Source: a virus. From it: a DNA stretch of 57,255 nt. Location: positions 1 through 57,255 of the IMG/VR virus record IMGVR_UViG_3300049489_000428. One strand, written 5' to 3'. A model generated the notes under the pieces. It was given only the letters and a program-made list of their open reading frames with translations. It ran no database searches and was not told where the DNA came from. The position numbers were made by a program, and so were the translations under genes. Of this stretch, positions 1 to 57,255 are shown one piece after another. How positions within the stretch are numbered: position 1 is the stretch's first letter; every line of letters starts with the position of its first letter.

Positions 1-59
1 GCAATTACAGTGGGGTTGCCGCTACCTACCCAAAGCAACACGATTAGAACATAGATCAT
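1..59 (-). CDS. partial small hydrophobic protein, runs off left edge
   Basis: Only the first 19 codons are visible. They begin MIYVLIVLLWVGSG, a hydrophobic stretch that could be a membrane anchor or signal peptide. The start is chosen because a GAGGAT ribosome site lies at 64-69, overlapping the stop of the gene upstream, which suggests translational coupling in the leftward early operon. Function unknown. Confidence 0.5.
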   Translation of the reverse strand, partial: MIYVLIVLLWVGSGNPTVI

Positions 60-67
60 TTTTATCC

Positions 68-196
68 TCAATAGTAGATTCGAACATTCTTGAATGGTTG
101 CACAAATTTTCCGTTGTGCTCGAATATTTCGCAATTGCGTTTTGCAAACCATTCGATAAAAAACAGCGGCAGAATTTTACACCATGATCGCAACAT
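68..196 (-). CDS. small hypothetical protein, 42 aa
   Basis: Short ORF (MLRSWCKILPLFF... to ...NVRIYY) filling the gap between two neighbouring genes of the leftward operon. It is supported by an AGGGG ribosome site in the end of the upstream gene and by its stop overlapping the GAGGAT site of the next gene. It has a basic/aromatic composition and no recognised domain. Coding status is inferred from tight packing and ribosome site placement. Confidence 0.5.
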   Translation of the reverse strand: MLRSWCKILPLFFIEWFAKRNCEIFEHNGKFVQPFKNVRIYY

Positions 197-197
197 A

Positions 198-401
198 TTA
201 AACCCCTAGCGCGACTTGTTGATTAGGCTGCCAGAAAATCACGATATACCGATAACCCTTTTTGATCTGCGGCAGATCACGATTCGACAGATAGGGACCG
301 TTGATAATCTTGAAATCCTTGCCCGCGTTCCAATCATTCAATGCTTGTTGCTGCGAATGATAGTTGCGACCATAAGCGGGACGAATAAAAAGAGTGCTCA
401 T
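198..401 (-). CDS. hypothetical protein, 67 aa
   Basis: Compact soluble protein (MSTLFIRPAYGRNYHS...) rich in aromatic and basic residues, with no recognised domain. It is preceded by AAAGGTTAAC, the same ribosome-site sequence used by the next gene upstream. It follows the 51-aa coiled-coil gene by 9 bp in the leftward early operon that starts at the promoter near 976-1004. Function unknown. Confidence 0.7.
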   Translation of the reverse strand: MSTLFIRPAYGRNYHSQQQALNDWNAGKDFKIINGPYLSNRDLPQIKKGYRYIVIFWQPNQQVALGV

Positions 402-410
402 GTTAACCTT

Positions 411-566
411 TCAGGAGTTAGCAGTTTCAAAAGCCTGACGAAGCAAATTCAACACACGTTCTTGCCTTCGCAGGTTTTCTAGATCGATTTCCGTGTCGCG
501 GATCATCTCTTGCGTAATTCGCAATTCTTGCTCAATCTGTTCAAGTGGGGGGAGCAAATGTCGCAT
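411..566 (-). CDS. short coiled-coil protein, 51 aa
   Basis: Begins MRHLLPPLEQIEQELRI and is almost wholly heptad-like helix (EQIEQELRITQEMIRDTEI...LENLRRQERVLNLL), so a dimeric coiled coil is likely. The longer frame opening at 647 was rejected: the ATG at 566 has an AAAGGTTAATC ribosome site formed by the last codons of the upstream membrane protein gene. No function recognised. A small coiled coil among early genes could be an inhibitor that binds a host protein, but that is only a guess. Confidence 0.65.
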   Translation of the reverse strand: MRHLLPPLEQIEQELRITQEMIRDTEIDLENLRRQERVLNLLRQAFETANS

Positions 567-568
567 GA

Positions 569-817
569 TTAACCTTTCAGAAAAATGACGATGAGAAGTG
601 CAAATTGGCCGATGATTCCGATTACTGATCCGACAACGTATGCCCAAAGTTTAACATAAATTTCCTGAATTAGGCAAGCGACCAGACCAATAAGAAGCAG
701 AATAACGGAGGCAGCAGGAGCAGTTTCACCAGTTTGCAATGCTTGAATGATCGCAGGAACCGCGCTCACCTGCAAGCAAACTGTACCCAGGAACCCGGCA
801 AATTTTGCGTGTTTCAT
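569..817 (-). CDS. three-TM small membrane protein, SemiSWEET/PQ-loop-like
   Basis: 82 residues with three predicted membrane helices (about 6-26, 35-54, 58-80). The pattern resembles SemiSWEET/PQ-loop half-transporters: a Pro after helix 1 in SAVPAIIQALQTGE, a Ser-rich start of helix 2, and a basic C-terminal end (FLKG). In that family a dimer of three-helix units moves sugars. Here the Gln of the PQ motif is replaced by Ala, so transport is uncertain. It overlaps the upstream gene by ATGA and has AAGGG 9 bp before the start. Inner membrane location is inferred. Confidence 0.6.
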   Translation of the reverse strand: MKHAKFAGFLGTVCLQVSAVPAIIQALQTGETAPAASVILLLIGLVACLIQEIYVKLWAYVVGSVIGIIGQFALLIVIFLKG

Positions 818-969
818 TGTATTCTACCCTTGAGCAGCAGATAAACAATGGTTGCAAGAGAAATTGCAAAGCCTAGCAGGCCAAATTTGGCAAGTGTGAG
901 TAAACACCTATTCCAAAAATCCTCAACCCCCCAAACGGCGTAACCTATTAATTTTGTGTGTTTTGACAT
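814..969 (-). CDS. single-TM small protein, 51 aa, apparently leaderless mRNA
   Basis: Starts MSKHTKLIGYAVWGVEDF, with one membrane helix near residues 25-46 and a basic end. The ATG at 969 lies seven bases after the -10 hexamer CATAAT (976-981), so the predicted transcript begins at or next to the start codon. A longer frame reaching 1095 would run through the promoter and the conserved block, so it was rejected. First gene of the operon running to the left edge. Function unknown. Confidence 0.6.
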   Translation of the reverse strand: MSKHTKLIGYAVWGVEDFWNRCLLTLAKFGLLGFAISLATIVYLLLKGRIQ

Positions 970-975
970 GAGCCT

Positions 976-1004
976 ATTATGTGCGCACCCTAGAATCCTG
1001 TCAA
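976..1004 (-). promoter_or_regulatory. sigma-70 promoter for leftward early operon
   Basis: Minus-strand TTGACA (999-1004), 17-bp spacer, CATAAT (976-981). The predicted start near 969 coincides with the ATG of the 51-aa membrane protein. An FNR-like box is centred 40.5 bp upstream of the first -10 base. Confidence 0.75.
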
Positions 1005-1014
1005 TAGACTTTGC

Positions 1015-1028
1015 TTGATCTAGATCAA
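1015..1028. promoter_or_regulatory. FNR/ANR-like box between divergent promoters
   Basis: TTGATCTAGATCAA, a perfect match to the FNR/ANR consensus TTGAT-N4-ATCAA. Its centre is 50.5 bp from the first base of the TACGCT hexamer at 1072, i.e. near -62 of that plus-strand promoter. Two further copies show the same distance (2843-2856 and 5504-5517). It could instead bind a phage regulator. Confidence 0.55.
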
Positions 1029-1069
1029 ATATCTTTTTGCAAAAACCGTTGACACCCCAATTTTTGGTG

Positions 1070-1134
1070 GGTACGCTACGCGGCGCGTAAGTCATTGATT
1101 TTAAAGGGTTTTTTCTTTGTGGTCATCTATATGA
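1070..1134 (+). repeat. five-copy conserved control block, copy 1
   Basis: Begins with a plus-strand promoter-like pair: TTGACA (1055-1060), 17-bp spacer, TACGCT (1072-1077). Then follow conserved ACGCGGCGCGTAAG, an AT-rich segment CATTGATTTTAAAGGG with TTTTTT, six variable bases, and TCATCTATATGA (1123-1134). From TACGCT to TCAT is exactly 51 bp in all five copies. It may give a very short terminated RNA antisense to the leftward genes. Confidence 0.7.
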
Positions 1135-1140
1135 CTGCGA

Positions 1141-1160
1141 GCCGACGAACGGTAGTTGAC
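1141..1160 (+). promoter_or_regulatory. phage operator-like site, copy S1
   Basis: GCCGACGAACGGTAGTTGAC, the fullest version of a site recurring next to -35 hexamers in this early region (2098-2111, 2121-2138, 4562-4576, 4662-4679, 5911-5927). Here it runs into TTGACA, but the -10 at the proper distance (TAGCTA, 1179-1184) is poor and lies in a terminator stem. It may be a remnant promoter. Confidence 0.5.
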
Positions 1161-1168
1161 AAATACAA

Positions 1169-1196
1169 GAGCCCGCGGTAGCTACTCCGCGGGCTC
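1169..1196 (-). terminator. terminator of the leftward operon 1881-1282
   Basis: Perfect 10-bp stem GAGCCCGCGG / CCGCGGGCTC with an 8-base loop, followed on the minus strand by TTGTATTTGT. It ends transcription from the genes at 1282-1881. The 85 bp between it and the stop at 1282 hold nothing recognised. Confidence 0.8.
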
Positions 1197-1281
1197 AGGG
1201 GTCACTAACGATTACCATTCGGGCCGTTCAGGTCTTAGGCCATTCCACCTCAGTTTAGCTGCGAGGTTCAGCATCGCGATT

Positions 1282-1566
1282 CTACATAAACCCGTAACGC
1301 ACGATGTAAGCGAAAATCACAACCAGAATGCACCGCATGAAACCTGTAACAAGCGAGAATGTATAATCTTGATCCGCTTTAGTCGCTTTGAATGTGAGAA
1401 CGGCAACAAGCGTTGACCCTACGTAGGCTTGCAACATCGTGACTCTAGGAACGCCATAAAGGTCTGGCATAATCAGATTCCACGAGTGAGCCGCCGCCCA
1501 GGCCCAAAAGAAAACCAGAATGACGGTAAAAACGATTCCAAGAACAATCTTAATGGTCTTTTCCAT
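1282..1566 (-). CDS. multi-spanning small membrane protein, 94 aa
   Basis: Predicted helices at about residues 5-27, 42-62 and 72-92, with a short polar loop containing HSWNLIMPDLYGVPR. No family recognised. It starts two bases after the stop of the prepilin-like gene, with AAGG 11 bp upstream, so the two are probably translated together. The pair could form a membrane module, for example acting on the envelope or on type IV pili; this is inference from adjacency. Confidence 0.65.
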   Translation of the reverse strand: MEKTIKIVLGIVFTVILVFFWAWAAAHSWNLIMPDLYGVPRVTMLQAYVGSTLVAVLTFKATKADQDYTFSLVTGFMRCILVVIFAYIVRYGFM

Positions 1567-1568
1567 GA

Positions 1569-1694
1569 TTACCAGACCTTGCTAATGAAGTGCCAAGCGA
1601 CGTAGACAAGGCCACCCAGAATTGCAAGTTTGACAACGATAGCGACAACGATGATGAGTTCGACGACGGTAAAGCCCGATTGAAAACGCTTCAT
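1569..1694 (-). CDS. 41-aa prepilin-like protein (type IV pilin N-terminus only)
   Basis: Translation starts MKRFQSGFTVVELIIVV, continues as a hydrophobic helix and ends ...HFISKVW. It has the hallmarks of a class-III signal peptide: short basic leader, Gly at -1, Phe at +1, Thr at +2, Glu at +5, then a hydrophobic helix. These are the features read by prepilin peptidase PilD. The globular pilin domain is absent. An AGGGGA ribosome site lies 8 bp upstream, and the gene sits 1 bp after the upstream stop and 2 bp before the next start. A role in blocking or capping type IV pili or pseudopili is inferred, not shown. Confidence 0.7.
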   Translation of the reverse strand: MKRFQSGFTVVELIIVVAIVVKLAILGGLVYVAWHFISKVW

Positions 1695-1695
1695 T

Positions 1696-1881
1696 TTACT
1701 TTCCCCTGTTAGTGGAACGACGAGCCTTGATGTCGCGGTTCGCTTGCGCGCGAGCCGCAGCGTTGGATGCTTGTTGCCGAAGCGTACCGTTCGCCCGCGC
1801 TTTCGCGGTCTTACCGGAACCGGACAGGGGTTCCAAACCCTGAGCGATACGCCATGCGTTGATCTGTTCTTGCTTGGTCAT
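1696..1881 (-). CDS. small basic protein, 61 aa
   Basis: MTKQEQINAWRIAQGLEPL followed by a disordered Ala/Arg/Lys-rich tail ending RRSTNRGK. It is strongly basic, so nucleic-acid binding is plausible. The start at 1881 is chosen for AAAGGA 8 bp upstream. The frame can be extended to a TTG at 1935, but no ribosome site supports that. First gene of an operon with the prepilin-like and 94-aa membrane proteins, driven by the promoter at 2069-2096 through a 180-nt leader. Confidence 0.65.
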   Translation of the reverse strand: MTKQEQINAWRIAQGLEPLSGSGKTAKARANGTLRQQASNAAARAQANRDIKARRSTNRGK

Positions 1882-2062
1882 TTCGGTTTCCTTTAGGTGG
1901 AGTGTTGTAAAGCCTAGGCTATCTTCGCAGCTCAATCGTCTGGTCTAGATCCGAGGATCGAAGGGCGGGAGAGTGGAAGTTAGCCTAGGTTACTCAATCG
2001 GCCATCGCGGTTTCCCATGTTCGCCTAAGCGGCTTTTGTCGGGGGAATGTGCTTAACCGATA
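1882..2062 (-). other. long untranslated leader of the 1881-1282 operon
   Basis: About 180 nt between the promoter and the first supported start. It contains two related units, each with CGATTGAG followed by CCTAGGCT (near 1911-1947 and 1978-2003), and a palindrome AGCCTAGGCT. A 12-codon ORF, MGNRDGRLSNLG, could be a leader peptide. The structure may control translation, but no known riboswitch was recognised. Confidence 0.35.
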
Positions 2063-2068
2063 AGTTGA

Positions 2069-2096
2069 ATTATACGCGCGCCCACAAAATCGTCAA
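2069..2096 (-). promoter_or_regulatory. sigma-70 promoter for the 1881-1282 operon
   Basis: Minus-strand TTGACG (2091-2096), 16-bp spacer, TATAAT (2069-2074), continuing TCAACTTATCGG. The same sequence after the -10 is seen at 2805 and 4534. The operator-like site at 2098-2111 sits just upstream of the -35. Confidence 0.75.
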
Positions 2097-2097
2097 T

Positions 2098-2138
2098 GAC
2101 CGTTCGTCGGCTGACACCTAGCCGACAGACGGTAGTTG
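2098..2138. promoter_or_regulatory. inverted pair of operator-like sites S2/S3
   Basis: GCCGACGAACGGTC on the minus strand (2098-2111) and GCCGACAGACGGTAGTTG on the plus strand (2121-2138) form an inverted repeat. Each abuts the -35 of a divergent promoter (2069-2096 minus; TACGCT at 2157 plus). One regulator could control both. Confidence 0.55.
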
Positions 2139-2154
2139 TTTTTTTGGCCAGCCC

Positions 2155-2219
2155 GGTACGCTCCGCGGCGCGTAAGTCCTTGATTTTAAAGGGTTTTTTC
2201 TGTCAAGTCATCTATATGA
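2155..2219 (+). repeat. five-copy conserved control block, copy 2
   Basis: TACGCT at 2157-2162, CGCGGCGCGTAAGTCC, a stem CCTT-TGATTTTA-AAGG type segment followed by TTTTTT, and TCATCTATATGA at 2208-2219. The spacing to TCAT is again 51 bp. The -35 region here is TTGTTT with a 15-bp spacer, so this promoter copy is weaker. A degenerate Fur-like sequence follows at 2237-2251. Confidence 0.65.
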
Positions 2220-2260
2220 ATTTATTTGACAGTAAATGCGTCTCATTCTCATTTACAGGT

Positions 2261-2288
2261 AAAGCTATGGCCCCTTGCGGGGCCATAG
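2261..2288 (-). terminator. terminator after the 131-aa gene
   Basis: 10-bp stem CTATGGCCCC / GGGGCCATAG with a TTGC loop, 17 bp after the stop of the 2306-2701 gene. The minus-strand tail is only CTTTACC, so termination may be partial. Confidence 0.6.
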
Positions 2289-2305
2289 TCCTAAGTTATT
2301 ACAGG

Positions 2306-2701
2306 TTACACGGGGATCATGCCGTCCGTGTCGACCGTTTCCGGCTCCACCGGCTCACCGACCGGCTCAGCTTCGAACGCGAGAGCCGCAAGAATCAGCT
2401 TAAGCGCATTCTTGGGAGCCGCTTCGAGGCCGTCGAGCTTGTCGGAAGTGACGCCGATTTCATCGGCAATCTTTTGCACAAGTGCATTCTTGTGCACGAC
2501 CGGCGAACCATCCTTCGCCTTACGCTCGGCCTTCTTATAGACGCCTTCGCGCACGAGCTTGGCCACGACCGACTTAGTGGTCTTGCCGAACTTCGCCGCC
2601 ATCGCTTCCACGGTGGCCTTTTCGGGAGCCGCAGTGTAAGCGGCGACGAGTGCGGAAGTCTGTTCCGCGGTATAATTCACAACCTTAGCTTTTTCAGCCA
2701 T
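2306..2701 (-). CDS. single-HTH protein, paralogue-like relative of the D5-like protein
   Basis: 131 aa, Ala/Lys/Glu-rich. A helix-turn-helix-like unit at about residues 28-55 (MAAKFGKTTKSVVAKLVREGVY) closely resembles the units repeated in the 54013-54744 protein (LGTTSRSVAAKLRKLGHEV), so both probably belong to one DNA-binding family. The C-terminus is acidic (EPVGEPVEPETVDTDG), typical of phage DNA-binding proteins with a regulatory tail. Ribosome site AAAGGG 8 bp before the ATG. Single-gene unit between the promoter at 2805-2832 and its own terminator. A transcriptional or nucleoid role is inferred. Confidence 0.65.
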   Translation of the reverse strand: MAEKAKVVNYTAEQTSALVAAYTAAPEKATVEAMAAKFGKTTKSVVAKLVREGVYKKAERKAKDGSPVVHKNALVQKIADEIGVTSDKLDGLEAAPKNALKLILAALAFEAEPVGEPVEPETVDTDGMIPV

Positions 2702-2804
2702 TTTGTTTCCCTTTACAGGTAATTAGACGCTAGGGGAACAGTCGCATCGCGCTAGGCATCCCTGCCTCCAGACCCCATCGAATGTCATCCATCCGATAAT
2801 TTGA

Positions 2805-2832
2805 ATTATACGCTGTTCCGCCAGTCTGTCAA
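2805..2832 (-). promoter_or_regulatory. strong sigma-70 promoter for the 131-aa HTH gene
   Basis: Minus-strand TTGACA (2827-2832), 16-bp spacer, TATAAT (2805-2810): both hexamers perfect. The leader is about 97 nt. The FNR-like box centred at 2849.5 lies 39.5 bp upstream of the first -10 base. Confidence 0.85.
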
Positions 2833-2842
2833 CACACAAACA

Positions 2843-2856
2843 TTGATTTAGATCAA
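2843..2856. promoter_or_regulatory. FNR/ANR-like box, copy 2
   Basis: TTGATTTAGATCAA matches TTGAT-N4-ATCAA. It is centred 50.5 bp from TACGCT at 2900, identical to the other two copies, although the sequence between differs. Confidence 0.55.
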
Positions 2857-2897
2857 AAAAGATTTCGGCCAAACTGTTGCTATTCCATTTTCAAACG

Positions 2898-2962
2898 GGT
2901 ACGCTACGCGGCGCGTAAGTCATTGATTTTAAAGGGTTTTTTCTCGGAGGTCATCTATATGA
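2898..2962 (+). repeat. five-copy conserved control block, copy 3
   Basis: Plus-strand TTGCTA (2877-2882), 17-bp spacer, TACGCT (2900-2905). Then the conserved GC-rich and AT-rich segments with TTTTTT, and TCATCTATATGA at 2951-2962 (51-bp spacing). Followed within 7 bp by a Fur-like box. Confidence 0.7.
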
Positions 2963-2968
2963 GTGGAA

Positions 2969-2983
2969 TGAGAATCATTCTCA
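2969..2983. promoter_or_regulatory. Fur-like box
   Basis: TGAGAATCATTCTCA is a perfect 7-1-7 inverted repeat of the type bound by Fur. It lies between the conserved block and the terminator of the HAD gene. Binding by host Fur is inferred. Confidence 0.5.
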
Positions 2984-2991
2984 CCTATAAG

Positions 2992-3021
2992 CAAAAATTA
3001 TCGCGGCTCGCGCCGCGATAA
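2992..3021 (-). terminator. terminator of the 4526-3023 operon
   Basis: 10-bp stem TTATCGCGGC / GCCGCGATAA followed on the minus strand by TTTTTGC, immediately after the stop codon of the HAD phosphatase gene. Confidence 0.85.
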
Positions 3022-3022
3022 C

Positions 3023-3499
3023 TTAGGCCAACCGCGCATTTGCCTTGTGCGCGTTAATGCAAGTGATTCCCATTTGCCTCATGGTTCGCAACACGGGGGC
3101 AGCGTCGTCGAACATAATGAAATGCGCTTTCACAAACTGTTTTAGGTTTCGCAACGGAGCTAGCCATTTCCTTTTATATTCGCCGTCGCCGGATTTGTAA
3201 TGCTTCACGCCGCGGCATTGGTCGCGCGACATTATCTTAGCTGCGGTCAGACCATGATCGCGCAAGAAATCATAATCACATTTCTTCATATCGCGCGCGG
3301 TCAGAATCCAAACCTTTTCACCGCGAGCGATCAGATCGCGCATAACATCGGCGAGAGGTAGCAGAGTGTCGAGTGCTACATTCTCCGGCGTATGGCGTTC
3401 AATGTATGCGGCCAGGTTTAGCGTGCCGTCTGGATTGTTCGGCGTGCGATGTTTCGAGTTAATGACAGTCTCATCGAGATCAAAAATAAAAACGCGCAT
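3023..3499 (-). CDS. HAD-superfamily phosphatase
   Basis: 158 aa. Motif I DLDET near residues 6-10 (nucleophile Asp and acid/base Asp), motif II Thr in WILTAR (about 71-76), Lys region KHYK/KRKW, and motif IV MFDDA (about 131-135). This is the layout of small HAD phosphatases such as the 3'-phosphatase half of phage polynucleotide kinase. The kinase domain is absent. Start at 3499 is chosen for GGAGGA 5 bp upstream and TAATG overlap with the exonuclease gene; the frame extends to 3526. Likely removes phosphate from nucleotides or DNA ends; exact substrate unknown. Confidence 0.75.
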   Translation of the reverse strand: MRVFIFDLDETVINSKHRTPNNPDGTLNLAAYIERHTPENVALDTLLPLADVMRDLIARGEKVWILTARDMKKCDYDFLRDHGLTAAKIMSRDQCRGVKHYKSGDGEYKRKWLAPLRNLKQFVKAHFIMFDDAAPVLRTMRQMGITCINAHKANARLA

Positions 3500-4176
3500 T
3501 ATTTCCTCCGTTGAACAAGTTGCCACGGCATAGCATGGATTTTATTAGTCAATCGTTTTTGCTTGCGACGAATCACGCGAGCAAGAATCGCGCATTCGAT
3601 TTCGCAATCCTCAATTGCCGTATGCGATTCTGCGAACGTCGGATTTTGCGTCAGATAAGCATAAACAGATTCCGCGCTAGTGCGAACATTGCCGGCGGGT
3701 GAGACAAATCCGTTAGCTTCGCACCATGCGCGATATTTGTTAGTATTCACCAGATCAACGCAAGCCGATAGCCACAAATCCACAAATGCGATTTTGTGTT
3801 GCAAAAATTTATCGGTCATTCCGCAATAGTGCATTGTCTCCGTTAGTGCGTTGCGATCAAATGCGATGTTGTACGCTGCGACAGTGCGAACATTGTGTGA
3901 GTCGATCAGTGCATTAAAGTCGCGGCGAATTTCCGAGAATGATTGCAGTTTAATGCTACCATCGGCAAGCGAGGGAATGTAATGCGTGAAAGTCTTTTTC
4001 GAGTAGTATGCGCCAAGCATCAAATCGGGATTAGTGATAACTTCGCGCACGGCAAAAGACCTGCGGTCGATTTCATTTCCCTTACGGTCGCAAATGATGA
4101 CGCCGAAATCATAAACGAGTTTAGGCGAAATGCCGATTGTCTCAGTGTCAAAAACTGCAAAATTCTGTTGCCTCAT
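3499..4176 (-). CDS. DEDD-family 3'-5' exonuclease (DnaQ-like)
   Basis: 225 aa. Exo I FDTETIG near residues 9-15, Exo II YNIAFDRNAL (about 101-110) and Exo III HTAIEDCEIE (about 186-195, His five residues before Asp, DEDDh type). These are the metal-binding residues of DnaQ/RNase T exonucleases. It acts on single-stranded DNA or RNA ends in the cytoplasm. It overlaps the SprT-like gene by ATGA and the HAD gene by TAATG, so the three are co-translated. An end-processing role with the HAD phosphatase is plausible. Confidence 0.8.
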   Translation of the reverse strand: MRQQNFAVFDTETIGISPKLVYDFGVIICDRKGNEIDRRSFAVREVITNPDLMLGAYYSKKTFTHYIPSLADGSIKLQSFSEIRRDFNALIDSHNVRTVAAYNIAFDRNALTETMHYCGMTDKFLQHKIAFVDLWLSACVDLVNTNKYRAWCEANGFVSPAGNVRTSAESVYAYLTQNPTFAESHTAIEDCEIECAILARVIRRKQKRLTNKIHAMPWQLVQRRK

Positions 4177-4526
4177 TTTACCAATGCTCCCGAATAGGCG
4201 TAGCCGAAAATTCTAATATGGTGGCGTTGAAAAAATCGCCCGTGCTGTTCGCGTTGTGTGCGTTTCGATTTTTGAATCGCTTGCAATTGGTGGATCATTT
4301 CATGCAAGATTAATTCGCGCAAATCAGAATCGGGACAAGCTAGGTTAATGGTTATGCGATGTTTTCCATCCTTGCAAATGTCCCAATAGCCGGCGAAATC
4401 GGAATCGGGCATCGTGGTAAAATAGAACCTCGGTTTCGGCAAACGCGATTCAAAGAATCGGATGTTAGCCAATTCCCAGATACCCTGAATGTAGAGCCGC
4501 ATGGCCCTTGTGTTGTGCGTTCCCAT
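4173..4526 (-). CDS. SprT-like zinc metalloprotein
   Basis: 117 aa with HEMIH near residues 92-96 and a downstream HGRFFQRH that fits the third zinc ligand of SprT/Spartan-like proteins. That family cleaves DNA-linked proteins or is of unknown function in bacteria. Two starts are possible. The ATG at 4526 lies seven bases after the -10 TATAAT, implying leaderless mRNA. The ATG at 4502 begins MRLYIQGIWELANIRF, where SprT homology starts, with AAGGG 2 bp before it. I list the longer form. Confidence 0.7.
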   Translation of the reverse strand: MGTHNTRAMRLYIQGIWELANIRFFESRLPKPRFYFTTMPDSDFAGYWDICKDGKHRITINLACPDSDLRELILHEMIHQLQAIQKSKRTQREQHGRFFQRHHIRIFGYAYSGALVK

Positions 4527-4533
4527 AAGTTGA

Positions 4534-4561
4534 ATTATACGCGCCCCAGTTAGCTTGTGAA
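4534..4561 (-). promoter_or_regulatory. sigma-70 promoter for SprT-exonuclease-HAD operon
   Basis: Minus-strand TTCACA (4556-4561), 16-bp spacer, TATAAT (4534-4539). The operator-like site CTGACGAACGGTACT (4562-4576) lies directly upstream, as at 2098. Confidence 0.75.
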
Positions 4562-4679
4562 GTACCGTTCGTCAGTTCGTTAAGTATATGATTTCATTAC
4601 ATATTCACCCAGTAGACCTAGCTCACACACAAAAGACCTTTTAGAATCATAGAGTTAGCGAGCCGACGAACGGTAGTTG
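4562..4679. promoter_or_regulatory. divergent operator-like sites S4 and S5
   Basis: S4 (4562-4576, minus) and S5 (4662-4679, plus; GCCGACGAACGGTAGTTG) are inverted with about 85 bp between them. Each touches the -35 of its own promoter. The AT-rich stretch between them holds no gene. Confidence 0.5.
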
Positions 4680-4696
4680 CACCCGCCATTTTGGGC

Positions 4697-4762
4697 GGGT
4701 ACGCTACGCGGCGCCTAACCCCTTGATTTATAAGGAGTTTTTCCTCACGGTCATCTATATGT
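4697..4762 (+). repeat. five-copy conserved control block, copy 4
   Basis: TTGCAC (4677-4682), 17-bp spacer containing an ACCCGCC / GGCGGGT inverted repeat, and TACGCT (4700-4705). Then CGCGGCGCCTAACC, CCTTGATTTATAAGG with TTTTT, and TCATCTATATG at 4751-4761. The stem bases differ from other copies but still pair (CTCCTT / AAGGGG on the minus strand), suggesting a conserved hairpin. Confidence 0.7.
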
Positions 4763-4775
4763 GTTTGCATACGTT

Positions 4776-4809
4776 AACGTATACGTAGATTGCAATCAAC
4801 GTATACGTT
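4776..4809. repeat. double palindrome forming an 11-bp inverted repeat
   Basis: AACGTATACGT (4776-4786) and ACGTATACGTT (4799-4809) are exact inverted copies 12 bp apart, and each arm is itself nearly palindromic. There is no T-run on either side, so this is more likely an operator pair or cruciform than a terminator. Confidence 0.6.
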
Positions 4810-4814
4810 GCGAT

Positions 4815-4833
4815 GCGAACGATTATCATTACA
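4815..4833 (-). promoter_or_regulatory. Fur-like box, degenerate
   Basis: Minus-strand TGTAATGATAATCGTTCGC matches 14 of 19 positions of the Fur consensus by my count. It overlaps the 3' end of the membrane protein gene at 4829. Confidence 0.35.
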
Positions 4834-5050
4834 TTAACCATTGTGTGATACCGTATATATTTGCGGTTGCGAAAACGCTATTAAGCAAAAGAAGCGGAGT
4901 GTTCTTAATCCGCCAAGAATGGATAACGTAAGCGGCGGCACCAATTAAGAAGGGAATATAACCGAACCCGGACACGCCAGTATGCGAGGCCACCATAAAA
5001 GCGCCAAGCATTCCGAAGCAAGCGCCTATCCATTCTAGTGTGCTCCCCAT
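4829..5050 (-). CDS. three-TM small membrane protein, PnuC/PQ-loop-like half transporter
   Basis: 73 aa starting MGSTLEWIGACFGMLGAFM. Three hydrophobic helices (about 4-22, 27-43, 50-70), with LLLLNSVFATANIYGITQW resembling the repeated helix of PnuC-type vitamin transporters and PQ-loop proteins. Only half the size of PnuC, so it would act as a dimer, if it is a transporter at all. Start at 5050 chosen for AAGG 7 bp upstream and TAATG overlap with the upstream gene. Inner membrane. Confidence 0.55.
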   Translation of the reverse strand: MGSTLEWIGACFGMLGAFMVASHTGVSGFGYIPFLIGAAAYVIHSWRIKNTPLLLLNSVFATANIYGITQWLM

Positions 5051-5250
5051 TATGCTACCTTCCGCATTTCGGCGGCAATCTTCAGCAGGCATTCGTTTAC
5101 AGTCTTGGCACCGTGCCGTGCGAGAATCAATCCCTTAATGCGGGAGATACGGCTGCGAGTATTGAAATCGGTAGGATTAACCAAAGTTGCAATGTTCCGC
5201 GTAATCATGCCGAGGGTCTTTGCATCCATCAGAAGTTGGAATTTGTCCAT
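5050..5250 (-). CDS. hypothetical protein, 66 aa
   Basis: MDKFQLLMDAKTLGMITRNIATLV..., an all-helical basic protein ending AAEMRKVA. No domain recognised. The start at 5250 has GGATGG upstream; an alternative ATG is at 5259. It lies between a 58-aa gene and the membrane protein, overlapping the latter by TAATG. Function unknown. Confidence 0.6.
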   Translation of the reverse strand: MDKFQLLMDAKTLGMITRNIATLVNPTDFNTRSRISRIKGLILARHGAKTVNECLLKIAAEMRKVA

Positions 5251-5252
5251 GT

Positions 5253-5429
5253 TTACCATCCCATGCGGAAGTTAATCAGTTCGACGGTATATTCTACCGA
5301 TTCATTGGCATTGAAGCAAGCGCCGAGAGTCTTACGAACAAGCGAATTTCCAAACAGGTCGGGATTGAATTCGCCCATCGTGAAAACGTCATTTACGAAC
5401 AGGTCGAACAGCGGATTGGTATTGAGCAT
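5253..5429 (-). CDS. hypothetical protein, 58 aa
   Basis: Begins MLNTNPLFDLFVNDVFTMGEF and ends VELINFRMGW. It fills the space between the promoter at 5455-5483 and the 66-aa gene. The ATG is about 19 nt after the predicted transcript start, with only a weak GCGAGAA ribosome site. The sequence is protein-like (amphipathic, mixed composition) and in line with operon packing. Function unknown. Confidence 0.55.
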   Translation of the reverse strand: MLNTNPLFDLFVNDVFTMGEFNPDLFGNSLVRKTLGACFNANESVEYTVELINFRMGW

Positions 5430-5454
5430 TTGTGTTCTCGCTTGGTATGATTGA

Positions 5455-5483
5455 ATTATGATCGCGTTGTGCTAGTGTGTCAA
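5455..5483 (-). promoter_or_regulatory. sigma-70 promoter for operon 5429-4829
   Basis: Minus-strand TTGACA (5478-5483), 17-bp spacer, CATAAT (5455-5460). The FNR-like box centre is 50.5 bp upstream of the first -10 base, the same distance as to the divergent plus promoter. Confidence 0.75.
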
Positions 5484-5503
5484 GCGTTTCGCGTGACATT
5501 TAT

Positions 5504-5517
5504 TTGATCTAGATCAA
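5504..5517. promoter_or_regulatory. FNR/ANR-like box, copy 3
   Basis: TTGATCTAGATCAA. Its centre (5510.5) is exactly equidistant from both divergent -10 hexamers (5460 minus, 5561 plus), near -62 for each. Confidence 0.55.
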
Positions 5518-5557
5518 AAAAGATTTTGTCCAAGCTATTGCATTACGCGCTGCGCGC

Positions 5558-5623
5558 GGGTACCCTGCGGGGCGCGTAAGCCCTTGATTCCCAAGGGATT
5601 TTCTTACGCGGTCATCTATATGA
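5558..5623 (+). repeat. five-copy conserved control block, copy 5
   Basis: TTGCAT (5538-5543), 17-bp spacer, TACCCT (5561-5566). Then GCGGGGCGCGTAAG, a perfect stem CCCTTG / CAAGGG with ATTTTC, and TCATCTATATGA (5612-5623). The stem is preserved by compensating changes relative to copies 1-3. It ends next to the stop codon of the zinc-ribbon gene. Confidence 0.7.
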
Positions 5624-5624
5624 G

Positions 5625-5858
5625 TTAAAAGCTATCGTCACCGTAGTAACCATAATCTTCGTCTGTCCCCCATCCGGCCGAGCGCAGGACGTCTGCATCA
5701 GCCTCGGCGTCAGAGTTAAATTGATCCTGCTCATCATCCCCATCATAGAGGTCGAGGTCTACACCACCACATTCCGGGCATTCATCCGATACATTGTGCA
5801 GATCAGTAACGTCGCGCTGGAATACTTCACCACATTCGAGGCATATCAAGGTCGCCAT
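5625..5858 (-). CDS. acidic zinc-ribbon protein, 77 aa
   Basis: MATLICLECGEVFQ...CPECGG: two CxxC pairs (about residues 6-9 and 28-31) form a zinc ribbon. The rest is strongly acidic (YDGDDEQDQFNSDAEADADV) and Tyr/Gly/Asp-rich at the end, which suggests DNA mimicry or protein binding. Ribosome site AGGAGA 7 bp upstream. Transcribed alone from the promoter at 5886-5913, which has a near-perfect Fur box upstream. Function unknown; a regulator of host transcription is one possibility. Confidence 0.7.
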   Translation of the reverse strand: MATLICLECGEVFQRDVTDLHNVSDECPECGGVDLDLYDGDDEQDQFNSDAEADADVLRSAGWGTDEDYGYYGDDSF

Positions 5859-5885
5859 TTGTTTTCTCCTGTTGTGATAGGTGTA

Positions 5886-5913
5886 AGTATATATGCTATG
5901 AGTTATAGGTCAA
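5886..5913 (-). promoter_or_regulatory. sigma-70 promoter for the zinc-ribbon gene with operator S6
   Basis: Minus-strand TTGACC (5908-5913), 16-bp spacer, TATACT (5886-5891). The operator-like site (5911-5927, CCGACGAACGGTAGTTG on the minus strand) overlaps the -35. Confidence 0.7.
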
Positions 5914-5930
5914 CTACCGTTCGTCGGTTA

Positions 5931-5949
5931 GTTAATGATAATCATTATC
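5931..5949. promoter_or_regulatory. near-consensus Fur box
   Basis: GTTAATGATAATCATTATC matches the 19-bp Fur consensus at 18 positions. It lies about 18 bp upstream of the -35 of the zinc-ribbon promoter, next to operator S6. The rest of the 5950-6215 gap holds the tandem repeat and the late promoter. Confidence 0.6.
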
Positions 5950-6046
5950 ATTAGGGGAGGGCGGTTAGTTGACCTGGTGGTATGGCATAGCTACAGGACC
6001 AACTTTCGCGAAAAATTTATAAAAATTTCTGACCCTAAATTGCAAA

Positions 6047-6124
6047 GGGCCGCATGGGCCGCATGGGCCGCATGGGCCGCATGGGCCGCATGGATTTATT
6101 ACCCTAAATTGCAGAGGGCCGCAT
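6047..6124. repeat. 9-bp tandem repeat upstream of terminase
   Basis: Five perfect head-to-tail copies of GGGCCGCAT (6047-6091) and a sixth at 6116-6124. The flanks are also duplicated: CCCTAAATTGCA before each cluster and GGATTTATTACC after each. This GC-rich iteron sits just before the small terminase gene in an AT-rich region, the usual place of a packaging (cos/pac) signal. Confidence 0.75.
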
Positions 6125-6180
6125 GGATTTATTACCACCCACACTTATTTCATATAATTCAACCAAGCATAAAAATATAC

Positions 6181-6209
6181 TTGATTTCGTTAATCTTATG
6201 ACGTATAAT
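6181..6209 (+). promoter_or_regulatory. promoter before the late gene block
   Basis: TTGATT (6181-6186), 17-bp spacer, TATAAT (6204-6209). The predicted start is about 6216, the A of the chosen ATG of the small terminase gene. Confidence 0.6.
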
Positions 6210-6215
6210 AAAAGA

Positions 6216-6680
6216 ATGGGAACTAATATTACACCAATCACACCAGAGTATATTCCAATCTCTCCAGAATCATTGGAAATAGCCAATACATATCTTCAAT
6301 GTCAAGATGTGTCAGAAACAGCTAAACTTCTAGGATTACCTCTAGATCAAGTAGCTGCATATCTGGCAAAGCCTGACGTCAAAGAATATGTCACCGCAGT
6401 GTATTTAGATTCTGGATATAGAAATAGATTCAAACTAGGGAAAATCCTAGATGAAGTAATAGATAAAAAACTAATAGAAATGCAAGAAGCGGATATCGGT
6501 TCATCCAAAGATATTCTAGATATTTTAGCGATGGTTCATAAGATGCGAATGGATGAACTCGCAGCTATAACTGCGCTAGAAAAAGCTAGAAGTGCTGGAC
6601 CGAAGAAACAGACTAATATTCAAATAAATAATCCAGCTGGATCTATTTTTGAAAAGTTGATGGATAATGATGAATTGTAA
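6216..6680 (+). CDS. terminase small subunit (putative)
   Basis: 154 aa from MGTNITPITPEYIPISPES. An N-terminal helical segment with DVSETAKLLGLPLDQVAAYL looks like the helix-turn-helix that recognises packaging DNA. A helical oligomerisation region and a disordered tail with QTNIQINNP follow, as in many small terminases. It lies at the head of the late block, although three genes separate it from the large subunit. The frame extends back to 6123, but that would translate tandem-repeat DNA and cross the promoter, so the ATG at 6216 is preferred. Confidence 0.65.
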   Translation: MGTNITPITPEYIPISPESLEIANTYLQCQDVSETAKLLGLPLDQVAAYLAKPDVKEYVTAVYLDSGYRNRFKLGKILDEVIDKKLIEMQEADIGSSKDILDILAMVHKMRMDELAAITALEKARSAGPKKQTNIQINNPAGSIFEKLMDNDEL

Positions 6681-7909
6681 TGCCCCAAAATATATTTAAA
6701 GATCCCACAACAGGGAATGAGATCAAAGTACCAAAAGTAACAAAAAAACTAATTAAAGCAAATCAGAAGTTTGATACTTTATACAATTTAGGAACAATGG
6801 AATTAAATGCTGGTAGGCATAGTACAGCATTCGACTGTTTTAAAGCAGCACTAGAGCTTGGTGTCTCAAAGGAATGCCTGCTAAATATGTCCACCTGTTA
6901 TAAAGTTCTAGAGAACGAAGGTAAAGCTAAAGAGATTCTAGCTAGCATAATTAAAAACTATCCAGAATTTCCACTAGCGTATAACAATTACGGACTTATT
7001 AGATATGATGATGGTGAATTCGATGAAGCTATCGGGCACTATAATAAAGCTATCTCCTTATGGCCGGAATATGCTGACGCTCACTGGAATCACGCCTTAG
7101 CGTTACTTATTAAACGTTTTGATACTGGAGTACCAAATCCTTTAGCATATCAAGAGTTTGAATGGAGATTTAAAAAATCAAACGCTGTTGCGTTAGCTGA
7201 TGTAACTTCTCCGCGCTGGAATGGTGAGTCGCTTCATGGTAAAAAGCTGCTATTTATGTGTGAGCAAGGATTTGGTGATATGTTCATGTTTATGAGATAT
7301 CTCGAATTGTTACCTATGGATTCCGTATATGTGCACTTTCCTAAAGAGGTTAAAGATTTTCTAGGAGCGTATCAGTATGTGGAGTTTAGTAATATTCCGC
7401 ATGACTATCATATTCCAATTATGTCTTTGCCTAATGTTATGGGCGAGTATTTTCCTTCAGAGCCTTACCTCGATTTTTCTTCGAGTGCATGGAACTTCGG
7501 CGGTGGTAAAAACATTGGTATAGTATGGAAAGGTAATCGCGCTCACGCAAATGATAGAAATCGCTCTATGCATTTTAGAGATTTCTTCCCACTATTTGGT
7601 TTAGGAAAGGTTTGGTCTTTGCAGTATGGAGTTCCTGTTCAGCGACATGCAAAGGATATTCATGAATTGGAAATCCGTAGTTTTATTGATACTGCCAACT
7701 ATATTGCTGGGTTAGATCTAGTGGTTACTGTAGATACTTCTGTAGCTCACTTAGCTGGAGCAATGGGTAAGCCTGTGTTAGTGGTAATGCCAACTCGTGG
7801 GTTGGATTGGAGATGGGGTTCTACAGGTGATAAAACGCCTTGGTATCCTACGATGAGACTTTGTAGGGATAGAGGTCAGATGATTAAGATGGCGTCGGAG
7901 ATGTTATGA
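6680..7909 (+). CDS. TPR-containing glycosyltransferase (OGT/GT9-like)
   Basis: 409 aa. Residues about 25-155 carry TPR-like repeats (FDTLYNLGTMELNAGRHSTA; YNNYGLIRYDDGEFDEAIGH; WPEYADAHWNHALALL). The C-terminal half has the GT-B nucleotide-sugar site pattern of heptosyltransferase/OGT-like enzymes: GIVWKGNRAHANDRNRS, VTVDTSVAHLAGAMGKPVLV and DWRWG...PWYPTMRL. A TPR-GT fusion is the layout of protein O-glycosyltransferases. It sits between the terminase genes with tight overlaps to a methyltransferase. A substrate such as a virion protein or host glycan is inferred. Confidence 0.7.
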   Translation: MPQNIFKDPTTGNEIKVPKVTKKLIKANQKFDTLYNLGTMELNAGRHSTAFDCFKAALELGVSKECLLNMSTCYKVLENEGKAKEILASIIKNYPEFPLAYNNYGLIRYDDGEFDEAIGHYNKAISLWPEYADAHWNHALALLIKRFDTGVPNPLAYQEFEWRFKKSNAVALADVTSPRWNGESLHGKKLLFMCEQGFGDMFMFMRYLELLPMDSVYVHFPKEVKDFLGAYQYVEFSNIPHDYHIPIMSLPNVMGEYFPSEPYLDFSSSAWNFGGGKNIGIVWKGNRAHANDRNRSMHFRDFFPLFGLGKVWSLQYGVPVQRHAKDIHELEIRSFIDTANYIAGLDLVVTVDTSVAHLAGAMGKPVLVVMPTRGLDWRWGSTGDKTPWYPTMRLCRDRGQMIKMASEML

Positions 7910-8457
7910 GTTACGAAGCTTCGAAAGCAATGGCTCGCCGGGGCTCCGAGTTTCGGAAATTCTTTAAAGGTAGCGGAATTGACGTAGGTTGTGGTCCAGA
8001 TTCGGTAGCGCGCTGGAAGAAAAAATTCCCTATACGAAACGTACGAGAATGGGATTTAGCTGATGGTGATGGAGAATTGTTAGCGTCGGTTCCAGATTGC
8101 TCAGTTAATTGGGTTCACTCCTCCCATTCTCTAGAACATATGAGGTCTTGGCAGCGTGCTTTAGAGAACTGGACAAGAGTATGTATCAGAGGTGGCTATG
8201 TCATATGCAGTGTGCCTTCGTGGGAGATGTATGAACATCGCACTTGGCCTTCTCGCTTTAATAGCGACCATAAGCACGCATTTTCACTGGTGGAAAGCGG
8301 CGGACCCGTTGTACTTCTTAGTGAGAAAGTGCTAAATGAGTTTGGATCTGTGATTTTGTTAAGAGAAATTACTGACGGATATGATCCATCTGATTATAGT
8401 GATCAAACTCAAGGACCTGCAGAATGCTGCATAGAATTTGTATTGAGGACTAGATGA
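7906..8457 (+). CDS. class I SAM-dependent methyltransferase
   Basis: 183 aa. Motif I is GIDVGCGPDS (about residues 25-34), with motif II acidic residue in WDLADGD, motif IV/post in VNWVHSSHSLEHM and GGYVICSVPSWEMYEH. This is the DUF4942/Methyltransf_11-like small-molecule or glycan methyltransferase layout. It overlaps the glycosyltransferase stop by ATGA, so the two enzymes are co-translated and may modify one product, for example methylating an added sugar. No DNA-methyltransferase catalytic motif (NPPY or PC) was seen. Confidence 0.7.
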   Translation: MSYEASKAMARRGSEFRKFFKGSGIDVGCGPDSVARWKKKFPIRNVREWDLADGDGELLASVPDCSVNWVHSSHSLEHMRSWQRALENWTRVCIRGGYVICSVPSWEMYEHRTWPSRFNSDHKHAFSLVESGGPVVLLSEKVLNEFGSVILLREITDGYDPSDYSDQTQGPAECCIEFVLRTR

Positions 8458-8642
8458 AGTTACAAGAATTTTTAAATAATGGATTTAATCTAGGATGTGT
8501 TGAGTATCATTTGAATGTGCACTGCACGCCGCATGGATTAACAAAAGTGTCTATTCGTGGTAGCAGTCATTACGATTTAGAATGTGATGGAGTAATTGTT
8601 GGTGGAGAGGTTACTTTATTCGACAATCCCAAGGTTGAATAA
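8454..8642 (+). CDS. hypothetical protein, 62 aa
   Basis: MKLQEFLNNGFNLGCVEYHLNVHC..., a small beta-rich protein containing GSSHYDLECDGVIVGGEVTLF. It overlaps the methyltransferase stop (ATGA) and ends at the start of the large terminase gene. No domain recognised. It could belong to the glycosyltransferase/methyltransferase cassette or to packaging. Confidence 0.65.
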   Translation: MKLQEFLNNGFNLGCVEYHLNVHCTPHGLTKVSIRGSSHYDLECDGVIVGGEVTLFDNPKVE

Positions 8643-9943
8643 TGCTTGAGATTTCTCGTAGTGATGTATCAGCTACTGAATATCAAGTGTTTCCAGCGGA
8701 TAAGAAGTTTATTAAGTTATCGGTTGAGAAGTATTTGAAGTTTGGAGATAAAGTAGCTAATAAACCACAAATTGCCATTATCAACGCTCTGCAAAATCCA
8801 AAATACAGATTTGTTACTGCAGCTATTAGTCGCAGACTTGGAAAGACTTACATTGCCAATATTATTGGGCATCTAGTAGCGCTTATGCCTGGAGCATCTG
8901 TACTGGTTATGTCTCCTAATTACTCGCTATCTGCAATTAGTTTTGATCTTCAGGTTGAGTTTGCTAAGAATACTGGTATTGAGATTACACGAAATAATGT
9001 TAAAGACAGAATACTTGAATTATCCAACGGTTCCTCGATACGTCTGGGTTCGGTTATGCAAGCAGATTCCGTCGTTGGTCGCAGCTACGATTTTATCATC
9101 TTTGACGAAGCGGCCCTTGCGGCTGAGGGTGAAAATGCCTTTCAAATTCAGCTTAGACCAACAATGGATAGACCAAATTCAAAAGCGCTATTCATCAGCA
9201 CACCTAGAGGTAAAAATAACTGGTTTGCAAAGTTCTTTTATCGTGGATATAGTACCGACTTTAAAGAGTGGTGCTCCATCAAAGCCGATTATAGAGAGAA
9301 CCCTAGAATTTTAGAGGCCGATGTTGAAGAGGCTCGTAGGTCAATGTCATCTGCGATGTTTAGGCAGGAATATGAAGCTGACTTCGCAGTGTTTGAGGGA
9401 CAGATTTTTAGATTCAATCAGGAATGTGTTGAGAATTTAAAGTTTATGGTTCCTCAGGAATTAGACGTATTTGCAGGAATTGACGTTGGTTTTAGAGATC
9501 CAACAGCTGTTATAATTTTAGGGTATGAGTTTAGTACGGGAAAATATTATGCACTAGAAGAATATCAAAATGCTGAGTCTACTACTAGTGGTCATGCTGA
9601 GGAAGTTCTAAAGTTAATAGAGAAGTATGGAATTTCTGCACTTTATATTGACCATGCGGCTGCGCAGACTAGAATGGACTGGGCATATGATTTTAATATT
9701 CAGACTTTGCCTGCTAAAAAATCTGTTTTAGATGGAATTGCTTTTGTACAAAATATAATTGAAAGAGACTTACTAATTGTAGATGAACATTGCAACAATC
9801 TTCTAGCTACATTAGATCAATACAGATGGGATCCTAATCCCAATTTAATAATGCAGAAACCTGAGCATGACCAATATTCGCATATGGCCGACGCTTTAAG
9901 GTACGGATTATATAGCTATAGTACTAGCACGGGGGTATATTGA
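8642..9943 (+). CDS. terminase large subunit
   Basis: 433 aa. ATPase domain: Walker A-like SRRLGKTYIAN (about residues 64-74), Walker B FIIFDEAAL (about 150-158) with catalytic Glu, coupling motif region FISTPRGKNNW. RNase H-fold nuclease: GIDVGFRDPTA (about 280), LYIDHAAAQ, and a C-terminal Asp in HMADALRYG. It cuts and pumps phage DNA into proheads through the portal. The length is typical. It is separated from the small subunit by three non-packaging genes, which is unusual. Confidence 0.9.
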   Translation: MLEISRSDVSATEYQVFPADKKFIKLSVEKYLKFGDKVANKPQIAIINALQNPKYRFVTAAISRRLGKTYIANIIGHLVALMPGASVLVMSPNYSLSAISFDLQVEFAKNTGIEITRNNVKDRILELSNGSSIRLGSVMQADSVVGRSYDFIIFDEAALAAEGENAFQIQLRPTMDRPNSKALFISTPRGKNNWFAKFFYRGYSTDFKEWCSIKADYRENPRILEADVEEARRSMSSAMFRQEYEADFAVFEGQIFRFNQECVENLKFMVPQELDVFAGIDVGFRDPTAVIILGYEFSTGKYYALEEYQNAESTTSGHAEEVLKLIEKYGISALYIDHAAAQTRMDWAYDFNIQTLPAKKSVLDGIAFVQNIIERDLLIVDEHCNNLLATLDQYRWDPNPNLIMQKPEHDQYSHMADALRYGLYSYSTSTGVY

Positions 9944-10368
9944 AGTATATATTAATAGGATTACTGTTGTTCACCTTTGCTGTTTCAGCTACAGATTATC
10001 GATGGAAAATTAATCGCGTAATTGACGGTGATACAATTGCAGTTACAATTACAGAACTTCCACTTAATGTTATGCCTTCTATGGTTCGTATTGGAGGAAT
10101 TGATACTCCAGAATTAGATGGTAGAGCTAAATGTGAAAAAGAACGATTATTGGGTCAAGCAGCTGCAAAATTTACTAGTGACTTTTTGAAGAATGCTATG
10201 TATGAAAATAAGAATATTTCTTTCACTAACATTAAACGTGATAAGTATTCTTCTAGAGTAGTTGGAGATGTTAAAGTTGATGGTCAGGATTTAGGGAAGT
10301 TATTACTAGAGAAAGGTTTTGCTAAGCCTTACGATGGTAAAAGTAAAAAACCAGATTGGTGTTCATGA
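9940..10368 (+). CDS. secreted thermonuclease-like nuclease (SNase family)
   Basis: 142 aa with an N-terminal signal peptide (KYILIGLLLFTFAVSAT). The SNase fold follows: VIDGDTIAV (Asp ligands), RIGGIDTPEL (catalytic Arg), CEKERLLG (Glu), and KYSSRVVGDVKVDGQDLGKLLLEKGFA (second Arg). Micrococcal nuclease homologues cut DNA and RNA. The start is TTG at 9940, overlapping the terminase stop. Export suggests action in the periplasm or outside the cell. It is followed at once by a terminator. Confidence 0.8.
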   Translation: MKYILIGLLLFTFAVSATDYRWKINRVIDGDTIAVTITELPLNVMPSMVRIGGIDTPELDGRAKCEKERLLGQAAAKFTSDFLKNAMYENKNISFTNIKRDKYSSRVVGDVKVDGQDLGKLLLEKGFAKPYDGKSKKPDWCS

Positions 10369-10373
10369 GAATC

Positions 10374-10406
10374 AGCCCGCATAGTTAAGCACTATGCGGG
10401 CTTTTT
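10374..10406 (+). terminator. terminator after the nuclease gene
   Basis: 12-bp stem AGCCCGCATAGT / ACTATGCGGGCT with a 5-base loop and TTTTT. It separates the packaging/enzyme genes from the head genes. Confidence 0.9.
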
Positions 10407-10435
10407 GTTGTCGAAAGAGGATAAAAATTTTGCAC

Positions 10436-10465
10436 TTGCGTGTCGCTATCCTTTGGTAGTATAAT
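10436..10465 (+). promoter_or_regulatory. promoter for head genes
   Basis: TTGCGT (10436-10441), 18-bp spacer, TATAAT (10460-10465). An inverted repeat GCACTTG (10432-10438) / CAAGTGC flanks it, possibly an operator. Confidence 0.55.
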
Positions 10466-10515
10466 AGAAGAATAGAAATTTCAAGTGCGAAAATGTAAAC
10501 CTGGAACACAAAATA

Positions 10516-10965
10516 ATGGCAAATATTAATAGAGCACGATTACCTGTAAAATGGATTCGTGATATGAACAAGACTCGCTACCAAAAGGGCGACACTTGTG
10601 CAATATGTGGTACGAAAGAGGATATTGAATTTCACCACTACTACTCCTTAACATTGCTCTTTGAGAAGTGGTTAAAAGTTAACAATTTAACCATCAACAA
10701 CGATGACGATGTGCTTAACATTCGTGAACAGTTCAGTAATGAACATAAGCGAGAGTTATTTGGAGAAGTGGTAGATTTATGTAAAGCTCACCATGCCAGA
10801 TTGCACGACATCTACGGAGTTACTCCCATGTTGCATACTGCAGAAAAGCAGAAGCGCTGGGTTGGAATTCAGGCAGAAAAGCATGGGATAACTTATGAGT
10901 TTGTGGAACGACACGAAGATGTGGCTGAGCGAAAAATTAAACCCCGTTCAACCCATTATATCTGA
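10516..10965 (+). CDS. HNH endonuclease
   Basis: 149 aa. CAICGTKEDIEFHHYYS gives a CxxC zinc half and the HH of the HNH motif. The second half is VDLCKAHHARLHDIYG (residues about 88-103). It lies directly before the portal gene, where many HK97-like phages encode an HNH protein needed with terminase for DNA cleavage at packaging. A free-standing homing enzyme is the alternative. The 3' end overlaps the portal start by 71 bp. Confidence 0.8.
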   Translation: MANINRARLPVKWIRDMNKTRYQKGDTCAICGTKEDIEFHHYYSLTLLFEKWLKVNNLTINNDDDVLNIREQFSNEHKRELFGEVVDLCKAHHARLHDIYGVTPMLHTAEKQKRWVGIQAEKHGITYEFVERHEDVAERKIKPRSTHYI

Positions 10966-12103
10966 GGAAGCTGGTACATCAATTACCAATAACAATAATA
11001 CTTTGTATTATTTAAAAGCTTACCAAGAATTAGATATTGTTAGACGCGGTGTAGACATGATTGTAAATGCTACTGCGTCTTTCGATTATGACGTACAAGA
11101 GCAGTTAGCTGGAGTAACTCCAGTTGTTGGTGGAATGAGAGTTAAGAAGTTAAATGTACTTCTAAACTACCAACCAAACCCGTTTCAAGATATTAGTACT
11201 TTTAGAAGATTGATTGTAATGGATCTTATTCTAGAAGGTAATGCATTCATTTACTTTGATGGCGTTGATATTTACCATTTGCCGGCCTGTAATATAGAGA
11301 TTCTTACAGACCCTAAAACGCTGGTTTCGGGATATCGTTACAGTTCATCAAAGACTGTATTTGAACCAAAAGAAATTATACATATTCAGGATAACGCAGG
11401 TTCTACAATTTATCGTGGAGAACCTAGACTTAAAGCTGCTGAGACGAGCATTCGTACAATTATTACAATGCTCCAATTTCAGGAGAATTTCTTTAAGAAT
11501 GGTGCAGTTCCTGGACTAATTATCACCTCACCAAATCCTTTGGGAGATAAAATTAAAGAACGTATGCTGGCCGTGTGGTCACAACGTTACAACCCTAAGA
11601 ATGGTGGAAAACGTCCGCTCATACTTGATGGTGGAGCAGATGTCAAAAATTTAGGGCAAGGTAATTTTCAAGAACTTGACTTTGAAAACTCTATTGGCTC
11701 TAAAGAGCGTTCAATTCTAAAAGCTTTAGGCGTACCTCCAATTCTATTAGACGGAGGAAATAATGCAAATATTGCACCAAATCTTAAATTATTCTATTTA
11801 GAAACCATACTGCCTATTGCTAAAGCTATTTCCTCCGCTTTCGAACGTTTCTTTGGATATAACCTAGACCCTGAAACTGGAAGAATTTCGGCACTTCAAC
11901 CTCAGATGGGCGAAGCAGCCGCTTACTACTCTACGTTAGTAAATGGTGGTATTATTTCACCAAATGAAGCTCGTGAAGAACTAAGATACGAAACAAGACC
12001 AGAATTAGAAGATGTTAGAGTACCGCAAAATATTGCTGGTTCAGCAGTAAATCCATCACAAGGTGGGAAGCCACCAGCACCAACAAAGGATATAAATGAG
12101 TAA
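10895..12103 (+). CDS. portal protein (HK97 family)
   Basis: 402 aa. Phage_portal family features: YLKAYQELDIVRRGVDMIVNATASFDYDV near the N-terminus, YQPNPFQDISTFRRLIVMDLILEGNAFIYF, and LKALGVPPILLDGGNNANIAPNLKLFYLETILPIAKAI in the clip/stem half. Dodecameric gate of the capsid and docking site for terminase. The start overlaps the HNH gene and the stop overlaps the protease-capsid gene by 8 bp. Confidence 0.88.
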   Translation: MSLWNDTKMWLSEKLNPVQPIISEEAGTSITNNNNTLYYLKAYQELDIVRRGVDMIVNATASFDYDVQEQLAGVTPVVGGMRVKKLNVLLNYQPNPFQDISTFRRLIVMDLILEGNAFIYFDGVDIYHLPACNIEILTDPKTLVSGYRYSSSKTVFEPKEIIHIQDNAGSTIYRGEPRLKAAETSIRTIITMLQFQENFFKNGAVPGLIITSPNPLGDKIKERMLAVWSQRYNPKNGGKRPLILDGGADVKNLGQGNFQELDFENSIGSKERSILKALGVPPILLDGGNNANIAPNLKLFYLETILPIAKAISSAFERFFGYNLDPETGRISALQPQMGEAAAYYSTLVNGGIISPNEAREELRYETRPELEDVRVPQNIAGSAVNPSQGGKPPAPTKDINE

Positions 12104-13988
12104 GAAAGTATTTACACTTTCTGCTCCACTACTTAAAGTCGAAAAGGCCTCACAGTCTGACGACTCAACGGATAAACCGTCTATATTTATTGAAGGGTAT
12201 GCAAATACTATTAATAAAGATAGAGTTGGTGATGTAATTGTCGCGGAGGCCTGGACAAAGGGTGCTCTTACCAATTATTTAAAGAATCCAATTATCTTAG
12301 GGTTCCACGATCACTCAAATCCAATTGGAGTAGCAGAGCAGGTATCCGTTGATCCAAACGGATTAAAAGTTAGAGCAAGAATAAGTCCCGCAGCTGAGGA
12401 TGAGTACAATTTAATCGCCGATGGAGTTTTAAAGGCGTTTTCAGTCGGCTTCACTATTAAAGATGCCGAATATGATTCAGAAACAGACATTTTTTTAATT
12501 AAGGATGTAGAGCTATACGAGATTAGTGTAGTTTCGGTTCCTGCAAATCAAGACTGTATTTTCGAAATGGCTAAGTCATTTGAAAATTCGGCAGAATATC
12601 AAGATTTTAAGAAATCTTTTAGTAAAAAGTCCGTGGAGCCATCCACACAACAAGTTTCAAAGGAGAAAAAGTTAATGGATCCTAAAGATCTAGAACAGCT
12701 AATGAAGCAAACCGCAGAGAGCACAGCAAAAGCTGTTGCAGACGCAATTGCTCAAAAAGCTGCTGAAGAAAAAGCCGCTGCTGATGCGAAGGCTGCAGAA
12801 GAAGCGCAAAAACAAGAATTGATTAAGCTTGGTCAAAGTGGAGCTGAAAAGATTGTAGCAGAAGCTGAGAAGCGCATTGCTGAAGCCAATGGCGAAGCAG
12901 TTGGTAAGCTTCTAGGTGATCTTAAGAGCGAAATGCAAGCTCAGATTGATGAAGTCAAGAAGGCTGCTCAATCTAAGATGAATTTCAATGACAAGGGTGG
13001 AAACACAAATGAGCCCAGCATGGCTGAAAAGACCAGTGCTGTTCTTATGGCGAAAGCTCTTGGCGTTCCTATTACCGAAACTAAGTTCGGTAAGGAATTG
13101 ATTGAAAAGGCTGGACCTCACGTTGCTTCAGCTTATTGGGAAGATCAAGTATCTACCAACATGCAAGAAGAAATTCGCAGGCTTCTAGTTGTTGCTCCCC
13201 TGTTTAACACGATGCAGATGCCTTCAAGCATTCTTCGTCTACCAGTAAATCCTGAAGCCGGTTACGGTACATGGGTTGCTGCTTCTTCATTCGGTACTAC
13301 ATCATCTTCTGGTGCTGCTGGTACGCATGTATTGAAGGAATTAACACTTACCGCTTACAAACTAGCGACTAAGGAATTCCTGACATACGAAGAAGAAGAC
13401 GATACCTTCCTGGCGATTATGCCTATCGTACGTAACGCACTAGTGCGTCGTATGGCGAAGTCAACTGACCTAGCACTTCTACGTGGTGCTGGTAGCGGCG
13501 GCGACCCACTTAAGGGTCTCGGCGCTTGGGCAGCTGCCTCTGATGGTGTAACCGTTACTAACACAGCTAAGGCAACCGTTGCTAACCTAGCATCAGTTCG
13601 TCGTAAGCTTAATGTTTGGGGTATGAATCCTTCAGACCTAGTATTCATCGTTTCAACTGATGTTTACTTTGACCTTCTTGAAGATGCGGATTTCCGTACA
13701 TGGGATAAGGTAGGCGACAAAGCCACTATTCTTAACGGAGCAATCGGTCAAGTAAGTGGAACTAACGTTATTGTATCTGGCGAGTTTGCAGCCCGCGCTG
13801 CAGCCGCGGTTGGAGCAATCTGCGTTAATGCACGTAACTTCATTTTTGGACGTTATAAGAATCTACGTCTAGAAAGCGATACATTCGTCGAATCACAGAA
13901 TAAGATTCTGGTTGCGACTGAGCGTATGGCGTTCCAACAACTAAGCACTGTTGACGGTAATGCTGTTAGCAAGCTTGTTTGGAGCTAA
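12096..13988 (+). CDS. prohead protease fused to major capsid protein
   Basis: 630 aa in three parts. Residues 25-165: HK97-type prohead protease (IEGYANTINKDRVGDVI; LGFHDHSNPIGVAE with catalytic His; VLKAFSVGFTI with catalytic Ser; ELYEISVVSVPANQD). Residues 185-300: charged helical region (AADAKAAEEAQKQELIK), like a scaffold/delta domain. Residues 310-630: HK97-fold capsid (VSTNMQEEIRRLLVVAPLFNTMQM; LLRGAGSGGDPLKGLG; LESDTFVESQNKILVATERMAFQ). Normally separate genes; here one ORF supplies protease, scaffold and shell. Self-cleavage during maturation is expected. Confidence 0.85.
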   Translation: MSKKVFTLSAPLLKVEKASQSDDSTDKPSIFIEGYANTINKDRVGDVIVAEAWTKGALTNYLKNPIILGFHDHSNPIGVAEQVSVDPNGLKVRARISPAAEDEYNLIADGVLKAFSVGFTIKDAEYDSETDIFLIKDVELYEISVVSVPANQDCIFEMAKSFENSAEYQDFKKSFSKKSVEPSTQQVSKEKKLMDPKDLEQLMKQTAESTAKAVADAIAQKAAEEKAAADAKAAEEAQKQELIKLGQSGAEKIVAEAEKRIAEANGEAVGKLLGDLKSEMQAQIDEVKKAAQSKMNFNDKGGNTNEPSMAEKTSAVLMAKALGVPITETKFGKELIEKAGPHVASAYWEDQVSTNMQEEIRRLLVVAPLFNTMQMPSSILRLPVNPEAGYGTWVAASSFGTTSSSGAAGTHVLKELTLTAYKLATKEFLTYEEEDDTFLAIMPIVRNALVRRMAKSTDLALLRGAGSGGDPLKGLGAWAAASDGVTVTNTAKATVANLASVRRKLNVWGMNPSDLVFIVSTDVYFDLLEDADFRTWDKVGDKATILNGAIGQVSGTNVIVSGEFAARAAAAVGAICVNARNFIFGRYKNLRLESDTFVESQNKILVATERMAFQQLSTVDGNAVSKLVWS

Positions 13989-14002
13989 TCAGTAATTAAA
14001 CT

Positions 14003-14030
14003 AATGGGCGGGTCTAAAAGCCCGCCCATT
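14003..14030 (+). terminator. stem-loop after capsid gene
   Basis: AATGGGCGGG / CCCGCCCATT with an 8-base loop, then TTC. The short T-run suggests partial termination or mRNA 3'-end protection that raises capsid message relative to downstream genes. Confidence 0.7.
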
Positions 14031-14052
14031 TTCACAAGGGAATATATAATAA

Positions 14053-14616
14053 ATGGCTACACCATTAGTAACATTAGAAGAATACAAGACGTTTGCGCAA
14101 ATCAGTAGTAATCAGCAAGATGACCGTATTACTCAGCTTATTCCTATGGTATCTTTCTTTGTGAAAAATTATTGTAATCGCAAATTTGTTGACTACTACA
14201 ATACAGCAAAAACAGAATATTGGAGTGAGGGTGGGCCCTACTTCTTTACAGACGAACAACCTATTAGGGAAGTTACTTCTGTAGAAATTAAGACCTCGCC
14301 CTCCGGAGATTATGTATTAGCTACAGAGAATGTAGACTATTCATGGGATAGGGCGGTAGATTGTATAACCGCTCTTAATACAGACGGATTTCCGGTAATC
14401 CCTAACGCAGTTAAAATTATATATAAAGGCGGATATTCAGACATTCCAGAAGATCTAAAACTTGGTGTTATGGATCTTATTACTTACTATATGAAAGGTG
14501 AAAGTTCTCCTAGAAAATCACTTAATAGTAATCAGATTTCTGTTGAGTACGTAACTTCTGCTGATCTTCCACACCACATCAAACGCGTGTTTGATCTTTA
14601 TAGGATTATAGTTTAA
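14053..14616 (+). CDS. head-tail connector, gp6-like adaptor
   Basis: 187 aa starting MATPLVTLEEYKTFAQISSNQQDDRITQLIPMVSFFVKNYCNRKF, the helical start typical of HK97 gp6/SPP1 gp15 adaptors. A beta-rich middle (PIREVTSVEIKTSPSGDYV) and YKGGYSDIPEDLKLGVMDLITYYMK follow. It forms the ring beneath the portal. AAGGG precedes the ATG by 13 bp. The gene abuts the next one. Confidence 0.75.
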   Translation: MATPLVTLEEYKTFAQISSNQQDDRITQLIPMVSFFVKNYCNRKFVDYYNTAKTEYWSEGGPYFFTDEQPIREVTSVEIKTSPSGDYVLATENVDYSWDRAVDCITALNTDGFPVIPNAVKIIYKGGYSDIPEDLKLGVMDLITYYMKGESSPRKSLNSNQISVEYVTSADLPHHIKRVFDLYRIIV

Positions 14617-16322
14617 TGTCTAAACCTGTCCTAGAAAAGCTGGTTCAGCAACTATTTATGCCTGCTCAGAATTCTAAAGCACTCGGATTAACTGCTGCTG
14701 AATTCGAAACCAATAAGGCTAGAGTAGAGGCCTTCAAACGCGATATTACAAAAATAGGTGAGGATTTTAGAAAATACTCCGCCTATGCAATACATGAGTT
14801 TGATATAAGTCAAACTACTATCGAAGGATTATTACGACAGGTATTAAAAGATGCTAAATTAATAGAATCAGATACTATTACTGCATCTAGAATAGAACAA
14901 AAATTTGGGGATGTAATTCCAAAATTAGCAGAATATATTAGATTACAACTAATAGAAGAAGTGAAAAGATCTGGTGCTAGTAAAAGAGCCACTAATATTG
15001 TTAAACTTGGTAATGGAGGTAATTCGATTATTTTTGGTACCAGAGATAGCACATCTGATAATTTCGCGGCTATTTCCAGTCTCTTCATTCGAGCATCTGG
15101 ATTGAGAACCAAGAGCCATAATCTAGCCTTTAGAAAGCTGATTTATGATTTTATTGGTGGTATAACTGATGAGGTAGACAGCAAGAACAGACCTATATAT
15201 GAAGATAAGCAACTTGAGCTCCAGGTTCGTAAACAATTAAATAGATCTAATGCTCAGTTTGACAAAGGGCATGACTCTTTAAGTTCTAATATTCAACAAG
15301 CTATCGGTGCAATGATTTTCAATAACGTTCATACTATGAACGTATTTGACCTTTCACCGACAGACCCTAAGCGTTTAGCGGTTGCAAAAGAGTTAGAAAA
15401 TATTGAGCAGGGATTTACTCAGTTAGTAAAAAATCCTAAATTTAAAAGAGATCTCAAATCGTATCTACTCGGAGAACCTGGAGTTGCTGCCGCCGTAATT
15501 CAGACCAGTTTAGGTTTTATCAGACGAATGGTCTCTGGAGAAATAGCTGCCGTAGTTAATGAACAAACTAGACTTAACGATGAAGTAATTAAGAAAGTAG
15601 CACGAGATATAACCGTTCATATATATCCGCAGTATTCAAAGGAGAACAGATCCGCTGGTGGAGCTTTAGAGGCCCAAATTGGGGAACACTTTAGATCTAA
15701 ACAATCAAATATTGGACAACTGCTCTATATGTATCTAAACGGCACCTTTTCCGCCCCAGGATTACCGGATCCAAAACAGTTAGGTGGCAGCCCTAGTATT
15801 CAAGATATGTCGGCTAAAGTAATATATGATTCTTTGGCTAAAGGAACCACCACTAAACAATCTTTTGAGGGTTCTGCATCTTCTAAAAGAGCTAGTTATA
15901 GTTCCGGACTTCCGGCTCCGAATACTAAAAAAACCTCGGCACGTAAACTTCCCAAAGTACCTATTCCAAAGATAGAACCAATAAAAATTCGTTCTCAGGC
16001 AGGCAAATTCGTATCTTTAGTAAATGTAGTCAATTTAATAAATATGCAGTTAGCTGACAAGATCCGACAAAATATGGGTTCCCCCAGACTTAACTATAGA
16101 ACTGGTAGGTTTGCACAGTCTGCTCAAGTACTTCCAGCATCCATAGATAAAGATGGGGCAGTACGTCTTCCATATACATATTTGAAGAAACCGTACCAAA
16201 CTTTCGAAGTTGGGTATAATCAGGGATCACCTTCTAGAGATCCAAGAGTAGTAATCTCTGAGAGTATTAGAGAATTGGCAATTAAACAAGTAACTGCCAA
16301 GTTAAGGATAGTTAGAGTATGA
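14616..16322 (+). CDS. neck/head-tail joining protein, C-terminal tail-completion domain
   Basis: 568 aa. The N-terminal 300 residues are helical and not recognised. A Lys/Ser-rich linker (about 400-455, KRASYSSGLPAPNTKKTSARK) leads to a C-terminal segment (about 460-568: KIRQNMGSPRLNYRTGRFAQSA...RVVISESIRELA) resembling HK97 gp10/tail-completion proteins. The position between adaptor and terminator genes supports a neck role. It is much longer than usual, so an extra domain is present. Sure of virion assembly, less of exact role. Confidence 0.6.
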   Translation: MSKPVLEKLVQQLFMPAQNSKALGLTAAEFETNKARVEAFKRDITKIGEDFRKYSAYAIHEFDISQTTIEGLLRQVLKDAKLIESDTITASRIEQKFGDVIPKLAEYIRLQLIEEVKRSGASKRATNIVKLGNGGNSIIFGTRDSTSDNFAAISSLFIRASGLRTKSHNLAFRKLIYDFIGGITDEVDSKNRPIYEDKQLELQVRKQLNRSNAQFDKGHDSLSSNIQQAIGAMIFNNVHTMNVFDLSPTDPKRLAVAKELENIEQGFTQLVKNPKFKRDLKSYLLGEPGVAAAVIQTSLGFIRRMVSGEIAAVVNEQTRLNDEVIKKVARDITVHIYPQYSKENRSAGGALEAQIGEHFRSKQSNIGQLLYMYLNGTFSAPGLPDPKQLGGSPSIQDMSAKVIYDSLAKGTTTKQSFEGSASSKRASYSSGLPAPNTKKTSARKLPKVPIPKIEPIKIRSQAGKFVSLVNVVNLINMQLADKIRQNMGSPRLNYRTGRFAQSAQVLPASIDKDGAVRLPYTYLKKPYQTFEVGYNQGSPSRDPRVVISESIRELAIKQVTAKLRIVRV

Positions 16323-16771
16323 GTAACCGTTCATCTATAGTAGACGCACTAGTTACTAAATTAAAGACGATAGATGGAACAGGAAAGTTTAAGTCGTCTC
16401 TAGCTGGTAATGTATTTCCAGTATTAAAGTTTTTTGATGAGGTAAATGACTTTCCACATGTCTGTGTAGTTGCCGGATATGAAAATAGAGAATACTTACC
16501 TAGTGATTTCCGATGGGGGTATTTAAATATCTCAATCAAGGTTTATGTACAAAGCGAGTTCGCCCAACAAGAGTTGGAAAAAGTTCTTGCTGATATTGAA
16601 TATGTAGTTTCAGAAAATGAGCAACTAAGATATGGAAGTGATGTTCAGGCACTGACTACAGAAATACTAATAAATTCAATTCAAACTGACGAGGGAGTTT
16701 TATCACCTCTAGGGGTTGGAGAAATCAATCTGGTAGCTCGCTATCAAGTTATATCTCATAACCCAACTTGA
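16319..16771 (+). CDS. tail terminator-like protein
   Basis: 150 aa. MSNRSSIVDALVTKLKTI at the N-terminus, then FPHVCVVAGYENREYLPSDF and WGYLNISIKVYVQ, the pattern of lambda gpU/DUF3168-type tail terminators that cap the tail tube and join it to the head. It overlaps the preceding gene by ATGA. The assignment rests on gene position and fold pattern. Confidence 0.65.
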   Translation: MSNRSSIVDALVTKLKTIDGTGKFKSSLAGNVFPVLKFFDEVNDFPHVCVVAGYENREYLPSDFRWGYLNISIKVYVQSEFAQQELEKVLADIEYVVSENEQLRYGSDVQALTTEILINSIQTDEGVLSPLGVGEINLVARYQVISHNPT

Positions 16772-16845
16772 AGTAACGTAATCGATTCATCGTTAGTAAA
16801 TACTAAACAAGATGAGATTACAAAGAAATAGGAGATCAATTCTCA

Positions 16846-18243
16846 ATGGCCGTTAATCTATCCCGTAATACGCGAGTTTATTACACCAACCTAGCGTTGA
16901 CTACACAAACAACCGGTTACGATAATACTAATACGTGGGAAATTCAGGTTCTGAATGGATATCAATTCAGCCAGAATACTGAACAACAAACAATTCAGAT
17001 CATGGAAGCTGGACAAGTTCCAAATCGTGGTCAACGCTCTTTCAATACTAAACTAAATCCCGTGGAGTGGAGCTTTGGTACTTATGTACGTCCTAAGAAA
17101 TTTACAGCTACAAGTACTATTTCTTCAACTACAAGTAATTCACAAACTGCGGGTGTAGCAACTATTACTACGACTGCGGCTCACAGCTTAACCAACGGTG
17201 ACTATGTATCTATTGCCAATGGTACTACGACTGCAACAGGTTGGAATACTCTTTCAAATTCACCAGTTCCTGTACAGTGGGTATCGTCAACAGTAATTAA
17301 AGTGCCTGTTAGTGTAACAGCATCGGCTGTATGTTCACAAGCTCTAGCCATCACTAAAGTTGCTAGAACTACATCACCCGAAAAATATCTATGGAACGCT
17401 GCGTTATCAAAACGTGATCTATACGATTATGACGGTTATACAGCAGATACTAAGACACCGGCTTGGACAGAAGTTGCAGGTTCAGCATCTCTAGTATCAA
17501 CAAATGCTGATGCCCACCAACTTGCGCCGTTCGCGCTGATCTTTAAGGTAGACAATGTTTACTACAAGATTTGCCAGTGCGCGGTTAACCAAGCTGAAAT
17601 TCAATTTGGTCTAGATCAGATTGCGCAGATTAATTGGAGTGGTTTTGGTACTGTTATTCAGCAATTCGATACTACAGCAGCTCAAGCGACTTCTTTGGCC
17701 AACTTGACTGCGGCTGACGTAACTGCACAATTTATTACAAATAAATTGTCTACTATTCAGCTAGCGGATAATATTAATGTAGCGACTACCTCAGCTACTT
17801 CACAATATATCGTGCCTATCACTGGTGGAACGCTGACAATTAATAATAACCTTCAATATCTAACTCCAGAAATCCTTGGAACAGTTAATTTCCCTGTAGG
17901 TTACTTTACAGGAACACGAGCTATTTCAGGAAATCTAACTGCATATCTGAAGACCGGATCTAACACCGATACCGGAGCTCTGATGAGTACGATTATTACG
18001 CAGGCTTCTGCAGCTGGTGGTTCAGAGAATAAATTTAGCGCAACACTACATTTAGGCGGACAAACAAGTAATACTAGGGTAGAGTTTGACCTACCAGCTA
18101 TTATGATTCAGGTTCCGTCTATCGAAATTCAAGACGTTGTTTCTACAACACTCAATTTCACGGCCCAAAAGTGGACAGGCTCGAACTACGACCTAGACGC
18201 TGCAAATCCGAACGAATTGACAGTAAATTACTTCTCAGCCTAA
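16846..18243 (+). CDS. major tail tube protein with inserted domain
   Basis: 465 aa, beta-rich, starting MAVNLSRNTRVYYTN. An inserted Thr/Ser-rich segment at about 87-165 (SSTTSNSQTAGVATITTTAA; NGDYVSIANG) looks like an exposed Ig-like or small beta domain. The C-terminus has SIEIQDVVSTTLNFTAQKW, usual in tail tubes. AGGAG lies 10 bp before the ATG. It is placed before the chaperone and tape-measure genes and followed by a stem-loop, as expected for the abundant tube subunit. Confidence 0.8.
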   Translation: MAVNLSRNTRVYYTNLALTTQTTGYDNTNTWEIQVLNGYQFSQNTEQQTIQIMEAGQVPNRGQRSFNTKLNPVEWSFGTYVRPKKFTATSTISSTTSNSQTAGVATITTTAAHSLTNGDYVSIANGTTTATGWNTLSNSPVPVQWVSSTVIKVPVSVTASAVCSQALAITKVARTTSPEKYLWNAALSKRDLYDYDGYTADTKTPAWTEVAGSASLVSTNADAHQLAPFALIFKVDNVYYKICQCAVNQAEIQFGLDQIAQINWSGFGTVIQQFDTTAAQATSLANLTAADVTAQFITNKLSTIQLADNINVATTSATSQYIVPITGGTLTINNNLQYLTPEILGTVNFPVGYFTGTRAISGNLTAYLKTGSNTDTGALMSTIITQASAAGGSENKFSATLHLGGQTSNTRVEFDLPAIMIQVPSIEIQDVVSTTLNFTAQKWTGSNYDLDAANPNELTVNYFSA

Positions 18244-18258
18244 ACTGAGTAAGCTCAA

Positions 18259-18280
18259 GGGCGGGGGCAACCCCGCCCTA
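18259..18280 (+). terminator. stem-loop after tail tube gene
   Basis: Perfect 8-bp stem GGGCGGGG / CCCCGCCC with a GCAA tetraloop, then TATATTT. Probably a partial terminator or mRNA-stabilising hairpin. Confidence 0.75.
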
Positions 18281-18300
18281 TATTTCCAGGAGAAATATTT

Positions 18301-18732
18301 ATGGTATCATTAGACTCGTTGATGGTTCCCAATAAGGAAACAGAAGTTGAATTTCCGGGAATCGATGGTTTCAAAGTTAAACTAGCTTTTCAATCACGCG
18401 AAGCATTAATTGCAATTCGCAAGAAAGCTACTAATAAAAAGTTTACTCGTTCATCGCGAGAAATTACCGAAGAAGTTGATGATCAACTCTTCCTAGAATT
18501 GTATGTAAAAGCAGTGGTTAAGGGCTGGGCTGGCTTAAAACTTAAACATCTAGATAAGCTACTGCTTGTTGATCTTAGCGATCAGAAAGATTTAGAGGTA
18601 GAACTTCCGTATTCACCTGATGAAGCACTTAAGCTGATGAAGGCTAGTGTTATTTTTGACCAGTTTGTTAGCGATACGGTGTCAGACTTGTCAAATTTTC
18701 CGAAGAGCAGTTCGCCCGCATTAAAGACTTAA
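18301..18732 (+). CDS. tail assembly chaperone, short form
   Basis: 143 aa (MVSLDSLMVPNKETEVEFPGIDGFKVKLAF...). It lies between tail tube and tape measure, the conserved place of the lambda G/T chaperones that hold the tape-measure protein during tail assembly. Most ribosomes would finish here at 18732; a slip at 18693-18699 gives the longer form. AGGAG is 9 bp upstream. Confidence 0.8.
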   Translation: MVSLDSLMVPNKETEVEFPGIDGFKVKLAFQSREALIAIRKKATNKKFTRSSREITEEVDDQLFLELYVKAVVKGWAGLKLKHLDKLLLVDLSDQKDLEVELPYSPDEALKLMKASVIFDQFVSDTVSDLSNFPKSSSPALKT

Positions 18733-19079
18733 TTTATAGGTACTATCAAAATGCTGAAGTCGGAATGACTAAGGAACAGTATTTCGAGATGTGCGAAGCT
18801 ATAGGTGCTGAGCCCAACGAGGCCGAGGTACCTATAGACTTCAATGACTTTCCGGAAGATGTTCATCTAGCATTTAGTCTTTATTCAAAAATACCAGACA
18901 GGTGGGAAGGTATGTCCGGTACGTATATGGGTAAAGATATGAGTTGTGCGGAGTTCATTATGACAACTTTGGGTACCGAAGATAAGCGTACTGCTTTAGA
19001 ATTTATATTTATGATAGATTCTGTACGGCAGCAGTTTCTTTTAGAGAGACAAAAGAGACAGTCAAAGGAAAAGAAGTAA
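18301..19079 (+). CDS. tail assembly chaperone, -1 frameshift fusion
   Basis: The second frame is open from 18672 and reads KFSEEQFARIKDLIYRYYQN before the ATG at 18765, a sensible protein sequence without its own start. The heptamer A AAT TTT at 18693-18699 is in the right phase for a -1 slip. The product would be 133 residues of the first frame plus about 126 of the second (259 aa), equal to the lambda gpG-T design. The second part is acidic (EAEVPIDFNDFPEDV) and ends at the tape-measure start. Confidence 0.8.
18693..18699 (+). other. slippery heptamer for -1 frameshift
   Basis: AAATTTT read as A AAT TTT in the chaperone frame. After slipping, tRNAs sit on AAA and TTT. No strong downstream pseudoknot was seen by eye. 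Confidence 0.7.
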
Positions 19080-22000
19080 ATGGCATCATACAACTCAGGA
19101 CCTATTGTATTTAAAGTTACAACCGAAGGTTTAGTACAAGCAGCCGCGGCCGCACAGTCTGTCAATAAAGACATGACTGCTGCGGCCGCAGCCGCTGGCA
19201 GAATGGGAAAAGCGGCATCCGGCGCGCTCAAGCAGTCTCAGTCTGGACTCTTTGCTGAAAACAGAGAGTACGGACAGGCTCGCGGTGTGACTGGAATGAC
19301 TGGCGCCGGTGGCCGAGATTTTGCCAAACAGGCTGAAGGTTTGGGTGGACTGGTACGTTTATATGCTACATTTGCTGCTAACATTTTTGCGGTGAGTATG
19401 GCATTCGAAGCACTGAAGCGTTCGTTTCAATTTGAACAATTGCAACGCGCTTCAGATGCTTTTGCTGTAACAACTGGTAAGAATTTATCTTACGTTGCTC
19501 AGCAAATGAAAGAGCTTTCACAGGGAGCTCTAACAGATAAAGCAGCACAATCTTATGCCAACTATGGTGCGTCGGCAGGGTTTACTGCGGACCAAATGAA
19601 GCGACTCGTAGTAGTCGCTAAAGGTGCTTCTCAAGCGCTTGGCCGCGACATGGGCGATTCAATAGACCGTTTGATTCGCGGTACTGGTAAATTAGAACCA
19701 GAACTTTTAGACGAATTAGGTTTACTAACTCGTACTAAACAAGCTGGTATTGAATATGGTAAATCAATTGGTAAAACTTTTGAACAGTTAACCCAATTTG
19801 AAAAGACACAAGCGTTCGTAAACGCTGTGCTAAAAGAAGGTGAGCAAAAATTTGGTGCAGTAGCTGCTGCAGTGAATGTTTCGCCTTTCGAACGACTACA
19901 AGCAGCCGTTGTTAATGCTGGAACGTCTATACTAAATGTTTTAAATAAAGCTATTGCGCCTTTAGCCAGTTTTCTAGCTAATAACAGTTCCGCATTATAT
20001 GGTGGTATTATTGCAGCTATTCTATACTTAGCAAAAACAGCATTACCTATGCTTAACAAAGCTTCAGATGAAGCTAACTTAAAAGCTATTGCTAATTCTA
20101 AAAAAGAGCTGGAATATCATAAAACTAAACGTACGGAATTGGCTGAGCAGATGAAAATTCAGCAACAATACGCCTCTACCACTACAAGACAATATGATGA
20201 ACAGATTGCTGCATATCGCAAGGAGGCAGATTCTTACATAAAAGAGATGACTAGAAAAATGGATGCGAACTCGGCATTCAGAAAGGCCGCGGCTACTCCA
20301 GGTTTTACATCTCAGACTAAGTTTGGAAAAGATAATCTTACATCAGAACAGTATCTAACTCAATTAAGGGATAGACAAATAAAAATAGCCCAACAGTTAG
20401 AGGGAGTAGATGCTCGCAGAGCCGCACACGCGGAACTATTGGCCGCCAGATATGATAAACAGGTAACAGCCGCTAGAAACCTACAGGCTGCAGAACAGTT
20501 ATTGGTAGAATTACACAAAGAGCGTGGTCAGGAATTAGCCGTAGTTAAACAAGCAGAAGCGGAGATTGCTAGACTTAAGAAGGATAGTGTAGCCGAGCAA
20601 AAACTTTTTATCTCAGACCTGAAAAAAGGCGCTCTAGTAAATATTGGATCCATTACCCAAATGGATGGAATAAAAGCCGGTTTTTCAACCTTCAAAAGTG
20701 AGTTTGCAGGAATTAAAACAGCTGCCGCAGAAGCCGGAACTAGTATATCCAAATTAGGTATGGCTGGATTTGCTGCTAGCTCAATGATAAAGATAGGTAT
20801 TAATGGTATCATTGGTTCAATGGGCAAATTGATGGCCGCATTCGGATGGATCTCATTCGCCATTGTAATGTTTGATACGTTAGCCTCAGCATTTGGCGGA
20901 TATAACAAAGGTATTGATAAGTTAATTGAGTCGCAGTCAACATTTGATAAGGTACTTCAGAATTCGGCAGGTCAAATTGGCATATTTCAAAAAATGGCCA
21001 GTGGTGTGGATGGAACCACAGCCTCTTTTATAAAATTAAAAGAATACTCTGGTAATGTATTAACCGGAATTGCTGAAGGTATTTCTGAAATTAGTAAGGC
21101 TTTTAATACTTTTAATAATGAATCGGGGCCAGTAACTGCTATAAAAGAACGTGCACTAAAGATTTTTGATGCAGATGCTACTACAAAACAAGCGGAACAG
21201 TTAAAAACAAGCATTATTACAGCACTAGCCACTGTTACTCCAGAGGACAAGAAGAAAGTTGAATCTGCGGTACTTTCTGCAATACCAAACGCAAAAACAA
21301 TGAATGACGCACTATCCATTATTGGCTCAAGCAGCGCTAATGCACTAGCTGGAATAGGGAATTCTTTAGCCATCAGTTTCACCCAATTAGATCTAGTATT
21401 AAAAAATCAAAACTCTAGTCTCAAGCAGGCCAAAGAAGCTTGGAAAAATCTTGGTGATGAAATGACGAAGCTTGGAGAAAAAGAGATTGTAAAAAATCCT
21501 AAGCTTAAGGGAGTAGCACAGGCTTTAGATAGTATAATACAATCACTAGATAGTGCTGATACTTCTAAGGCCCAAGAGATGTTTGCATCCTTGGGAGAAG
21601 ATAATTTTGTACAACTAATAGCTCTTGGAGAAAAATATAAAGTTGATATGACGGAGGTAACAGCAGCAGTATACGCCGCTAGGGATGCGGAGCTACAACG
21701 TGCCGCAGCAATAAGGTTAGCTGCATCAGAAGAAGAAGCTGCAGCCAAAAAACGCGCTGAACGTATACTTACTGTGGCTGATCACTTTAACAGGATAGGA
21801 TCGAAACAAGATAGTTTTAATGCTCAAGATAAGAATTTAGACGAAGATAATCTCACCTCAGGCGGTGCAACCTCAATATTAAAGAAAATGGCTGAAGAGA
21901 AAGAAGCTCTTATGGAGCTCAAAAAGGATATTCTATCAGATAAACAATTTAAAGAAGATCCTGCCGCTGCTGCTGCCGCTGCCAAAAGTATAGATGCTAT

Positions 22001-25000
22001 TTTACTGGCTATGGAGGAAAGAATTGTCTATCGCCAAAAATCTATGCTTGAAAGATTTAGTGATTTTGGAAAATCTATAGCGATAGCGGTTACTTCTGGC
22101 GCCTCACAGTTGGAGAATAAAATACCAGAGGTTCCAGGGAAAATTAAAGATGACGGACGCCCACAAAGAGTACCTGGGGCGACAGCTGCTGAAATAGAAG
22201 CCTATCAAAATAGAAATAATAAACCAAACAATGCTGGAACAACTCTTAAAACCTTATATGACAAGATAGCAAACGCTAAATCAGGCGAGGGTTCTTCCGC
22301 TAAGCTGTCTAAAGAATATGAGTATACTATTCAATTATTAAAGGCTCAGCTGGCTATTGTTAAGGAAATCTCTTCAATTCAACAAGATTTAATTGGCTAT
22401 GTCACTGCGGAGACTAGGGCACGCTCCGAGGCTTATGGTTATGCGTTAGCTCAAGCTAACTATTTAAAACAGATGGCTGAGTTAGATAATAGTGATAAAA
22501 AGGCTAATGGAGATAAGGCTGGTGCAGCGGCGGCTACTAAGGAGGCTAACAAACAAGCTCGAATCGTAGCTGAACAACTACGAGAGGAGTCCAACCGTGC
22601 GGTTTTACTAGAAAGATTGCGTAATGATATTGCTGCCGAAAAGGTACGTATTGAACAGGAGTATTATTACTATCTAGAGGAATCCTTAAAGATACAGGGC
22701 ACAATAGTGTCTTTTGCCAAAGAATTTAATCTTATGAGCTCGGCAAACTCTAGTATAGCTACCGCATCTTTAGCAGCAGAAAAAGAATTATTATCAATAC
22801 AGAAACAGCGTGAATTACAAGAACTAAAAATCTTTCAGATAAGGGAAGCAATATCAAAGGCCCAAGCACTGGGGGATACCAAAACCGCAAGCGAGCTTGA
22901 AGCAATGCTGCGCTCGTCAGAAAGTGCGTTAGCCAATCAAGAGAAACAGAAAAAGCTAACTGAAGAGAGAATTAGATTAGAACAGCAACTAACCGTAGAA
23001 CTAGCAAAACAGAAACAAATGTGGGATCAGATGGCCGCGGTAGGAGAAGCTCTGAGTTCAATTATAGAGTTTCAACTTAGCACTCAATCCAGTATTGTTA
23101 GTTATAGTCAAGTTTCTTATGCTAATGCACAACAAGAAGCAATTCTTATTATGCAGGCTACAAAGGCCCTTCGTGAAAAATTAACCCTACTCGGATTGAG
23201 TATGGAAAGTGAAGAAGGTCAAATAATTGCTCTATCAGAACAATTAAAAATATCTCAACAAATTTACGACAATAGAAGAAAGATCTGGGAATTAGCATCC
23301 AAAGATAATTCTGGAGCAGACTTCGGTAAAACTCTAGCACAAGGTTTTCATTATGCAGTTGAGGACTTTAGAAAGAATATGTCCTCGGCAATTACTACGA
23401 TTATTGGTGCCACTATGTCCGGTATTGACGCCTCTGTAGACTATATCATTAAGAATCTTAAAGATGGTGTACAATCTACACTCAAAGGAATGGCTAAGGC
23501 ATTTGGACAAACTGCTAAAGACGTTTTACTACAGTATATTGGAGATAAGGTTAAATTAGCACTTAAGCAAATTATTACTAATATGTTTAGTGATAAGGCT
23601 GAAAGTTTAGAAGATATAAACCGCAAAGTTGCCGAATCTATGAATACTGCAAGTAAGACACTTGCTGACGTAGACATCACTAATAAACAGTTAATAAACG
23701 CTTTAGGCAGTTTGGAACAAGCTATTAGAAATACTGCTGCTGCAAGCCCATCTTCAGGATATTCTGCAAATAACAATATTGATATTGCTCCAATGCAAGA
23801 CGCTATTTCCGATCTAAGCTCCAGTATGGATAAAGCTGGTGGAGATATGGATACCGTGACTAGTTCTATGGTATCTGGCTCTTCAACAATAGAGACTGCT
23901 ACTCAGGCCGCGGGTGGAAGTATGTTACAAACTGCTGGCTGGTTCGCAAAAGGTATAAGTGGTACTATGAATGCAATTAAAGGCATTCTAGGATCTTTTG
24001 GAGTTAAAGTTGGTGGTACCGCCGGTGCTGTAATGGATACAGTGTCTGGTTTTGGTAATATGCTTGGTAGCGTCGCGTCTATTGGCACAAATGCTAGTAC
24101 TGCACTCGGGTTATTAAGTTCGGCTTCTACTGCATCTTCAGGAGCCATGTTTAGTGCCTTAACAAGTACTACCGGACAAATGCTGGGCTTATCCACAGCT
24201 ATGGAGAGTGGAGCTTTTGCAATGTCTGGGGTAGCCGATGCCCTAATGGGTCTGGCTGCAGCCGCACCATATATTGCTGCCATCGCGATAGCAATTTTTG
24301 CCGCATATAAGATCTTTGGTAAAAAACGTGGTGGAGATAAATATGAAGGCTATGGTGGTGCTGGTGTTAATGATAAAGGCATTATAGAGGCATCAGATAC
24401 TATTAAATCCGGAGATCGCGGATTTAAGTCAGAAAATGAAGGTAAGAGTTTTGCAGAAGAATGGAGCAAAGGTGTTCTTAGTGGTGCAAAAGGCATCATG
24501 GATTCAATGGGAAGAAAATTATCCCAATCTGTGGAGGCTGGTCTAGGTTTTGAAATAGACGTCGCTAAAAATGCTACAGGGGATTCCAAAGGTATTGGTA
24601 CCGTTAAAAAGGATGGGCAGGTAGTTTATAGCAGTCTAGAAGGAGGTGCACCACATGGAGACGAAGAAGGTTTCCAAAAGTGGTTAGCGGATGAAGCCAA
24701 ACGTACTATGTTCGCAACACTAAAGGCTCAGGATGATCTACCCCAGAATGTTGCTAAATACTTTGAAACCATTGCTTATGATGCTATTAAAACTCTGTCA
24801 CCAGAAGAAATAACAGCTAAATTAGATTTTGTATCGGTACTAGCATATATTGACACCAATAACGCTAAGCTTACAAAACTTTTCGGTGAAAGTATCTATG
24901 ATATTACTGAAGAAGGATTGCAGGCACTACAGTTACAAGGTGAAAAATATTCAGAAACATTAGCTAGACTTTCTAATACTTTCGAAATTACTAATAAGTT

Positions 25001-26276
25001 TGCTTCCGTACTTGGTGTAGGTATTGACAAAGCTTTTGACAAAGTTGGTCTAGCTGGGTATGATATGCGTAACAAACTTATTAAAGCTGCTGGCGGACTA
25101 GAAGCATTTACCAATAAGTTTAATTTCTACTTTGAGAATTTCTACTCTGAATCGCAGCGTGGTGCTATGGCAATGAGTGAAGCACAAGGTGTAGTAGTTA
25201 GTGCATTTGCTGCCATGGGTCGTGAGATTCCAACAACTCGTCAGGGATTTAATGATTTAATGACTGAGTTTCTTGGAATGGGAGAAGCTGGACAAACGTT
25301 AGTAGCTCAACTACTTGATGTAGCTCCTGCCTTCGATATGATTCATGATGCTATTGAGGGTGCTCTACAAGTTATTGAAAGCGCACTTGACAGCATTCAG
25401 GCCAAAGCGTCTGATTTTAGAGAACAAATACTTGACGATACTCAATCAGATGAAGAGCGTTGGAAGAGAATTAAAGGTCAAGTTGACAAGAATGTGGATG
25501 TATTAGATACGATTAGTGGAATCAGCAGTGAAGATCTCGGTGCCCTCAGTGTCGCAGATATTGTAAAGAAAACTACTGAAGTACAAACTAATACTGAAGC
25601 TGCGATTGGCGGAGTTCAAAAACTTTGGGATAGTTTATCCGAGGATGAGAAGAAGATCCGCGGACCAGAATTTTTAAGATGGATAGATACTATTGAGTCT
25701 AATAGCGCTACCATTTTAGCAAGACTTGGTCAAGCTGCTCTAGCAAAAGGTGGGGACGTGGATGAAAACGGGGTACCCGTAACTAAACCCTCTACAACGC
25801 CAGAAACCACTAATGCTCTTCTAGAAGGTCTTCCTGAAAGTCTAGCAACCAAATTAGATGCAAGTTTTGTAACTGGAGCTAATCTAATTGCGACCAGCCT
25901 ACAAGGGGTATTTAATGGTTTTGCCACTACGTTAACTGATGCACTATATGGAACTCCTTCTGCATTGACGGATATGGGAGAGTTACCTGCGGCGGAAGGA
26001 CAACCGGAAATTGATACTTTCAAAGTCTCAATGGAGCTGCTAGATACTATCCAACAAAAATCAAGACAAAATCAAGAAGACTTAATGGCCCAGCAACAGC
26101 AGGCCTTTGACAGAATAGCGGCAGAACTCCTGGATGCTGCTAGAACAATGGTAAATGCTGCTGCTGGCCAACAATCCGCTGCTAACACAATGCATCAAGC
26201 TGCTAATGCAATTCCAAGCAAGTTTGAGATCAAAGTGGAGCAGGAAAAAACTTCAGGTAATTCAATTGGAGTGTAA
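19080..26276 (+). CDS. tape measure protein, 2398 aa
   Basis: The longest gene of the window, right after the chaperones. Ala-rich N-terminus; hydrophobic segments at about 100-115, 305-320, 555-600 and 1725-1745 (AAAPYIAAIAIAIFAAY); long coiled-coil regions (about 330-510, 1070-1300, with many Lys/Glu/Gln heptads); and a Gln-rich end (DLMAQQQQAFDRIAAELLDAA). Tape-measure proteins set tail length and are injected with DNA. The size suggests a very long tail. No lysozyme or peptidase motif was recognised. Confidence 0.92.
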   Translation: MASYNSGPIVFKVTTEGLVQAAAAAQSVNKDMTAAAAAAGRMGKAASGALKQSQSGLFAENREYGQARGVTGMTGAGGRDFAKQAEGLGGLVRLYATFAANIFAVSMAFEALKRSFQFEQLQRASDAFAVTTGKNLSYVAQQMKELSQGALTDKAAQSYANYGASAGFTADQMKRLVVVAKGASQALGRDMGDSIDRLIRGTGKLEPELLDELGLLTRTKQAGIEYGKSIGKTFEQLTQFEKTQAFVNAVLKEGEQKFGAVAAAVNVSPFERLQAAVVNAGTSILNVLNKAIAPLASFLANNSSALYGGIIAAILYLAKTALPMLNKASDEANLKAIANSKKELEYHKTKRTELAEQMKIQQQYASTTTRQYDEQIAAYRKEADSYIKEMTRKMDANSAFRKAAATPGFTSQTKFGKDNLTSEQYLTQLRDRQIKIAQQLEGVDARRAAHAELLAARYDKQVTAARNLQAAEQLLVELHKERGQELAVVKQAEAEIARLKKDSVAEQKLFISDLKKGALVNIGSITQMDGIKAGFSTFKSEFAGIKTAAAEAGTSISKLGMAGFAASSMIKIGINGIIGSMGKLMAAFGWISFAIVMFDTLASAFGGYNKGIDKLIESQSTFDKVLQNSAGQIGIFQKMASGVDGTTASFIKLKEYSGNVLTGIAEGISEISKAFNTFNNESGPVTAIKERALKIFDADATTKQAEQLKTSIITALATVTPEDKKKVESAVLSAIPNAKTMNDALSIIGSSSANALAGIGNSLAISFTQLDLVLKNQNSSLKQAKEAWKNLGDEMTKLGEKEIVKNPKLKGVAQALDSIIQSLDSADTSKAQEMFASLGEDNFVQLIALGEKYKVDMTEVTAAVYAARDAELQRAAAIRLAASEEEAAAKKRAERILTVADHFNRIGSKQDSFNAQDKNLDEDNLTSGGATSILKKMAEEKEALMELKKDILSDKQFKEDPAAAAAAAKSIDAILLAMEERIVYRQKSMLERFSDFGKSIAIAVTSGASQLENKIPEVPGKIKDDGRPQRVPGATAAEIEAYQNRNNKPNNAGTTLKTLYDKIANAKSGEGSSAKLSKEYEYTIQLLKAQLAIVKEISSIQQDLIGYVTAETRARSEAYGYALAQANYLKQMAELDNSDKKANGDKAGAAAATKEANKQARIVAEQLREESNRAVLLERLRNDIAAEKVRIEQEYYYYLEESLKIQGTIVSFAKEFNLMSSANSSIATASLAAEKELLSIQKQRELQELKIFQIREAISKAQALGDTKTASELEAMLRSSESALANQEKQKKLTEERIRLEQQLTVELAKQKQMWDQMAAVGEALSSIIEFQLSTQSSIVSYSQVSYANAQQEAILIMQATKALREKLTLLGLSMESEEGQIIALSEQLKISQQIYDNRRKIWELASKDNSGADFGKTLAQGFHYAVEDFRKNMSSAITTIIGATMSGIDASVDYIIKNLKDGVQSTLKGMAKAFGQTAKDVLLQYIGDKVKLALKQIITNMFSDKAESLEDINRKVAESMNTASKTLADVDITNKQLINALGSLEQAIRNTAAASPSSGYSANNNIDIAPMQDAISDLSSSMDKAGGDMDTVTSSMVSGSSTIETATQAAGGSMLQTAGWFAKGISGTMNAIKGILGSFGVKVGGTAGAVMDTVSGFGNMLGSVASIGTNASTALGLLSSASTASSGAMFSALTSTTGQMLGLSTAMESGAFAMSGVADALMGLAAAAPYIAAIAIAIFAAYKIFGKKRGGDKYEGYGGAGVNDKGIIEASDTIKSGDRGFKSENEGKSFAEEWSKGVLSGAKGIMDSMGRKLSQSVEAGLGFEIDVAKNATGDSKGIGTVKKDGQVVYSSLEGGAPHGDEEGFQKWLADEAKRTMFATLKAQDDLPQNVAKYFETIAYDAIKTLSPEEITAKLDFVSVLAYIDTNNAKLTKLFGESIYDITEEGLQALQLQGEKYSETLARLSNTFEITNKFASVLGVGIDKAFDKVGLAGYDMRNKLIKAAGGLEAFTNKFNFYFENFYSESQRGAMAMSEAQGVVVSAFAAMGREIPTTRQGFNDLMTEFLGMGEAGQTLVAQLLDVAPAFDMIHDAIEGALQVIESALDSIQAKASDFREQILDDTQSDEERWKRIKGQVDKNVDVLDTISGISSEDLGALSVADIVKKTTEVQTNTEAAIGGVQKLWDSLSEDEKKIRGPEFLRWIDTIESNSATILARLGQAALAKGGDVDENGVPVTKPSTTPETTNALLEGLPESLATKLDASFVTGANLIATSLQGVFNGFATTLTDALYGTPSALTDMGELPAAEGQPEIDTFKVSMELLDTIQQKSRQNQEDLMAQQQQAFDRIAAELLDAARTMVNAAAGQQSAANTMHQAANAIPSKFEIKVEQEKTSGNSIGV

Positions 26277-26279
26277 TTA

Positions 26280-27035
26280 ATGAGAGACTTAACGGCTTCG
26301 TTAAGTAATCAGATAGCTGGGCGTTTCGTACGCCCAGCTTATTTGGTTAAACTTAAGTACAATGCAGTACAATATTTTCGCTGGTGTACTGGCGAAAACA
26401 CTATTGATTGGGCCGGGGATAGTTTAGACTACACTTCTCAGGGACTTGATATAAAGAATCTCGGCTGGGATCTAAACACTACTGGAAGAATCACTATAAC
26501 GGTACAGAATTTAGATAATGTAATTGGGCAAACTATATTAGCTAACGATTTAGCCGGTATGCCTGCTCAGGTGTGGATGATTTATCTATATGATAAGTTA
26601 ATTCTATACTCAGCAACTAGTCACGCTTCTGGAGCGACTACTTTTAGTATAACGGAAGCAATCCCCAAAGATATACCAAGTACAGGTACTTTATATCTAT
26701 CCAATACTCAATCATTTACATACTCAGCAATAAATGGTAGGTCTTTTGCCTGTTCTTCACTTCCTAGAGTTATTAATAGTGGAGAGCCAGTATATATCAA
26801 TAGAACTGGTCAATACGCAGTTTCTGATGCGATTCAGGTATTTGATGGAATTATTGATGATGCCGAAATAACAGAAAAACAGTGCGTTATTAATTGTGTA
26901 CCGGACAGCTTTTTAACCCAGTATACACCACGACGCAGAATAAATAAAGATAATGGTTTTAATGTTTTACCTCAGACAGGATTAAAGATACAATGGGGTA
27001 GCGAGTTGTTTGTTTTAGAGAAGGCGGATTATTAA
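26280..27035 (+). CDS. distal tail/hub protein (DUF2163-like)
   Basis: 251 aa starting MRDLTASLSNQIAGRFVRPAYLVKLKY, followed by RWCTGENTIDWAGDSLDYTS and a beta-rich body, ending PQTGLKIQWGSELF. The W/Y-rich start is seen in distal-tail and hub proteins downstream of tape-measure genes. It likely forms the ring joining tube and tip. It abuts the tape measure (3 bp) and overlaps the next gene. Confidence 0.65.
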   Translation: MRDLTASLSNQIAGRFVRPAYLVKLKYNAVQYFRWCTGENTIDWAGDSLDYTSQGLDIKNLGWDLNTTGRITITVQNLDNVIGQTILANDLAGMPAQVWMIYLYDKLILYSATSHASGATTFSITEAIPKDIPSTGTLYLSNTQSFTYSAINGRSFACSSLPRVINSGEPVYINRTGQYAVSDAIQVFDGIIDDAEITEKQCVINCVPDSFLTQYTPRRRINKDNGFNVLPQTGLKIQWGSELFVLEKADY

Positions 27036-27376
27036 TGGCTAGCACATATTCTACATCATATAGTCAGGCTGTAGAATCGGAAGAATCTTTATACGATGAA
27101 ATTATCGTAGATAGAACTGTGGCCGGGCTTATTAAGACTAGGGTATTGATTCCGACTTCTAATATTAAACTACAGTTTAAAGTAGTTCATCCGGTACTTA
27201 CACAAGCACAGAAAGATGCGGTAATTACCTTCTATAAAGATAATAGAGATATTGATTTTTACTTTACTTGGAAAGCAAATAATACTCAGTATCTCGTAAG
27301 ATATACGAGTGTTCCTATAGTTAGCATTATTGGTGGTGGATTTTATAAAGTAGAATTCACGGTAGCGGAGGTATAG
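27035..27376 (+). CDS. minor tail tip protein, 113 aa
   Basis: MASTYSTSYSQAVESEESLYDEIIV... with a beta-sandwich pattern (KLQFKVVHPVLTQAQKDAVITFYKDNRDIDFYF). The phrase of a drop-in numerical turn (AQKDAVITFYKDN) occurs in small tail proteins between distal tail and central tip genes. It abuts both neighbours. Tail-tip assembly is inferred from position. Confidence 0.6.
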   Translation: MASTYSTSYSQAVESEESLYDEIIVDRTVAGLIKTRVLIPTSNIKLQFKVVHPVLTQAQKDAVITFYKDNRDIDFYFTWKANNTQYLVRYTSVPIVSIIGGGFYKVEFTVAEV

Positions 27377-27377
27377 T

Positions 27378-30300
27378 ATGGGTACTGTAGCTTATGTAGA
27401 GAAAAATTACGCTCCAGGATACGTCTATACTCCAGATCCACCGAGAGAGACTATGAACAAATCCGATAGTAAATCGGATAAACGACAAACGATGTTTAAC
27501 GCTGAGGGGGGAGTAATTCCTGTTATCTACGGTACTCAGCGTGTAGGTGGAAAGATATTTGCAATACGACATGCATTTAATTCTCTACATATCGGAGTTA
27601 TTTTTTGCGAAGGACCCGTAGATAGCTTCGTATCCTTAGAGGTAAATGATAAACCTGTTTCTGAATATACATCTATTACGTATCAAACATTCACAGGTAC
27701 ACAGTCCACTTCCTCTTCGCTATTAGTAGCGGCATTCTCTCATGCGCCTACTACAACATATACAGACGTTCTACCCAATGTTTGTTATGCAGTACTAAAA
27801 CTTAAACCAAGTGAAGACTCTTCCGGATTTCCACGAATTACCGCAGTTATTAAAGGTAAGAAAGTATATGATCCTAGAGATTCTACTCAGACAATTGGAG
27901 ACACATCCACCTATAAATTTTCTAATAATCCGTCACTATGTTTAGCGGATCTAATACGTTCAGGAGTTTATGGACTTGGAAAAGAGTTTACTACTGAGGG
28001 TTGGAACTCTGTAGTTGAATGTGCTAATCTTGATGACTCATTAATTGGATCACCAACAGAAGTTAGACGTACTTTAGATATTGTAGTTGATAGAGAGCAG
28101 GAAACTAGAGCCTGGATTGAGACATTGAGGGGATATGCCTCATGCTTCGTCGTACCTGAAAATACTGGATCTTTAAAATTAATTCCAGATAAAATAATTA
28201 GTTATGCTTATAACTTAGATGGTAATGCTACTTCCTATGCCTCATTAACGGCTACGCCAACTATGCCCATCACTAATGGATTCTCGTTTGATGTATCCAT
28301 TAGACCTGATGCAACTATTTCTGCTAATGCGGTTATATTTGCAAAGGGAGCTTCGGCTTCCTCGGCTACAGATTACCTAGTAACTTACTCTCATGGAGCT
28401 AATAGTAGCTTTAGTATTAGTTTCAATAATACTGGTGGTACAAAAACATATACTGTTACTACCGGTGTACAATTATCAACAACTACTTTTTCGACATTAA
28501 GTTTTTCACTAGATAAAAATGGTGTATCTCGCGCACTTCTTACTACCGATACAGAAAGCCTTGGCCCACAAATAACTGTTTTGACGGTTACTAATCCTGG
28601 AGCCTATACGTATGCGCCAGTTAATACACCAACCTATGATTTCAGAGTTGGCTATCAAAACAGCTTAGTACCTTTTAAAGGACAAATAGATGAACTTCGA
28701 GTATGGTCACGAGATAGACTTGAAACGGAAATAAGAAAGTATGTAAGAATACCTCTGATTAAAAACTATGATGCATCTCTAGCAGTATGGTTACCATTTA
28801 ATGAAGGATATGTATCTAAATCATATAGTGGAAGTTGGACCAGTTCTAATAAGACTAGAGATCTAGTATCTGGTAATTGGGCGGTTATAAATGGACCAGT
28901 AACTCCTTGGTTTACTCCAACGGTTGCTGCACAGGTAAGACTATTCGCCCTGTATGATTTTATTAATTTTGATGGTAATAACATATTAGATAAGTCCGTA
29001 AAATTTAAGAAACGCGGTGTACTGAATGTTCCAAACATGGTGGAGATTGGATATACAGATAAGTCTGTAACTCCATGGATTGAGAATTATGCAAAGGTAG
29101 ATCAGTCAACTACAAGTAATTATAAGCCCTCTCGCATATCTATGCCTGGTATCGTTAGGTATTCACAAGCATTAAGAGAGGCTACTGAGAGATATAATAC
29201 AGCATTCTCAGATACAGTAATTACTTTTGGAACGTTTGATGAAACTCTATCATTAAATGTAGGTGATGGAATTCAGTTTCATCATCCACTGCTAGAAACT
29301 CCTGGGACTGTGTTTTTTAAACCATATAGAATAACTGGAATTCAACAAACTGGATACGGAAAATATAATTTATCTGCAATAGAGTATGAGCCGGCCGTGT
29401 ATTCTGAGACAGTAGCAACATCACCTACTTTCTCTGATACTAATTTACCTTCTGTTAACTCACCGGTTTCAATTACTGCTGGATTAATAGCCTCCACAAA
29501 TACGGGAGGTACGTCAGTAGCTGAAGAAGTTTATAAAAATCAGTATGGTATTTATACTTCCAGAATTAGAGCTATCTTTGCTCCTGCGGATTATCCATAT
29601 ACTTCCGAATATCATGTAGAACTATATAAAGCCGACGGAGTTACGAAACTAGAAGAAATTCGAATTCCTGCTGCGGCCACATTTACATATTCTAATCCAT
29701 ATGTTGGAAACGAGCCAAGATATAATTACGTAAGCTCTTCTAGTGTGAATCTATTAGAGAGTAATAATGCATATACAACTTACATATTAAAGATTTACAC
29801 TGTATCAATTTCTAGAACTCGTAGCACTCCAGTAACATTATCCGTTAGTACATCTGGTAAGAATATTGCTCCACCAAACGTATCCGATTTCAATGGTTAT
29901 GAAATTGGTGGCAGAGTATATTTATCTTGGAGTGAAGCGGCAGATATTGATATTGTAGATTATGAAATCAAATACGGTGATAAGGCCACATTAGCCGCAC
30001 TTAGTACAGATACTAATGTGCAGTATACGGCGGCAACACTATTAGATAGGACTGACACTCTTAGGTATAATTCAGCTAACATAGCTTCTGGAGAAAGACG
30101 TTTTTATATAAAAGCTAGAGACTCTGTAGGTAATGTATCTGCCAGCCCGTCAATTAAGGATATTGCTGTAACTAAAGATTCTAACAGTTTTAATGTTGGA
30201 ACTGCAGCGGTTACCGGTGGCACAGTATCTTCTAATGCCACTACTAATATGACGTCTTGGACTATGCGTCCGGATCCACAGAAGTGGTGGATTACTGATA

Positions 30301-31520
30301 TGGGTGATACATTTGCTAATGGTGGACAATCTCTGACCGCTGTAATTTCCGCATCTCCGACACTGTCATTCCAAAATCCACACACCAGCGGTAAGGCTGT
30401 TTGGTGTTCTGAGGTGGTAGATTTTGGAGCCTATGCGGTTGGTGGTAGTACCGGGTATTATACAGGTAACCTATCCTGTATTGTTTATCCAACTGCTATG
30501 CACGGTTCGTATACAGTATATATGGATTATTCTAGTACCAATGGCAATTTCTTAGCCTCTGCAAAAAATACAGACTGGTTTGAGACACTAGGTACGTCCG
30601 CAGTTGCTACATTACGTTGGGCTAGAATTAGAATAGAGAGTCAGAACAATACTACAGATGTTTTAATTGTAAGAGATAGTGCTACACTAAGCTTTGACGT
30701 TAACACTAAGGAAGAAGGTGGAATAGCTACTATTACTAATGGAACTACTGGTATGGTTAAAGTACAACTTACCAATAACTATAGTAAGGGAAAGAGTCTT
30801 ATTCTAACTCCGCAAGGAACTGGAGCAACACCACTAAGTGCAGTGTTTGATAAACTAGCAGTTGCTTCTGGAGCTCGAGATGGTACATTAGTACAATGTG
30901 ATAAAACCAGTACTGCTACAGAAACTAGTTGGTTTGGACTGACCAAAACAGGATTAGGAATAGCACTTCTGTCTACAGACTATATTGAATATGAGGTTTA
31001 TATTCAGCCTGGAAGTCCTGGTGAGTTTGGTAATATCGGGTACATGGATGCCGTAGCTACCGATGCAACGTGGATTGGTGCTGGTAGCTGGCTAGATCAA
31101 ACTGGTATTAATTCTGCTAATCCAAATGCTTATGGTACAACGGCGCAAGGCAGAGCATCTGGAGCTTGGTTTAAACGCAGCTTTAGTCTAAACTCCTGGG
31201 GAACAGCTGGTAAAAGTTTAAATACGTTATACTTTCCAGGAAGTAATTGGGGTACTAGTAATTTCACTGGCCAGGTAAGATATGGAATTCGCAATATAAG
31301 GATTACGAATGGTCAATTTGGCACAGAGCGTATAGCAATCTATACTACTGCATCACATAATGGTGTGGCAACTGATTATGGATGGACCACAATGACGGGT
31401 TCTAATACAATTGCTAATTTAATACTTCAGGCGCCTAACTGTTTCGATGTTTATTTATTAAATGCGTCGTCTGGTGCAAAATTAACTGGACAAGTTTCAT
31501 GGGTATTTAGAGGGATGTAA
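27378..31520 (+). CDS. central tail tip/fibre protein (gpJ-like) with LamG-like domain
   Basis: 1380 aa. Residues 1-270 resemble the lambda J-type base (GGVIPVIYGTQRVGGKIFA; DLIRSGVYGLG; RRTLDIVVDREQETRAWIETLRGYASCFV). Residues about 275-510 insert a concanavalin/LamG-like fold (NGFSFDVSIRPDATISANAV; GQIDELRVWSRDRLETEI; LAVWLPFNEGY). J-like tip sequence then resumes (GIVRYSQALREATERYNTAF). Next is an FN3-like unit (about 830-930, YLSWSEAADIDIVDYEIKYG), then a beta-rich C-terminus for receptor contact. Central spike and host binding. Confidence 0.82.
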   Translation: MGTVAYVEKNYAPGYVYTPDPPRETMNKSDSKSDKRQTMFNAEGGVIPVIYGTQRVGGKIFAIRHAFNSLHIGVIFCEGPVDSFVSLEVNDKPVSEYTSITYQTFTGTQSTSSSLLVAAFSHAPTTTYTDVLPNVCYAVLKLKPSEDSSGFPRITAVIKGKKVYDPRDSTQTIGDTSTYKFSNNPSLCLADLIRSGVYGLGKEFTTEGWNSVVECANLDDSLIGSPTEVRRTLDIVVDREQETRAWIETLRGYASCFVVPENTGSLKLIPDKIISYAYNLDGNATSYASLTATPTMPITNGFSFDVSIRPDATISANAVIFAKGASASSATDYLVTYSHGANSSFSISFNNTGGTKTYTVTTGVQLSTTTFSTLSFSLDKNGVSRALLTTDTESLGPQITVLTVTNPGAYTYAPVNTPTYDFRVGYQNSLVPFKGQIDELRVWSRDRLETEIRKYVRIPLIKNYDASLAVWLPFNEGYVSKSYSGSWTSSNKTRDLVSGNWAVINGPVTPWFTPTVAAQVRLFALYDFINFDGNNILDKSVKFKKRGVLNVPNMVEIGYTDKSVTPWIENYAKVDQSTTSNYKPSRISMPGIVRYSQALREATERYNTAFSDTVITFGTFDETLSLNVGDGIQFHHPLLETPGTVFFKPYRITGIQQTGYGKYNLSAIEYEPAVYSETVATSPTFSDTNLPSVNSPVSITAGLIASTNTGGTSVAEEVYKNQYGIYTSRIRAIFAPADYPYTSEYHVELYKADGVTKLEEIRIPAAATFTYSNPYVGNEPRYNYVSSSSVNLLESNNAYTTYILKIYTVSISRTRSTPVTLSVSTSGKNIAPPNVSDFNGYEIGGRVYLSWSEAADIDIVDYEIKYGDKATLAALSTDTNVQYTAATLLDRTDTLRYNSANIASGERRFYIKARDSVGNVSASPSIKDIAVTKDSNSFNVGTAAVTGGTVSSNATTNMTSWTMRPDPQKWWITDMGDTFANGGQSLTAVISASPTLSFQNPHTSGKAVWCSEVVDFGAYAVGGSTGYYTGNLSCIVYPTAMHGSYTVYMDYSSTNGNFLASAKNTDWFETLGTSAVATLRWARIRIESQNNTTDVLIVRDSATLSFDVNTKEEGGIATITNGTTGMVKVQLTNNYSKGKSLILTPQGTGATPLSAVFDKLAVASGARDGTLVQCDKTSTATETSWFGLTKTGLGIALLSTDYIEYEVYIQPGSPGEFGNIGYMDAVATDATWIGAGSWLDQTGINSANPNAYGTTAQGRASGAWFKRSFSLNSWGTAGKSLNTLYFPGSNWGTSNFTGQVRYGIRNIRITNGQFGTERIAIYTTASHNGVATDYGWTTMTGSNTIANLILQAPNCFDVYLLNASSGAKLTGQVSWVFRGM

Positions 31521-31993
31521 TGGCTTATACACAATTTAATACGTCTCAGCCCAACCAGTCGCAACAGCGTGGGCAGGAGATAGATACAACAAGAACTAAT
31601 TTAATGGCGTTGCGAGATTCCATTATTATAGGAATGGCAGCAGGCTGGTCTCTTAGTATTTTTGATGGGCCCGGTGCTGGAACAGCAATTGCTGGAACAA
31701 CAATGACCGAATCGGTTTCTGGTTATCCCACTATTGCTACCGTAGTATCCACAGCCCCGGCTGTTCCGGCACAACCAACTCTACTATATCACAGAACTAC
31801 TGCAATTAACACCCCCGGAGAAAGATTTTTAATGAGAATGGGGTGGAATGTAAACGGGTATCCAGATAAAATCAGATATTATTATACCCCCAACTATTCT
31901 ACTACAGCCTTAGATTTTATAGGCAGAGAATCTATCACATACGACGGTAATTACAATGTTACTTTAGTTACATGGGATAGCACGGACAGTTAA
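31520..31993 (+). CDS. tail fibre-associated protein, 157 aa
   Basis: MAYTQFNTSQPNQSQQRGQEIDTTRTNLMALRDSII..., with a helical stem start followed by a beta-rich domain (YYYTPNYSTTALDFIGRESITYDGNYNVTLV). It overlaps the tip protein (ATGTAATGG region) and precedes the Gly-rich adhesin by 1 bp. Likely an adaptor between central tip and adhesin; inferred from order. Confidence 0.6.
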   Translation: MAYTQFNTSQPNQSQQRGQEIDTTRTNLMALRDSIIIGMAAGWSLSIFDGPGAGTAIAGTTMTESVSGYPTIATVVSTAPAVPAQPTLLYHRTTAINTPGERFLMRMGWNVNGYPDKIRYYYTPNYSTTALDFIGRESITYDGNYNVTLVTWDSTDS

Positions 31994-31994
31994 T

Positions 31995-32924
31995 ATGAGT
32001 GCACATTGGCTGCTGGGCTTACCAGCAAAAATTAAAGAAATTAATGATAAAATTAGTGGTACTATTACTGGTTCTAAACTAGACGCAATCCATACGGGCT
32101 TAACGGCCGGTACTAGAATGGCTAATTTAGATTACTTAGATGGTAGTATCAGTAGTTTGGCAAAATCCAAATCTACTCTTTATACTTCTGGAAGTGCTAA
32201 TTTTACAGTACCAACAGGTATTTATTGCCTTGATGTAATATGTCAGGGCGGTGGTGGTGGTGGTGGTTCCGGCGGTAATAACGGTGGTTCCTCCTGTGGG
32301 GGTGGAGGTGGTGGTGGAAGTGGTGCATGCTCTCGCGGACTAGTATATGTAACACCCGGACAGGTATTAACCTACGCGGTAGGAGCAGCTGGAACGGCTG
32401 GAGCAACACAAAGTACCGCCAGTACAGATGGTAACGCTGGTGGGGCTGGTGCGGCTTCAACATTTAGCTGGATTACGGCTTGGGGTGGTGGTGGCGGAAG
32501 TGGTGGTAAATATGCCGGAAATGGTGGGGCCGGAGGTAGTGGTGGCGGTTGGGGCGGAGGTGCGGGTGGTGCCGGCTCTATTACTACCACTGATGGTGGT
32601 AATGGTGGTGGTCCCGGAATAGCAACAACACTATTTATAGGTGGTTCTGGTGGTGGTGGTGGTGGTTCTGGTACTAGCAGTGGGGATGCTGGATGGGCGG
32701 GCTCTATTGGTTCTGCCTCCTCGACACCAAGAACCTATAGAGGGGGCGGACAGGGTGGTGGAACATACTGGGGTGCTGGGGGTCTTGGGGGTTTGGCGGC
32801 TAACGCTGGAGTAGCACCTTCGGCAGGAGCCTACGGTGCTGGCGGTGGTGGTGGGGGTGGTAATAGCGGACATGTTGGCGGGGCAGGTTTAGGCGGTTTC
32901 GTTTTAATCGCCTGGAATGGATAA
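31995..32924 (+). CDS. glycine-rich tail-tip adhesin, copy 1
   Basis: 309 aa. Residues 1-60: helical attachment module (HWLLGLPAKIKEINDKISG; GSKLDAIHTGLTAGTRMANLDYL). From residue 70 comes the common phage pattern FTVPTGIYCLDVICQGGGGGGG, with many poly-Gly runs linked by variable Ser/Thr/Asn loops. The layout resembles T-even gp38/S16-type adhesins, in which Gly-rich helices form a sandwich that displays receptor-binding loops. The DNA is rich in GGT repeats that may slip or recombine. It sets host range, by inference. Confidence 0.75.
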   Translation: MSAHWLLGLPAKIKEINDKISGTITGSKLDAIHTGLTAGTRMANLDYLDGSISSLAKSKSTLYTSGSANFTVPTGIYCLDVICQGGGGGGGSGGNNGGSSCGGGGGGGSGACSRGLVYVTPGQVLTYAVGAAGTAGATQSTASTDGNAGGAGAASTFSWITAWGGGGGSGGKYAGNGGAGGSGGGWGGGAGGAGSITTTDGGNGGGPGIATTLFIGGSGGGGGGSGTSSGDAGWAGSIGSASSTPRTYRGGGQGGGTYWGAGGLGGLAANAGVAPSAGAYGAGGGGGGGNSGHVGGAGLGGFVLIAWNG

Positions 32925-32927
32925 TAT

Positions 32928-33029
32928 ATGCAACCGCATTGGTTAGTAAGTTTACCTTCTAAGGTAATTCAGATTTCGGCAAAAATAGTAGGTACAGTTA
33001 CCGGGTCCAAACTGGGTACTCGGGATTAA
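32928..33029 (+). pseudogene. frameshifted N-terminal module of second adhesin
   Basis: Reads MQPHWLVSLPSKVIQISAK...TGSKLGTRD, then a stop at 33027. It matches the start of copy 1 (HWLLGLPAKIKEI; TGSKL). A net loss of about 8 bp relative to copy 1 shifts the frame, and the rest of the module (GLTAGTRMTNLD) continues in the frame of the next gene. It is either a decayed start or a 33-aa peptide. Confidence 0.65.
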
Positions 33030-33043
33030 CCGCCGGAACAAGA

Positions 33044-33889
33044 ATGACAAATTTAGATAATTTAAACTTAAATATATCAACTACTGGTAAATTAAAAAGT
33101 CAAATATTTACAGCAAGTGGCTCCTTTACTGTTCCAGCCGGTGTAACAAGAATTGATGTTTTGGCACAAGGTGGTGGGGGTGGTGGAGGTAGTGGAGGGG
33201 TATGCACTTCTACCTCTTACTATAGTGGTGCTGGCGGTGGTGGTAGTGGGGCCATTAGCCGAGGTATGATGCCAGTAACTTCCGGTCAAGTCTTAACAGT
33301 TACCGTAGGGGCTGCGGGGGTAGGAGCGACAGCAGTAACCTCCAACTCACCTTTTGACGGGTTAACTGGCGGGACAGGGGGAACTTCTTCTGTAGACTGG
33401 ATTAAAGCGGCGGGTGGTGGTGGTGGTAAGGGTAGCTTTGGTAATATATCGGCCGTATATGGCGGTAGTGGTGGAGATGGTGGAGGATGGGGCGGCGGAG
33501 CTGGGGCTATGAATAATGCTACACCCCAATCCGCTGCATCACCTTACTACCAAACAGCACTATATACTGGAGGTGCGGGTGGTGGATCCGGAGGTTCAAG
33601 TCTAACCTCTAAGCTAGTTACTCAATATCAGGGGGCCGGCTATGGGTTTGGACCGGGTACCGTTGGTACAGCCTACTCTGATGCAGGCGCAGGAGCTGGG
33701 AGTTACTTCGGTCAAGGCGGGAATGGTGGAAAAACGGGGTTAGTAAATGGTTCTAGCCCCTCCGCTACAGCGTATGGGGCCGGCGGAGGTGGTTCAAAAG
33801 CGGTGGCAGCGTCTAGTGGTACCAGTGCTAGCACAAATGCTGGATCTAGTGGAGCTCAGGGGATGGTAATAATTTCTTGGTTATCATAA
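33044..33889 (+). CDS. glycine-rich tail-tip adhesin, copy 2 (N-terminally truncated)
   Basis: 281 aa from MTNLDNLNLNISTTGKLKSQ. FTVPAGVTRIDVLAQGGGGGG and the following Gly-rich body parallel copy 1 (IFTASGSFTV; GGWGGGAGAMNN; GYGFGPGTVG), but the loops between Gly runs differ, as expected for a different receptor. The attachment module is split off by the frameshift at 33013-33029, so it may not join the tail unless the frame is restored. The ATG has no clear ribosome site. Confidence 0.65.
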   Translation: MTNLDNLNLNISTTGKLKSQIFTASGSFTVPAGVTRIDVLAQGGGGGGGSGGVCTSTSYYSGAGGGGSGAISRGMMPVTSGQVLTVTVGAAGVGATAVTSNSPFDGLTGGTGGTSSVDWIKAAGGGGGKGSFGNISAVYGGSGGDGGGWGGGAGAMNNATPQSAASPYYQTALYTGGAGGGSGGSSLTSKLVTQYQGAGYGFGPGTVGTAYSDAGAGAGSYFGQGGNGGKTGLVNGSSPSATAYGAGGGGSKAVAASSGTSASTNAGSSGAQGMVIISWLS

Positions 33890-34026
33890 TGGAACTATTT
33901 TTAATTTTATTTATATTGTTTGGTACAGCTTTCTACATTGCCCTAAAGTGGGCAAAGTCGTCCAAACCGGAAGAATACGCGAAAGCGGTGGAGGATATTA
34001 AGCATGGGCTTAAAAACAAAGTTTGA
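33889..34026 (+). CDS. small membrane protein, 45 aa (lysis cassette)
   Basis: MELFLILFILFGTAFYIALKW forms one membrane helix, followed by a charged tail (AKSSKPEEYAKAVEDIKHGLKNK). The start overlaps the adhesin stop (TAATG), and the 3' end overlaps the next gene by 23 bp in another frame. A pinholin or antiholin is possible from position; function not shown. Confidence 0.55.
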   Translation: MELFLILFILFGTAFYIALKWAKSSKPEEYAKAVEDIKHGLKNKV

Positions 34027-34291
34027 GGGAATATTCAAAGAAAAGCCCGAAGACGAGGGTTATAGTTCCAGTAAATTATGGTTCAATACCTTTAATCTAG
34101 TGGCTACCGTAATTTATGCTATGTTAGGTTGGGCCGCAGCTCATGCAAATCCTCTACCACTAGAATCCTTCGCTTGGCTAACTCTAGTGATGGCAGGTGT
34201 TATTACTACCAATAAGTTTGCTAATAAGTTCCTAGAGTACAAATATGGCCAAACCACAACTGTAACGGTATCACCTACAGGAGCTAAATAA
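34004..34291 (+). CDS. putative holin, 95 aa
   Basis: Hydrophilic N-terminus (MGLKTKFEGIFKEKPEDEGYSSS), two helices at about 27-46 and 55-70, and a polar C-terminus with TNKFANKFLEYKYG. Size and topology fit a class II-type holin that makes holes in the inner membrane for the endolysin. It is followed at once by the spanin genes. A few similar genes nearby could share the role, so the call is moderate. Confidence 0.6.
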   Translation: MGLKTKFEGIFKEKPEDEGYSSSKLWFNTFNLVATVIYAMLGWAAAHANPLPLESFAWLTLVMAGVITTNKFANKFLEYKYGQTTTVTVSPTGAK

Positions 34292-34693
34292 ATGCCATTA
34301 CCTTTAGCACTACTTCCAGTTATGAGCTTTGCTAAAACATTCTGGAAGCCTATAGCTGCTATTGTTGCGTTTGCTATTCTCCAATTTTTCGTCTGGAATC
34401 ACGGACGAAATTTTGGAGAAGAACACTGTATTGCAAAATACGAACAGCAAATACGAGAACGAGATGAGGCTATAAATGAAAAGGTTTCAGAGCTGAATGA
34501 CTCATCCAATAAACTAGCAGTTAATCAAAAAGCTGATACGCAGAAATTACGAAAAGATTTACAACTAATTCTAGCACAGGTAAAAGAAGGTAAACAACCT
34601 GTTGTTATTGTAAAAGATGGAAAATGTTTGCCTTCCGAAACTTTTGTAGAAACTGTTAATAAGATTAATCGGAGGGTAAATGAGACTCCTTAG
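34292..34693 (+). CDS. inner-membrane spanin (Rz-like)
   Basis: 133 aa. An N-terminal helix (about 14-33, FWKPIAAIVAFAILQFFVW) anchors the protein. A periplasmic coiled coil follows (YEQQIRERDEAINEKVSELNDSSNKL...). The 3' end overlaps the lipoprotein gene by 14 bp in another frame, the usual i-spanin/o-spanin arrangement. It joins the o-spanin to fuse the two membranes at lysis. Confidence 0.75.
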   Translation: MPLPLALLPVMSFAKTFWKPIAAIVAFAILQFFVWNHGRNFGEEHCIAKYEQQIRERDEAINEKVSELNDSSNKLAVNQKADTQKLRKDLQLILAQVKEGKQPVVIVKDGKCLPSETFVETVNKINRRVNETP

Positions 34694-34964
34694 TCTAATA
34701 TTATTAATGTTACTGGTTGCGTGTTCTACACCAGAGGTTAGGCCTGTCGATCCTACGACTCAAGCTCCTAAAGTAGAATTTAAAATTAATCCTGAAATTA
34801 TGAAGGATTGCGCTCCTTTAGTTAATCTAGATAATGGTGTAACATTCGACGATGTTTTAGTGTGGTATTCGAAAAATGCAGAATTATACGGAGAATGCAA
34901 ATCATTAAATAGTAAAAAACTGAAGATGATTAAGGAGCTAACAGGTAATGAGGGACAGAAATAA
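34680..34964 (+). CDS. outer-membrane spanin lipoprotein (Rz1-like)
   Basis: 94 aa with signal peptide MRLLSLILLMLLVAC and lipobox LLVAC (Cys15 lipidated), followed by a Pro/Thr-rich stretch (EVRPVDPTTQAPK). An Asp after the +2 position is absent (Ser), so outer-membrane sorting is expected. Longer than lambda Rz1. It overlaps both the i-spanin and the endolysin genes. This pair shows that the host is Gram-negative. Confidence 0.75.
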   Translation: MRLLSLILLMLLVACSTPEVRPVDPTTQAPKVEFKINPEIMKDCAPLVNLDNGVTFDDVLVWYSKNAELYGECKSLNSKKLKMIKELTGNEGQK

Positions 34965-35445
34965 ACTACTTCCTCAGGTAAAAAATAAACTAGAGGAACT
35001 AGAAAACCTAGCGGAACAAGTAGGTTTACACTTCATTGTTACACAAACACTTAGGTCCAACGACGAACAAGTAGCTTATTACGCTCAAGGGAGACAACCA
35101 TTAGATGAGGTTAACCGTTTACGAAAGATTGCTAAACTTCCTTCTATTTCAGAAGAAGAAAACAAACACGTTATCACTAGAGCCAAAACAGTGTGGGATT
35201 CCTTCCACGCCTATGGCAGGGCTTTTGATGTTGCTGTAGTTAGTGTTGACGGCAAAGTAGATTGGTCAGAGAGTATAGACTGGGATTCTGATGGTGTCTC
35301 CGATTGGATTGAGCTCGGTAAGTTGGGTGAGTCTATCGGGCTGGAGTGGGGTGGTAACTTCTCTTCACTAAGAGATTTGCCACACTTTCAGTTCCGCGAA
35401 GGAAAAAGTATTGCAGATTTAAAAAGAGAGGTCGGCGCGGGATGA
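34948..35445 (+). CDS. endolysin, M15 L-Ala-D-Glu/DD-peptidase
   Basis: 165 aa. Motifs of the VanY/M15C family: TLRSNDEQVAYYAQGRQ, FHAYGRAFDVAV (His and Asp zinc ligands, about 90-101) and LPHFQF (third His ligand, about 147-152). This is the class of T5 and A500 endolysins, which cut peptidoglycan peptide stems. No signal peptide, so it needs the holin for release. Overlaps the o-spanin gene by 17 bp. Confidence 0.85.
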   Translation: MRDRNKLLPQVKNKLEELENLAEQVGLHFIVTQTLRSNDEQVAYYAQGRQPLDEVNRLRKIAKLPSISEEENKHVITRAKTVWDSFHAYGRAFDVAVVSVDGKVDWSESIDWDSDGVSDWIELGKLGESIGLEWGGNFSSLRDLPHFQFREGKSIADLKREVGAG

Positions 35446-35915
35446 CAACTATTACCTACTTAAAAGATCGGATATTTTGCAAGGATTGTCTTGTAAGAGC
35501 TTTTGGACGGTTTATTATAGGAGGATTTAAAAACGCTTTCATTACTGATACTAAGTCCGCCGAGATACTATCTTCAATGGTCTTATTAAGTATAGGTGTC
35601 GCGTTATTATTACCTGCCCACTTCTCTACAGATGAAGCGTTTAGTATTGTACTGTATAATACGGTACTACAAACTCTACCCAACTACTCGTGGGGATTAT
35701 TCTACTTAATAGTTGGATTTATAAACCTTGGAGTTACCATCTATGGTAATCTCCAACAACGAAGATGCATAGCACTTATTTGTATATATTTATGGCTATG
35801 TCTAATTTTTTATCTAGAAAAATATTCAGAAGTAATAATTGACTTATCGATCATACCGTATGTATGGCTAGGGTTTACTTCTATATTTACCTATCTAGCC
35901 CTGTGGAGACGATAA
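35442..35915 (+). CDS. multi-spanning membrane protein, 157 aa
   Basis: Four hydrophobic segments (about 45-65, 82-100, 104-124, 130-150) after a short N-terminal part with CKDCLVRAFGRF. It overlaps the endolysin stop by 4 bp. It could be a second holin or a superinfection-exclusion protein; no family recognised. Confidence 0.55.
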   Translation: MTTITYLKDRIFCKDCLVRAFGRFIIGGFKNAFITDTKSAEILSSMVLLSIGVALLLPAHFSTDEAFSIVLYNTVLQTLPNYSWGLFYLIVGFINLGVTIYGNLQQRRCIALICIYLWLCLIFYLEKYSEVIIDLSIIPYVWLGFTSIFTYLALWRR

Positions 35916-36299
35916 TTGGATACTATTACTACTGCTCCAATATTTGCTCTTCTAGGTGTGGGTTTAACAGTTATAACTAACTACTTAATACAGAGAAAGA
36001 AAAGTCAATCAGATACTTTGTCTACGGAACGAGAGGTTCTGAGTAAAGATCAACAAGACTTTAAATTATCTATATTACTGCAATTGAAAGAGTGTAAAGA
36101 CTCTGTGGATAAAATCCATAAGGAAAATGAACAGTTGCATGAGAAGTTGTTAGAGACTCAGGAAAAGAAACTTCTACTAGTAGAAGAAATTATTGGCCTG
36201 AAGCAGGAAATAAATATTCTAAGGGAAAGGATAAGAGGACTTGAAAACTCAAACAGCGAAAAAATCAAACACGAGACAGGATCGGAAACACAGCCGTAG
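35916..36299 (+). CDS. membrane-anchored coiled-coil protein, 127 aa
   Basis: TTG start directly after the upstream TAA, with GGAG 7 bp upstream. One N-terminal helix (about 7-27), then a long Lys/Glu coiled coil (about 35-120, LQLKECKDSVDKIHKENEQLHEKLLE). It resembles an i-spanin in outline, but a spanin pair already exists. A lysis accessory or membrane scaffold is possible. The 3' end overlaps the PhoH-like gene by 59 bp. Confidence 0.55.
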   Translation: MDTITTAPIFALLGVGLTVITNYLIQRKKSQSDTLSTEREVLSKDQQDFKLSILLQLKECKDSVDKIHKENEQLHEKLLETQEKKLLLVEEIIGLKQEINILRERIRGLENSNSEKIKHETGSETQP

Positions 36300-36969
36300 A
36301 GAAAGTGACGATCCGGTAGGACGAATTGAGTTTAAGGAGATAGCCCCAAAAACACCCAATCAAGACAAGTATATGAATGCAATTAGAAATTTCAAAGTTG
36401 TATTCGCTACTGGTCCAGCTGGAACTGGTAAAACTTTTCTAGCTACAGCCATGGCTGCCAAACAAATAAATGATCAAAATATAAAAAAGTTGATTATTAC
36501 TAGGCCGGCTATTGAGGTTGGAGAAAAGTTGGGATACTTACCCGGAGAACTGGATGAGAAATTCGAACCATATTTGAGACCTTATAAGGACGTACTGTAT
36601 GAGTTATTTGGGGAATCCTTCACAGAGTATTTAATTAAAACTGGAAAAATCGAAGCCGCACCACTAGCATATCTTAGAGGAAGAACTTTTAAGGATTGCT
36701 GGGTTATCTTAGATGAAGCACAGAATACTACTCCAATGCAGATGAAGATGTTTGTTACTCGTTTTGGAGTAAATTGCAAGATGATTATTAATGGAGATTT
36801 GTCACAGAAGGACATTCGTGAAAAATCGGGATTAGATGATGCAATTGACAAGTTAGCGTATATTCCAGCAGTGAAAATTATTAATTTCACTAGAGAAGAT
36901 ACTGTTAGATCTGGATTAGTTGCGGAATTTATCCAAGCATATGAGGTAAATAATGGCAGCAGTACATAA
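36241..36969 (+). CDS. PhoH-like ATPase
   Basis: 242 aa. Walker A GPAGTGKT (about residues 57-64), RPAIEVGEKLGYLPGELDEKFEPYLRP, and Walker B with WVILDEAQNTTPMQMKMFVTRFG, the signature of PhoH proteins, which are frequent in phages. RNA-helicase or RNA-decay roles are proposed for the family; no clear phage role is known. The start is TTG at 36241 inside the preceding gene; the first 35 residues are a basic unstructured leader. Confidence 0.85.
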   Translation: MKTQTAKKSNTRQDRKHSRRESDDPVGRIEFKEIAPKTPNQDKYMNAIRNFKVVFATGPAGTGKTFLATAMAAKQINDQNIKKLIITRPAIEVGEKLGYLPGELDEKFEPYLRPYKDVLYELFGESFTEYLIKTGKIEAAPLAYLRGRTFKDCWVILDEAQNTTPMQMKMFVTRFGVNCKMIINGDLSQKDIREKSGLDDAIDKLAYIPAVKIINFTREDTVRSGLVAEFIQAYEVNNGSST

Positions 36970-37312
36970 TTTAGTAATAAGACCTGGAGTTACCTTTGTA
37001 AAGACCTTTAATTGGTACACTAAGGATAGTGTTACTTTAGTAAAGACTCCAGTCAATCTTACAGGTTATACCGCTCGAATGGATATTAGGGAGAATATTG
37101 GAGACGTTGCTGCTGTGCTTACCTGCACTACAGAGAACGGAAGAATAGCTCTCAATGCTAGTGGAGAAATTAGAATTACTATCAATGCAGCAACTACAGC
37201 GCTCTATACTACTGAGTTGGGTGTATATGATATTCTGCTAATTTCACCCGGTGGTGAGGTAACTGAGTTTATCTCCGGCAGCGTTACCCTAAAGCGCGGC
37301 GTAACAGCATAA
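36953..37312 (+). CDS. virion-associated beta-sandwich protein, 119 aa
   Basis: MAAVHNLVIRPGVTFVKTFNWYTKDSVT... and YTARMDIRENIGDVAAVLTC, a beta pattern like the N-terminal domain of baseplate-upper/phage minor proteins that bind tails or capsids. Ends the late block just before the terminator. Decoration or tail accessory role inferred. Confidence 0.55.
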   Translation: MAAVHNLVIRPGVTFVKTFNWYTKDSVTLVKTPVNLTGYTARMDIRENIGDVAAVLTCTTENGRIALNASGEIRITINAATTALYTTELGVYDILLISPGGEVTEFISGSVTLKRGVTA

Positions 37313-37314
37313 AG

Positions 37315-37351
37315 AAAAAGCCCCAACGACTCCCATCGTTGGGGCTTTTTT
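37315..37351. terminator. bidirectional terminator between convergent blocks
   Basis: AAAAAGCCCCAACGA / TCGTTGGGGCTTTTTT, a long stem with A- and T-runs on either side, stops both the rightward late and the leftward replication transcripts. Confidence 0.9.
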
Positions 37352-37352
37352 G

Positions 37353-37940
37353 TTACCTAATTGGACATACTCCAGTAGCGCAGTTCTCATCAATCAATTC
37401 GTCGAAGCTATTGCTTCCGTCTAAATCAATTGGTTGCACTTTTGCTACATAATCTTCATACGCTTGTTTAGTTACTACTTCTTGTGGTAGATATGGGTAT
37501 CCCAAGTCTGCGGCAGTTTTGGTCGGGTCATTTCGGAACAGGAACGATACAGCAACGTAGCTATCCCAATTAGTATACAACCAATCAATGATGTCTTTTG
37601 TTTCCGATGGATCGTAAGATATTGTGCAGGATACATTTTGTTGACAGTAGTTATCCATAAGCATCTTGTAGCGGTTTAACTGAGAAACAGCACTTTCAAG
37701 ATTAACTTCTTTTCCATCAACAATGTCGAACTCCACATTCTCGTACTTTACTGGGAAAGTTACTAGAGTTGCTGCATTATCATACGGATGGTTAAAGACC
37801 CTATAACCGGCGTTCTTAAGTTTTTCAATAAGTGGATCGTACTTAGAGAATGCTACGTTATTGAAAATGTACTTGCCCATAGGCTTGTGCATACCTTCTG
37901 TAGTGTCGAATATCTTTCCGACTGTTCCGTCAGGTTTATT
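37353..37940 (-). CDS. class II ribonucleotide reductase, exon 2
   Basis: C-terminal 195 residues. The reading frame is open upstream of the first Met (NKPDGTVGKIFDTTEGMHKPMGKY), the conserved ITT-x-KPxGT region of the adenosylcobalamin enzyme. It ends with CATGVCPIR, the redox-active Cys pair that re-reduces the active site. Exon 2 is predicted to begin at 37940 after a G at 37941, joining ...NITT to NKPDGTV in frame. Confidence 0.8.
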   Translation of the reverse strand, partial: NKPDGTVGKIFDTTEGMHKPMGKYIFNNVAFSKYDPLIEKLKNAGYRVFNHPYDNAATLVTFPVKYENVEFDIVDGKEVNLESAVSQLNRYKMLMDNYCQQNVSCTISYDPSETKDIIDWLYTNWDSYVAVSFLFRNDPTKTAADLGYPYLPQEVVTKQAYEDYVAKVQPIDLDGSNSFDELIDENCATGVCPIR

Positions 37941-38087
37941 CAGTAATGTTACGTAATACTCGATTCCAGTATCACTCTGTATATTTCTATACAGCTCAGA
38001 CTATATCATCAACTCATTGAGTTGTTGCCCGCTTCGACCGATCTATCGGCCTACGTCTTTCGACTAGTCGTTGAACTTTCCACTGTT

Positions 38088-39020
38088 CTAGTGGCTTAGC
38101 TGCTGGTTGTCTGTTAGTCCAAGTTGCTTTTCTACATCATTTAATGTCCCCATCAAATGGTATGGAACTTGGCTCTTGAGAGTTTCTAGCAATTCAAGCA
38201 ATTTTTCATATTGAGTCGCCTCAATAAGGACCTTTATACTATTATTACATGCATGTAGGGTACCGTGACAATGTTGGCAAAGAGTTATCAAATTTATTAA
38301 TTGATGTGCTTCTGCAGGATTATTAAATAAATGGTAGTTTATAATGTGGTGAACGACTAAATTTTCCTCAGTACCACATTCTGCACAGTTATTATTTTGT
38401 TTAATAAAATCATTTCTAAACTTAGTCCAACCACCTAATTTAGGTCGTAGACACTGACCATGTTTAAAGGCCGGATTATTTTCACCTCGTTTAGATTTGC
38501 TTTTATATTCCGCAGCAGAAACACACTTTAGATTTTCTGGGAGTAGATTAGTGTAGTCTCCATCTTCTGGCACTATCCAACAATTTTCCGGAACATATTG
38601 TTTATTGTATAATTCCCATGCTACAATATGAGCTTTTACTTGACCACTATCTACATTAGATTTAGGGTGGTTTGGAAAAGATACTACGCATCTAATACTA
38701 CCGTCTGCGTAATTATAAGTTGGATTATTTAACCTATCCTCTAACATTGCTGTAATATATGTATTATTCCAGTAATCTTTTTGCTTATCATACTGTAATA
38801 AAAACTTTCTAACAACTTGTTTAATTTTAGGATATGGTAGGGAATCTATTCCTAAATAATCATAAATTCTATAATATACTGAAGCACTCAATCGATTTTC
38901 AGAATTACTTAACTTTAAAAACTTATGTAAGTCTATCTGTGTTGGTCCTTCACTAAATATATAGTTTAATACATTCTCTTTACCTATTGCATCAATATTT
39001 TTTTCTACATGATATGTCAT
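38088..39020 (-). CDS. intron-encoded HNH homing endonuclease
   Basis: 310 aa. A first HNH-like part (about 128-190: VKAHIVAWELYNKQYVPENC...LLPENLKCVSAAEYKSKSK) has the NUMOD/HNH_3 look. A second is classical HNH (about 215-260: CAECGTEENLVVHHIINYH; LCQHCHGTLH). It would cut intronless reductase genes to spread the intron. It has its own extended -10 promoter and an AGGAGGT ribosome site. Two catalytic modules in one protein is uncommon. Confidence 0.8.
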   Translation of the reverse strand: MTYHVEKNIDAIGKENVLNYIFSEGPTQIDLHKFLKLSNSENRLSASVYYRIYDYLGIDSLPYPKIKQVVRKFLLQYDKQKDYWNNTYITAMLEDRLNNPTYNYADGSIRCVVSFPNHPKSNVDSGQVKAHIVAWELYNKQYVPENCWIVPEDGDYTNLLPENLKCVSAAEYKSKSKRGENNPAFKHGQCLRPKLGGWTKFRNDFIKQNNNCAECGTEENLVVHHIINYHLFNNPAEAHQLINLITLCQHCHGTLHACNNSIKVLIEATQYEKLLELLETLKSQVPYHLMGTLNDVEKQLGLTDNQQLSH

Positions 39021-39027
39021 TTTTGTT

Positions 39028-39071
39028 ACCTCCTATTTTACAATTATAACATAGGAGGTAATAAAATTCAA
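39028..39071 (-). promoter_or_regulatory. intron promoter with sequestered ribosome site
   Basis: TTGAAT (39066-39071), 17-bp spacer, TGT-TATAAT (39043-39048). ACCTCCTAT (39051-39059 on the minus strand) pairs exactly with ATAGGAGGT (39028-39036), hiding the ribosome site in read-through RNA. Transcripts from the internal promoter start near 39036 and lack the upstream arm. Confidence 0.75.
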
Positions 39072-39086
39072 GTATATTTTTACTTT

Positions 39087-40529
39087 AGTCGTTATGTTCT
39101 TCGGATACGCAGTTCCTAATTCTTCGGCCATGCTATATGCTGAGGCTGTAATAGTACGCTCAAGTCGTCTGTAATCGAAAGCCTGCATTTCCGGTACGGC
39201 TGCGACACCCGCTAACGATACACCACATAAATGTAGGAAATCGTTATTTAAGTGCCACTTTTCTTGCAATATTCCATCTCTGAAATCGACAACTGTTTGA
39301 CGGTAGTTGGCCCTCGCGATAAGATTTGCAGCCTTGTAAAGACCCAAAGTGTCGTCTTTAAATTTCTGTAAGTCGATCGTAACCAAGCAGCAAAACCCGC
39401 CTGACGGTGGCAGTAAGATCTCACCACATGGATTAGTAAGAGTTGCCCAGGGGGCTCTTCTCCGCATGGCCTCCCCATTGATAATGCCGGGCTCGCCGTT
39501 ACCACCTGCGTTGACGAGACCGAATATGTACTCCAACTCACTGCGGCTAGGTTTAACGCGGAAGAAAAGGGAGTTGTTACTTTGGCTTCTGTGTGATTTT
39601 CCATTTTCCCATATTCCTACTTTCGATGTCGCAAATGCTTGCCATTCAGGATCTCCATAATCGTATACTGCAATTTGAGCGCTGCGACGTGTTGATAAAA
39701 CTGTACCTAACAGGTTAATAATGTCTAGAATATCTATTGCTGTAAGTAGACTATCTGCCCTTTTATTTAGTATATGAAAGATTTTTTCATATGCAGCAGA
39801 AATGCCGACGTCGCCTTGACTAATCCATCCATAGTTGCGAAGTCGCAAACCTGGAGCACGAATATCTGAGAAGTCCAATACTAGAGTTTTAGCGGCGTAT
39901 TTCCCAGCAACAAGTTTACCTACGCTCTTTGCCCACGCTTCTGCGGAATCACCAACTTTAATTGTCCACACTCTTGTAATTGGGTCGTAACTCTCCGTAT
40001 TATTTTCCGGACCCTTTTCTGTACTATTTTTAGATCTGATTATCTTTAGCTCATTAATATGCTTCTTAAAGCCGTTTAAGGTTCCAGGTACTGGCCTAAA
40101 GCCTACCCCCGCTCCTTGCAGCAATAACCAGAAGGCATCTACTACGTCATAAATAGTTTGAATATCCAAAGCGGAACAGTTAAAGTTAGAAGCTTCTCTA
40201 GTTTTGCCAACTTCCGTACCGCCTAACCATAGTGTACGCCCCGAAGGAGTAACTTTACGCTCTAGTATTAGTTGTCTTAACTCCTGTAGTTCAAGTTCTT
40301 GATCATAATTTAATTTAATCCATTGTATATTTGGATTATCTTCTGTAATAAATCGTAATTCAAATTCTGTATTTTCTTGATGAGTTAGAGCTCGTTCCCA
40401 TAACCAACGCTGATGTTTAATTACTCTATCGACTGTTTCGGCCCAAGTTTCAAACTCAGTCCCCTCAATATTCTTAGCTCTGTTATATGTTCTTCGTGTA
40501 ATAATAGCGGCGCGTGCTGATACTGTCAT
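39087..40529 (-). CDS. class II (B12-dependent) ribonucleotide reductase, exon 1
   Basis: 481 residues up to the intron. Contains PSGRTLWLGGT, FNCSALDIQTIYDVVDAFWLLLQGAGVGF (first redox Cys), NPCGEILLPPSGGFCCLVTIDL (active-site Cys-x-Glu) and ELGTAYPKNITT. A single-chain reductase of about 676 aa makes deoxynucleotides for phage DNA and needs adenosylcobalamin, not oxygen. It would work under low oxygen, in line with the FNR-like boxes. No B subunit gene is present. Confidence 0.85.
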
Positions 40530-40978
40530 TTTCCAGTTGATCCAAATCCCTTGTCGCCTCTTTCGGACGACTTACTAAATTCATTTACTATCCTAAACTT
40601 AGGAGTTACAACAGGTATAATGACCAGTTGAGCAATTCTATCTCCAATATTTACGGTTTGAGGTTTTAACCAGTCTGCATTATCATTATACAAATAAACC
40701 ATAATTTCGCCCTGATAACCAGAATCAATTACTCCTACGCAATTTCCGAGACGCATATTGCGTTTAGCCATTCCACTTCTAGAAAACACTAGACCAACAT
40801 ATCCGGGTGGAATATCAACAGCCACTCCAGTTTTTACCAATACAGAGCACTGGGACATAATAGTTACGTTCTCTGCAGCTAATAGATCTGCTCCGGCGTC
40901 TATTAGATGTGCTCGATAAGGGATCCAATCTTCTACATTTTTATCTTGTGTTATAACTTTTAAATCAATAGATTCCAT
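40526..40978 (-). CDS. dut: dUTPase (trimeric)
   Basis: 150 aa. Motifs: DAGADLLA (I, about 27-34), RSGMAKRN (II), GVIDSGYQGEI (III), RIAQLVIIPV (IV) and RGDKGFGSTGK (V, C-terminal arm). It hydrolyses dUTP to dUMP, keeping uracil out of DNA and feeding dTMP. It overlaps the reductase start by 4 bp. In T5 a dUTPase gene likewise follows D15. Confidence 0.92.
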   Translation of the reverse strand: MESIDLKVITQDKNVEDWIPYRAHLIDAGADLLAAENVTIMSQCSVLVKTGVAVDIPPGYVGLVFSRSGMAKRNMRLGNCVGVIDSGYQGEIMVYLYNDNADWLKPQTVNIGDRIAQLVIIPVVTPKFRIVNEFSKSSERGDKGFGSTGK

Positions 40979-40987
40979 TTTATTCTC

Positions 40988-42205
40988 TTAACTTTTCACT
41001 AGGTATAGACTACCGGGTGGAGGAAGGATTGATGATTCTTGTCTGAAATTAGCCACTATTGCGGCACCAACATTAATGACTCTAGTATTATCTGATGTGG
41101 CAACTGTGCCCATAGGTGTTGAGCCATACAACTTATTTGGGTTAGAGAAATATGCCAGACGTGTGCAACTTGTTCCAGCAGCGGCACATACGTTATTATA
41201 GGCCATGACTGTTCTCCATTTCTCGATAGGGACAGCATATCCATGACCATAGGCATATGGGGATGTGCTTGGATCAACGTATGGATCATGAAGGGCTCCA
41301 AAATTATGACCTAGTTCGTGTGCGAAACTTAAATTGCTAACCGCACATCCCCTATTAACTGTAGTAAAAGCATAGCTACTATATGGACCAATCCACCCTA
41401 AACCGCAGTATTGTCCGTTCTCAATAATCATACTAACCATGTCGGCTTTGTATGTATTACGTAAAGTATGTATCTCATCCAGATACCCGTCCGCAGTACT
41501 GGTTAGTCTATTTAGATCTGTATTAAAATCCCCACTCTCAACATAACTGCTCACATACGTATATACTAAACGTAATCTTGGGAGTACTCCACTGTTGTAG
41601 TAGGCATTATTAACTGAGTCTATAGCCTGTTGCGCAAATGATTGAGCAGCAGAACCAATAGCTATTCCAGAGTTTGATGAGTAGACTACCATTACATCAA
41701 TTATAGTTCCGGAATCTGCGGATACGTCGGCATAGTTCGGTGGAAGCTTATAGGCAGAATTATCTGGATGATCTTCCTGAAATCCCTCAGGTAGTACTTC
41801 TTTAAGACTGTACGATCCATAATTGTTTGGTAAGATTTCATATATCTGTGCTTCATTAGTTATATTATCTAGTAGCCGTATATTACCAACTAGAGTACCA
41901 TTCGTATAGGTTAGAATAGCTTGACTTTTTCCGTGCGTTGGAATTTTTCCATAAAGTGTAAAATCATCATTAGTACGAATATCTTTATTAGTTACTATAA
42001 TATCAAAACTATTAGAGTCGAACGTATCAACGGTAATGGATCGCGATTGAAGTGCTCGCATATTCAAGGATACCGAGCGTTCCAGTGATCCTCGATTATC
42101 CATTCTTACTACTTTTTCATTTTCTACATTAAATAAGGGTTCGGCAGAAAGGTTAGTAGATATTACTAGTAAACTAAGTATTCCTACTAATATAGCTTTA
42201 TACAC
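40988..42205 (-). CDS. secreted metzincin (reprolysin-like M12) metalloprotease
   Basis: 405 aa with signal peptide (MYKAILVGILSLLVISTNLSA), a propeptide-like N-terminal 140 residues, and a catalytic domain with FAHELGHNFGALHD (about 299-312: HExxHxxGxxHD) and a Met-turn VMAY (about 340). Cys residues around NRGCAVS, NVCAAAGTSC suggest disulfides and periplasmic or extracellular folding. Such enzymes are known from free-living bacteria; it lies in a replication operon between dUTPase and flap endonuclease. Substrate unknown: envelope, pilus or rival proteins. Confidence 0.85.
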   Translation of the reverse strand: MYKAILVGILSLLVISTNLSAEPLFNVENEKVVRMDNRGSLERSVSLNMRALQSRSITVDTFDSNSFDIIVTNKDIRTNDDFTLYGKIPTHGKSQAILTYTNGTLVGNIRLLDNITNEAQIYEILPNNYGSYSLKEVLPEGFQEDHPDNSAYKLPPNYADVSADSGTIIDVMVVYSSNSGIAIGSAAQSFAQQAIDSVNNAYYNSGVLPRLRLVYTYVSSYVESGDFNTDLNRLTSTADGYLDEIHTLRNTYKADMVSMIIENGQYCGLGWIGPYSSYAFTTVNRGCAVSNLSFAHELGHNFGALHDPYVDPSTSPYAYGHGYAVPIEKWRTVMAYNNVCAAAGTSCTRLAYFSNPNKLYGSTPMGTVATSDNTRVINVGAAIVANFRQESSILPPPGSLYLVKS

Positions 42206-43079
42206 CTATATATTCCTCCAATTTGTTCTTTAAATCTTTTAGATTATCTTCACCTATGGCTTCTTCACAGAAACTTTTTAGATCCATTAATCTATAATTT
42301 AGAATTATTAATTCTGGTTGCTCATTTAGTTTCTTGATATAAACATACTTACTGTTTATTGGGAGTGCGTCGTAAATATCTAGTGCAGAACCATACTGTT
42401 CCACTAGTTGTTGTGCGCGTTTAGGACCAACTCCCTCAACACCTTTTACGCTATCTCCAGAATCACCTTGTAGACACTTAATACTGATGTAGTCCTCAAT
42501 AGAAAACTCATAGTGCTCATTCCAGTTCTCTTTAGTATATTCTTTTCTAGTCACATAAGAGAATTGTGAGACATTGTCGTCTATCAGTAGATTCCAGTCC
42601 TTATCACTAGAAGCTAGCCAGACCTTGATGCCCCACTCTTTACTTTTGTTGGAGATATAGGCGGCAATATCGTCAGCTTCAACTCCCTTATATTTTAACA
42701 ACAACCAGCTAGGTTTACGCTTACTAATGTATTCCATAGTCTGATTGAATTCTGTTAGAAAGTCCTGAAATGCTTTATTCTCTTCATCAGTAGCCTCTGC
42801 ATATTTTAATCTACGAGCCTCTTTGTAACTTGGGGATAATTTTAGTCGATAATCATATCCCCCATCACAGGCAATTATAATCTTGCCGGCATCATAAGAT
42901 TTTGCTAGAGATTCGATCACTCCTATATAATCTAGTGTGAAAGATTTCTGTTCTGGAATGTCCGTACTACCGCTCTTAGGGCGTGGTTTATATCTAAAAG
43001 CAAGGTTGAGAGCATCCACTACTAGTATTGTTTTTAAATCACCTCTTTGTGTGTTTAATTCTTCAAAGGTTTTAGCCAT
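42198..43079 (-). CDS. flap endonuclease / 5'-3' exonuclease (T5 D15-like)
   Basis: 293 aa. VVDALNLAFRYKPRP near the N-terminus, YKGVEADDIAAYI (about 129-141) and ASSDKDWNLLIDD give the metal-binding acidic residues. The helix-hairpin-helix GVEGVGPKRAQQLVEQYG (about 214-231) binds DNA. It removes 5' flaps and Okazaki primers. Same neighbours as T5 D15. The polymerase has no 5' nuclease domain, so this enzyme supplies it. Confidence 0.88.
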   Translation of the reverse strand: MAKTFEELNTQRGDLKTILVVDALNLAFRYKPRPKSGSTDIPEQKSFTLDYIGVIESLAKSYDAGKIIIACDGGYDYRLKLSPSYKEARRLKYAEATDEENKAFQDFLTEFNQTMEYISKRKPSWLLLKYKGVEADDIAAYISNKSKEWGIKVWLASSDKDWNLLIDDNVSQFSYVTRKEYTKENWNEHYEFSIEDYISIKCLQGDSGDSVKGVEGVGPKRAQQLVEQYGSALDIYDALPINSKYVYIKKLNEQPELIILNYRLMDLKSFCEEAIGEDNLKDLKNKLEEYIGV

Positions 43080-43519
43080 TGTGGTTTTTCATAATTAATC
43101 CAATCATTCAATAAACTTACACTGAATGAATATCCATCGACATTAATATGAGTATAGTTATAGTTTACGGTAGGTAAAGTATCGAAAGCTACAAATATCT
43201 TAGATCTGTCAAATTTAAAAATAAGTAAGGGATCTTTGTCCACTTCGGCTGCCTCTCTTACTGTCTGTTCCCACCATTGAATAAGTTGTGGGTTTTTACT
43301 TGTTAGTAGTTTGCTGGTGAAATGATCCTCTGCATAATTCTTAACCTCTACACAGTATTTCATGGGCATCTCCGGCAGATATAAATCACCCTTTAATTTA
43401 TGGGTTGGGGCAAGGGCGCCAGACATGGGCACCCTTTCCCACTGTAAACCTGTTAATTCTCTTAGGAGATCTCGTACTACCGTTTCACCGCGCGCACCTT
43501 TTGCTCGCGAATCTGTCAT
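43055..43519 (-). CDS. Hjc-like Holliday junction resolvase (T5 D14 position)
   Basis: 154 aa. KGARGETVVRDLLRELTG, WERVPMSGAL, KGDLYLPE and YCVEVKNY (about 55-62) match the PD-(D/E)xK core of Hjc-type resolvases (Glu, Gly-Asp, Glu-x-Lys). The aromatic-rich C-terminus is specific to phages. Overlaps D15-like by 25 bp and the SbcC-like gene by 4 bp. It probably resolves recombination branches before packaging. Confidence 0.75.
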   Translation of the reverse strand: MTDSRAKGARGETVVRDLLRELTGLQWERVPMSGALAPTHKLKGDLYLPEMPMKYCVEVKNYAEDHFTSKLLTSKNPQLIQWWEQTVREAAEVDKDPLLIFKFDRSKIFVAFDTLPTVNYNYTHINVDGYSFSVSLLNDWINYEKPQWLKPLKN

Positions 43520-45315
43520 TGTAATTCTAACCTACTCATTCCGCCAGTCTTAATGACTGATATTTTATTCAGTAGAGGATGTGAAAATGAGTGCGATACT
43601 AGAAAGGTATTCAAATTCTCTTCCTTCAGCAGCACTTCGATTAAGCGTTCTCTACCTTCATCATCTAGAGTATCACACACTTCATCTAGAACTAGAAGAT
43701 TGATTCTAGACTTAGCAATTGTAGCCATCAGTTTTCTAATAGCTAGCAGAGTCGCTGTAGTAACTCTAGCTAACTCTCCAGCAGATAAAGCCACTATATC
43801 GACAGAAGCTCCATTATCGTTAATAACAATATTTAATTTATCATTATTTATGATGAAGAATAGCTGAAACCTACCATCTGATAATTCTTCTAGATATGTG
43901 TTAGTCGCTGACTCTAGATCTTTTACTGAATTTTCTATTTTATATGCTAATAGTCCGTTTGTGCTAAAAGCATTTTTTAGAATCTCTAAATCTTTATATA
44001 AAGCAGTATTTAGTTCTAGGGCTTTTTTACTTGTGGCTAACTTTTCGGAGAACTCAGTATATTGCTTCGCAATTAATTCTCTTCGAGCATTCTCCTCAAT
44101 AGCCTGCTTATTGTGGCGTTTAACCGCAGCTATTTGCTCCTCTATACTAGCTATTCTCGTTTTCAGCTCTTTAGCTTTAACGTTTAAGTCTTCCAGTACC
44201 GGAGCCTCTATAGGCAATTTTTTATCATACAGAGAGGAGTATTTTTCAAACGACTCAATATTATCTAGATGTACCTTAACTGCAGCATTCTGCTCTTTTA
44301 GATAATTGAGAAGTGCCACTAAGCTCTTTGTAGCGTCTTTTAACTCCTTAATTTTTGTAGTACGCTCTTCGATATACTCTTCTTTAAAGTCTGGATTTAC
44401 TTCCTGCGTACACGTGGGGCAGAGCTCATGCAGTTTACTAATATTAGCAACTTCTTTTTCTAGAATCTTAATAGTATTTTCATTAATATTAATATTCTTT
44501 GTTATTGGGGCGGTATCCTCATACTGCCAATTTCCAGTTAGAGATTCGATTGGGATGGCATCAAGTATTGATTTATACTGATTATTCTTTTCTATGTTAG
44601 CACGAATAGAACTAATATTAGAGATAGTACTTGTAAGAGTATTATACTCGTTAGCAAGTTCCGTTGGATATTCTATCTCTTCTAAGATAGGCAGAGGTTC
44701 AAAAACTGGAGACTTACCTTTAAGCCAAGATTCGTAGGTGGTACACTCCCCCTCTTGACTCTTAATTATAAGAGATATATTTTTTAATGCCGCTTTAACC
44801 TTCTCATGTTTTTCAACATAGCGTTCAAGGTTTAATAGATCAATTAGAAATTTTTTGCGATTGGTGTCTGTGGCTGTGAGAAACTGTAATGAAGAATTAA
44901 GATTTTGGTAAACAAGCTGACTTATAATTTTAACGTCTGTGGCAAACATATCCTCAATGAGTTTATAAGTTGCCGTAGCGGTATGTTGTGATATGTCGTC
45001 GCCATTTCTCTCCAAAATTACTTTTTGAGAAGTTGGAGTGCGTTTAACTATTACCCTATATTCGTCGTTATTTACCTTCCATCTGACACTTCCACCAAAA
45101 TCCTTACGTCCTGCATAGCGGTTTAGTAGATCGGCTTTCTTGTACCCCTTTGAATTTTTATTAAACAGTAACTCTTCTAGGATATATGGAATACTGCTTT
45201 TACCATGACCATTCTTACCCACTAATTGAGTTAATCTATTATCTACAAAACTAATATAGTTATCTTCGCCGTAAGATAACATATTGTACCACGACATATC
45301 AATTAATGTAATCAT
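43516..45315 (-). CDS. SbcC/Rad50-like ATPase (T5 D13-like)
   Basis: 599 aa. Walker A GKNGHGKSSIPY (about 34-45), a long coiled coil with a zinc-hook CPTC (LCPTCTQEVNPDF, about 299), signature LSAGELARVTTATLLAIRK (about 506), Walker B NLLVLDEVCDTLDDEGRE and H-loop FLVSHSF. Partner of the SbcD-like nuclease in end processing. Overlaps both neighbours. Short compared with bacterial SbcC, as in T4 gp46 and T5 D13. Confidence 0.9.
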   Translation of the reverse strand: MITLIDMSWYNMLSYGEDNYISFVDNRLTQLVGKNGHGKSSIPYILEELLFNKNSKGYKKADLLNRYAGRKDFGGSVRWKVNNDEYRVIVKRTPTSQKVILERNGDDISQHTATATYKLIEDMFATDVKIISQLVYQNLNSSLQFLTATDTNRKKFLIDLLNLERYVEKHEKVKAALKNISLIIKSQEGECTTYESWLKGKSPVFEPLPILEEIEYPTELANEYNTLTSTISNISSIRANIEKNNQYKSILDAIPIESLTGNWQYEDTAPITKNININENTIKILEKEVANISKLHELCPTCTQEVNPDFKEEYIEERTTKIKELKDATKSLVALLNYLKEQNAAVKVHLDNIESFEKYSSLYDKKLPIEAPVLEDLNVKAKELKTRIASIEEQIAAVKRHNKQAIEENARRELIAKQYTEFSEKLATSKKALELNTALYKDLEILKNAFSTNGLLAYKIENSVKDLESATNTYLEELSDGRFQLFFIINNDKLNIVINDNGASVDIVALSAGELARVTTATLLAIRKLMATIAKSRINLLVLDEVCDTLDDEGRERLIEVLLKEENLNTFLVSHSFSHPLLNKISVIKTGGMSRLELQ

Positions 45316-46240
45316 GATATACTTTTAATAATTCCTTGACCTTGTTTGGTTCTATCTCCATGATGTAATTTAGAAACTCTGATAATTCTTCCTCCATACT
45401 CATATCATCTGTAAGTATTAGAGTTGCTTCACTACTATTACGTTTTAACTTTTTATCTAGTAGTTCAGAGTTCTCTATCTTATTCAAGTCATCCACATTA
45501 CTCGTAATTTCATATATCGTATGATGGAAATCGGTTTTTACCATTTCACTAACATCTGTAATAGTTTTACGTAGTAACTGTGGCATTTGTAAATCAAGCC
45601 ACTCATACTCCATCATGTCAGTATCAATAATAATACAACCGTTTTGTACCTCGGCGCGGTGAAAACTTGTAGTTAACGGAGATCCTGGGTAAACAATGTT
45701 TCTTTGACTGTTGTCATTACTATGTAAGTCGCCAGCAAAGACGATACTCCAACCATTAAATAGGTCGAGATTAACTTCTGGAGTAACGTGTGGGGGGATC
45801 TCCCCTCGAACATGTGTGAATAAAATCTTATTTTGGAAATCATAATCCCTTGGGTTATCTGCCCACTCTTTTAAACGGTTATATGGAATAATATCAAATT
45901 CGTCAGTGCTGTATATTTCATCGATAATTTTTACGTGATTCGATAGTCCGGTTACTAGAGGTTTTAGTTTAGTTAGAAATGTTGTGTACTTGCTAATAGC
46001 TTCATGATTTCCAGAATAGACTAGTGTTGGTTTATTGCAGGTATTTACAAATTCAATAAATATTCCTAGCTCATCTAGAGTAGGCACTCTGTCAAAAATG
46101 TCTCCACCTACAATGTGTAGATCGCACGGTATGTTATTCAACTTCGCTATTAGCTCTTTATATCTATTCAACTGCCACTCTGTTGGAACGTTCTTCTGCC
46201 CAAGTTTAATATGCCAGTCTGCGGAGAAAAGTATTTTCAT
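45299..46240 (-). CDS. SbcD/Mre11-like nuclease (T5 D12-like)
   Basis: 313 aa. Calcineurin-like phosphoesterase motifs: SADWHIK (I, Asp-x-His), GGDIFDRVPTL (II), SGNHEAIS (III), FTHVRGEIPP (IV) and AGDLHSND (V). Forms a complex with the SbcC-like ATPase that trims double-strand ends and hairpins. The start lies just beyond the terminator-like hairpin at 46249-46275, so its level may be set by read-through. Confidence 0.9.
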   Translation of the reverse strand: MKILFSADWHIKLGQKNVPTEWQLNRYKELIAKLNNIPCDLHIVGGDIFDRVPTLDELGIFIEFVNTCNKPTLVYSGNHEAISKYTTFLTKLKPLVTGLSNHVKIIDEIYSTDEFDIIPYNRLKEWADNPRDYDFQNKILFTHVRGEIPPHVTPEVNLDLFNGWSIVFAGDLHSNDNSQRNIVYPGSPLTTSFHRAEVQNGCIIIDTDMMEYEWLDLQMPQLLRKTITDVSEMVKTDFHHTIYEITSNVDDLNKIENSELLDKKLKRNSSEATLILTDDMSMEEELSEFLNYIMEIEPNKVKELLKVYHDYIN

Positions 46241-46248
46241 AGAAAATT

Positions 46249-46275
46249 AAAGCCCGCGATACAACCGCGGGCTTT
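46249..46275 (-). terminator. intra-operon terminator before D12-like gene
   Basis: 10-bp stem AAAGCCCGCG / CGCGGGCTTT with a minus-strand tail AATTTTC. It follows the ssDNA-binding gene and probably lowers expression of the recombination genes relative to it. Confidence 0.75.
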
Positions 46276-46280
46276 GGTCC

Positions 46281-46922
46281 TTACTGCGGTAGGTCGTCAG
46301 TACTTCCAACCTTAGTTTCAGCTGGATGTTCGGCTTCAGACGAAGTACCTTGTTTTGATAGAAATGTCAGTTGCTGCTCTGGCGTTGGACGTGGGACAAT
46401 TTCTTCAATAGGCTTCAAGTCCTTGATTAGTTCACGTTCCTCGGCTGTAAGAGCGCGAGGCTTCAGACGTAGAACCTGGAGCGTGTATTCCACATTGAAT
46501 GGAAGCGGTCCGGTCTTTTCTTTCTTAAAGTGAATATCGTAACCAGTATCAGGATTGGTAGGATCTCCAAGATCCTCCGCTGCGCTCTTGATTTGTTGGA
46601 AAAGCTTTTTCTTGAGATTAACAAGAACCACTTTCTTTTCCGTAGGATCAATAGCCTGAACTACATACGACCATGTGCACTTAGCGTCTGGATAGAATTC
46701 ACGGACATGGTCCGGTTCTACATTTGTAAACTTCTCTAGGTTCCTATCAAAGGCTAGGCATTCAAGCGGAATATCTTTGTTATTCTCACCCTTTAGCCAA
46801 TATACATATCTTGGGAGAACCTCTCCCACGAAACGAAGAACGTTATCTCCGTCCTTAAACTTATATTGATTCTCAATGCCTTTCTTAGCACTGCCCTTAA
46901 CGTCACCGAATGCAATTCCCAT
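46281..46922 (-). CDS. single-stranded DNA-binding protein (putative)
   Basis: 213 aa. FKDGDNVLRFVGEVLPRYVYWLKG at about 22-45 is the OB-fold start common in phage SSB proteins. The body is basic (NLKKKLFQQIKSAAEDLG). The acidic tail (EAEHPAETKVGSTDDLPQ) would dock replication partners. The position between recombination and helicase genes and its own terminator fit an abundant SSB. Confidence 0.7.
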   Translation of the reverse strand: MGIAFGDVKGSAKKGIENQYKFKDGDNVLRFVGEVLPRYVYWLKGENNKDIPLECLAFDRNLEKFTNVEPDHVREFYPDAKCTWSYVVQAIDPTEKKVVLVNLKKKLFQQIKSAAEDLGDPTNPDTGYDIHFKKEKTGPLPFNVEYTLQVLRLKPRALTAEERELIKDLKPIEEIVPRPTPEQQLTFLSKQGTSSEAEHPAETKVGSTDDLPQ

Positions 46923-46926
46923 ATTT

Positions 46927-47280
46927 TTAATCCTCGTGTATAAAGTATATTAGTCGTTGTTTAGCGTCTAATCTTAAAAGTCTGTTTAGCCTTAATATTG
47001 GTTCACTGACACCACAGAAGTCCATGTACGTTGCCCTAAAACCATTAAACCAATAGTTAAAATGGTTACGTTGTGAGGCAAGTTTAAGTGCTTCTATCTT
47101 CTCGTCATCAGTAATCGTTCTTAAAGCCAAAAACGTTTTTGGTTTTAGTAAATAACTTTTCCCACTATAAATAGGAGAAGCCTCTACAGTAAGCCTTTCA
47201 ATTATTTTTAGAATGTTTCTGTTTGTCTTAGCGTCTTTAATTATCGCTTTCCAATTGTAAAATAAGATCGAATTACTCAC
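46927..47280 (-). CDS. hypothetical protein, 117 aa (T5 D11 position)
   Basis: GTG start at 47280. SNSILFYNWKAIIKDAKTNRNILKIIERL..., basic and helical, ending LDAKQRLIYFIHED. No domain recognised. The promoter at 47291-47320 predicts transcript start about 4 nt before the GTG, so translation may be nearly leaderless. It lies between the SF2 helicase and SSB genes. Confidence 0.65.
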   Translation of the reverse strand: MSNSILFYNWKAIIKDAKTNRNILKIIERLTVEASPIYSGKSYLLKPKTFLALRTITDDEKIEALKLASQRNHFNYWFNGFRATYMDFCGVSEPILRLNRLLRLDAKQRLIYFIHED

Positions 47281-47290
47281 TGTATTTATT

Positions 47291-47320
47291 ATTATAGCAC
47301 ACTGACGAAAACATTTTCAA
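47291..47320 (-). promoter_or_regulatory. extended -10 promoter before SSB and recombination genes
   Basis: TTGAAA (47315-47320), 18-bp spacer, TGC-TATAAT (47291-47296). TGnTATAAT also occurs at 39043 and 55529, suggesting one class of middle promoters. Confidence 0.65.
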
Positions 47321-47322
47321 AT

Positions 47323-48636
47323 CTATTTTTCATCAAGCGTGAATATCTTATAACCCTTGCTTATATAATAAGCCTTTCTCATTGAAGCTTGATTCTTAGA
47401 AATATTGTCTGCTAGATTTAGATCAATAACTAAGGGTGTGCGCTTTCCTTCCACAATACGCTGTATTCGTCCAATCAATTGCTCTAGATTAAGGACATTA
47501 TTGATAGGGCACGCTAGAATTAAGCATGATAGCTCGTTAAGGGAGATACCCTCTGAAAAGATAGCTCGAGATCCGTATAGAATGTCATATGTATTATTTC
47601 GTATCCCATCCATTAAAACTGTGCGCTCTTGAAAATCTTTTACATTACCTGTAATCACACATGCACGATCTCCGGAGCGTCTAGCACAAGACTCTAGAAA
47701 GTTTACTCTATCTGAAACTACTAGTACCTTATGACCCTTATCAGCCATAGTATCGGCTAGTCTGTGCACTAGGTTTCGATAATCTTCATTATTTCCTAGT
47801 TCAGTCATAGATTCTGCCCAGTGATTTCCAGCAAGGATTCTTAGCTTCGACTTCACTACTAGAACATTGGGGTTAACTCTATTTTCTGCTTCTGGTTGAT
47901 AAATGACGTTTCCAAAAAAGTCTCTGAATAAAACATGTTTTTTATCTTTACGTTGTATAGTTCCGGAAAGACCTATTCTGTAGCGAGCCCAAAGTTTATC
48001 AAGAACATCAGAAAAGGTTGTTGCTGGAATATGATGCATCTCATCCAAGATAACCAATCCAAACATTTTATGGATGCGATCTACGTCCTTTCTAAGTGTT
48101 TGAATATTGGCAACTATAATAGGTTTATCCAACCCATCCCACTTTCCGGCACCAATAATACCTGGAGTAATATTTAATACTTTTTCTATATCACTGATCC
48201 ACTGATCCCTCAGTGCTGTAGTATGTGTAATAACTAATGTCTTTTGAGCAAACTTACTGGCTATAGCTATTCCGGTGTAAGTTTTACCCCAACTTACAGG
48301 AGCATTAATAATACAACTATCGCTGATATGGTCATAGATAGCCTGTTGACTTGGTCTCAGTACTAAGGTATGCTTGGGGAAGTCCACTAGCACACTAGTA
48401 CGATTATCTTCAATCTGATAGTCGTCTGGAATTAAGTCAAATCTGCCTTGCGGGATAGAAAAGTATCCTTTAGGAAATCTAATATAATTTTTAATTACTT
48501 CGGCAACTTCTCGCTGCTTAATTCGGGTCATATATTCGTCCTCTAACTTGTATGTTAGAGAATGTATAAGAGCTTCCTCGTGAGCCCTGTCTTTTACCGG
48601 CAGCATAATCCTACTAGTTACAACAGCTTTATTCAT
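47323..48636 (-). CDS. SF2 DNA helicase (T5 D10-like)
   Basis: 437 aa. Q-like region VLRPSQQAIYDHI, motif I NAPVSWGKTYTGIAIA (about 110-125; Trp in place of the usual Gly), motif II ILDEMHH (about 195), motif III LSGTIQR, motif V region SRAIFSEGISLNEL and motif VI QLIGRIQR (about 388). UvsW/D10-type branch-migration helicase for recombination-dependent replication. Overlaps the upstream gene by ATGA. Confidence 0.85.
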   Translation of the reverse strand: MNKAVVTSRIMLPVKDRAHEEALIHSLTYKLEDEYMTRIKQREVAEVIKNYIRFPKGYFSIPQGRFDLIPDDYQIEDNRTSVLVDFPKHTLVLRPSQQAIYDHISDSCIINAPVSWGKTYTGIAIASKFAQKTLVITHTTALRDQWISDIEKVLNITPGIIGAGKWDGLDKPIIVANIQTLRKDVDRIHKMFGLVILDEMHHIPATTFSDVLDKLWARYRIGLSGTIQRKDKKHVLFRDFFGNVIYQPEAENRVNPNVLVVKSKLRILAGNHWAESMTELGNNEDYRNLVHRLADTMADKGHKVLVVSDRVNFLESCARRSGDRACVITGNVKDFQERTVLMDGIRNNTYDILYGSRAIFSEGISLNELSCLILACPINNVLNLEQLIGRIQRIVEGKRTPLVIDLNLADNISKNQASMRKAYYISKGYKIFTLDEK

Positions 48637-49148
48637 ATTTTAATTTTAGATTTTCTAAGATAAGGAGTACGTGACATTCCTAATAGGATGTATCCTTTTT
48701 CTACTAACGCTACTATGGCGTATTCTTCCTCCAATTTTATTGGACGATATAATATGATCGGACAGTGACAATTCTCTAGTACCAATACCGTAGCATTTTT
48801 ATACGGAAAGTGTCTCTCAACCTTTTTAGTAATTACCGGTACTAGAGTTTGTCTTTTGTATGTGAATAACCTACCTGTAGAATCTATAAAGTATGTATAA
48901 ATTCTAGCAAATACAACTAGACTACCTAATGTTAAAACAGCTTTTTTCAATGGAAGAATTTTTAGATCTTCCATTGATTGTAACGCCACTCTTCTGATTG
49001 GAAAGGTTCCCGGAAGACTAACGTCGTCTACTATGTATGGATTACCCGATTTAGTATAGTATACTAGTCTATATTCCTCAGACTTTATTGTCCCCTGCTT
49101 CGGAATTGGATAAACAGGAAATTTGATACTGTTTAAAGTTTTCTGCAT
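48633..49148 (-). CDS. hypothetical protein, 171 aa
   Basis: Begins MQKTLNSIKFPVYPIPKQGT, basic and beta-rich, ending MSRTPYLRKSKIKI. Start at 49148 chosen for GGAAGAG upstream; it overlaps the polymerase end by 71 bp in another frame, and the frame extends to 49187. No domain recognised. It sits between polymerase and D10-like helicase. Confidence 0.6.
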   Translation of the reverse strand: MQKTLNSIKFPVYPIPKQGTIKSEEYRLVYYTKSGNPYIVDDVSLPGTFPIRRVALQSMEDLKILPLKKAVLTLGSLVVFARIYTYFIDSTGRLFTYKRQTLVPVITKKVERHFPYKNATVLVLENCHCPIILYRPIKLEEEYAIVALVEKGYILLGMSRTPYLRKSKIKI

Positions 49149-51405
49149 GTTTCTCTTCCCATTTACCAAACGAGTAGTCATCACCAATTTCTTGATCTAC
49201 TCCAATAGGGCAATTCTTGATACTTACTCCGCGATCTTTCTGGGTACACATCTTTAGAAGTTTACAGAATTCTTCTACGTCTTCTTCTTTCACAACAGCA
49301 ACGATAGAGTCATGTACCAACATGATAATCTGAGCATCCAACACCTTAGCAGAAGTCTTCAGTATATTATTCATATCAATCGCTGCGAGTAGATTAATAT
49401 CCGAAGCAACTGATTGAACAAGGAAATTAATCCCTGAACGCACTTCATGACCAGCAATACCCTTATCGGGGCTGGACACATTCTTCAGCCTACGTTTACG
49501 ACCTAAAGCAGAGTAGATATATGCGTGTTCCTTAATATAGCTCTGACAGTTATTTAACCACTTCCTCAATTTAGGGAAGGTCTCAAAATACTCATCAATA
49601 GTATTGACGGCTTCTTCAATTGAGAAGTTACCACCTTCCTTGTTAACTGTGGTTGCTACCTTTTCTGGCCCGCTTCCGTACAAAATGCCAAATGATATGG
49701 CCTTGGCCGCCTGTCTTTCTATCTTATAGAGCTTTTTAAGATCCTCAACAAGACAGTCTAACTTAAAGACCTTCTTCGCGATAGAGCTATGGAAATCCTT
49801 ACCAGTAATGAATACATCCTGCAGATTCTTATCACCAGATAGAACCGCTGCTACGTACATCTCAGCGGTAACCAAGTCTTGACTTACAATTTTATAACCG
49901 GGTGGGGCTTTAATACTGCCCTTAACTACTGGGTTATCTCTAGGCAATTGTTGAGCATTAAACTTGCCACTACTAGACAACCTGCCGGATGTGGTACTAG
50001 TAAGATTAAAGTTGGTTCTAATTCTACCATCCATATCAATGACACCCTTAAGTGCATCAATATAGGTATTCTTAATCTTACTTAGCTGTCTAATAGTCAT
50101 CAAATGCTTGACTACTGGATGGCTGGATTCTAGTTCTTCGAGGACTTCCGCATCGGTAGAGAGTTGACCGGTTCCTGTCTTTTTTCCAGGCGATTTAAGT
50201 CCAATGTAGTCGAAGAGGAGTTTCCGTAGTTGAGTTGGAGAGTTTGGATTAAATTCCGCACCTTGGAGTCGCTGAAATTCTTGAACTTCTTTAAGCCCAT
50301 ACAGATACTGTTTTGCATTTGTTAGGTCATCCGTCAAAATCCTGTCTGCGTATTCCAGACGTTCTTTGTCAAACGGGATACCATTTCCCTCCATTTCTGC
50401 TAGGAAGAATATTCCAGGTATCATAATATTTTCGTAAGCTCCTCGTATCTGTGAGGAAGAATCGGCATACAAATACTTACGAAATAGTTTGTATAATTCA
50501 AATGTTACTGCCGTATCACAGGCAGCATACTTATACATAATCTCAAACGGAATAACGTCGTAGGTAAAGTCGGCTTCTAGTATATGATTACGTTTGCAAT
50601 AGTCTTTCTTAAAATCGTCTAGATCCTTATCGTACTCACCGTAGTCAGTATATTTTAGTGCCAATTCCTTTAGGCCGTGACTACCGACAGTCTCGTCCAG
50701 CATATAATGCATTACTAGGGTATCGTGCGTATGTTTTGGATCAAACTTTAGGCCAAAATGGTAGCTAAGCATCTGCATATCAAACTTGGCATTATGAAAT
50801 ACGATTGTCTTATTGTTAATAATATCCTGAAGAAGCTCCGTGTTGTAATCACTCATAGCATCAGAGGATATATACGCGCCCTCTCTGATACCATTAGAAA
50901 TAGAGATACCCAGAACGTTACAGTTTCTAGCATAAAGCCCACTAGTTTCTGTATCAAGAGATACAGTAGCCTCCCCACTTTCTCTTATCTTAGTAAGATA
51001 CGCTAGAGCTTCTTCTTCGTCTTGAATTCCTACAAATTCTCCATGCGTCTTTACTACTAAATCCCCAGAAATATTACGATGCAATTTCTTAATGGCTTCC
51101 TCGAAAGGAGCCTTAGCTTCCGGCTTAAATGCAAGAATTGCTGGATTCATAATTGGAATATACTTCTCCTCAATTATATGTCCGGCCTTCTCCCCAATAG
51201 CCGTTTTACCCGTGTAATACTTCAATGCTTCAGACCCAACTAGAATTACAAAGTCATAACCCGTGGGATCAAAATCAGTATCGACATCCTTCTTCAGAAG
51301 TTTTTCTACACGTACTGAAGATAGGTGGTAGTGGTCAAAATCGAACTTAAGATACTGCTTGTAGTTTGTTTTGCTCGGTTGTTTATCAATTAGCGCTATG
51401 TTCAT
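49078..51405 (-). CDS. DNA polymerase I family (family A, T5 D9-like)
   Basis: 775 aa. N-terminal part (1-130) with uracil-glycosylase-like look (VILVGSEALKYYTG), then 3'-5' exonuclease (SLDTETSGLYARN, HNAKFDMQML, YAACDTAVTF). Polymerase: motif A DLVTAEMYVAAVLSGD (about 505), motif B RQAAKAISFGILYGSGP (about 566) and motif C VHDSIVAVV (about 703). Replicative polymerase with proofreading and no 5' nuclease. Motif A has the usual Asp; Glu of SQIEL is replaced by TAE. Confidence 0.93.
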   Translation of the reverse strand: MNIALIDKQPSKTNYKQYLKFDFDHYHLSSVRVEKLLKKDVDTDFDPTGYDFVILVGSEALKYYTGKTAIGEKAGHIIEEKYIPIMNPAILAFKPEAKAPFEEAIKKLHRNISGDLVVKTHGEFVGIQDEEEALAYLTKIRESGEATVSLDTETSGLYARNCNVLGISISNGIREGAYISSDAMSDYNTELLQDIINNKTIVFHNAKFDMQMLSYHFGLKFDPKHTHDTLVMHYMLDETVGSHGLKELALKYTDYGEYDKDLDDFKKDYCKRNHILEADFTYDVIPFEIMYKYAACDTAVTFELYKLFRKYLYADSSSQIRGAYENIMIPGIFFLAEMEGNGIPFDKERLEYADRILTDDLTNAKQYLYGLKEVQEFQRLQGAEFNPNSPTQLRKLLFDYIGLKSPGKKTGTGQLSTDAEVLEELESSHPVVKHLMTIRQLSKIKNTYIDALKGVIDMDGRIRTNFNLTSTTSGRLSSSGKFNAQQLPRDNPVVKGSIKAPPGYKIVSQDLVTAEMYVAAVLSGDKNLQDVFITGKDFHSSIAKKVFKLDCLVEDLKKLYKIERQAAKAISFGILYGSGPEKVATTVNKEGGNFSIEEAVNTIDEYFETFPKLRKWLNNCQSYIKEHAYIYSALGRKRRLKNVSSPDKGIAGHEVRSGINFLVQSVASDINLLAAIDMNNILKTSAKVLDAQIIMLVHDSIVAVVKEEDVEEFCKLLKMCTQKDRGVSIKNCPIGVDQEIGDDYSFGKWEEKHAENFKQYQISCLSNSEAGDNKV

Positions 51406-52244
51406 GTAATAAGTTCCTTTAAGTGCTTTATATCATCCGGATCCATCATTCCAGGATCTGCGTCATCTGCTAAGTCTATTTTCTTGCAGAGAAATCCTAG
51501 ATTATTTATAACTGGTTCCAGTTTACCAGCTGCGTCCTTGCCAGGAGCATCACCGTCAAATAGAATGTATATTTTATTGCAGCCCATTAATCTGTAATTA
51601 TTCAGTTTATGGCCGGTATCTTTAGTTATACCCTGAGTACCCATAACCGAAATAACATTAGTTATTCCATTATCAATGAGATTAAGAGCATCGAAAATAC
51701 CCTCTACTAGTATTAATGATCCATTAACAATATTGGGATTGTGTGGAAAGAAAGGAACTGGAACGCCCGAAGGTTTAATATCATAACGCTTACCAACATT
51801 GGAGAACATATGGCGTCCAATGAATACTTTAATCTTCCCTAAACCGTCGCGAAGAGGAAATACAATTCTATTCTCAAAATCCTTATGTGTAAAAGCCTCA
51901 TACTTTCTAAGAGTTTCTACGGATATACCTCGAAAAGGTTTATCGAATAGGGAGTATCCAAAAGGCATTTCCAGCCCTATTGATTCTGAGAATACTGCTT
52001 GTATCTTATTTTTAATCCTCATCACTTCTGCACTTTGCATATTCTGTACAATGCCAAAGTGCTTAAAAATGTTCCCCTTAAACCCGCAGGAGAAGCAATG
52101 AAGCATTCCAGTAAGTTTATCCACCCTAAGTGATGGATTCTTATCTGGATGCTCTGGATTTAAACAACGAATCAGTAGATCGTGTCCACTGAAGTTGAAG
52201 GGTATTCCCTTCTCTTTAAGTAGTGCTTCTACATCGTTAGACAT
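51402..52244 (-). CDS. DnaG-type primase
   Basis: 280 aa. An N-terminal zinc-binding domain (CLNPEHPDKNPSLRVDK...LHCFSCGFKG, CHxxCxxC-like), then a TOPRIM fold: LILVEGIFDALNLI (Glu, about 172) and ILFDGDAPGKDAAGKL (Asp-x-Asp, about 222). Short, with no helicase-binding domain. It makes RNA primers with the neighbouring DnaB-like helicase. Overlaps polymerase by ATGA. Confidence 0.88.
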   Translation of the reverse strand: MSNDVEALLKEKGIPFNFSGHDLLIRCLNPEHPDKNPSLRVDKLTGMLHCFSCGFKGNIFKHFGIVQNMQSAEVMRIKNKIQAVFSESIGLEMPFGYSLFDKPFRGISVETLRKYEAFTHKDFENRIVFPLRDGLGKIKVFIGRHMFSNVGKRYDIKPSGVPVPFFPHNPNIVNGSLILVEGIFDALNLIDNGITNVISVMGTQGITKDTGHKLNNYRLMGCNKIYILFDGDAPGKDAAGKLEPVINNLGFLCKKIDLADDADPGMMDPDDIKHLKELIT

Positions 52245-52246
52245 AT

Positions 52247-53611
52247 CTAAAATGGCAATTCGCCTTCAACGGCCTTAGTTTCACCAACAGTGGGCACATG
52301 CCCCTTCTTCTCTTTCTTCTCGTCTCTAGGCATCTCAGTAGGATCAATTGTTAAAGTGTCCCAATTCATTCCAACCCTAAAGTGGGCAGCTGGTCCACTT
52401 CTAATCTTTGTATTTTCAAAGTCCATGTACCCATCGCCGCGTCCAAGTTTAAATGAATAGTCAGCCGAGTCTAGGATACCTTTAGCAAATCTGGCTTCTC
52501 CACTAGAGTCAATCTGAAACGCACTGACAACTAGAAGGTCATACTTTGGGCCAAACGCTTTTAGATGAGAAGATACATCAATCTGAGCCTTCCAATCAAA
52601 TTTATCTGTTTTAGAGGTTGTAGTGGTGATTTGGTTAATATAGTCAATAACAGCCACTTTTAGTTTATCACCAAACTTGGCTTTAAGTTTTTGTAAGTGC
52701 ACATCTATACTAGTAATAGATAGTGCAGGATCATCTATGATTACCAGCTGATTGTCCTTCTTAAGAGAGCAATTTTTTACTAGCTGACTTTCAAATCTGT
52801 ATCTATCCTTGTGTTCTAAAAATTCTCTGTAAGCATCGTCACCATCAGCAAACATATCTGCGCGCACTTTAGCAATCTTTCTAACCTGCTCTTCTGTAAG
52901 CTTATTATGACGAATATGCATTACAGGTACTCCGGAGAGAATTGAAATATGTCTTTCAAATATCTCGTGGGCGCGCATTTCGATTGTGAAGTAAACGCCC
53001 ACATCACCAGCAATATACTGGTTAGCGGCGATATTACTACATACAACCGACTTTCCTTTTCCTCTTTCTCCACCGAAGATCATATACTCTGTTCGACGAG
53101 CCCCTTGCTCTGAATCAAACAGATTACTGATACCTAGAGACACTCTCTTGTGTGCAACTGTATCTTCTGGTTGGAAAATAGTAATTTGGTCCGAGTTTAC
53201 TACTGTAGTACTAGTATGTGTCTTTTCGTCTAGAGTTAGAGCAATCTCAGAAATGCTAGTCTTAATCTGCTCACTGTCCATCACAGTGATTTCATCAATG
53301 AATCTGTCCATTGACTTTAATGCTTCATTCTGGGTATACTCATTTACTAGAGAATCAATAGCAATATCCAGCTCTACGTCTGGAATATCTAGAGAGGCTA
53401 GAGCCTTTAGATTTTGTTTTGTAACTGGGTCACGTACAAATAGATCTAACTCGGCGAAATCTGGAACAGAATTATATTTGTTGTAATACTTGCTGATTGC
53501 GGAATATACAGAGCTGTAGGCTACATTAAAGAAAGACAGTTTAATTCTAGACCAACCGTCTAAGCTTTTATCTGCGATAATTTTGTGGAGAACTACAGCA
53601 CCAATATCCAT
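52247..53611 (-). CDS. replicative DNA helicase (DnaB family)
   Basis: 454 aa. RecA-like core with Walker A GGERGKGKSVVCSN (about 178-191), Walker B region VAVIDYINQI (about 321), and DnaB-type VVSAFQIDSSGEARFAKG (sensor Gln/His position). It lacks the long N-terminal DnaB domain but has helices there. Hexameric fork helicase. The C-terminal tail is acidic. Confidence 0.85.
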   Translation of the reverse strand: MDIGAVVLHKIIADKSLDGWSRIKLSFFNVAYSSVYSAISKYYNKYNSVPDFAELDLFVRDPVTKQNLKALASLDIPDVELDIAIDSLVNEYTQNEALKSMDRFIDEITVMDSEQIKTSISEIALTLDEKTHTSTTVVNSDQITIFQPEDTVAHKRVSLGISNLFDSEQGARRTEYMIFGGERGKGKSVVCSNIAANQYIAGDVGVYFTIEMRAHEIFERHISILSGVPVMHIRHNKLTEEQVRKIAKVRADMFADGDDAYREFLEHKDRYRFESQLVKNCSLKKDNQLVIIDDPALSITSIDVHLQKLKAKFGDKLKVAVIDYINQITTTTSKTDKFDWKAQIDVSSHLKAFGPKYDLLVVSAFQIDSSGEARFAKGILDSADYSFKLGRGDGYMDFENTKIRSGPAAHFRVGMNWDTLTIDPTEMPRDEKKEKKGHVPTVGETKAVEGELPF

Positions 53612-53913
53612 TATTCTTTAAACTTACATTCATTTGCATGGATTATTGAGTTTAATTCATCCTCAATCTTAGCCATGATCTCTTCTTTTAGTAGAATAAT
53701 TTTACTACTATAATTATAGGATGAATCATGTAATAAACATAACTGGTCGTAACCAATCATTTGCTGCAATACAAATCTTAAAATGTCCTCTACGGAGTTT
53801 GTTTCCGGATGTACCTCTACGGTAACAGACTTACCTAGCAGAGTTTTCATCCGGTCTATAGCCTCTTCTCTAGTAAAAGAGTCTAAATCACTAAATTCTA
53901 CATTTACTTTCAT
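53611..53913 (-). CDS. hypothetical protein, 100 aa
   Basis: MKVNVEFSDLDSFTREEAIDRMKTL..., acidic and helical with a short beta start (TVEVHPETNSVEDILRFVLQQM). Start at 53913 has AGGAGG 4 bp upstream; the frame extends to 53931. It lies next to the helicase gene, where some phages encode a helicase loader, but no similarity was recognised. Confidence 0.6.
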   Translation of the reverse strand: MKVNVEFSDLDSFTREEAIDRMKTLLGKSVTVEVHPETNSVEDILRFVLQQMIGYDQLCLLHDSSYNYSSKIILLKEEIMAKIEDELNSIIHANECKFKE

Positions 53914-53933
53914 CTTTCCTCCTGTCACCAATA

Positions 53934-53963
53934 TTCACTAACCAATATAATAAATATTGGTAA
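53934..53963. repeat. ATATTGG palindromic cluster in promoter gap
   Basis: The minus strand carries ACCAATATTTATTATATTGG (a palindrome) and a third half ATATTGGT close by, between the D5-like terminator and the 53913 gene. It may be an operator. Any promoter here is AT-rich and not certain. Confidence 0.45.
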
Positions 53964-53965
53964 CA

Positions 53966-53997
53966 AAAAGGCGAGGTAGTTACCCACCTCGCCTTTT
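53966..53997 (-). terminator. terminator after D5-like gene
   Basis: 12-bp stem AAAAGGCGAGGT / ACCTCGCCTTTT with an 8-base loop and T-run on the minus strand (and on the plus strand). Confidence 0.88.
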
Positions 53998-54012
53998 ATT
54001 TGGTTACAGCGA

Positions 54013-54744
54013 TTAGGCTGTAGCTTCTGCCTTCTTCGCTTTCTTAGCTGCGCCGTCATAGTCAGCGCAAGTAAGTCCGCGGCGAGTAAGCATTGTCTTA
54101 ACACCACGATCAGTCTTTTCAAGAGCCGTCGCGATTTCAGCAACCTTCATGCCGGGAATCTTAGCCAGAATTTCTTCAACTGGGTCAACGTTGTCAACCT
54201 TAGTTGCTTGCTTGGGAAGAGCAGTCAGCTCACCACTGCGAAGATAGCTAAGAGCCTTACCACGAATTGAGGGAACGCTCTTACCAAGAGCCTTCGCCAT
54301 ATCTTCAACACTGGCACCTGACTTGGCCATGCTAAGGAATACGGTTTCCTGTTCGGGGGTAAAGGTACGAGGCTCAACAGCCTTCTCAGTTTTCTTAACC
54401 GCGGCGGTCAGATCAAGGCTAAGAACCTTACCTTGAATAACCTTAGGCTCATACTTACCTTCTAGGAAGTTCGCAGCAATTTCTGCATAAGTATACTTAC
54501 CTTCGTTTTCGGATACGAAAGTCTTAAGGGCTTCGGTATCTCCTGGCGAAAACTTAGGTTCGCGGACCTTCGCCATACTGGCCACTTCGTGGCCCAGCTT
54601 GCGCAGCTTAGCTGCTACTGAACGAGAAGTCGTTCCCAGTTGTTCCGCCGCTGCTGCAACTGCATCACCCGAAACTGGGGAGGCTGTTCCAACGAGAGTA
54701 AGAAGTTGGGCGGTTACTTCATCATTCCACTTAAAAGTGCTCAT
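54013..54744 (-). CDS. repeat HTH DNA-binding protein (T5 D5-like position)
   Basis: 243 aa. At least three HTH-like units: LGTTSRSVAAKLRKLGHEV (about 36), LGKSVPSIRGKALSYLRSG (about 158) and LEKTDRGVKTMLTRRGL (about 210). Each is followed by basic residues, with a Lys/Ala-rich end. T5 D5, an abundant DNA-binding protein required for late transcription, lies at the same place beside split ligase genes. A strong terminator follows. Role as late regulator inferred from order. Confidence 0.65.
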   Translation of the reverse strand: MSTFKWNDEVTAQLLTLVGTASPVSGDAVAAAAEQLGTTSRSVAAKLRKLGHEVASMAKVREPKFSPGDTEALKTFVSENEGKYTYAEIAANFLEGKYEPKVIQGKVLSLDLTAAVKKTEKAVEPRTFTPEQETVFLSMAKSGASVEDMAKALGKSVPSIRGKALSYLRSGELTALPKQATKVDNVDPVEEILAKIPGMKVAEIATALEKTDRGVKTMLTRRGLTCADYDGAAKKAKKAEATA

Positions 54745-55508
54745 ACTTTTATATACCTTTCAATAAGCTGTTTAATCGTTAATATTGGAATATTTAACTT
54801 AAGCGCTTTATCTTTTTTTGTTGATTCTCGATCGTCCTCTTTTACAAGAACGTTAACCTTTGCGGTTAGATTGTCTACTACTTCAAAACCCAAACCTTTT
54901 AAATAGGTCTGAGCCTCTGTACGATTTTTATAATCGTTTAACAAACCGGTAATGCACACTACTACTGCTTGCTCCAGTTTAGCCGTAGAACTTTCTTTCT
55001 TCTTAGTTCTAAATGAAAACGGAAGCTGCATAACATCATCTTTGTTTACTTCCCACCACAGCATCAATTTCTCAGTAACTACGTTTCCTAACCCTGCTTC
55101 CTTACATTTTTCAATAGTTAGGTCTGGCAGATAGTGTAAGACTTTACATAGCTTTTGAGCCGCAACTGTTCCAAAACTTGGAATAGCTAATGCGGGTAGC
55201 AATTCCTCTAAGTCCGCATTACGCGACTGCTTGATGAATTCGATAATCTTAGTGGCCGTGGCATCTCCAAGAATATCTTTATACACACTAGGAGGCGTTG
55301 TATAAATCTCATTGACTGAGTTAAGATCCAATTTTTCAATTGTCTTTTCACCCAGACCCTTAATTTTCAAAACCTTAGCAAAATGTGCAATAGTCTTACT
55401 AACTTTAGCTGAGCAGTCAGCATTTCTACAAAATAATTGTCCATTAACTTCTTCGAGAGAAGATTCACAACACGGACACACACTCGGTATAATTATCTCG
55501 TTATTCAT
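54741..55508 (-). CDS. ligB: NAD-dependent DNA ligase, subunit B (zinc-HhH-BRCT)
   Basis: 255 aa. Zn finger CPCCESS...CRNADC (about 11-32), helix-hairpin-helix IKGLGEKTIEKL and SFGTVAAQKLCKVL, and BRCT QAVVVCITGLLNDYKNRTEAQTYLKGLGFEVV (about 180-210). These are the C-terminal domains of LigA in a separate polypeptide, as in T5. Its own promoter lies in the gap. Symbol used for the T5-style subunit, not the E. coli LigB. Confidence 0.82.
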   Translation of the reverse strand: MNNEIIIPSVCPCCESSLEEVNGQLFCRNADCSAKVSKTIAHFAKVLKIKGLGEKTIEKLDLNSVNEIYTTPPSVYKDILGDATATKIIEFIKQSRNADLEELLPALAIPSFGTVAAQKLCKVLHYLPDLTIEKCKEAGLGNVVTEKLMLWWEVNKDDVMQLPFSFRTKKKESSTAKLEQAVVVCITGLLNDYKNRTEAQTYLKGLGFEVVDNLTAKVNVLVKEDDRESTKKDKALKLNIPILTIKQLIERYIKV

Positions 55509-55528
55509 TGATCTCTCAGCATTTATAT

Positions 55529-55557
55529 ATTATAGCACCAGAGCTTTACAAATTCAA
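55529..55557 (-). promoter_or_regulatory. promoter between the ligase subunits
   Basis: TTGAAT (55552-55557), 17-bp spacer, TGC-TATAAT (55529-55534). The predicted start near 55522 is at the ATG of a 5-codon ORF (MLRDQ) whose stop overlaps the ligase B start. Confidence 0.7.
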
Positions 55558-55567
55558 ACATAAAATT

Positions 55568-56551
55568 CTAACGCTTACTAACAATACACGGAATAATATC
55601 GCCACTCCGTATGACTTCGACTTCGTCTCCAATATGAAGATCCAGCGCTTTAATAAAAGCTACATTATTGAGTGTGGCCTTTGTAATAGTAGCATCATCA
55701 ATTACTACCGGGTCTAGAATAGCTACTGGTGTAACTCGACCACTTTTACCAACCTGCCATACTACATTTCGAAGTGTGGTAAAGATTCCAGACTTACGCT
55801 GTTTGACAGCGATAGCTCCACGTGGATGATGCGCTGTACATCCTAGACTGTTAAAGTATTTGTTATTGTTTATTCTAAATACTTTTCCATCCGCCCTATA
55901 CTTAGATTCATCTACGGTAAATACAGTTTCAAAACCTAGGGTGGCTAACTTACATAGATCATTGTGATACGTTTCCTCTAAAGCCGGCTGCACTCCATAT
56001 GCATAGAAATGCAAATCCTCGTCTCGAGAATTAAATTCATCCAGAGACTTTAGAGCAAGTGCTCCAGATACATAATTTCTAGAGTTGCTTACTTCCTTAG
56101 CTACCACAACTTCGCCGGAAACCTGGATAATATTTTGTCCCTTAAACGGTACGGTATTGAGCGGAGGAATGCCTTTAATTGTGCTAATTTTGTCCGTAAT
56201 GAGTTGCCCGACATCACCATCTCCTCTAGTAGTCGCATATGCAAACATACCATTAATATAGGTAAGTTCAATTGCGGCTCCGTCCAATTTTGGGGTTTTA
56301 ACTAAGTGGGAAGTATTTTCAAACTTATCTAGGGGTGGCGGCAGTCCTCCTTCGTTCTCGTAGTGTTTTCTAAGAGAATACATCGGAAATACGTGTCGCT
56401 TCGTATTATCTTTTAGTTTGGCACCCACCGTTTCGTGCTTGACCATATCGCTTAAACGATCATACTGGTCATCAGATAGAAGAAGATCCTTACCCCCGTA
56501 GTAGGCTTTGGAAGCATTCTCCAATAGTTCTAGTAAAATGGACTTATCCAT
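55568..56551 (-). CDS. ligA: NAD-dependent DNA ligase, subunit A (adenylation/OB)
   Basis: 327 aa. An Ia-like start (ISLLELLENASKAYYGG; YDRL), nucleotidyl-transfer KxDG in LVKTPKLDGAAIELTY (Lys near residue 91), GDVGQLITDK, SGEVVVAKE and VWQVGKSGRVTPVAILDPV (motif V and OB). It seals nicks using NAD. It ends before the zinc finger, which is in the next gene. The two halves must associate. Confidence 0.85.
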   Translation of the reverse strand: MDKSILLELLENASKAYYGGKDLLLSDDQYDRLSDMVKHETVGAKLKDNTKRHVFPMYSLRKHYENEGGLPPPLDKFENTSHLVKTPKLDGAAIELTYINGMFAYATTRGDGDVGQLITDKISTIKGIPPLNTVPFKGQNIIQVSGEVVVAKEVSNSRNYVSGALALKSLDEFNSRDEDLHFYAYGVQPALEETYHNDLCKLATLGFETVFTVDESKYRADGKVFRINNNKYFNSLGCTAHHPRGAIAVKQRKSGIFTTLRNVVWQVGKSGRVTPVAILDPVVIDDATITKATLNNVAFIKALDLHIGDEVEVIRSGDIIPCIVSKR

Positions 56552-56835
56552 TAAAAAGGTATCTCCTCTTCTTTATCAATCTGCAATAGTTTATCTTTTA
56601 ACTCTTGAGCTTCGGCAGTAGATAGTAGCTCATACAGACCAGTAAAGAGTCTGTATGTTGAGTCTATGGTAAGGGGGAACGTGGCCCCTTCCTTTGTTGG
56701 AGCATAGTCTCCCTCAAAAGTTAGAAAATACTTTCTAATATGAAGATACTGAACTCCACGAAATTCTGATACTGTAAGCCTCCATTGAAGGTCTTTAGCA
56801 TCATCTTCATACAAAACTTTTGAGTAGAGATCCAT
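56551..56835 (-). CDS. PC4/YdbC-like ssDNA-binding coactivator (putative)
   Basis: 94 aa. WRLTVSEFRGVQYLHIRKYF followed by GDYAPTKEGATFPLTIDSTYRLFTGLYELLS has the beta-sheet-then-helix pattern of PC4/YdbC proteins (RGxxYLxIRxyf, TKKGISL, eLL). These bind single-stranded DNA as dimers and act in transcription or replication. Overlaps the ligase start (1 bp). Confidence 0.6.
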   Translation of the reverse strand: MDLYSKVLYEDDAKDLQWRLTVSEFRGVQYLHIRKYFLTFEGDYAPTKEGATFPLTIDSTYRLFTGLYELLSTAEAQELKDKLLQIDKEEEIPF

Positions 56836-57137
56836 TAGAAATTATTCCTTAGTACATCCGACAGTGGTTCTACAGCTGTAACTGTTTCACAGTCAATAGC
56901 CTTGAAATCATTTAGATCCCAACAAAATGCAACCACCAAATTTTCTTTAGCTTTTCTAACCGAACTAAGAGTTGGAGGCTCTTTTCGATACTTGGCGAAA
57001 TACAAGTCCCTAATATACTGTGTTTTGAAATCTAGCGTACAAACGTAGTATTTCTGTTTATTAGATACCTTACTGTTATAGTACACATATGCGTCGCCAT
57101 GAGTAACTAGAAGGTTTACAAAAGCTTTGCGATTCAT
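56835..57137 (-). CDS. hypothetical protein, 100 aa
   Basis: MNRKAFVNLLVTHGDAYVYYNSKVSNKQKYYVCTLDF..., basic, with a helical middle (SSVRKAKENLVVAFCWDLNDFK). It overlaps the PC4-like gene start by 1 bp and the next gene upstream by ATGA. No domain recognised. The YYVCTLDF and CWDLNDF parts suggest a small alpha/beta DNA-metabolism accessory. Confidence 0.6.
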   Translation of the reverse strand: MNRKAFVNLLVTHGDAYVYYNSKVSNKQKYYVCTLDFKTQYIRDLYFAKYRKEPPTLSSVRKAKENLVVAFCWDLNDFKAIDCETVTAVEPLSDVLRNNF

Positions 57138-57255
57138 TTAAAAGTAACTCCGTATTTTGATAGATAAGACAAATCGCAGAGTTCCCACGGTGGTTGATAT
57201 GCACAATGCTGCAATGGTTCGTCCATTAGAAAAATATTGTACACCACCTGATTCT
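57134..57255 (-). CDS. partial gene at right edge (C-terminus)
   Basis: The frame reads ...NQVVYNIFLMDEPLQHCA...SYLSKYGVTFK and ends in TGA overlapping the next ATG (ATGA), as is common in this operon. It runs past the window edge. Function unknown. Confidence 0.5.
   Translation of the reverse strand, partial: NQVVYNIFLMDEPLQHCAYQPPWELCDLSYLSKYGVTFK

Follow-up and report, generated by a model that had tools for sequence, protein, structure and literature searches.

A conserved promoter-like signal, with an IHF-consensus site at a fixed distance downstream of it, faces backward and is repeated at early-operon boundaries in the DNA analyzed here, a single viral record of 57,255 bp (the window). 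The best explanation of this arrangement, and one that we hold to be slightly better than an even bet, is an IHF-gated backward promoter at these boundaries. We take the window itself to be part of a T5-like phage. The terminase it encodes shares 56-60% identity with proteins of 45 other viral contigs and ~50% with T5-like phage terminases, and its DNA polymerase is ~46-47% identical to T5-like phage polymerases. The best terminase match in the phage collection searched was 51%, with no close isolate there. The small genes at 0.2-5.9 kb point leftward, the structural genes at 6.1-37 kb point rightward, and replication genes occupy 57 to 37 kb, again leftward. Neither the window nor the relatives tried yielded T5-type A1/A2 proteins, and a comparison of positions 1-6300 with named phages gave no match.

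Five blocks at early-operon boundaries

The sequence-only reading had described five copies of an intergenic block, and the copies are real. Repeat analysis independently recovered a family of five 65-bp repeats, all on the + strand, which align without gaps and are 78-95% identical to the first. Each is inside an intergenic gap or at the border of one. Block 1 (1070..1134) carries a -10 hexamer TACGCT (1072-1077), a GC-rich start region, an IHF core, a T-run and the palindrome TCATCTATATGA. The same layout is found in block 2 (2155..2219; -10 at 2157-2162), block 3 (2898..2962; 2900-2905), block 4 (4698..4762; 4700-4705, with the palindrome changed to TCATCTATATGT) and block 5 (5559..5623; TACCCT at 5561-5566); the other four copies all have TCATCTATATGA. 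A pattern made of the core and T-run occurs five times, against 0.005 times expected in Markov-simulated sequence of equal length. Each copy indeed has exactly 51 bp from TACGCT (TACCCT in block 5) to TCAT, and bases vary freely in a short stretch before GTCAT, as had been noted. It also holds for every block that it points rightward and opposes leftward genes. Rfam families gave no match to the blocks; the sole match in the window is a group I intron (37977-38258). A T5 nick (sci) site, R/GCGCRGG (PMC3517423), is absent from the blocks by inspection, and GCGCGG occurs only beside copy 5 (5554).

Were stem bases changing in pairs, as first proposed? This is true of the GC module but not of the stem before the T-run. 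The pairs were tallied manually across 25 distinct copies, drawn from the window and its relatives. In the GC module copy 5, together with four blocks of relatives, has C-C-C/G-G-G in place of C-G-C/G-C-G, and no copy is mismatched (0/25); the paired change may be a single old event. The inner pair of the T-run stem (columns 7-19) is not C-G in 5/25 copies (A-G in four, T-G in one), and not one of these is compensated. Similarity also reaches upstream of the block, into a 140-bp family in which copy 3 scores 78% and copies 4 and 5 score 60-63% against copy 1. The window copies are therefore probably related by duplication, and for this reason copies of one genome do not give independent counts.

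A backward promoter and a predicted IHF site

TACGCT had been called promoter-like, and its reading as the -10 of a rightward sigma70-type promoter (P_R) is well supported. One clue is that TTGNNN stands 17 bp upstream of the -10 in four of the five window copies: TTGACA at block 1 (1049..1054), TTGCTA at block 3 (2877..2882), TTGCAC at block 4 (4677..4682) and TTGCAT at block 5 (5538..5543), all on the + strand. Block 2 has a weak -35 (TTGTTT, 15 bp). With TACSCT fixed as the -10, the best -35 score averages 3.09, while control positions nearby average 1.14 (sd 1.31), on approximate, hand-entered weights. Across the window and relatives, 18/24 copies exceed the threshold compared with 26% of controls, and the spacing is exactly 17 bp in 16/24. 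A second clue comes from relatives, in which canonical hexamers occupy the equivalent slot. Searching with TATAAT, GGCGC and the IHF core combined brought up multi-copy intergenic blocks with TTGACA-16/17-TATAAT in three T5-like records (G039, G040 and G041), whereas the same search with a scrambled -10 hexamer returned unrelated matches only, none with the block. In most cases the blocks of these three records oppose the nearest genes and, as read from the search output, their -10 lies inside a palindrome whose arms co-vary. In another relative (L210) two adjacent blocks have a common upstream stretch, one with TACCCT and the other with TATAAT. In one sub-lineage (L180, L192, L193 and L081) TACCAT occupies the -35 slot. 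An N4-type hairpin promoter was considered for the mini-hairpins with 3-nt loops and was rejected; by eye, the TACGC/GCGTA stem is broken in copies 2, 4 and 5.

To the left of each block lies a predicted leftward promoter (P_L) on the - strand: TTGACA-17-CATAAT (976..1004), TTGACG-16-TATAAT (2069..2096), TTGACA-16-TATAAT (2805..2832), TTCACA-16-TATAAT (4534..4561) and TTGACA-17-CATAAT (5455..5483) for blocks 1 to 5. The distances to the P_R -10 are 67, 60, 67, 138 and 77 bp, respectively, so that P_R and P_L stand almost back to back. Several blocks of two relatives (L196 and L210) have a P_L 60-69 bp from the P_R -10; in other relatives the P_L candidates are weak or more distant.

The stem and T-run region, when viewed on the minus strand, reads AATCAANNNNTTA in 5/5 window copies. 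This matches the IHF consensus WATCAANNNNTTR (PMC8942017) in every copy, with an A-tract 8-9 bp away, and the strongest IHF sites typically have an A-tract adjoining the consensus (PMC9519438). The matches, all on the - strand, are AATCAATGACTTA in block 1 (1088..1100; A-tract at 1109-1114, the T-run of the + strand), AATCAAGGACTTA in block 2 (2173..2185), AATCAATGACTTA again in block 3 (2916..2928), AATCAAGGGGTTA in block 4 (4716..4728) and AATCAAGGGCTTA in block 5 (5577..5589). The H' site of lambda attP has a gap of ~8 bp between A-tract and core, with which the 8-9 bp of the blocks agrees. The fixed IHF positions do not vary at all in 25 first copies from the window and relatives, whereas the N positions do. 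The first consensus base is T or C only, both of which the consensus permits. The T-run (columns 23-26 on the + strand) is likewise invariant and corresponds to the A-tract left of the core. Consensus, A-tract and conservation together lead us to infer that IHF binds the blocks. A binding platform had been offered earlier as an alternative, and it fits: the platform is probably one for host IHF. The four phage records searched (the window and three relatives) yielded no HU/IHF homolog, so the host protein would serve. In a phage context IHF is, to our knowledge, best known from temperate phages.

The cassette in distant relatives

The cassette recurs in deeply diverged T5-like relatives, known only from metagenomes, and at a matching kind of place. 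Those carriers that were tested share synteny and are distant T5-like phages, with terminases 49-59% identical to that of the window. A 28-base pattern of core plus T-run is present in 76 viral stretches, with up to eight matches per record, and the reversed 28-mer is present in none of the viral contigs. In a larger bacterial collection the forward 28-mer matched 10 times, several of these by eye directly after apparent tRNA 3' ends. Two relatives (L057 and L097) also have the TACGCT...GCGGCGC module with opposing genes. The 18-bp GC module GGGTACGCTNNGCGGCGC alone was sought in 2.9 million viral contigs and was found in 22 stretches. Every intergenic, AT-rich match is then followed by YAANNNNTTGATT, the IHF core; the other matches look like chance, nearly all being in GC-rich contigs.

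Outside the window the spacing claimed for the block is borne out from -35 to T-run, where relatives keep it within 1-2 bases, in favor of the sequence-only reading. No counterpart of the TCATCTATATGA part was found in relatives. At its place, 34-35 bp after the first, often stands a second IHF core. Nineteen such second copies keep the core, and many lack the hairpin or the T-run, although their core conservation is partly built in because the search used the core pattern. The other regular-expression searches likewise pre-select their patterns, except where the core was not used. Such an exception is provided by two relatives (G020 and L070) in which two inverted arms surround a GC-rich core of 12-15 bp. 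The IHF core played no part in finding these arms, and yet 16/16 contain it. They enclose no promoter, and a promoter is thus not required everywhere. In two classical T5-like phages, HildyBeyeler and DU_PP_V, the cassette is absent from the parts checked. A comparison of one block with named phages gave short weak stretches only; those inspected mostly resemble IHF cores, one of them beside an integrase gene.

What the blocks might do

What could such a cassette be for? The explanation that we favor, the IHF-gated backward promoter, would work as follows. P_R is a host-type sigma70 promoter that looks toward the 3' side of the early operon before it and stands back to back with the P_L of the next, and a predicted IHF site of the strong type would overlie its first ~30 transcribed bases. 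Most probably host IHF would bind here, bend the DNA sharply and stop P_R from running on, leaving P_R poised or making only very short RNAs. The bent, insulated boundary might also shape or protect P_L. As the phage DNA multiplies, IHF would be diluted, and P_R could then be released to oppose the early operons. The sequence supports the promoter and where it stands; a poised P_R, its influence on P_L and a late release are hypotheses. A more ambitious form, in which the block is a repeated self-contained gated device whose very short RNAs, or release on IHF titration, time early-gene shut-off, strikes us as improbable. Some observations weigh against a gated promoter: the -35 of block 2 is poor, the L180, L192, L193 and L081 sub-lineage departs from the expected -35, some P_L calls in relatives are weak, G020 and L070 have arms without a promoter, and some first copies have a good terminator stem.

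The idea put forward in the sequence-only reading was different. Here P_R would give abundant RNAs of ~30 nt that end at the stem and T-run and act in trans as decoys or antisense RNAs. The promoter this requires is well supported, and good terminator stems in some copies keep the rival alive. Copies 4 and 5 have a better stem than copies 1-3, the L210 block near 4792-4809 has a good one (-14.6 kcal/mol), and first copies of the L180/L097 type likewise have a good stem before the T-run (-9.4 kcal/mol). A tiny RNA from blocks with a good stem is possible. As a conserved function, however, the small terminator lacks support. Copies 1 and 3 fold at -1.9 and copy 2 at -3.5 kcal/mol, no better than shuffles (z at least 0), and the inner pair is lost without compensation. 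The IHF core persists in many second copies that have no stem and in inverted arms that have no promoter, and what is invariant is the IHF positions. We give tiny RNAs about one chance in five.

Somewhat less probable still is a boundary or topological insulator, in which IHF bending and weak termination separate operons and P_R is incidental. The element does lie at operon boundaries, its inverted type has no promoter, and in unrelated phages a similar core and T-run occur in both orientations relative to genes. In simulations IHF can pin plectonemes and so divide DNA into topological domains (PMC9519438). Against this reading, a promoter directly beside the site is kept across deeply diverged relatives, with full consensus in G039-G041.

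All P_R face early-gene 3' ends, and halovirus HF2 is reported to have long counter-transcripts and promoter-carrying intergenic repeats (PMC8707807). Could late read-through from P_R silence the early operons, as an antisense or collision switch? This is quite unlikely; strong hairpins lie, by eye, within ~100 bp downstream of several blocks. Some origins of replication combine a promoter, an IHF site and an AT-rich stretch, and the blocks resemble them in this, yet an origin or primer site is very improbable: one block per early operon, with as many as eight core copies in a record, exceeds what an origin would need, and no initiator site was identified. Least probable of all is a mobile or REP-like repeat that spreads through the genome; some genomes (e.g., L097) do contain near-identical copies, which suggest duplication or gene conversion, but in syntenic relatives the place beside early-operon promoters is fixed, the orientation is uniform and the -35 is conserved outside the repeat.

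How does an IHF-gated backward promoter compare with known systems? In lambda an IHF site lies upstream of the early promoter pL1 (pL1/pL2), and the blocks likewise place a predicted site beside an early phage promoter. In the blocks, however, the sites recur and belong to a promoter of their own that faces backward. The RIB/RIP type BIMEs of E. coli are intergenic repeats around an IHF site beside GC-rich palindromes, a composition that the blocks share. Compared by description, BIMEs are chromosomal and have REP sequence, whereas the blocks are phage-borne, few (five in the window) and have a promoter. The likeness to lambda attP H' lies in the WATCAANNNNTTR consensus with the A-tract on the left (PMC8942017; PMC9519438), but the predicted site of the blocks covers the bases that a promoter would transcribe first, and it recurs at early-operon boundaries. 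Halovirus HF2, by its description, has promoter-carrying intergenic repeats whose position is conserved in relatives; it is an archaeal virus, and the abstract describing it mentions no IHF site (PMC8707807).

The blocks thus represent a non-coding control cassette conserved among T5-like phages with only ~50% identity between their terminases. If IHF binding is true, early-gene control in T5-like phages would be linked to a host nucleoid protein. It would also offer a simple test of whether titrating a host DNA-bending protein times infection.

Repeated motifs beside the block promoters

The interval between P_L, the leftward promoter of the next early operon, and P_R, the backward-facing rightward promoter whose -10 lies in each 65-bp block, contains a perfect TTGATNNNNATCAA palindrome at blocks 1, 3, and 5 (1015-1028, 2843-2856, and 5504-5517). 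This motif, an FNR-type box, is over-represented, with six strand-counts (three sites) against 0.025 expected. In blocks 2 and 4 the position that the box occupies elsewhere is taken by a different repeat, GCCGACGAACGGTAGTTG, which is found in both orientations at 1137-1158, 2094-2112, 2117-2138, 4557-4579, 4658-4679, and 5909-5931. Copies of GCCGACGAACGGTAGTTG often directly adjoin a -35 hexamer, and the same arrangement is seen in a related viral contig (L209).

Terminase, intron and endonuclease genes

Four 18-bp tandem copies of GGGCCGCAT, in 9-bp steps (6046-6136), immediately precede the small terminase gene. Between the terminase and portal genes is a gene at 10516-10965 (+), the place where the T5-like phage HildyBeyeler has its annotated nicking endonuclease. 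Further along, an HNH endonuclease gene (38088-39020) overlaps at its end with a group I intron (Rfam RF00028; 37977-38258, -).

GC content and a candidate regulator of the blocks

The GC content of positions 1-6000 is 46-50%, compared with mostly 35-43% elsewhere in the window. A gene at 2306-2701 (-) encodes a 131-aa protein that weakly matches PHROG 323, the family of T5 D5-like transcription regulators (E 4e-5). Some relatives have several copies of this protein, which may regulate the blocks.

Follow-up and report, generated by a model that had tools for sequence, protein, structure and literature searches.

A family of headless phage prepilins with a conserved tail, candidate inhibitors of type IV filament assembly

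A 41-aa prepilin without a pilin head is encoded on the minus strand (1569..1694) of the window analysed here, a whole IMG/VR virus record of 57,255 bp from a T5-like siphophage (DNA polymerase about 47% and terminase about 50% identical to those of Demerecviridae). The gene belongs to a conserved family of headless prepilins, which we found in 34 further viral records and which comprises 35 distinct sequences of the GFT type. As judged from the sequences, the prepilin peptide may poison or block filament assembly, a reading that we hold tentatively and with slightly less than even confidence.

The ORF is part of a minus-strand cluster of small genes. A Shine-Dalgarno sequence, AGGGG (1703..1707, minus strand), is located 8 nt 5' of the ATG, and the upstream ORF (1696..1881, minus strand), coding for 61 aa of no known family, has its stop 1 nt before this ATG, overlapping the interval between Shine-Dalgarno and ATG. 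On the other side, the ORF of a 94-aa membrane protein with two predicted TM segments (1282..1566, minus strand; phrog_2169, E 4.5e-7) begins 2 nt past the stop, which makes co-translation plausible, as the first-pass annotation had claimed. A conserved link between the two did not hold, since the next genes vary among carriers and few of them encode membrane proteins, and the 94-aa protein was rejected as a conserved partner. Membrane proteins of phages are grouped in phrog_2169 under the category moron or host takeover. The Shine-Dalgarno, the tight gene packing and the purifying selection on the family speak for probable expression of the 41-aa ORF. Ahead of its gene group, there is a promoter-like repeat (2156..2219, minus strand) with a putative promoter function. 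It is one of three near-identical 64-bp repeats (1071-1134, 2156-2219 and 2899-2962), each ahead of a group of small minus-strand genes. Two other features of the window were observed. A 630-aa ORF (12096-13988) apparently fuses the prohead protease and the major capsid protein, the same match covering two separate genes in named T5-like phages, and a short in-frame tandem repeat, read as PCGPCG or AAWAAW depending on the strand, is found between the two gene arms (about 5990-6110).

The protein starts with the leader MKRFQSG (1674..1694, minus strand; predicted cleavage after Gly) and continues, after the expected cleavage point, as FTVVELIIVVAIVVKLAILGGLVYVAWHFISKVW. All features of a class III signal are present: a basic leader up to Gly-1, Phe+1 (where prepilins have Phe or Met), Thr+2, Glu+5 (codon at 1659..1661, minus strand) and a continuous hydrophobic helix that includes the expected stretch of about 20 hydrophobic residues. 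The Pfam N_methyl profile PF07963 matches residues 3-20 with 21.5 bits against a curated cut-off of 21.2, and TIGR02532 scores 17.9 against 16.3, while in the six-frame search of the record the N_methyl score was 21.1 bits, slightly below the Pfam cut-off. Taken alone, the motif score of this copy is borderline. What sets the match apart from chance is that unrelated phages have homologues with the G/F/E positions unchanged and with a second, shared motif at the C-terminus. An ORF with a prepilin signal at exactly this position had been reported in the first-pass annotation, and both the N_methyl match and the conservation of G-1, F+1 and E+5 in homologous phages that were sought to support it have been found.

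The AlphaFold model is a single helix (residues 10-40, mean pLDDT 92), and a fold search with this lone helix as query returned no match, an uninformative outcome. The mature part has 34 aa if cut at Gly-1, and consists of one helix up to residue 40 of 41, with neither alpha1-C nor a globular head. The earlier description of a prepilin mimic lacking the head is consistent with these data. That of a truncated pilin is not, as the protein is a member of a dedicated family, has a conserved C-terminal tail of its own and is devoid of the Pro22 region of pilins. This tail, HFISKVW (1572..1592, minus strand), which runs up to the stop codon, had previously gone unnoticed, as had Tyr24, a pilin-like feature, and the unusual presence of a Lys within the helix at mature position 15.

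The family surfaced in a search that started from aligned short prepilins of phages. Seven matches were short ORFs aligning along the length of the window protein, all ending in HF-x-x-K-x-W followed by the stop. Viral contigs were then scanned for GFT followed, 61-91 nt on, by HFxxKxW plus a stop, demanding neither Glu5 nor an open frame. All the matches of the TAA form (14/14) and of the TAG form (6/6) are intact in-frame small ORFs, as are 13 of the 14 matches of the TGA form, the other one (contig L224) being a small tail protein without GFT. The same scan in 257 Gb of bacterial and archaeal genomes, carried out with the TAA form, gave seven chance matches and no intact member. The tail pattern alone occurs once per carrier record and twice in one record, is absent from 44 other viral records, and has a single occurrence, a chance fragment, among 398 genomes from one phylum. 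A host origin of the tail thus has no support in the 257 Gb of genomes (TAA form) or in the 398 genomes of one phylum (tail alone). We do not claim outright a virus-only distribution, given that the bacterial scan covered the TAA form and one group of carriers is probably temperate. Other queries gave negative results. The window neighbours (94-aa and 225-aa proteins) have no direct relatives when used as queries, and 45 T5-like records sharing the terminase (about 57% identical) contain no N_methyl ORF and no homologue in the syntenic region. With the 41-aa query, tblastn found no match in named phages, probably due to low-complexity masking; other members of the family did reach named phages. 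Headless phage prepilins, prepilin mimics or the HFxxKxW tail are not described in the literature searched, in which subscription journals were thinly covered.

The C-terminus of the family is fixed as H-F-[IVLM]-x-K-[FWYLV]-W-stop, alongside GFTxxE in most members. All 39 aligned sequences have the H, F, K and W residues, an invariance imposed by the search pattern itself, and 29 of these 39 match PF07963 at E<=0.01. Glu+5, on the other hand, was left free in the scans and is present in 33 of the 35 distinct GFT members, being lost in two. In the 25 members with a mature part of 34 residues, no acidic residue was found elsewhere in positions 3-27 (0/600) and no proline in the same positions, and 22 of them have an aromatic residue (Tyr, Phe or Trp) at position 24; Tyr24 is a conserved position of pilins too. 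The pooled pN is 0.30 versus a pS of 0.73 in 71 close pairs (pN/pS about 0.4), so the headless-prepilin family is under purifying selection. Mature lengths fall into classes of 34 (n=25), 31 (n=6), 38 (n=3) and 35 (n=1) residues, stepping by about one helical turn, and a crude phase test (P about 0.014) is only suggestive in this respect. When the family profile was searched against PDB, the matches were type IV pilins, the best being short Geobacter 'geopilin' chains and MshA/PilA. The PHROG matches of the family are confined to its prepilin part.

The carriers include T5-like, T4-like and temperate phages, as well as records of 250-360 kb, and the terminase profile phrog_2 has matches in 20 of the 33 carrier or tail-protein records searched. 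Two of the carriers are named phages, Aeromonas phage Ahp1_CNU-2021 (Straboviridae; QIW87140.1) and Aeromonas phage vB_AdhS_TS3 (Demerecviridae), where the gene is unannotated (about 7483-7596). Its absence from two Shenzhenvirus sister phages of TS3 is the kind of patchy presence typical of an accessory gene. Carriers of one group, with 65-67 kb, have a CI-like repressor near the headless-prepilin gene and are probably temperate. No prepilin peptidase (Peptidase_A24) was found in the 33 carrier or tail-protein records, and a phage-encoded enzyme was therefore rejected; the carriers would depend on that of the host.

The HFxxKxW tail is also found without the prepilin signal in four records, three of which (L240, L241 and L224) have tail proteins only. 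In Alcaligenes phage QDWS595 gp61, in the uncultured phage LR756500 and in contig L224, it follows a short membrane helix without GFTxxE. A 210-kb record (G095, contig L260) contains the prepilin form and a non-prepilin form (L260b) of the HFxxKxW protein together, the two forms being located at 160286-160396 and at about 170784-170807 of the contig. The last 15 residues of this second copy are similar to those of the window protein. Going by the three tail-only records and L260b, the tail can probably work without the prepilin signal, and the target of such relatives is perhaps, in some cases, other than the pilus. As the scans demanded GFT, the counts given here are those of the GFT forms.

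If these peptides act on type IV filaments, the window peptide would be inserted in the manner of a prepilin and cleaved, perhaps also N-methylated, by a host peptidase of the PilD/GspO type. With Phe1 and Glu5 kept and the head missing, it could dock at the platform protein (PilC/GspF type) or join the nascent filament, and the fixed aromatic and basic tail, at the periplasmic face of the membrane, might hold the platform locked or terminate the filament. The host would then lose its pili, its competence or its type II secretion during infection or lysogeny, and the phage would gain from the exclusion of competing phages. Beyond the conserved prepilin signal and the assembly residue, all the steps are inferred by us, and we assume that the host of the window phage has a type IV pilus or a T2SS. 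In its wider form, this proposal states that virus-specific headless prepilins, processed by the host prepilin peptidase, poison type IV filament assembly by mimicking subunits, have HFxxKxW as a dedicated C-terminal element and have spread horizontally among unrelated tailed phages of up to more than 350 kb; we find it conceivable, and put it forward with a reservation a little stronger than that expressed above. Gly-1 is essential for the processing of pilins by the peptidase, and Glu5 is always dispensable for it; Glu5 mutants form no homopolymeric pili (PMC4471445). The conservation of Glu5 in spite of being dispensable for cleavage suggests an interaction after cleavage, which may be platform docking, contact with a pilin subunit or methylation, and favours an assembly poison over a peptidase decoy. 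Such a decoy, a substrate that saturates the prepilin peptidase, would be in line with a short and complete cleavage motif in a cheap peptide, and with carriers that do not have their own peptidase. We regard it as quite improbable, considering that Glu5 is unneeded for cleavage (PMC4471445) and the conserved tail would be left unexplained.

The main rival of the assembly poison is a module of membrane helix plus HFIxKFW acting as an effector on a non-pilus target of the inner membrane, with the prepilin leader as an optional N-terminus among several. The relatives with the same tail and no GFT (QDWS595 gp61, LR756500, L224 and the second copy of G095) are what this explanation would predict, and the invariance of H, F, K and W, albeit imposed by the pattern, agrees with it. 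The points against an assembly poison are the tail-only relatives with L260b, the two members without Glu5, and the Lys inside the helix of the window copy. As to the effector module, a generic leader would not need GFT and Glu5, seen together in 33/35 distinct sequences, nor a helix length in register with the tail, and we consider this explanation unlikely. It is improbable that the peptide is a functional minor subunit, added to the host filament to alter rather than stop its function. Headless pilins can build filaments, with Flp-type prepilins down to 44 residues (PMC4471445), and full pilins are present in cyanophages, but the phage gene is usually found in one copy per genome, no other pilus genes were seen, and the window protein has Leu after E5 instead of the E-Y-G signature of Flp, scoring 16.6 bits with Flp1_like, under its cut-off of 33.5.

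Two other readings do not relate the gene to pilus function. A small lysis or envelope membrane protein of holin or antiholin type, with a convergent likeness to pilins, would also be short and have a single helix, and weak matches to spanin profiles were found in two relatives. It seems very improbable to us, since G-1, F, T and E5 occupy the exact pilin positions in a helix otherwise free of acidic residues, and no conserved lysis genes were seen in the neighbourhoods of the carrier genes. The borderline N_methyl score of the window copy and the 45 T5-like relatives without an orthologue could be expected from a chance hydrophobic ORF or a decayed host pilin. This is scarcely credible, being contradicted by the family data: 35 distinct sequences under purifying selection, with a tail not found in any host pilin.

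This is a small family with clear limits. Two of its carriers infect culturable Aeromonas, and G-1, E5 and the tail offer a separate testable prediction per residue class. If the assembly-poison reading is true, the entry of pilins into the platform and the termination of filaments could be probed with these peptides by simple genetics. The established targets of phage anti-pilus proteins are PilB, PilZ and PilC, and subunit mimicry, if true, would be another route. Tip, Aqs1 and Zip of Pseudomonas phages shut down pilus extension via PilB or PilZ (PMC11656802), being peptides that act on these proteins, unlike pilin mimics. The nearest functional precedent is PfsE (PA0721), a 30-aa protein of Pf filamentous phages whose binding to PilC blocks type IV pili and twitching (PMC8764522). 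It is likewise a tiny phage membrane peptide, but its described feature is the YXWGW motif, absent from the 41-aa protein, and a prepilin signal is not described for it (PMC8764522).

Prepilins encoded by phages are also known from cyanophages (ACG-2014f, AIX31304.1, PHROG 3433) and from other phage N_methyl ORFs, which differ from the present family in being longer, with C-terminal regions and without the HFxxKxW tail. Pilin-like phage proteins of about 80-100 aa that form a recurrent family and have SRCIEGYKFVVGERGQARQILDEFGKGVRC as their tail were observed in L012, L018, L040, L045 and L092, in L244 (1495-1746) and in Synechococcus phage BUCT-ZZ01 (UTS52068.1). Very short prepilins of 28-53 aa without the tail are found in L166 (3197-3331), L167 (3165-3251) and L169 (3124-3267 and 3326-3487), among them a tandem pair in a 345-kb contig. 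Phages seem to have evolved headless prepilins on at least two occasions. A small or missing head is shared with the Geobacter short pilin ('geopilin domain 1', PilA-N) and the minimal pilins of Flp/Tad systems, but geopilin has 61 aa, Flp has the E-Y-G signature and its own Tad machine, and both are bacterial filament subunits without the HFxxKxW tail. With type IVa pilins and pseudopilins (PF07963), the family shares Gly-1, Phe+1, Thr+2, Glu+5, the basic leader, the hydrophobic alpha1-N and the aromatic residue at 24, whereas it has no alpha1-C, head or Pro22, and stops at 31-38 mature residues with HFxxKxW.

Follow-up and report, generated by a model that had tools for sequence, protein, structure and literature searches.

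The window analysed here, a 57,255-base IMG/VR virus record taken over its whole length, carries a gene for an M72-like metzincin protease among the replication genes of a T5-like phage. We think it fairly probable that this is an acquired secreted zinc endopeptidase which became fixed in the early/replication operon and is exported, cutting envelope, surface or extracellular proteins. That the metzincin is intact, has its own Shine-Dalgarno sequence, is a unique insertion and has a phage-adapted composition is shown or strongly supported by the sequence, and the features of the protease and its setting go far beyond chance. As a protein the protease is unremarkable within an already known group of secreted metzincins; what is unusual is its place in a T5-like replication operon. 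Among phage proteins, morphogenesis proteases and lysis enzymes are well known, whereas exported general endopeptidases are, to our knowledge, not familiar in lytic phages. The features referred to throughout are as follows:

40988..42205, minus strand: predicted secreted Mep72/M72-like metzincin protease, 405 aa, GTG start (ORF, Pfam and NCBIfam matches, AlphaFold model, structure comparison)
42143..42205, minus strand: predicted Sec signal peptide, residues 1-21, MYKAILVGILSLLVISTNLSA (hydrophobicity rank, alignment with the homologue L082)
41705..42142, minus strand: prodomain and linker, residues 22-167, with a beta-rich domain at 41-137 (AF2 model, alignment to pro-ADAM17 and profragilysin)
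41033..41704, minus strand: catalytic metzincin domain, residues 168-391 (Pfam match, AF2 model, structure comparison)
41285..41320, minus strand: zinc-binding site HELGHNFGALHD, residues 296-307 (ORF translation; H296, E297, H300 and H306 in 46/46 alignment rows)
42213..42221, minus strand: Shine-Dalgarno region of the protease gene, inside the 3' end of the flap-endonuclease gene
42198..43079, minus strand: flap endonuclease (FEN, T5 D15-like), upstream neighbour (phrog_107, synteny)
40526..40978, minus strand: dUTPase, downstream neighbour (phrog_135, synteny)

Genomic setting in a T5-like phage

The plus strand of the window encodes the terminase, the portal and a fusion of head protease and major head protein, and carries tail genes, while the minus strand holds a replication operon in which the genes for ribonucleotide reductase (RNR), dUTPase, the protease, the flap endonuclease, a RusA-like protein, SbcC and SbcD follow each other, together with genes for SSB, a helicase, a polymerase, DnaB and a two-part NAD ligase. 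The polymerase has its top matches in T5-group phages at about 46% identity, and the split NAD ligase, polymerase, SbcCD and D15 flap endonuclease are found together with RNR, so that by gene content the window represents part of a divergent T5-like phage genome. Its host is probably Gram-negative, since there is an Rz1-like lipoprotein (weak hits), the gene of which lies with an M15 endolysin gene at 34.7-35.4 kb, far from the protease gene.

Three other regions of the window merit mention. The RNR large-subunit gene (37353-40529) is split into ORFs at 39033-40529 and 37353-37892, between which lie the ORF of an HNH endonuclease (38088-39020) and a match to a group I intron (RF00028, 90.5 bits, 37977-38258); in related viral loci the RNR parts are ~50 bp apart. 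Between the terminase and portal genes, positions 9940-10368 encode a Staphylococcal-nuclease-like protein with a TTG start and a signal-peptide-like N-terminus, possibly a second exported enzyme of the phage. Upstream of the terminase gene, positions 6680-7909 encode a TPR-repeat protein whose C-terminal part weakly matches glycosyltransferase-9.

Gene structure and family assignment

The protease ORF is intact, with no internal stops in its 405 codons, and overlaps the flap-endonuclease gene by 8 bp, with a gap of 9 bp to the dUTPase gene. The sequence 5' of the start reads TTGGAGGAATATATAG-GTG, which places a strong Shine-Dalgarno sequence (GGAGG) 9 nt ahead of the GTG. The Pfam model Reprolysin_5 (PF13688) matches at 60.1 bits against a curated cut-off of 27 (E 4.5e-16), as do other, related reprolysin models, and the HExxHxxGxxH/D site, the Met-turn C-terminal to it (RTVMAYN, M334; Met in 45/46 alignment rows) and the predicted fold are all those of the metzincin superfamily.

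Among NCBIfam models the top match is Mep72, which covers the whole catalytic domain (residues 168-388, E 4.8e-24), followed by CpaA, for which the match extends over the last third only; both score far under their full-length cut-offs. The phage protein is thus not a Mep72 equivalog (NF052434), with 84.9 bits against a cut-off of 645 and model positions 1-232 of 573 only, whereas the match over the catalytic part does make its catalytic domain homologous to the MEROPS M72 peptidyl-Asp metallopeptidases, to which Mep72 is assigned (PMC4222646). On these matches the phage protein belongs with the bacterial Mep72/MEROPS-M72-like secreted proteases.

Signal peptide, prodomain and catalytic domain

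By inspection the N-terminus (MYK-AILVGILSLLVIS-TNLSA, with EPLF after the boundary) is that of a typical Sec signal peptide, with K3 followed by hydrophobic residues 4-16, and this 13-residue stretch ranks third in hydrophobicity among 60 window ORFs tested. The alignment with the Pseudoalteromonas homologue L082 begins at the signal peptide of L082, which falls at the same place as that of the phage protease. Export by Sec is thus predicted.

AlphaFold2 was run on an alignment of 46 sequences (the phage protease and 45 bacterial and viral homologues), and gave a model with pLDDT 88 and pTM 0.88, in which a linker joins a beta-rich prodomain (strands 41-137) to the catalytic domain (168-391), and a loose tail follows. 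Residues H296, E297, H300, H306, R249, D255, G322, S354 and R388 are invariant in the alignment, and all cysteines of the protease (267, 287, 340 and 347) lie in the catalytic domain and are kept in 44-45 of the 46 sequences, which fits an exported, disulphide-bonded enzyme. The best match to a solved structure is CpaA (6o38; Z 23.7 over 202 residues, 22% identity), next come the ADAM17 and profragilysin zymogens, with alignments that take in both the prodomain and the catalytic domain (Z 17-19 over 265-301 residues), and adamalysins and ADAMTS align with Z about 15.

From the model we infer that the protease is made as a zymogen. An ADAM-type cysteine switch, as in the prodomain of ADAM/M12B reprolysins, is excluded because the phage prodomain has no cysteine, and fragilysin and the astacins use an aspartate switch (PMC9629494). 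Position 138 is a prodomain Asp in 43 of the 46 sequences and position 84 a near-invariant prodomain Trp (42/46), and both are Leu in the phage protease, so its zymogen latency or control may differ. The idea that the loss of D138 is unique to the phage was weakened, as this residue is apparently absent from the plasmid-borne bacterial homologues L082 and L084 as well.

An earlier note on this DNA had described a complete metzincin with a signal peptide and a propeptide-like region, set in a phage replication operon. The zinc site, Met-turn and Reprolysin_5 score bear out the first of these, the hydrophobic N-terminus agrees with the second as a prediction, the propeptide-like region appears as a folded domain in the confident model, and the RNR, dUTPase, FEN, RusA, SbcC, SbcD and SSB neighbours confirm the setting.

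A unique insertion between the FEN and dUTPase genes

We collected 80 related viral loci via their flap endonuclease, which is only about 50% identical to that of this phage. The gene order SbcC-RusA-FEN-dUTPase-RNR is kept in these loci as far as each contig reaches, and in all 73 loci with both the FEN and dUTPase genes the dUTPase match (usually beginning at residue 15-19) starts no more than about 130 bp from the end of FEN, so that no further gene would fit between them. Among the loci examined, the protease is present at this junction only in this phage. A protein search did not find it in 30 of the related records, and a reprolysin HMM likewise found no match in 30 of them, with the viral contigs L085 and L086 positive in the same run. 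A search of IMG/VR with window-specific peptides for close relatives returned none.

The protease gene has a GC content of 38.8% (GC3 26.8%), and its codon usage and GC are inside the range of 20 other window genes, whereas the two nearest bacterial loci have 64% and 71% GC. This phage-like composition argues against both an assembly join and a very recent arrival of the gene, either of which appears unlikely.

Homologues in bacteria and other phages

A tblastn search with the protease against 50,697 phage records gave no match at E<=1, while the same query matched plasmid-borne bacterial proteins with up to E 1e-47, showing that the search works. PHROG 18894, a family with function not known, matches the protease at 4.5e-10, and distant phage or prophage relatives are thus already present in the PHROG library. 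A Foldseek search against BFVD gave low-probability matches only (in its top rows the TM to the query was at most 0.17), phmmer against PDB matched mainly the zinc motif (E about 0.1), and no relevant paper on reprolysins or secreted metalloproteases encoded by phages turned up in a literature search.

A genome scan gave at least 473 confirmed matches, the best 80 of which were from Lysobacteraceae (including Xanthomonas and Stenotrophomonas), Chloroflexota, Acidobacteriota and others; judging from these matches, this is a common family of secreted bacterial proteins. Among the matches listed, the nearest relatives are two bacterial MAGs, L087 (53% identical) and L088 (47%), which form a clade with the phage protease (support 100/99). 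The contig L087 carries the label Anaerolineae, yet its protease groups with a Bordetella-labelled MAG (100/99), and the contig is possibly mis-binned. That L087 could itself be a phage was not accepted, as its GC is 64% and a rough ORF list held no recognisable phage genes.

Distant copies were found in three other viral contigs in IMG/VR. L085 has an SU10-like portal and a reprolysin with an fn3 domain near a muramidase gene, L086 is a prophage in which a reprolysin-like protein with a PPC domain adjoins an amidase gene, and L169 (70.9 kb) encodes a catalytic domain after a signal-peptide-like N-terminus. Like our phage these are phage contigs with an M72-like metzincin, but they differ in identity (about 25-33%), phage type and gene place, and in our tree, which was made without L086 and L169, L085 is placed elsewhere than the phage protease, on a long branch. 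The reprolysin of L085 (467-2053) carries its fn3 domain at the C-terminus, and the relatives of this domain include phage tail and virion proteins; the protein could be surface- or virion-attached.

The earlier note had known of no common phage homologue, which holds in so far as none was found in the 50,697 phage records, but needs amending for the rare distant ones (PHROG 18894, L085, L086 and L169). By these searches secreted-metzincin genes in phages are very rare, and the distant copies suggest that this bacterial secreted-protease family has likely entered phages more than once. Two of that note's proposals did not gain from the comparison: the relatives found are mostly environmental bacteria, which lends no support to a virulence cargo, and nothing points to pili as the target.

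Possible role during infection

The preferred explanation is that a T5-like phage of a Gram-negative host acquired the gene for a bacterial secreted zinc endopeptidase, which would then have been fixed in the early/replication operon between the flap-endonuclease and dUTPase genes. By analogy with the timing in T5, the protease would be made alongside the replication proteins; it would then be exported by Sec, form its disulphides and mature in the periplasm, and may cut envelope or surface proteins while the cell still makes phage. A host with type II secretion would release it to the outside directly; in other hosts release would come at lysis. The likeliest benefit would be local proteolysis of surface, matrix and debris proteins which hinder spread, including by adsorption to spent receptors. 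The signal peptide could be explained by the need for disulphides and zymogen maturation alone. In favour of such an acquired enzyme we count the four catalytic His/Glu residues and four cysteines retained in the comparison with 45 bacterial and viral homologues, and the other phage contigs with distant copies, two of which are beside lysis genes. Against it we count that Mep72 is weak on generic substrates and needs BamI in E. coli (PMC4334185), while no partner gene (BamI counterpart) was identified for the phage protease, and that both W84 and D138 have become Leu in the phage copy.

Proteolytic superinfection exclusion, in which the protease clips the outer-membrane receptor of the phage or a partner of it, is an unlikely but respectable alternative: the infected cell would be protected and progeny freed from receptor-bearing debris, as a proteolytic counterpart of Llp blocking FhuA. 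An early exported lipoprotein of T5 does act on its receptor from the periplasm (PMC9586334), and here a protease gene with a signal peptide sits among the replication genes of a T5-like phage, but the llp gene of T5 adjoins the receptor-binding-protein gene outside the replication operon, and the bacterial relatives of the protease are general secreted enzymes. The fuller version, in which the metzincin cuts the phage's own receptor or other host surface proteins and so both clears receptors and excludes superinfection, its zymogen control having changed with the loss of the prodomain Asp, is distinctly doubtful.

A helper in lysis or envelope remodelling, weakening periplasmic or outer-membrane proteins ahead of endolysin and spanin, would fit the copies adjoining muramidase or amidase genes in two other phage contigs, but we consider it quite unlikely given that the protease gene belongs to the replication operon and the M15 endolysin and Rz1-like genes lie a long way off. 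We regard as very unlikely a nutritional or auxiliary metabolic role, in which periplasmic or extracellular protein is degraded to supply amino acids to the infected cell; while the family is widespread in secreting environmental bacteria and the co-operonic RNR and dUTPase likewise serve precursor supply, infection is short and uptake from digestion slow, and the neighbouring genes that were scanned included no recognisable linked peptidase or transporter. Finally, a passenger gene that brings the phage no benefit at present, or an error in contig assembly, would account for the presence of the protease in one T5-like contig only, but is highly improbable given the tight gene overlap, the own Shine-Dalgarno sequence, the adapted codon usage and an active site which is fully conserved at about 50% identity to the nearest homologues.

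The acquired protease gene is a concrete, clonable candidate for asking whether a phage remodels the host surface by proteolysis during infection; should the enzyme do no more than break down extracellular protein, the gene would be cargo of moderate interest.

Comparison with known systems

The T5 Llp protein is an exported lipoprotein, expressed early, which disables the receptor from the periplasm (PMC9586334). It resembles the phage protease as an exported protein made early in a T5-type phage (predicted for the protease), but is not a protease and has no sequence relation to it, so that the analogy is one of function only. With the profragilysin and ADAM17 zymogens the phage protease shares the prodomain and catalytic fold, at an identity of only about 10-17%. 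CpaA of Acinetobacter has four Ig-like repeats and the chaperone CpaB (PMC7542363), whereas the phage protein has 405 aa and a single prodomain; no N-terminal Ig-like repeat or CpaB counterpart was seen, the genes beside it being those for FEN and dUTPase.

Mep72 of Pseudomonas aeruginosa is, from the sequence comparisons, the nearest characterised relative, an exported metzincin with the same HExxHxxGxxH site. It differs in having two carbohydrate-binding modules and the partner BamI (PMC4222646, PMC4334185), whereas the phage protease has a prodomain and no binding modules. Mep72 leaves P. aeruginosa by type II secretion and is autoprocessed, is toxic in E. coli without BamI, and alters the mobility of a few secreted proteins while not digesting casein or gelatin (PMC4334185); an earlier report saw its activity in the outer-membrane fraction (PMC4222646). 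As Mep72 affects only a small number of secreted proteins, a selective substrate of the phage protease is more likely than bulk digestion.
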